A DNA stretch of 17,052 bases. Source: an uncultured Mediterranea sp. (lineage in GTDB: Bacteria > Bacteroidota > Bacteroidia > Bacteroidales > Bacteroidaceae). Both the position numbers and the translations under genes were made by a program. Under the pieces are notes generated by a model. It saw only the letters and a program-made list of their open reading frames with translations, made no database searches and was not told where the DNA came from. Location of the stretch: contig CAMGAL010000014.1 of NCBI GenBank assembly GCA_946007445.1, positions 1 to 17,052 of the forward strand. Direction: 5' to 3'. This document shows, one piece after another, positions 1-17,052 of the stretch. Every line of letters begins with the position of its first letter. The stretch's first letter is position 1.

Positions 1-1938
1 CCCCGATGTAGCTCGTTCCCCCCGTTTGTAGGACGCAACTCCAAAGCTCCTCTCTTCACCAACCAGCGCAACCTGCTCCGTGAGGGACCTCTCTGTATCT
101 ACGACACCGAATATGAGGAGTGCATCCGTAAAGCCGCACAAGCCGCCATCCAGATATTCCAAGGTACTTCGCCCGGCACTCTGGGTGTACACAATGTAGC
201 CTCCCGTTTCATCTATGACTACAAGCAGTTGTCGTTCTTTCATGTCGATGTGAGCAACGCCGCCCGTAACGGAGTGATAAGCAATGTGCCTTGGATGGAC
301 CGCTACGGCACCCTTTACATCACACTCAGCATTATCCTGCTCGCCCTCCTGACCAGCGGCATCATCTGGTTGGTGCGCATCAACCGCCGCGAAGCCCGTA
401 GGCGTACCCAAGACCAGATTCGACTGGCCTTGCAACAACAGTTAGTGGAGCAGCGCGACGAGCTGGACGATATCTTCCGCTCCATCCGCGACGGACTGAT
501 CACATACGACCGCAATCTGCGTATCCGTGTCGTCAACCGTCCGCTCATAGAGATGCTCCAGCTGGATGATGAGGGTGGGGACGGACAACAATACGAAAAC
601 CTCTTGGCAGGCTCCATTCTGTCGCTGATGAAAGACGGCCAGGAGATCTTGATTGAGTACCTTCAGAAAGCCATGGCCGAACGACGTTCCATTCCTCTGC
701 CCGACAAGGTATTCATGTATGCCCAACGACGTGACCTCCATTTCCCCGTCAAGGGTGAGGTGATACCCATCGACGCTAACGGAGAGGTGAGAGGAGTAGC
801 CCTTGTCTGTCACAACATTTCTGAGGAAGAGACCGAGACTTTGCTCTTCAACATGGCGATGGAGGAGAGCTCCATCTACCCGTGGAAATACGATATTCCT
901 CACGACTGCCTGCTGATTCGCAACAGCACGGGCGAAACGTTCACCTTCCCCCTCAAGCGTCTCAATGTCTTTGTTTGTTCCGAAGACATCAAGCCCTTCC
1001 TCACCTACCTGAATAATTTGCGCAACGGCATCTTGAACCAAGAGCGCATACAGGTGCGCGTGCTGCATCCTTCGAGCGACTCCAATGAATATTTGTGGTG
1101 GGAGTTCCGCAGTACGATTGGCGAAGGTATGCAGGAGAGTGCGCCGTATCAGGTCATGGGTATAGCCCAAGACATTCAGAGCTTCAAGGACCGCGAGGAG
1201 GAGCTCATTCGGATGCGCGACCGTGCCCTGCAGGCCGACAAGCTGAAATCCTCGTTCATGGCCAACATGAGTCACGAAATCCGCACGCCGCTCAATGCCA
1301 TTGTGGGCTTCGCTGGCCTGCTGAAGAACCCTGAGCTCTTCTCGCCGGAGGAGTTCAGCCAGTTCATCGACACCATTGACCACAACTGCACCTTGCTGCT
1401 CGCACTCATCAGCGACGTGCTCGACCTCTCGCGCATCGAGGCCGGCACCATGGCGTTCCAGATAGAGCCTTACAATCTGAACGACATTATCCGCGAAGTG
1501 TATGAGTCCCATCTGGTGGGCCTGCCCGAGGGAGTGGAGCTGCAGATAGCATTGCCCGAGGGCGACGACCTCTTCATTGAAACCGACTTTGTCCGCCTCA
1601 AGCAAGTGCTCAACAACCTGCTCAACAATGCCAAGAAGTTTACCACACAAGGCCATATCCGCGTGGGCTTTGAATGTCCCGACTCGCTTCATGTCGCCCT
1701 CTTTGTGGAAGACACGGGCTGCGGCATCTCCAAGGAGGGGCAGCGCCACATCTTCGAGCGCTTCTACAAGGAAGATTCGTTCGTACAGGGAGCAGGCTTG
1801 GGTCTGAGCATCTGCGAGACCATTGTCGAGCACATGCAGGGTACCATCACCCTTCGCTCTACCGTAGGCGTCGGCTCTTGCTTCACCGTCTGCCTGCCTA
1901 TCCATTCCGCAGTCGCGGGCGATAGGCCTCAGTCGTAA
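1..1938 (+). CDS. Sensor histidine kinase with periplasmic binding-protein-like domain (5' end missing)
   Basis: The reading frame is open from base 1, so the gene begins before the window; the TTG at 229 is only an internal codon. About 645 residues are visible. Bases 1-300 encode the end of a periplasmic domain resembling the ABC_sub_bind family (conserved ending around RFIYDYKQL, 208-231). A membrane helix follows (about 313-375), then a PAS-like region (about 470-830) and a second, weaker PAS-like region (about 840-1180). The kinase core is complete: H-box MSHEIRTPLN with the phosphoacceptor His codon at 1273-1275, N-box NNLLNNAKKF (1609-1641), G1 box DTGCG (1711-1725) and G2 box GAGLGL (1789-1806). 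There is no receiver domain and the protein ends soon after the ATPase domain. It should sit in the inner membrane, sense a periplasmic ligand and phosphorylate a regulator encoded elsewhere. The kinase call is certain; the ligand is unknown. Confidence 0.93.
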   Translation, partial: PRCSSFPPFVGRNSKAPLFTNQRNLLREGPLCIYDTEYEECIRKAAQAAIQIFQGTSPGTLGVHNVASRFIYDYKQLSFFHVDVSNAARNGVISNVPWMDRYGTLYITLSIILLALLTSGIIWLVRINRREARRRTQDQIRLALQQQLVEQRDELDDIFRSIRDGLITYDRNLRIRVVNRPLIEMLQLDDEGGDGQQYENLLAGSILSLMKDGQEILIEYLQKAMAERRSIPLPDKVFMYAQRRDLHFPVKGEVIPIDANGEVRGVALVCHNISEEETETLLFNMAMEESSIYPWKYDIPHDCLLIRNSTGETFTFPLKRLNVFVCSEDIKPFLTYLNNLRNGILNQERIQVRVLHPSSDSNEYLWWEFRSTIGEGMQESAPYQVMGIAQDIQSFKDREEELIRMRDRALQADKLKSSFMANMSHEIRTPLNAIVGFAGLLKNPELFSPEEFSQFIDTIDHNCTLLLALISDVLDLSRIEAGTMAFQIEPYNLNDIIREVYESHLVGLPEGVELQIALPEGDDLFIETDFVRLKQVLNNLLNNAKKFTTQGHIRVGFECPDSLHVALFVEDTGCGISKEGQRHIFERFYKEDSFVQGAGLGLSICETIVEHMQGTITLRSTVGVGSCFTVCLPIHSAVAGDRPQS

Positions 1939-2010
1939 GATTCCCCGCGCTTCGTACTGAAAAAAGAGAAAAAGTTATCGGCGGGCAGTGATAGACAAAG
2001 GGAAATTCCC

Positions 2011-2018
2011 TATCTTTG
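2011..2018 (+). promoter_or_regulatory. Bacteroidetes -7 promoter element upstream of the PBP gene
   Basis: TATCTTTG fits the Bacteroidetes -7 consensus TAnnTTTG and lies 28 bases before the ATG at 2047. No convincing -33 TTTG is seen at the expected distance. It would drive the PBP, HPPK, kdsB and M16 cluster, since no other such element appears between these genes. Confidence 0.6.
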
Positions 2019-2046
2019 CCCCGATAAACCTAAAGGTAAACGATTC

Positions 2047-4380
2047 ATGATACGACTGACCATCAAATTTCTCTGGATATTGCTTCTCCTAGCCCTACTG
2101 GGCGGTGTACTTCTCTTTTGGAGCATTGCACAAGGTTGGATAGGCTACATGCCCCCGGTTGAAGACTTGGAAAACCCGAACTACAAGTTTGCTACTGAGG
2201 TGATTTCATCAGACAATCAGGTATTGGGCACCTACTCCTACAGCAAGGAGAACCGTGTCTTTGTGGGCTATGACGAGTTGTCTCCCTACGTCATCAATGC
2301 TCTGATTGCCACCGAAGATGTGCGTTTCAGCCAGCACTCGGGCATTGATGCCATCGGATTGTTGCGAGCCATCGTGAAGCGAGGCATCCTGATGCAGAAG
2401 AATGCCGGTGGCGGCAGCACCATCACCCAGCAATTGAGCAAGCAGCTCTATTCACCTGCAGCCGACAATCTGATGGAACGACTCTTCCAGAAACCTATCG
2501 AATGGGTCATTGCTGTCAAGCTGGAACGCTACTATACCAAAGAGGAGATTCTTACCATGTATCTGAATAAGTTCGATTTCCTCAACAATGCCGTGGGCAT
2601 CAAGACAGCCGCATTTACTTATTTCGGTTGTGCACCGGCCGACTTGAAGATGGAGGAGGCGGCTACCTTGGTGGGCATGTGCAAGAATCCCTCCTATTTC
2701 AATCCCGTGCGTCGCAACGAGCGTACCCGTGGACGCCGCAATGTGGTACTGGAGCAGATGACCAAGGCCGGCTACATCACCCGCCGGCAGTGCGACTCCC
2801 TTCAGGCCCTGCCCTTGAAGTTGGATTATCACCGTGTGGACCATAAGGAAGGCCTTGCCACCTACTTCCGCGAATACCTCCGCGATGTGCTGACGGCCAC
2901 CAAGCCCGATCCGGCCGACTATCGTGGCTGGCAACAGCAGAAGTACTACGAGGATTCGCTGGACTGGGCCAACAATCCCTTGTTCGGCTGGTGCGAGAAG
3001 AATACCAAGAAAGATGGTTCCAAGTACAATCTCTATACCGACGGCCTGAAGATATACACCACCATCGACAGCCGGATGCAACGCTATGCCGAAGAGGCCG
3101 TAACGGAACATCTGAAGGAGTTGCAACCGCAGTTCTTCAAGGAGAAACGTGGAGCCAAGAAGGCTCCTTATACCTTCCGATTGACACAAGAGCAAGTAGA
3201 TGAAATCCTGTGGCGAAACGTCCGTCAGAGCGACCGCTACCGCGCCATGAAGAAAGCAGGTGCGACAGAGGCCGAGATACGAAAGGCCTTCCATACACCC
3301 GAAGAGATGTCGGTATTCAGTTGGCAGGGGCAGCGCGACACGGTGATGACTCCGCTCGATTCCATCCGCTACTACAAGTTCTACCTGCGTGCGGGATTCA
3401 TGTCGATGAATCCGCGCAACGGCCACGTGAAGGCCTACGTGGGAGGTCCCAACTACAACTACTTCCAGTACGATATGGCGATGGTGGGCCGGCGTCAGGT
3501 CGGTTCGACGGTGAAGCCTTTCCTCTACACCCTGGCCATGGAGAACGGTTTCTCCCCCTGCGACCAGGTGCGCCATGTGGAGTACACCCTTATCGACGAA
3601 AACGGCAAGCCATGGACACCGCGCAATGCCAACAAGAAGCGCATCGGCGAGATGCTGACGGTGAAGTGGGGGTTAGCTAACTCCGACAACTGGATTACGG
3701 CCTACCTGATGAGCAAGCTCAATCCTTACGCGCTGAAGCGCTTGATTCATAGCTTTGGTGTGCGTAATAGGGAAATAGCACCTACGGTTTCGCTCTGTCT
3801 GGGTCCATGCGAGATTTCAGTGGGCGAGATGGTGAGTGCCTACACAGCATTCCCCAACAAGGGCATCCGGGTGGCTCCGCTGTTCGTGACCCGCATTGAA
3901 GATAACGAAGGCAACATCCTGGCTACCTTCACCCCCGAGATGGAGGAGGTCATCAGCGTGGAGAGTGCCTACAAGATGCTGGTCATGCTGCGTGCCGTGG
4001 TAAACGAAGGTACGGGCGGCAGGGTTCGCCGGCTAGGCATACAGGCCGATATGGGCGGCAAGACCGGTACGACCAACTACAATGCCGACGGCTGGTTCAT
4101 GGGCTTCACCCCTTCGCTGGTATCAGGATGCTGGGTAGGTGGCGAAGACCGCGACATCCACTTCGACACCATGCAGTATGGTCAAGGTGCCTCCATGGCC
4201 CTGCCCATCTGGACCAAATATATGCAAAAGGTACTGGCCGACAAATCGTTAGGATACGACCCCCAAGAGACGTTCGACCTGCCCGAAGGCTTCGACCCCT
4301 GTCGGGACATCTTGGAGAGCGATGGCAGCGAGGTCATCATCGAGGAGACCGGCGAGGGGATTGACGACCTCTTCAATTAG
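2047..4380 (+). CDS. mrcA: Class A penicillin-binding protein (PBP1A type), bifunctional transglycosylase/transpeptidase
   Basis: This enzyme polymerises lipid II into glycan strands and cross-links the stem peptides on the outer face of the inner membrane. The 777-residue length is normal for the class. An N-terminal signal-anchor helix (residues 8-28) precedes the GT51 domain, with catalytic Glu90 in EDVRFSQHSG, GGSTITQQ (122-129), the Glu152 motif QKPIE (the usual arginine is glutamine) and KEEILTMYLN (165-174). The transpeptidase domain has all three motifs: STVK with nucleophile Ser486, SDN (545-547) and KTGT (671-674). A segment of roughly 100 residues (345-445) separates the two domains. 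The tail is acidic. The ATG at 2047 is preceded by TAAAGG and a -7 promoter element. It is the first gene of a tight cluster with envelope genes, in keeping with wall growth. Confidence 0.95.
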   Translation: MIRLTIKFLWILLLLALLGGVLLFWSIAQGWIGYMPPVEDLENPNYKFATEVISSDNQVLGTYSYSKENRVFVGYDELSPYVINALIATEDVRFSQHSGIDAIGLLRAIVKRGILMQKNAGGGSTITQQLSKQLYSPAADNLMERLFQKPIEWVIAVKLERYYTKEEILTMYLNKFDFLNNAVGIKTAAFTYFGCAPADLKMEEAATLVGMCKNPSYFNPVRRNERTRGRRNVVLEQMTKAGYITRRQCDSLQALPLKLDYHRVDHKEGLATYFREYLRDVLTATKPDPADYRGWQQQKYYEDSLDWANNPLFGWCEKNTKKDGSKYNLYTDGLKIYTTIDSRMQRYAEEAVTEHLKELQPQFFKEKRGAKKAPYTFRLTQEQVDEILWRNVRQSDRYRAMKKAGATEAEIRKAFHTPEEMSVFSWQGQRDTVMTPLDSIRYYKFYLRAGFMSMNPRNGHVKAYVGGPNYNYFQYDMAMVGRRQVGSTVKPFLYTLAMENGFSPCDQVRHVEYTLIDENGKPWTPRNANKKRIGEMLTVKWGLANSDNWITAYLMSKLNPYALKRLIHSFGVRNREIAPTVSLCLGPCEISVGEMVSAYTAFPNKGIRVAPLFVTRIEDNEGNILATFTPEMEEVISVESAYKMLVMLRAVVNEGTGGRVRRLGIQADMGGKTGTTNYNADGWFMGFTPSLVSGCWVGGEDRDIHFDTMQYGQGASMALPIWTKYMQKVLADKSLGYDPQETFDLPEGFDPCRDILESDGSEVIIEETGEGIDDLFN

Positions 4381-4393
4381 TGCTTTCAGCCGT

Positions 4394-4768
4394 ATGGAAT
4401 ACTGCATCTCGATAGGAAGCAACTGGGAAAGGGCCCGCAATCTGGAGTTGGCTCACCGACGGCTCGCGGAGCTGTTTCCCGATGTCCGCTTCTCTGCCGA
4501 AGAGGAGACGGCACCTATCGCCATGCAGCGCACGGCACCCTTCACCAATCAGGTAGCCCTCTTCCATTCGTCGCTATCGCCCGACGAAGTAGTGAAATGC
4601 CTGAAGCGTCTCGAACAGGCAGCCGGCCGATGCGAAGCCGAGAAGCGTCAGGAGATTGTCCGTCTCGACCTCGATCTCCTGCAGTATGACCGGCTGGTGA
4701 TTCGTCCCGACGACCTGAGGCGCGACTACATCCGGCGAGGGCTGCAGCAGCTCGCTGTCCAATCGTAA
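4394..4768 (+). CDS. folK: HPPK: 2-amino-4-hydroxy-6-hydroxymethyldihydropteridine pyrophosphokinase, short form
   Basis: HPPK transfers pyrophosphate from ATP to the pterin alcohol before dihydropteroate synthase in folate synthesis. The 124-residue product begins with ISIGSNWERARNL, the family's N-terminal strand and glycine turn, has FTNQVALF (50-57) and carries the metal-binding pair Asp92/Asp94 in VRLDLDLLQYD. The usual Gly-Pro-Arg before the Asp pair is Glu-Ile-Val-Arg, and the tail after the Asp pair is shorter than in the E. coli enzyme of about 159 residues. I chose the ATG at 4394, 13 bases after the PBP stop, because the conserved start of the domain follows it at once; a longer frame from 4322 would run through the end of the PBP gene. 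No Shine-Dalgarno is visible, as is usual in this group. The family call is made from motifs alone. Confidence 0.72.
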   Translation: MEYCISIGSNWERARNLELAHRRLAELFPDVRFSAEEETAPIAMQRTAPFTNQVALFHSSLSPDEVVKCLKRLEQAAGRCEAEKRQEIVRLDLDLLQYDRLVIRPDDLRRDYIRRGLQQLAVQS

Positions 4769-4807
4769 CAGATATCTACATGACCCCATAAAGATTCTTA
4801 GATTCAC

Positions 4808-5557
4808 ATGAACTTCATAGCTATCATTCCCGCGCGATATGCTTCTACGCGCTTTCCGGCCAAACCGTTGGCCCTGCTGGGTGGCAAGACCGTCATCGAA
4901 CGGGTCTACACCCAAGTGAAGAAAGTCATGCCTCATGCCTGTGTGGCTACCGACGACGACCGCATTGCCGATGCCGTGCGTGCCTTCGGTGGCGAGGTCG
5001 TGATGACCGGCACCCACCACCGCAGCGGCACCGACCGTTGCTACGAAGCGCTCTGCAAGCTGAGCGGCAACTACGATGTGGTGGTCAATGTGCAAGGCGA
5101 CGAGCCCTTCATCCAACCCTCGCAACTGGAGGCCCTGCAGGCCTGCTTCGACGACCCTCAGACCCAAATCGCCACGCTGGTCAAGCCCTTCACTCCAGCC
5201 GACGGATGGGCCGCCTTGGAGAACCCCAATTCGCCCAAGGTGCTGCTCAGTCCGCGCCAGACGGCTCTCTATTTCAGCCGCTCTGTGATACCCTATCTGC
5301 GTGGAGTTGAGAAAGAGGAATGGCTGCAACGATACACCTTCTACAAGCACATTGGCCTCTATGCTTATCGCACCTCTGTACTGCGTGAGATTACCTCCCT
5401 GCCTCAGTCGCCGTTGGAACTGGCCGAATCGCTGGAACAGCTGCGCTGGATAGAGAACGGCTACACCATCAAGGTGGGCATCACCCAGGTGGAAACCATC
5501 GGCATTGATACGCCCCAAGACCTGGAGCGGGCCGAACAATTCCTGAAGCTATGCTGA
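4808..5557 (+). CDS. kdsB: 3-deoxy-manno-octulosonate cytidylyltransferase (CMP-Kdo synthetase)
   Basis: KdsB activates Kdo with CTP to give CMP-Kdo, the donor for the inner core of lipopolysaccharide or lipooligosaccharide; it acts in the cytoplasm. The 249-residue length matches the family. Diagnostic motifs are the nucleotide-binding IPARYASTRFPAKPL (7-21), HRSGTDR (71-77) and VQGDEPF (95-101), whose Asp98 is the expected magnesium ligand, and a C-terminal GIDTPQDLERAE segment (232-243). It begins 39 bases after the HPPK gene, and its stop overlaps the next start by 7 bases (ATGCTGA), so translational coupling with the M16 gene is likely. Its presence shows a Gram-negative outer membrane. 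Confidence 0.96.
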   Translation: MNFIAIIPARYASTRFPAKPLALLGGKTVIERVYTQVKKVMPHACVATDDDRIADAVRAFGGEVVMTGTHHRSGTDRCYEALCKLSGNYDVVVNVQGDEPFIQPSQLEALQACFDDPQTQIATLVKPFTPADGWAALENPNSPKVLLSPRQTALYFSRSVIPYLRGVEKEEWLQRYTFYKHIGLYAYRTSVLREITSLPQSPLELAESLEQLRWIENGYTIKVGITQVETIGIDTPQDLERAEQFLKLC

Positions 5558-6843
5558 ACCGCCTGCAGCAACCCCCTCTCTGCACGCCCCGGCAGATGGA
5601 TATCCTGCGACCACAGACCTCGCTGCTGCCCAACGGAGCCACACTCCACTGGCTGCACGCCGGCGAGCATGAGGTCGTGCGCTTGGACATCGTCATCGAA
5701 GGAGGGCGATGGCACCAGCAGCAGCCCCTGCAAGCCCTCTTCACCAACCGGATGCTGCGCGAAGGCACGAGTACCTATACATCAGCCCAGATAGCCTCCC
5801 GCCTGGACTACTACGGAGCCTGGCTAGAGCTCTCTTGCACCATGCAGCACTCCTGCCTCACGGTCTATACGCTCACCAAGTATCTGCCGCAGACCCTCGA
5901 GCTGTTGCAATCCATGCTCACCGAGCCGCTCTTCCCCGAAGCAGAGTTCCAAGTGGTACGCGACACCAATCTGCAGCAGTTTCAGGTCAATCTATCCAAG
6001 GTCAGCTTCCTGGCTCACCGATCCCTGATGCAGGCCGTGTATGGCCCCGGCCACCCATGTGGACGCGCCATAGAGGAGAGTGACTACCATAGCCTCGATG
6101 CTGAGTCGCTGCACAGCTTTTACGACCGCTTCTACCATCCCCACAGAATGCACCTCTTCCTCTTTGGAAAGATTGACGATGAGGCGCTACGATTAGTGAC
6201 CAACAGCTTGGGAAGTTGCACGTTCGGCAGCCATCTGCTACAACCACTGCCTTCCACTGATTTCACCATTGAACCCGCCAAGGAGCAACGTTTCTTCACC
6301 GAGCGGCCCGATGCCATGCAGAGTGCCGTGCGCATGGGGCTCATCACGATCGACAATCGCCACCCCGACTTCCAAAAGCTGCGCCTGCTTGTTACCCTCT
6401 TCGGAGGCTACTTCGGCAGTCGGCTGATGAGCAACATCCGCGAGGAGAAAGGCTACACCTATGGCATCGGAGCCGATCTGGCCACCCATCCCGGCAGCAC
6501 CCTGCTACACATCCATACCGAGACGGCCAATGAGTATGTGCCGGCCCTCATCACCGAAGTCTACCATGAGATAGATCGCCTGCAGAACGAACTGGTCAGC
6601 CAGGAGGAGCTCTCCATGGTGAAAAACTACAAACTGGGTGAGATGTGCCGCGAGATGGAGTCGGTCTTTTCCCTGGCCGATGCCTGGATTTTTGTCCACA
6701 ACTACGGGTTGACCGACCACTATTACAGCAACATGCTGGAGGATGTGAAGAGCACCACGCCGGCAGAAATCCGCGATTTGGCCATCCGCTATTTGTGCAA
6801 AGAGAAATTAAAAGAGGCCATCGCTGGAAAAAAAATCTCATAA
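5551..6843 (+). CDS. M16 (pitrilysin)-family protein, probably without protease activity
   Basis: The 430-residue protein has the double-domain layout of a small M16 peptidase: an N-terminal half with the strand-helix pattern around the normal metal site, and a second half with GGYFGSRLMSNIREEKGYTYG (285-305), the conserved arginine/tyrosine segment of the family. The zinc motif HxxEH, expected just before the MLxxGT turn, reads LFTNR at residues 63-67, so both histidines and the catalytic glutamate are gone. Such proteins usually act as the non-catalytic partner of an active M16 subunit or as a binding protein. No active partner is encoded beside it here. There is no signal peptide, so it appears cytoplasmic. 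Its start overlaps the kdsB stop by 7 bases; a role in envelope assembly is only inferred from that context. Confidence 0.85.
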   Translation: MLNRLQQPPLCTPRQMDILRPQTSLLPNGATLHWLHAGEHEVVRLDIVIEGGRWHQQQPLQALFTNRMLREGTSTYTSAQIASRLDYYGAWLELSCTMQHSCLTVYTLTKYLPQTLELLQSMLTEPLFPEAEFQVVRDTNLQQFQVNLSKVSFLAHRSLMQAVYGPGHPCGRAIEESDYHSLDAESLHSFYDRFYHPHRMHLFLFGKIDDEALRLVTNSLGSCTFGSHLLQPLPSTDFTIEPAKEQRFFTERPDAMQSAVRMGLITIDNRHPDFQKLRLLVTLFGGYFGSRLMSNIREEKGYTYGIGADLATHPGSTLLHIHTETANEYVPALITEVYHEIDRLQNELVSQEELSMVKNYKLGEMCREMESVFSLADAWIFVHNYGLTDHYYSNMLEDVKSTTPAEIRDLAIRYLCKEKLKEAIAGKKIS

Positions 6844-6880
6844 ATGAGAGCAAACTGCACGCTGTTTAGCTAAAAAAACG

Positions 6881-6888
6881 TACCTTTG
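6881..6888 (+). promoter_or_regulatory. Bacteroidetes -7 promoter element upstream of the MORN gene
   Basis: TACCTTTG matches TAnnTTTG. It is only 12 bases before the ATG at 6901, so the predicted transcript would start about 6892-6895. That leaves almost no leader for the first ATG and favours either the in-frame ATG at 6913 or near-leaderless initiation. Confidence 0.65.
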
Positions 6889-6900
6889 TCATTGTAACCA

Positions 6901-8082
6901 ATGAAAAGTAATATGAAACGACTCCCCACCTATATACTCTGCCTGACACTGCTGGCGCTGGATGCCCCACTGAAAGCGCAGGAGCAGCAGGGCGGTTTCT
7001 TCGGTAAACTCAAGAGTGCGCTCCCTACAGAAATCAAGATTGGCACCTACACCTTCAAGGACGGCTCGGTGTACAGCGGCGAACTGAAGGGACGCAAACC
7101 TCACGGCAAAGGCAAGACTATCTGGAAGAACGGCAACAGCTACGACGGCGAGTACGTCAAAGGCAAGCGTCAGGGTTACGGCGTATTCACCTTCCCCGAT
7201 GGCGAGCGTTATGAGGGTCAGTGGTTTCAAGACCAGCAGCACGGCAAGGGCATCTTCTACTTCATGAACAACAACCGTTACGAGGGCATGTGGTATCAAG
7301 ACTACCAGCACGGCAAAGGCATCATGTACTACCACAACGGCGATGTCTATGAGGGCGACTGGGTGAACGACAAGCGCGAAGGCCGAGGCACCTACACCTG
7401 GAAAGACGGGTCCAAGTACGACGGCGAGTGGAAGGACGACCACAAGGAGGGACATGGCATCCAGACGTGGAACAACGGCTCGAAGTACGACGGCGAGTGG
7501 AAAAACAATGTGCCCGAGGGCAAAGGAACATTCGAATATGACAATGGCGACAAGTATGTAGGCGACTGGCACGACAACCTGCAGCACGGCAAGGGCATCT
7601 ACTTCTTCCATTCGGGCGACCGCTATGAGGGCACCTATGTAGAAGGCGAACGCACCGGTGCCGGCATCTACTTCCACGCCAATGGCAATAAGTATGTAGG
7701 CAACTTCAAGAACGGTGAGCAGGATGGTCACGGGGTCTTCACTTGGGCCAACGGAGCTGTCTACGACGGCAACTGGGTGAACAACCAGCGCAGCGGTCAC
7801 GGTAGCTACAAGTGGAACTCGGGCGACTCCTACGAAGGCGAGTGGAAAGACGACAAGTTCAATGGCCAGGGAACGCTCATCCAGACTGACGGTACGAAGT
7901 ACAAAGGCGGCTTTGTGAACGGCCTGCAAGATGGTTCAGGCGTACAAGAAGAGAAGAACGGTAATCGTTTCGAAGGTTTCTTCAAGCAGGGGAAGAAGCA
8001 TGGTCCCTTTGTGGAAACCGACAAGGATGGTAAGGTCGTTCGCAAAGGCAACTACAAAATGGGTCGCCTGGAGCAGAAGTGA
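6901..8082 (+). CDS. Secreted MORN-repeat protein
   Basis: A hydrophobic signal peptide ends in LKA (about residues 24-26; signal peptidase I type, no lipobox cysteine), so the protein should enter the periplasm or beyond. After a short linker (27-57), residues 58-379 are fourteen back-to-back 23-residue MORN repeats of the pattern Y-x-G-x-W/Y-x-x-G/D-x-x-x-G-x-G, with no insertion between them. The fourteenth is degenerate. MORN arrays form long curved beta-sheets that bind proteins or lipids; in bacteria their roles are mostly unknown, and nothing here gives a partner. The in-frame ATG at 6913 gives a tidier signal peptide (MKRLPTYIL...) and sits better relative to the promoter at 6881, so the true start may be 6913. 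It is monocistronic, between the M16 gene and the convergent prs gene. Confidence 0.9.
   Translation: MKSNMKRLPTYILCLTLLALDAPLKAQEQQGGFFGKLKSALPTEIKIGTYTFKDGSVYSGELKGRKPHGKGKTIWKNGNSYDGEYVKGKRQGYGVFTFPDGERYEGQWFQDQQHGKGIFYFMNNNRYEGMWYQDYQHGKGIMYYHNGDVYEGDWVNDKREGRGTYTWKDGSKYDGEWKDDHKEGHGIQTWNNGSKYDGEWKNNVPEGKGTFEYDNGDKYVGDWHDNLQHGKGIYFFHSGDRYEGTYVEGERTGAGIYFHANGNKYVGNFKNGEQDGHGVFTWANGAVYDGNWVNNQRSGHGSYKWNSGDSYEGEWKDDKFNGQGTLIQTDGTKYKGGFVNGLQDGSGVQEEKNGNRFEGFFKQGKKHGPFVETDKDGKVVRKGNYKMGRLEQK
7072..8037 (+). repeat. Fourteen in-frame 69-bp units encoding MORN repeats
   Basis: The units begin at residue 58 of the protein and recur every 69 bases without a single phase break. The fourteenth departs from consensus (Phe for the first Tyr, and GPF in place of the GxG ending). 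Neighbouring units differ at many bases, so this is an old array rather than a recent tandem expansion, although units 5, 6 and 7 share near-identical YDGEW/GSKYDGEW blocks. Confidence 0.92.
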
Positions 8083-8101
8083 TTCGTTGGTTTTTGTTTG
8101 G

Positions 8102-8126
8102 TATATTGAACAATATTTTCAATATA
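8102..8126 (+). terminator. AT-rich hairpin after the MORN gene, possible weak terminator
   Basis: A perfect 9-bp stem (TATATTGAA / TTCAATATA) with a 7-base loop lies 20 bases past the stop at 8082. The stem is AT-only except for one pair and no T-run follows, so it is a poor intrinsic terminator. The rest of 8083-8240 shows no gene. Confidence 0.3.
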
Positions 8127-8246
8127 GACTGAAGAACATCGCAACCGCCTGCAACGAGGGTCGACAGCTTTCCTCCGCACGAAATCTTTTTTTCCTCGTG
8201 AGGCAGGTAAATTTAACGGTATAACAATGAAGTGTCGATTTACTAA

Positions 8247-8333
8247 CTGTTAATTGTTAAACTGTTAAACTCTGCTCTTGGTCATCCACACTTGGCAGAC
8301 AAGGGAGGAAGATTAACAATTAACAATTAACAG
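8247..8333. repeat. Imperfect inverted repeat of GTTAATT units in the convergent gap
   Basis: The left arm at 8247-8268 (CTGTTAATTGTTAA then ACTGTTAA) and the right arm at 8313-8333 (TTAACAATTAACAATTAACAG) are near-perfect reverse complements around a 44-base spacer that is much more GC-rich. The right arm is itself a tandem of TTAACAA units. The repeat lies between the 3' ends of the MORN gene and prs, where it could fold in either transcript and act as a two-way transcription stop. It could also be a dispersed intergenic repeat of the genome. Confidence 0.6.
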
Positions 8334-8362
8334 ATAGTTTTTTGGAGGGTATATCCTGATGC

Positions 8363-9301
8363 TTAGATAAGGTATTGCGAGCTGATAGACTCGTTGTTCA
8401 CCACACGCTTGATGGTCTCGGCAAACATATCAGCGATGCTGAGCTGCTTCACCTTGGCACACTTCTTGGAGTAGGGGATGCTGTCAGTGAACACCATTTC
8501 GGTCAAGCCGGACTCCTGTACGCGGAACGAGGCAGGGTCTGACATCACACAGTGGCTGGCAATGGCACGCACGGACTTGGCACCGGCCTCCAGCATGATG
8601 TTGGCAGCCTTGGTGATGGTGCCTGCGGTATCTACGATGTCGTCCACCAGCACGACGTTCTTGTCCTTTACATCGCCGATAATCTGCATGGAGGCCACGA
8701 CATTGGCTTTCTCACGCGTCTTGTTGCAGAGCACCAGAGGAACGCCCAAATATTTGGAGAAGGTGCTTGCACGCTTGGAACCGCCTACGTCGGGGGTGGC
8801 AATGACCAAGTCTTCCAACTGTAGCGACTCGATGTAGGGCAGGAAGACGGCCGATGCATAGAGGTGGTCTACGGGGATGTCAAAGAAGCCTTGAATCTGG
8901 TCGGCATGGAGATCCATCGTGATGAGTCGGTCTATGCCTGCCACAGAGAGCAGATCAGCCACCAGCTTGGCACCGATAGAGACGCGGGGCTTGTCCTTGC
9001 GGTCCTGACGTGCCCAGCCGAAGTAGGGGACCACTGCCACAATGCTCTTGGCCGAAGCGCGCTTGGCCGCATCGACCATCAGCAGCAGCTCCATCAGGTT
9101 GTCTGAGTTGGGGAAAGTGGATTGAACCAAGAATACATGAGAACCACGGATGGACTCTTCATAAGACACGGCAAACTCGCCATCGGCAAAGTGAGTGATG
9201 TTCATTTGTCCAAGAGGGCAACCAAGACTGGCGCAGATTTTCTCTGCAAGGTACCGGGAATTGGTCCCGGAGAATACCATAAAAGGTGCTTTTTCGCTCA
9301 T
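8363..9301 (-). CDS. prs: Ribose-phosphate pyrophosphokinase (PRPP synthetase)
   Basis: Prs makes phosphoribosyl pyrophosphate from ribose 5-phosphate and ATP for purine, pyrimidine, histidine, tryptophan and NAD synthesis. The 312-residue product is the normal length. It carries the DLHADQIQGFFDIP segment (130-143), the ATP-contacting region FGWARQDRKDKPR (94-106) and the PRPP-binding loop VVLVDDIVDTAGT (216-228). I chose the ATG at 9301 over the longer frame from 9346 for two reasons: MSEKAPFMVFSGTNS is where the family homology begins, and a -7 promoter element on the minus strand covers 9344-9351, overlapping the upstream ATG. The gene is convergent with the MORN gene and divergent from the sensor-kinase operon. 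Confidence 0.96.
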   Translation of the reverse strand: MSEKAPFMVFSGTNSRYLAEKICASLGCPLGQMNITHFADGEFAVSYEESIRGSHVFLVQSTFPNSDNLMELLLMVDAAKRASAKSIVAVVPYFGWARQDRKDKPRVSIGAKLVADLLSVAGIDRLITMDLHADQIQGFFDIPVDHLYASAVFLPYIESLQLEDLVIATPDVGGSKRASTFSKYLGVPLVLCNKTREKANVVASMQIIGDVKDKNVVLVDDIVDTAGTITKAANIMLEAGAKSVRAIASHCVMSDPASFRVQESGLTEMVFTDSIPYSKKCAKVKQLSIADMFAETIKRVVNNESISSQYLI

Positions 9302-9343
9302 TGTTTGAATAGAGTTGTTTCCTGTTTTTGATGAATACTGATG

Positions 9344-9378
9344 CAAAGGTATGAATTTCCTGTTACATAATAGCCAAA
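9344..9378 (-). promoter_or_regulatory. prs promoter
   Basis: On the minus strand TACCTTTG (9344-9351) matches TAnnTTTG, and a TTTG lies upstream at 9375-9378, 23 bases away, slightly longer than the usual spacing for a -33 element. The leader to the ATG at 9301 would be about 35-40 bases. Confidence 0.6.
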
Positions 9379-9419
9379 CTTATTGTAGAAAAATGCTTTT
9401 CGGTTTGAGGATTTATTCG

Positions 9420-9427
9420 TAGCTTTG
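9420..9427 (+). promoter_or_regulatory. -7 promoter element of the double-kinase operon
   Basis: TAGCTTTG fits TAnnTTTG, with TTTT (9397-9400) 19 bases upstream as a weak -33 match. It ends only 4 bases before the ATG at 9432, so transcription should start at or just after that ATG. The in-frame ATG at 9444 then becomes the more likely start, or the message is essentially leaderless. It is divergent to the prs promoter 69 bases away. Confidence 0.55.
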
Positions 9428-9431
9428 TTCT

Positions 9432-12400
9432 ATGAAACATCCGATGACCATCCGCAACTGGCTGTATCTGCTACTAATATGCACGTTGACAGCTTGTAGC
9501 AGCCACAGGCAAAGCCGATTGGAACCAGTGGCCGACTCGCTGAACGACCGCTCCTATGCCTGTCGATACAGAGAGCCCGACACGGCCTATGCGGCTGCCT
9601 TGCGGGCGCTGCAGGCATCGGCCGACTATCCCGATGGCGAGGCCGAAGCGCTGAACAACCTGGGATTCTGCGCCTTCATGCAGATGGATTTTGAGGAAGC
9701 GGAGCAGTGTCATCGCAAAGTGTACGACTGTACACACAACGAACTGGAACGGCTGGTGGCCGACGTGGGGCTGATGAAGATATGCCAGCGCACGGCACAG
9801 AACAAGGAGTTCTATGACCATCGTCACGCTGCCCTGCGCCGTATGAAGCGCATAGCCGAGGACAAGGAGCTCTTCACTGATAGCCACCGGCGCCGCAGGT
9901 TGGCCTACGCCCGCTCGGAATTTGCCATCGTATCGGCCATCTACCACTACTACCTACAGCAACGACCTGAAGCTGTGGCGTGCATCCGCCAAGTGGCCGA
10001 CGACCAACTGCTGGCTGCCGACACGGCCCAGTGGCTCTACTACCACTACATTGTCGGGGCTGCAGGACTGACCGGCGACGACACGGACCAAGAAGGAGGT
10101 ACTGAGGCTTCTCTGGAGGAACTGACCCGAACCTTGCTCCGCTCGCTGGAGAGCCGCTACAGCTACTTCGAGGCCAACAGCTTGCAGAGCCTGGCCGGCC
10201 TGTTGCTCGACTCCTCCTGTCGCGAGGCATGGATCCAACGCCACAGACTGCTCCTGCCGTCGCTACAGATGGAGCCGGACTCCCTGCTGCCCCTGCTCAT
10301 GGCTGAGCGTGCCCTGCGCCTCTTCCGTCACTATGACGACCACTATCAGATAGCCAGCACCTATGTGACCATTGCGCGCTACCACAACCAGCACGGCCAC
10401 TACACACAGGCCTTGGACACCCTGCAGCGGGCCCTGGAATGCGTCAATGCCCATCCGCGCACAGCCTATGACTGCCTGTCGCGCATCCGCGAGCAGCTCA
10501 GCGTGACCTATGCAGGGTTGGAGTGGAAAGAGGCCTCCGACTATAACCGCAACATCTACCTCGACATACTCGACGATACGCGCCAGGACAAGGAATTAGA
10601 AAGCCGCTACGATGCCTTGGGACAAGAAGTGGGGCAACTCAACCTGATGCTGGCAACGGTGGGCATCTGTCTGGTGTTGGTGGTGCTCTGCTTCGTGTGG
10701 CTGAACCGCCTATCGCGTGCACGCCATCGGAAGCATCTGCACAGACTCCATCTGCTACTCGATGTCTGCCAGCAAACCACGGCTTCCATCCCCTCGGAGG
10801 CACAGGAGGAAACGGAGATTACGGATGCCCTGCAGCAGCACATCACACCCTTGCTGGAGCAGTTGTTCGGCCAAACAGGCATCCGCCTGCAGGAGGCCAT
10901 GCCTATCTTTCCACACCCGCTGCGCCAGAAGGAGCAGCAAGCCATGCTGGGCGTCATTGAGCCCTACATACGCTGGGCCGTAGAGAATGGACGCACCGTA
11001 ATCAATCTGGGAGAAGAGCAGCGCCAGCTAGAGTCGCAACGCTACCTGCACGAACTGCACATCGCCGACCACAAGCGGCAAAATGTCGTCAAGAAGGCCT
11101 GCATGGCGCTGGTCGACGGCATCCGCCCCTACATCGACCGCATCATCCACGAGGTGCAACAACTGCGCCTGCAGCCCTATGACGAGGCTGTCAGAAAGTC
11201 AAAATATTCATATATTAGTGACTTGACTGACATCATCAATGAATACAACGACATCCTGGCTCTATGGATTAAGATGAGGAAGGGAACACTCAGTCTGAGC
11301 ATTGAGACCTTTGCTCTCAACGAGCTGTTTGAGTTGATTCGCAAGGGAGAGAAGGCCTTTGAAATGAAGCAGGTGACGCTGGAAGTGACATCGACCGATG
11401 CTTTGGTAAAAGCAGATAAATCCCTGACTTTATTCATGATAAACACATTGGCCGACAATGCACGCAAGTACACTCCAGCCGGAGGAAAGGTGCATGTCTA
11501 TGCGCAGTCAACAGAAACCTATGTAGAAATCTCTGTGGCCGACAACGGCTGTGGACTCTCGGCCGAAGACGTAGCACGCATCGTGGACGAGAAGGTTTAC
11601 GACCCTCGAGCCATCGGTTCCGACAGAGACAAGAAAGATGACAATATAGCACAATCGAAAGGTAGTGGATTCGGTCTGATGAATTGCCGCGGCATCATCG
11701 AGAAGTACCGCAAGAGCGGTGAGCTGTTCCAAGTATGCACCTTCCGGGTGGAGAGTGAACCGGGCAGGGGGAGCCGCTTCTACTTCCGTCTGCCTCGTGG
11801 CGTGCAGCGCACGTTGGGGATGCTGTGCCTGTGGCTCTGGCCGCTGACGACACTGACCGCGTGCCATGCTCCATCTGCGTCAGACACTCCCTTGATTCCT
11901 GCAGAGGAGAGTCAGACCGTGGCAGCGGATGCGGACTATGCGCGCTTGCTGGACGCAGCTTCAGCCATTGCCGACAGTGTCTACTACTGCAACATCGACC
12001 GCCGTTACGACGAGTCATTGGTCTATGCCGATTCGGCCATCCGGTTGCTCAACCTGCACTATAGCCGCTATGCCCACTGCCCCGGCAAGCCGATGGTGTT
12101 GGCAGGCTCAGGCACACCGGCCGAAATCGAGTGGTGGAACAGCCTATTCAACTCTGACTTTCATGTGATTCTGGACATCCGAAACGAGTTGTCCGTGGCC
12201 TTCCTGGCCCTGAAGCGATGGGAGGAGTATAGCTACAACAACGAGGCCTATACCCGCCTGTACAAACTGCTGGGAGAGGACCGGTCGCTGGAGGCCTACT
12301 GCCGCCAACTGGAGAACTCGGCCAACAACAAACTGATGGCCCTGTTGCTGGCCATGATGTTGCTGCTGTCGCTGCCCGGAGGCTACTACTTCTTGTACGA

Positions 12401-13688
12401 CCGCAAGCGGATGAAGGCACGCTGGCACCTGGAGCAGGTCTTAGCTACCAATCGGTGTGTGATGGATGCCGTGGCCGACCTCGACTTTACGCAGCGGGAG
12501 GACTCGCCTGAAGAGGTGCTCCACCTCCTGGCGCAGCGAATGGCCGACACCCTGTTTGCCTCGCTGAGCGAACTGACCGACACCGATAGCCTTACCCTTA
12601 TGTTGCGAGACGATGCTGCAGCGCAGGGACAGCAAGCCACCCATGCCCTGCATCCGGCTACTCCCATGCAGTGGCAGCTGCGCGAGGAGCTGGCCCGGCG
12701 CTGCCTCTCCCTTGGCCGGCCCTGTCGCGAAGCAGGCGAAGCTGCTCTTCCGCTGAGGGTGGAGGCACATGACACGAGCTTCTGCATCGGCGTAATGAGC
12801 CTCCATCTGCCTCATGAGGAAAAGGCTGGCGAACAGATTCTGCTGCTGGAGCTGGTGGCACGCTATCTGGCTATGGTGGTCTACAACGCCGGTTTGAAGC
12901 TGCAAGCCAAGTGCCGGGACATTGAGCTGGCGCAGGACGAGACCCGACGCGCCGCGCGAGAGGAGAGCCAGTTGCATGTGCAGAATCTGGTGCTGGACAA
13001 CTGCCTATCCACCATCAAGCACGAGACACTCTACTATCCCAACAAAATCAAGCAACTGGTCGTGCGTCTCACCACGGTGTGCGGACAGGCCGACGAGGAG
13101 CGTTCGCTGCTCGATTCAGTGGGCGAGTTGATCGAGTATTACAAAGGAATATTTACCCTGCTGAGCCGATGCGCCTCACGCCAACTGGAGGAGATTACAT
13201 TCCGCCGCACAGGCGTGGAGGTGGAGACGCTCTTCGCACAGGCGCAGAAGTCCTTCCGCCGCATGGTCAAGGGGCAACCGCTGCAGTTGCAACTGCACCC
13301 TCTGGCGGCAACGATGAGCGGCGATGCCGTGCTGCTGCGCTATCTGTTGGAGAACCTCCTGAGTGAGGCATTGGCAGCCCAGGCAGGCCCAGGCATACTG
13401 AGACTGACGGCCGCGGCTGAGAACAGTTTTGTCCGTATCACCTTCACTGACCCCCGCCGCTCCATGACCCAGAACCAACTCAACGAGCTGTTCTATCCCT
13501 CGCTGGCCCGTATGACGACCACCCGACAGGGCGAACTGCGAGGGACGGAGTTCCTGATATGCAAACAGATTGTGCGCGACCACGATGAGTACGTGGGTCG
13601 CCGCGGCTGCCGCATCGAAGCCACACCTGCCGATGGAGGCGGATTCAGCGTGAGCTTCACCATCCCCTCCAAGTCTAACCCATCCTAA
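9432..13688 (+). CDS. Tandem double sensor kinase (two sensor-plus-kinase modules in one 1418-residue chain)
   Basis: Module 1 has a hydrophobic start with a lipobox-like LTAC (19-22), a helical TPR-like periplasmic region (about 40-395), a membrane helix (404-424), a coiled-coil/DHp-like stretch (about 525-615) and a good HATPase domain: N-box NTLADNARKYT (671-681), DNGCG (704-708) and GSGFGL (744-749). Its H-box position (ALVDGIRPYI, 559-568) has no histidine. Module 2 opens with another hydrophobic stretch and lipobox-like LTAC (808-811), then a helical periplasmic part (about 830-965), a membrane helix (968-988), a GAF-like region (about 1005-1155) and an H-box-like KHETLYYP (1196-1203). 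Its ATPase boxes are eroded: the N-box has Asn1308 but Glu1312, DPRRS replaces DxGxG, and GTEF replaces GxGxG. The layout resembles Bacteroides proteins with DUF5112/DUF5113 domains, as far as I recall them. The partner regulator follows 28 bases downstream. The true start may be 9444. Confidence 0.85.
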   Translation: MKHPMTIRNWLYLLLICTLTACSSHRQSRLEPVADSLNDRSYACRYREPDTAYAAALRALQASADYPDGEAEALNNLGFCAFMQMDFEEAEQCHRKVYDCTHNELERLVADVGLMKICQRTAQNKEFYDHRHAALRRMKRIAEDKELFTDSHRRRRLAYARSEFAIVSAIYHYYLQQRPEAVACIRQVADDQLLAADTAQWLYYHYIVGAAGLTGDDTDQEGGTEASLEELTRTLLRSLESRYSYFEANSLQSLAGLLLDSSCREAWIQRHRLLLPSLQMEPDSLLPLLMAERALRLFRHYDDHYQIASTYVTIARYHNQHGHYTQALDTLQRALECVNAHPRTAYDCLSRIREQLSVTYAGLEWKEASDYNRNIYLDILDDTRQDKELESRYDALGQEVGQLNLMLATVGICLVLVVLCFVWLNRLSRARHRKHLHRLHLLLDVCQQTTASIPSEAQEETEITDALQQHITPLLEQLFGQTGIRLQEAMPIFPHPLRQKEQQAMLGVIEPYIRWAVENGRTVINLGEEQRQLESQRYLHELHIADHKRQNVVKKACMALVDGIRPYIDRIIHEVQQLRLQPYDEAVRKSKYSYISDLTDIINEYNDILALWIKMRKGTLSLSIETFALNELFELIRKGEKAFEMKQVTLEVTSTDALVKADKSLTLFMINTLADNARKYTPAGGKVHVYAQSTETYVEISVADNGCGLSAEDVARIVDEKVYDPRAIGSDRDKKDDNIAQSKGSGFGLMNCRGIIEKYRKSGELFQVCTFRVESEPGRGSRFYFRLPRGVQRTLGMLCLWLWPLTTLTACHAPSASDTPLIPAEESQTVAADADYARLLDAASAIADSVYYCNIDRRYDESLVYADSAIRLLNLHYSRYAHCPGKPMVLAGSGTPAEIEWWNSLFNSDFHVILDIRNELSVAFLALKRWEEYSYNNEAYTRLYKLLGEDRSLEAYCRQLENSANNKLMALLLAMMLLLSLPGGYYFLYDRKRMKARWHLEQVLATNRCVMDAVADLDFTQREDSPEEVLHLLAQRMADTLFASLSELTDTDSLTLMLRDDAAAQGQQATHALHPATPMQWQLREELARRCLSLGRPCREAGEAALPLRVEAHDTSFCIGVMSLHLPHEEKAGEQILLLELVARYLAMVVYNAGLKLQAKCRDIELAQDETRRAAREESQLHVQNLVLDNCLSTIKHETLYYPNKIKQLVVRLTTVCGQADEERSLLDSVGELIEYYKGIFTLLSRCASRQLEEITFRRTGVEVETLFAQAQKSFRRMVKGQPLQLQLHPLAATMSGDAVLLRYLLENLLSEALAAQAGPGILRLTAAAENSFVRITFTDPRRSMTQNQLNELFYPSLARMTTTRQGELRGTEFLICKQIVRDHDEYVGRRGCRIEATPADGGGFSVSFTIPSKSNPS

Positions 13689-13716
13689 CGTAACCGATTC
13701 AATTATAGATTAAGAT

Positions 13717-14448
13717 ATGCAAGAGAACAAGAAATACAAAGTCATCATCGTAGAAGATGCCAAGCTGGAGATGAAGGGTACGGAAGAGATTTTCCGCCAC
13801 GAGATACCCGATGTAGAAGTAATAGGTACAGCCATGACCGAAGCCGAGTTCTGGCCACTGATGGAGCAAGCCGTGCCCGACCTTGTGTTGCTCGACTTGG
13901 GATTGGGCGGCTCGACCACGGTCGGCGTGCAGATTTGCAGTAGGCTGAAGCAGCAATATCCGCAGGTGCACGTGCTCATCTTCACCGGCGAAATTCTCAA
14001 CGAGAAGCTATGGGTCGATGTGCTCGATGCCGGTGCCGACGGCATCATCCTCAAGACCGGTGAACTGCTGACGCAGAGTGACGTGTTGGCCGTGCTCGGA
14101 GGCAAACGGATGGTATTCAACCAACCCATCCTGGAGAAGATTGTGGAACGCTTCCGCCAATCGGTGCTCAACGAGATGCGCCGCCAGGAGGCCATCATCG
14201 ACTACGACATCGACGAGTATGACGAGCGCTTCCTCCGCCACCTCGCCTTGGGCTACACCAAGGAGATGATAGCCGCACTCAGAGGGATGCCTTTTGGCGT
14301 GAAGTCGCTCGAAAAGCGGCAGAATGACTTGATAAACCGCTTCTTCGGCGAAGGCGAACGGGTGGGGGTGAATGCCACCCGACTGGTGGTCCGAGCGCTG
14401 GAGCTACGCATCATCGACATCGACAATCTGGAGCCCGATGAAGAGTAA
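13717..14448 (+). CDS. Response regulator with receiver and divergent LuxR-like DNA-binding domain
   Basis: The receiver (residues 7-125) has the acidic pair Glu13-Asp14, phosphoacceptor Asp60 in LVLLDLGL, Thr90 and Lys113, so it should accept phosphate from the double kinase encoded 28 bases upstream. After a linker rich in charged residues (about 135-170) comes a helix-turn-helix region (171-232) beginning FLRHLALGYTKEMIAALRG, where the LuxR/GerE pattern of leucine-glycine-x-thr/ser-x-x-(E/M)-I-A is recognisable. The recognition-helix region (KSLEKRQNDLINRFF) and the following segment are unlike ordinary NarL-type proteins and somewhat longer. This probably corresponds to what databases call a DUF5932-type regulator, from memory. 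Its stop overlaps the start of the next gene by 11 bases. Target genes are unknown; autoregulation of the operon would be typical. Confidence 0.88.
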   Translation: MQENKKYKVIIVEDAKLEMKGTEEIFRHEIPDVEVIGTAMTEAEFWPLMEQAVPDLVLLDLGLGGSTTVGVQICSRLKQQYPQVHVLIFTGEILNEKLWVDVLDAGADGIILKTGELLTQSDVLAVLGGKRMVFNQPILEKIVERFRQSVLNEMRRQEAIIDYDIDEYDERFLRHLALGYTKEMIAALRGMPFGVKSLEKRQNDLINRFFGEGERVGVNATRLVVRALELRIIDIDNLEPDEE

Positions 14449-15199
14449 TAGGCACCTTTGGCATCCGGCCACGCTCTTCGTTCTATTGTCCCTGCTGACA
14501 GTATGGACTTCGTGGGTGATGAGTGTCTATGGGGTGCACACCACCCATCCCCTGACGCATCTGCCCATGGAGATAGAGAACCTGATGAGTGCCGAAGGGG
14601 TGCGGTGGATGGTACGCCATGCCGTAGACCACTTCCTGCGGTTTGCTCCCGTAGGTCATCTGATCCTGTGGGTGGCTGCCTTGGGACTATGGATGGAGTC
14701 GGGCTGTTGCGATGCCGTCATCCACTACGCTACCCAGACGCGCCAGCGCCGGCGGGCTTTGCTCCATGCAGCCATAGTGGTTGCCCTCTATGTGGGAGTG
14801 ATAGGGGCCGCTACACTCTGTACAGGCGGCATCCTGCGCAGTGCCGATGGTACGCTCCGCCATTCAGCCTTTATGGACGGCTGGCCGATGCTGGCCGCCA
14901 CCATCGTGGGGTTGGCAGGCATGACCTACGGCCTCTCCTCGGGCAGCTACCGCACGGATAGAGATTTGGTAGGCGGTATGCTGCACTATGCCCACCCTCT
15001 CACCGGATACCTGCTGACGGCCTTTGTCGCGGCCCAATGGGTGGCCTGCCTCCACCAGTCGCAGCTCGATATCTATCTGGCGGCGCAATGGGGACTCTAC
15101 CGATTATGCCCCGACCTATTGCATCATCTGCCTCGGATTTTTGCCTATCTGCTCCTCATTTTCCCATTCTGCTTCACAAATCTGAAAAAAAAGCCTTAG
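14438..15199 (+). CDS. Shortened AbgT-like membrane protein
   Basis: This 253-residue protein has about six membrane helices (roughly 11-30, 73-88, 108-130, 149-166, 190-205, 234-247). Two stretches resemble the AbgT (p-aminobenzoyl-glutamate/antibiotic efflux) family: residues 49-90, where NLMSAEGVRWMVRHAVDHF is followed by FAPVGHLILWVAALGLWMESG, and residues 136-200, where DGTLRHSAFMDG, the MTYGLSSGSYRTDRDLV segment and TAFVAAQWVA match the later part of the family. AbgT proteins are about 500 residues; the central region with the first re-entrant hairpin and the final hairpin/helices are absent, so normal transport is doubtful. I use the ATG at 14438, which overlaps the regulator's stop by 11 bases. 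An ATG at 14372 in the same frame would overlap more deeply and add non-hydrophobic residues. Being last in the kinase-regulator operon, it may be a sensor partner or an output. The family call is from memory of motifs. Confidence 0.6.
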   Translation: MKSNRHLWHPATLFVLLSLLTVWTSWVMSVYGVHTTHPLTHLPMEIENLMSAEGVRWMVRHAVDHFLRFAPVGHLILWVAALGLWMESGCCDAVIHYATQTRQRRRALLHAAIVVALYVGVIGAATLCTGGILRSADGTLRHSAFMDGWPMLAATIVGLAGMTYGLSSGSYRTDRDLVGGMLHYAHPLTGYLLTAFVAAQWVACLHQSQLDIYLAAQWGLYRLCPDLLHHLPRIFAYLLLIFPFCFTNLKKKP

Positions 15200-15203
15200 G
15201 AAA

Positions 15204-15234
15204 TTGGTTGTTTCGATAGAAAAGCGTACCTTTG
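15204..15234 (+). promoter_or_regulatory. Promoter of tRNA-Arg
   Basis: TACCTTTG (15227-15234) is a clean -7 match. TTGG at 15204-15207 sits 19 bases upstream as a partial -33 element. The -7 element ends 16 bases before the mature tRNA 5' end, and it overlaps nothing else. Confidence 0.7.
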
Positions 15235-15250
15235 CGCCGCAAATAAGGCT

Positions 15251-15324
<74 letters not shown>

Positions 15325-15325
15325 C

Positions 15326-15356
15326 AAAAGGCGGTTACGTAAGTGACCGCCTTTTT
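15326..15356 (+). terminator. Intrinsic terminator after tRNA-Arg
   Basis: AAAAGGCGGT (15326-15335) pairs perfectly with ACCGCCTTTT (15346-15355) around a 10-base loop, and the right arm ends in a run of five T. It starts two bases after the tRNA's last base. It may be native, or may have been brought in with the element if the attachment core lies within the tRNA. Confidence 0.88.
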
Positions 15357-15441
15357 AGTTGAATATCAGCTACTTACATCGTATATATCTGTATTTCAGA
15401 CGTTTTGACGATTATTCATTTAAGGTTCTTTAGTACACAGA

Positions 15442-15524
15442 GAGATACGGAGAGATACCGAGATACACGATAGTTGTACACGATATGTACCCGAAATTTA
15501 GAAATGATACCGCAATGTGATACC
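15442..15524 (+). repeat. GATAC direct repeats, candidate integrase arm sites
   Basis: GAGATAC occurs at 15442, 15452 and 15460, and TGATACC at 15505 and 15518, all on the plus strand. GTACAC also occurs at 15433 and 15476, with a related GTACCC at 15487. The 180-base gap from 15360 to 15539 holds no gene. Clustered short direct repeats between the attachment site and int are typical of arm-type binding sites for tyrosine integrases. Confidence 0.5.
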
Positions 15525-15539
15525 ACAACATTTTAAGCC

Positions 15540-16679
15540 ATGAAGTACCCAACAGTCAGACTGGTGTTCGACCGAAAGAAGGTGGCATCAGACAAGAAAA
15601 AAGGGCTTGTACAGATTGAGGTCACAAGCCAGGGAAAGAGAAAGTGGATTGGAACCACCGTGAAGCTTTATGCCAATCAGTGGGACGACCGAAAGCATGT
15701 GGTGCGCAGCAACGAGTGCATCGAGCAGAACGCCATCATCGACGCGATGATGAAACGAGTCAATGAGTTCATCGCCGGACTGGCCAAGAGCGGAGTGGCC
15801 TTCGACTTCGAGAAGCTGGACGCATTTGTCAGCTCCATGTCAGAATCATCCTCCTTCGTGGAGTTCGTCAGACGTAGGATAGAAGAGCGCACAGACATTG
15901 AGGAGAGCACCCGGAAGCAGCACCGCACGCTGCTACAGTCGCTCGAAGAGTTCGGACGCATCAACTACATGAACGACCTGACGAAGCAAAACATCGTGCT
16001 CTATGACGAATTTCTGCACAGCAAGGGAATCACCCAACCGACCATCTACAACTACCACAAGCGGCTGAAGCGGTACATACACGAGGCCATGAAGTTCGAG
16101 CTGATGGACGGCGACCCCTATGTGGGGATGCACTTCGAACGCGGCAAGTTCGAGAAGCGCAAGTACCTCACGATGGACGAGTTGCGGAGAGTCATCACGT
16201 GCCCCATCAACAGCGAGCCCGTCAGCAGAGTCAGAGACCTCTTCCTCTTCCAGTGCTACACCGGGTTGGCGTATGCCGACTTCGCGAAGTTTGACTTCAC
16301 CAAAGACGTGGAATTCAGGAATGGTCGCTACGTCGTGGCCGACCGCCGGCGAAAGACCAACGAAGACTACACCATCGTGCTGCTGCATCCGGCCATCGAG
16401 ATACTGGAGAAGTACGGGCATGTGCTGCCCGTCATCTCGCTTCAGAAATACAACGCCTCGCTCAAGGTGCTGGCTCAATATGCCCGGATAGACAAGGACC
16501 TGACCAGCCACATGGCTCGACATACCTTCGCTGTATTCGCGCTGAATAACGGCATCCCCATTGAGATAGTATCCAAGATGTTGGGCCATGCCAATATACG
16601 CACCACGCAGATTTACGCCAAGGTGCTCAACTCCGAGGTAGAACGCTCGTTCGACAAGCTGGCCGACGTCTTCAAATAG
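15540..16679 (+). CDS. Tyrosine recombinase/integrase, Bacteroidetes type lacking Arg I
   Basis: The 379-residue protein should insert and excise the element at tRNA-Arg. Residues 1-95 form an arm-binding domain (a short beta-rich region starting KYPTVRLVFDRKK); 103-185 are a SAM-like core-binding domain; 205-379 are catalytic. The active site has Lys272 (RRKTNEDY), His324-x-x-Arg327 (HMARHTF), His350 (GHANIRTTQ) and nucleophile Tyr359. The first catalytic arginine, normally in TGLR, is replaced by Ala244 (YTGLAYADF), as in IntDOT-like Bacteroides integrases. ATG at 15540 follows TTTTAAGCC; no -7 element is evident. A strong hairpin lies about 34 bases beyond the stop. Confidence 0.95.
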   Translation: MKYPTVRLVFDRKKVASDKKKGLVQIEVTSQGKRKWIGTTVKLYANQWDDRKHVVRSNECIEQNAIIDAMMKRVNEFIAGLAKSGVAFDFEKLDAFVSSMSESSSFVEFVRRRIEERTDIEESTRKQHRTLLQSLEEFGRINYMNDLTKQNIVLYDEFLHSKGITQPTIYNYHKRLKRYIHEAMKFELMDGDPYVGMHFERGKFEKRKYLTMDELRRVITCPINSEPVSRVRDLFLFQCYTGLAYADFAKFDFTKDVEFRNGRYVVADRRRKTNEDYTIVLLHPAIEILEKYGHVLPVISLQKYNASLKVLAQYARIDKDLTSHMARHTFAVFALNNGIPIEIVSKMLGHANIRTTQIYAKVLNSEVERSFDKLADVFK

Positions 16680-16712
16680 AGCATATATAATATTATAAGG
16701 TATAGGAAGAAA

Positions 16713-16760
16713 GAGTGGCTGCATCCCCCTCCATGAGTGAGAGGGGGATGGCAGCCACTC
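16713..16760. terminator. Long two-way hairpin between int and the minus-strand genes
   Basis: GAGTGGCTGCATCCCCCTC (16713-16731) pairs with 16741-16760 across a 9-base loop, giving 19 pairs with one bulged base. It is followed on the plus strand only by GTTTG and on the minus strand by a TTTCTTCC-like stretch, so the T-runs are short. Its place between converging transcripts suggests it stops both. Confidence 0.72.
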
Positions 16761-16782
16761 GTTTGCCCCATGCAGGAAGCAA

Positions 16783-16833
16783 TCACTTCTTCACGGGACG
16801 CTTGCCCTTGGTCTTGGTTCCACAACCTGCCAT
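16783..16833 (-). CDS. 16-residue basic microprotein (hypothetical)
   Basis: The frame encodes MAGCGTKTKGKRPVKK, with six lysines, one arginine and one cysteine, and no hydrophobic segment. AAAGGAGGTG lies nine bases before the ATG, an almost perfect Shine-Dalgarno, which is unusual in Bacteroidetes. The start is 4 bases past the stop of the preceding gene, suggesting a two-gene operon, and the two-way hairpin follows 23 bases after the stop. I do not recognise the product. The SD also encodes Lys-Glu-Val at the end of the upstream gene, so chance cannot be excluded. Confidence 0.5.
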   Translation of the reverse strand: MAGCGTKTKGKRPVKK

Positions 16834-16837
16834 GACG

Positions 16838-17052
16838 TTACACCTCCTTTCTCTTTCTTCTTTTGGTTAATACAATCCACATCAATATAGCTGATACGAT
16901 TACAATCAATCCCCCGATGGCCATCCCTCCGAAATCCATCTTGGTCTGCTCCCAGCGGGAGAGACGGCGCTCCACGGGGACGGGCATCTGCACGGTTTCC
17001 TGCCGCAGGATGGTGTCCGTCTGATGGCGGAAGAGGTAGCGGTACTCCGTGC
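16838..17052 (-). CDS. Single-helix membrane protein of the element (N-terminus outside window)
   Basis: The open frame runs into the window edge, so only the last 70 residues are seen. They contain a charged region with PVPVERRLSRWEQTKMDFGG, a hydrophobic helix (about 47-64 of the visible part: AIGGLIVIVSAILMWIVL) and a very basic tail (TKRRKRKEV). Similar short proteins with a 'PVPVE...W' stretch ahead of one helix occur near lysis or amidase genes of Bacteroides prophages and mobile elements, as I recall, which would fit a spanin- or holin-associated role. That role is inference; the membrane anchor is visible. Confidence 0.7.
   Translation of the reverse strand, partial: TEYRYLFRHQTDTILRQETVQMPVPVERRLSRWEQTKMDFGGMAIGGLIVIVSAILMWIVLTKRRKRKEV
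16841..16850 (-). promoter_or_regulatory. Strong Shine-Dalgarno for the microprotein
   Basis: AAAGGAGGTG on the minus strand is the best anti-SD match noticed in the window and sets the start at 16833. Other genes here lack such a site. Confidence 0.55.

Follow-up and report, generated by a model that had tools for sequence, protein, structure and literature searches.

Organization of the locus

The window analyzed here, a 17,052-nucleotide stretch of contig CAMGAL010000014.1 from an uncultured gut Mediterranea sp. (assembly GCA_946007445.1), carries on its forward strand a 1418-aa open reading frame (ORF) with no internal stop, followed by a response regulator gene (Table 1). Both DUF5112 and DUF5113 were found in this one ORF at scores over the Pfam cut-offs (298.9 and 286.1 bits versus 29.4 and 27.1 bits). 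Each half matched HATPase_c (66 bits for the first and 43 bits for the second), and HisKA was matched neither in the whole protein nor in either half. The N terminus has the features of a signal peptide with the motif LTA-C22, which we take to be a lipobox. By topology, DUF5112 is predicted to be periplasmic, and the DUF5113 region of module 2 to comprise a periplasmic part and a transmembrane (TM) helix; TM1 was placed at residues 405–423 by hydropathy. An initial sequence-only reading had described the periplasmic regions of the two halves as different. This holds for DUF5112, which is confined to module 1, and not for the DUF5113 profile, which matches both modules (residues 301–425 and 836–991), so the membrane-proximal parts are homologous. 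No Pfam GAF match was obtained for the GAF-position region of module 1, and this region and the GAF-like region of module 2 are both mostly absent from short forms, as judged by coverage.

Table 1 Positions of the double half-kinase gene, its domains and motifs, and the adjacent regulator gene in the window.
Feature	Position	Strand	Residues	Basis or remark
Double half-kinase gene	9432..13688	+		1418 aa
N-terminal signal peptide, putative lipobox LTA-C22	9432..9497	+		Sequence
DUF5112, TPR-type sensor of module 1	9531..10328	+	34-299	Pfam, 298.9 bits
First DUF5113-type membrane-proximal copy and TM1	10332..10706	+	301-425	PF17140 match
GAF-position region, module 1	10749..11006	+	440-525	Coverage
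DHp1	11037..11297	+	536-622	Phosphoacceptor site lost
D562-G563 where His-Glu is expected (DHp1)	codons 11115-11120	+	562-563	
CA1	11298..11816	+	623-795	ATP site intact
N676 of CA1	codon 11457-11459	+	676	
D704/G706/G708 of CA1	11541-11555	+	704-708	
G744/G746/G748 of CA1	11661-11675	+	744-748	
Internal signal-peptide-like segment	11808..11864	+	793-811	
Putative lipobox Cys811 of internal segment	codon 11862-11864	+	811	
DUF5113 including TM3, module 2 sensor	11937..12404	+	836-991	Pfam, 286.1 bits
GAF-like region, module 2	12459..12881	+	1010-1150	GAF match E 0.1, below cut-off
DHp2 with KHETLYYP	12939..13202	+	1170-1257	His1197 288/288
His1197 of DHp2	codon 13020-13022	+	1197	
CA2	13203..13667	+	1258-1412	ATP site degenerate; HATPase_c 43 bits, catalytic residues absent
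Altered boxes of CA2 (E1312, DPRRS, GTEF)		+	1312, 1340-1344, 1371-1374	
Response regulator, REC and DUF5932	13717..14448	+		REC Asp60 codon 13894-13896

Profile–profile comparison showed the two halves of the ORF to be tandem copies of a single receptor-kinase unit (hhalign E 1.3e-32). The relationship is clear only at this level, as BLASTP alone gave a weak match between the modules (E 0.015). The homology points to tandem duplication of a complete TPR-receptor kinase gene, after which the two copies would have been joined in frame; the residue pattern described below shows complementary losses, of the phosphoacceptor from module 1, which retains its ATP site, and of the ATP site from module 2, which retains its phosphoacceptor. 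We found no clear ancestral unduplicated relative. An unfused homologue was likewise not seen, and the fusion itself therefore seems to be kept.

Phosphoacceptor and ATP site are conserved in different modules

Conservation was assessed in an alignment of 288 sequences, including that of the window (an effective number of 144 when the four kinase domains are compared at 80% identity). The sequence-only reading had assigned the ATPase boxes of module 1 (N671..N676, D704-N-G706-C-G708 and G744-S-G746-F-G748-L) and the boxes of module 2 (K1196-H1197-E1198-T-L-Y-Y-P1203, E1312, D1340-P-R-R-S1344 and G1371-T-E-F1374), and both sets were recovered as described. In module 1, N676, K679, D704, G706, G708, G746 and G748 are invariant (288/288), as are K1196, H1197, E1198, Y1202 and P1203 in the KHE..YP motif of module 2; the separate conservation of His1197 and of Asn676/Asp704 that the reading proposed to check was thus borne out. 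The H-box of module 2 is unusual, with a spacing of 6 residues from His1197 to Pro; in HisKA the spacing is 5 residues.

The lost parts are as consistent. Module 1 lacks an H-box His-Glu, as first proposed, although the site is not V561-D562: in the profile–profile alignment it is D562-G563 that pairs with H1197-E1198. Position 562 is N in 170 sequences, T in 40, Y in 20, A in 11, D in 10 and S in 7, with others in the remainder; His occurs in 6 of the 288 and is never followed by E or D, so His-Glu/Asp is found at the H site in none of them. The His-Glu at 573–574 was rejected as the module 1 H-box: the alignment places the counterpart of His1197 11 residues earlier, and 113 of 120 close sequences have N at position 573. 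In module 2, position 1312 is E in 210 sequences, A in 22, L in 18, G in 5, D in 5 and Q in 4, among others. The two sequences with N lack DxG, and Asn1312 together with DxG, as an intact module 2 ATPase would have, occurs in 0/288. Neither module in any of the 288 sequences combines an H-box His with the N, G1 and G2 boxes of an ATP site, whereas all four boxes fall in one module in 28 of 34 comparison kinases. Phosphoacceptor and ATP site are conserved in different modules, as expected of a split kinase. Judged by the alignment, the complementary pattern is a family trait and not chance, and it favors the original view of the halves as complementary, with one phosphoacceptor and one ATPase in different halves.

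Among 100 diverse sequences, 24 of 173 CA1 columns are invariant, versus 0 of 155 in CA2. Some CA2 residues are still conserved (R1382 in 287, H1384 in 277, G1392 in 284 and C1393 in 278 of 288), which suggests that CA2 has some function. H1384 is a second conserved His.

The gene is widespread: of the 399 Bacteroidaceae genomes sampled, 304 contain relatives (E <= 1e-60), and these cover 25 of the 30 genera of the family. The double half-kinase is present in records under the names Bacteroides fragilis and Phocaeicola vulgatus ATCC 8482. At the level of the order, PF17140 exceeded its cut-off in 7 of 393 genomes, and at that of the class PF19355 did so in 8 of 395, with few matches outside the family for either. 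The possibility that the gene is decaying or chimeric and particular to this genome might be raised by the fragmented assembly (394 contigs, 73% complete), but it is highly improbable, since 287 other sequences share the architecture and residues and relatives span those genera; conservation across the 288 aligned sequences rules out ordinary decay or an assembly artefact.

Proposed split-kinase mechanism

We consider it likely, on the residue patterns and gene order, that the single gene encodes an obligate split histidine kinase in which phosphate passes from CA1 to His1197 and on to Asp60 of the regulator. The two halves probably work only together, as the ATP-binding site lies only in the first and the phosphate-accepting histidine only in the second. 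CA1 would bind ATP and phosphorylate His1197 on DHp2, and the phosphate would then be transferred to Asp60 of the adjacent REC-DUF5932 regulator. The last step is suggested by linkage and an intact REC domain: in 97 of 100 diverse loci the regulator gene follows the kinase gene in the same orientation, with E13, D14 and D60 intact in 97/98 and T90 and K113 in 98/98. The DUF5112 and DUF5113 sensors may gate the meeting of CA1 and DHp2, which would give two periplasmic inputs and one output.

Mean-field coevolution analysis gave a weak signal (effective number 144, 499 columns) that does not resolve the CA1–DHp2 contact; intra-domain pairs were enriched only 0.9–1.9 fold within the 100 to 1000 highest-ranked pairs. 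The top 100 pairs included 27 cross-module and 10 same-module CA–DHp pairs, an imbalance to which we attach no weight. Coevolving DHp1–DHp2 pairs were in register in 6 of 25 cases, with no excess over expectation (P 0.31).

An internal segment resembling a signal peptide

The sequence of residues 793–811, between the halves, suggests a cleavable signal peptide, a feature that the sequence-only reading had not noted. Given these features and the short helix modeled there, the mature protein may consist of two chains, forming a heteromer with equal amounts of each, which makes phosphorylation inside a single chain less secure than the sequence-only reading held. That signal peptidase cuts the chain to yield a heteromeric kinase appears to us evenly balanced between yes and no; peptidase II would act at Cys811 in Bacteroides-type members and peptidase I at AxA in others. 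The ATPase half would then retain the signal peptide as its C-terminal anchor, and the histidine half would be processed on its own. This refines the split-kinase explanation and does not oppose it. Slightly short of even, in our estimate, is the fuller proposal of a polyprotein receptor kinase in which an internal lipoprotein/Sec signal is cut and complementary halves form an obligate heteromer for two periplasmic signals, with duplication, degeneration and complementation all inside one gene.

The window's own segment fits a lipobox (TLTAC). Among 120 close sequences, Cys811 is present in 115 and S/A/G at −1 in 117 while neighboring residues drift, and a lipobox was found in 97 internal segments compared to 15 for shuffles and 0/120 for both reversed TM1 and reversed TM3. 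Across 100 diverse members, AxA plus a polar residue was found in 54 internal segments (shuffles 26, control helices 13 and 10) and an AxA-Q end in 21 (shuffles 7), A-Q being given as a Bacteroidetes signal-peptidase I pattern in PMC5837995; a lipobox or AxA end fits 67 (shuffles 36). However, the lipobox occurs in just 20 of the diverse members, none of three cleavage patterns in 33, and AxA alone is rarer in the close set than in shuffles (39 versus 54.5).

The median longest uncharged run is 17 residues for the internal segment (188 of 220 segments measured) and 18 for the N-terminal signal (178 of 220), compared to 20 for TM1 and 23 for TM3. AlphaFold2 placed only a short helix at the segment in both models, as it did for the N-terminal signal in the full-length model. 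Confidence in that model is also low at the true TM1 and TM3 helices, so helix length alone distinguishes the segment there. Cleavage is further disfavored by the apparently kept fusion, and a cut after a cytosolic domain of ~370 residues would, in our judgment, be unusual; we found no relevant precedent for internal signal-peptide cleavage in the open-licence PubMed Central literature. We also rejected an internal start that would let the second half be translated independently, as no one aligned position bears a start codon: an ATG is present within the stretch in 62 of 98 sequences, at ten scattered offsets with at most 21 at any one.

Alternative readings of the double kinase

The protein could instead remain an intact single chain, anchored in the membrane by the segment, in which DHp1 pairs with DHp2 as a pseudo-heterodimer; we rate this as less likely than not. 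Mammalian adenylyl cyclases, with two catalytic halves, are an analogue of such an arrangement. Every one of the 100 diverse copies has an unbroken ORF, as do 78 of a further 81, with contig ends truncating the other 3; stops inside matched stretches were at the C-terminal end in all eight such loci checked. In the model of the window protein, the single kinase chains 5idj (148–1019, 222 residues, rmsd 3.0) and 8a3u (142–1014, 227 residues, rmsd 5.8) align across modules, the ranges giving first and last aligned residue only, which suggests that DHp1 and module 2 may be packed as one kinase. The second model, however, gave few module-spanning matches (6lgq_C, 310–1005, 149 residues; 6qrj, 309–779, 217 residues), and the segment is short, bears cleavage motifs and forms no full TM helix in either model.

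It is unlikely that the protein is a repurposed pseudokinase, with module 1 serving as a GHKL ATPase conformational switch and another kinase charging module 2, which would act in phosphotransfer or as a phosphatase; DivL-type networks and TodS/Red-type phosphorelays are the models for such a scheme. DivL (4q20) is among the best structural matches to CA1, a truncated kinase of ordinary type is encoded 7.5 kb away (window 1–1938), and the second transmitter domains of Red and TodST are described as phosphotransfer domains in PMC3018481. Mutual complementation is nevertheless the simpler account of an invariant His-less ATP site alongside loss of the ATP site beside a kept His.

Comparison with known systems

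The split kinase proposed here resembles CheA3/CheA4 of Rhodobacter sphaeroides, reported in PMC3591291 not to autophosphorylate when separate, and Hik36/Hik43 of Synechocystis, described as a split kinase in PMC7656254, in that the ATPase and the phosphorylated His are in different partners. Those are separate CheA-type proteins, whereas the present modules are mutually homologous DHp-CA membrane receptors in one ORF. TodS and Red, as presented in PMC3018481, similarly have two transmitter domains, one possibly a phosphotransfer domain, but they rely on receivers placed between these domains to form a phosphorelay; the present chain lacks a receiver, and its losses are complementary. In the survey given there, non-hybrid kinases with two transmitters numbered 2 of 15704.

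The domains concerned belong by score to the Pfam families DUF5112, DUF5113 and DUF5932, named as of unknown function. No mention of the three was found in the open-licence PubMed Central literature, and complementary catalysis and an internal signal-like segment were therefore not found described there. The structural neighbors of CA1 include DivL/RetS-type pseudokinases, which keep the kinase fold with altered catalysis; these are separate regulators of another kinase and are not known to carry a fused complementary half.

It has long been asked how the two sensors of a kinase dimer are coupled to a single active site. The double half-kinase is a natural example in which two different kinase modules seem to have no chemistry open to them other than trans-phosphorylation, which makes the coupling directly testable by single substitutions. 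According to the modeling in PMC3591291, split kinases would respond in a switch-like way under conditions stated there. If the linker is cut, signal-peptidase processing would be an added route to matched subunits of a signaling complex.

Division of catalytic residues between the two modules

The sequence-only reading had proposed that the N-terminal half (module 1) of the kinase keeps the ATP site, while the C-terminal half (module 2) keeps the phosphoacceptor His. This complementary loss proved real and conserved across an alignment of 288 sequences, comprising 120 close relatives (the window's own included), 100 from diverse genera and 68 of 81 further loci (effective number 144 at 80% identity). 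K1196, H1197, E1198, Y1202 and P1203 of module 2 and T672, N676, K679, D704, G706, G708, G746 and G748 of module 1 were each found in 288/288, including the His1197 and Asn676/Asp704 singled out by that reading; N671 and G744 of the module 1 ATP site were found in 287/288 and 281/288. The module 1 position aligned with H1197 was occupied by N (170), T (40), Y (20) and others; His appeared there in 6/288, never with Glu or Asp directly after it. Asn at position 1312 of module 2 occurred twice among the 288, neither time with DxG. Homologues with His-Glu/Asp in module 1 or Asn1312 plus DxG in module 2 therefore numbered 0/288 for each.

Among the 100 diverse sequences, 24/173 columns were invariant in the module 1 ATPase-type domain (CA1) and 9/88 in the module 2 phosphoacceptor-type domain (DHp2), with 2/87 in DHp1 and 0/155 in CA2. 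The CA2 N-box region is absent from one locus, L096, in the alignment; leaving L096 out and adding the window's protein gave a single invariant CA2 column, F1354. As a control, simple patterns were applied to 34 other kinases (7 of the same genome and 27 of the top hits in the order's remaining families): a single module held the H-box together with N, G1 and G2 in 28, one or two patterns being missing in each of the other 6. In 22 short homologues (<1260 aa; for example, loci L092–L109), most of both GAF-position regions (about 440–500 and 1020–1130) was gone together, and the division of labor was still kept.

HATPase_c scored 66 bits in the module 1 cytosolic end and 43 bits in that of module 2 when the ends were read separately, and HisKA (Pfam) matched neither. 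Structure prediction supported the overall fold. R1382 (287/288), G1392 (284/288) and C1393 (278/288) are conserved near His1384 in CA2, which has retained some role after ATP-site loss. His1384 (window 13581–13583; 277/288) is itself a second conserved His in this degenerate domain.

Features of the kinase and its neighborhood
Feature	Position	Strand	Remark
PAS sensor kinase (L006), cut by window start	1–1938	+	
MORN-like-repeat protein (many repeats) with signal peptide	6901–8082	+	by eye
Double half-kinase ORF	9432–13688	+	encodes 1418 aa
DUF5112	residues 34–299		Pfam
DUF5113	best stretch residues 836–991		Pfam
HATPase_c	two copies in 1418-aa kinase		Pfam
REC-DUF5932 response regulator	13717–14448		3' of kinase
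ORF overlapping regulator's end	14372–15199	+	AbgT transporter profile match
tRNA-Arg	15251–15325	+	
Tyrosine recombinase-like ORF	15540–16679	+	by eye

Duplication and the linker

Direct BLASTP between the modules was weak (E 0.015); profile–profile alignment made residues 290–795 and 825–1418 co-linear over 471 columns (E 1.3e-32), and the DUF5113 profile matched the membrane-proximal part of both. The modules are thus copies of a single duplicated unit. Because the junction reads as a kinase-like end, FRLP, followed directly by a signal peptide as of a second receptor gene, we infer in-frame joining of two tandem copies as the simplest origin.

The hydrophobic linker, which joins CA1 to the second sensor, does not resemble a typical transmembrane helix. 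Cys811 (115/120) preceded by S/A/G (117/120), with drifting adjoining residues, reads as a lipobox in the 120 close sequences. The lipobox pattern occurred in 97/120 internal segments, in 15 after shuffling and in 0/120 for either true transmembrane helix (TM1 or TM3) read outward. AxA alone counts against a signal peptide in this set, being rarer than in shuffles (39 versus 54.5), which is what a functional lipobox in these sequences would predict. In the diverse set, a lipobox, AxA-Q or AxA-polar end was found in 67/100 internal segments (shuffles 36), 14/100 of each control helix and 73/98 N-terminal signals (shuffles 40); 33/100 internal segments had none of the three. The A-Q ends recall a Bacteroidetes signal peptidase I rule (PMC5837995).

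Two AlphaFold2 models, of the window's residues 398–1418 (pLDDT 88.3, pTM 0.67) and of L109, a full-length short homologue (pLDDT 84.7, pTM 0.54), agree in part on the linker. The former predicts a short helix at about 794–801, with pLDDT <50 over 805–833. The latter predicts similar helices for the internal segment (11 residues) and the N-terminal signal (13), with TM1 and TM3 within helices of 47 and 39; since confidence is low after all four, the linker is set apart by length only. The kinase may thus be made as a polyprotein and cut at the linker into two half-kinases.

Regulator linkage and proposed mechanism

A REC-DUF5932 regulator lies downstream on the same strand at 97/100 diverse loci (gaps as called, −130 to 478 bases), its frame split in two pieces at L143. 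Of the three diverse loci without one, L120 stops at the contig end; at L096 and L108 no regulator was found nearby, tblastn included. It lies downstream at 79/81 further loci; L294, one of the two without, ends just past the kinase, and L257 gave no match within about 2.2 kb downstream. Receiver residues E13, D14 and D60 were conserved in 97/98 aligned sequences; T90 and K113 were kept without exception (98/98). Within the same bacterial family, kinase relatives occurred in 304/399 genomes sampled and in 25/30 genera.

Alongside the observed complementary conservation, duplication and regulator linkage, a mechanism can be drawn in which CA1 would phosphorylate His1197, the phosphate would pass to regulator Asp60 and the two sensors would jointly gate phosphorylation or transfer. 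The HisKA phosphatase motif has Thr/Asn at +4 from the phosphoacceptor His; here, +4 from His1197 is Tyr in 278/288, and regulator dephosphorylation may therefore work differently.

Split kinases are already known. CheA3/CheA4 was biochemically characterized (PMC3591291) and Hik36/Hik43 is another (PMC7656254), both being separate CheA-type proteins, and a survey counted two transmitter domains in 2/15704 non-hybrid kinases (PMC3018481). In the open-licence papers searched, no mention of DUF5112, DUF5113 or DUF5932 was found, nor anything on the DUF5112/DUF5113 kinase family among the papers listed for tandem, double, fused or split kinases.

Genomic neighborhood

L006, with an intact HEIRTP H-box and intact ATP-site patterns, is a conventional kinase lying close to the double half-kinase. 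The best stretch of the ORF overlapping the regulator covers only the middle of the AbgT profile (positions 249–367 of 502), possibly marking a partial or divergent relative. The tRNA-Arg followed by the recombinase-like ORF may mark the boundary of an integrated element.
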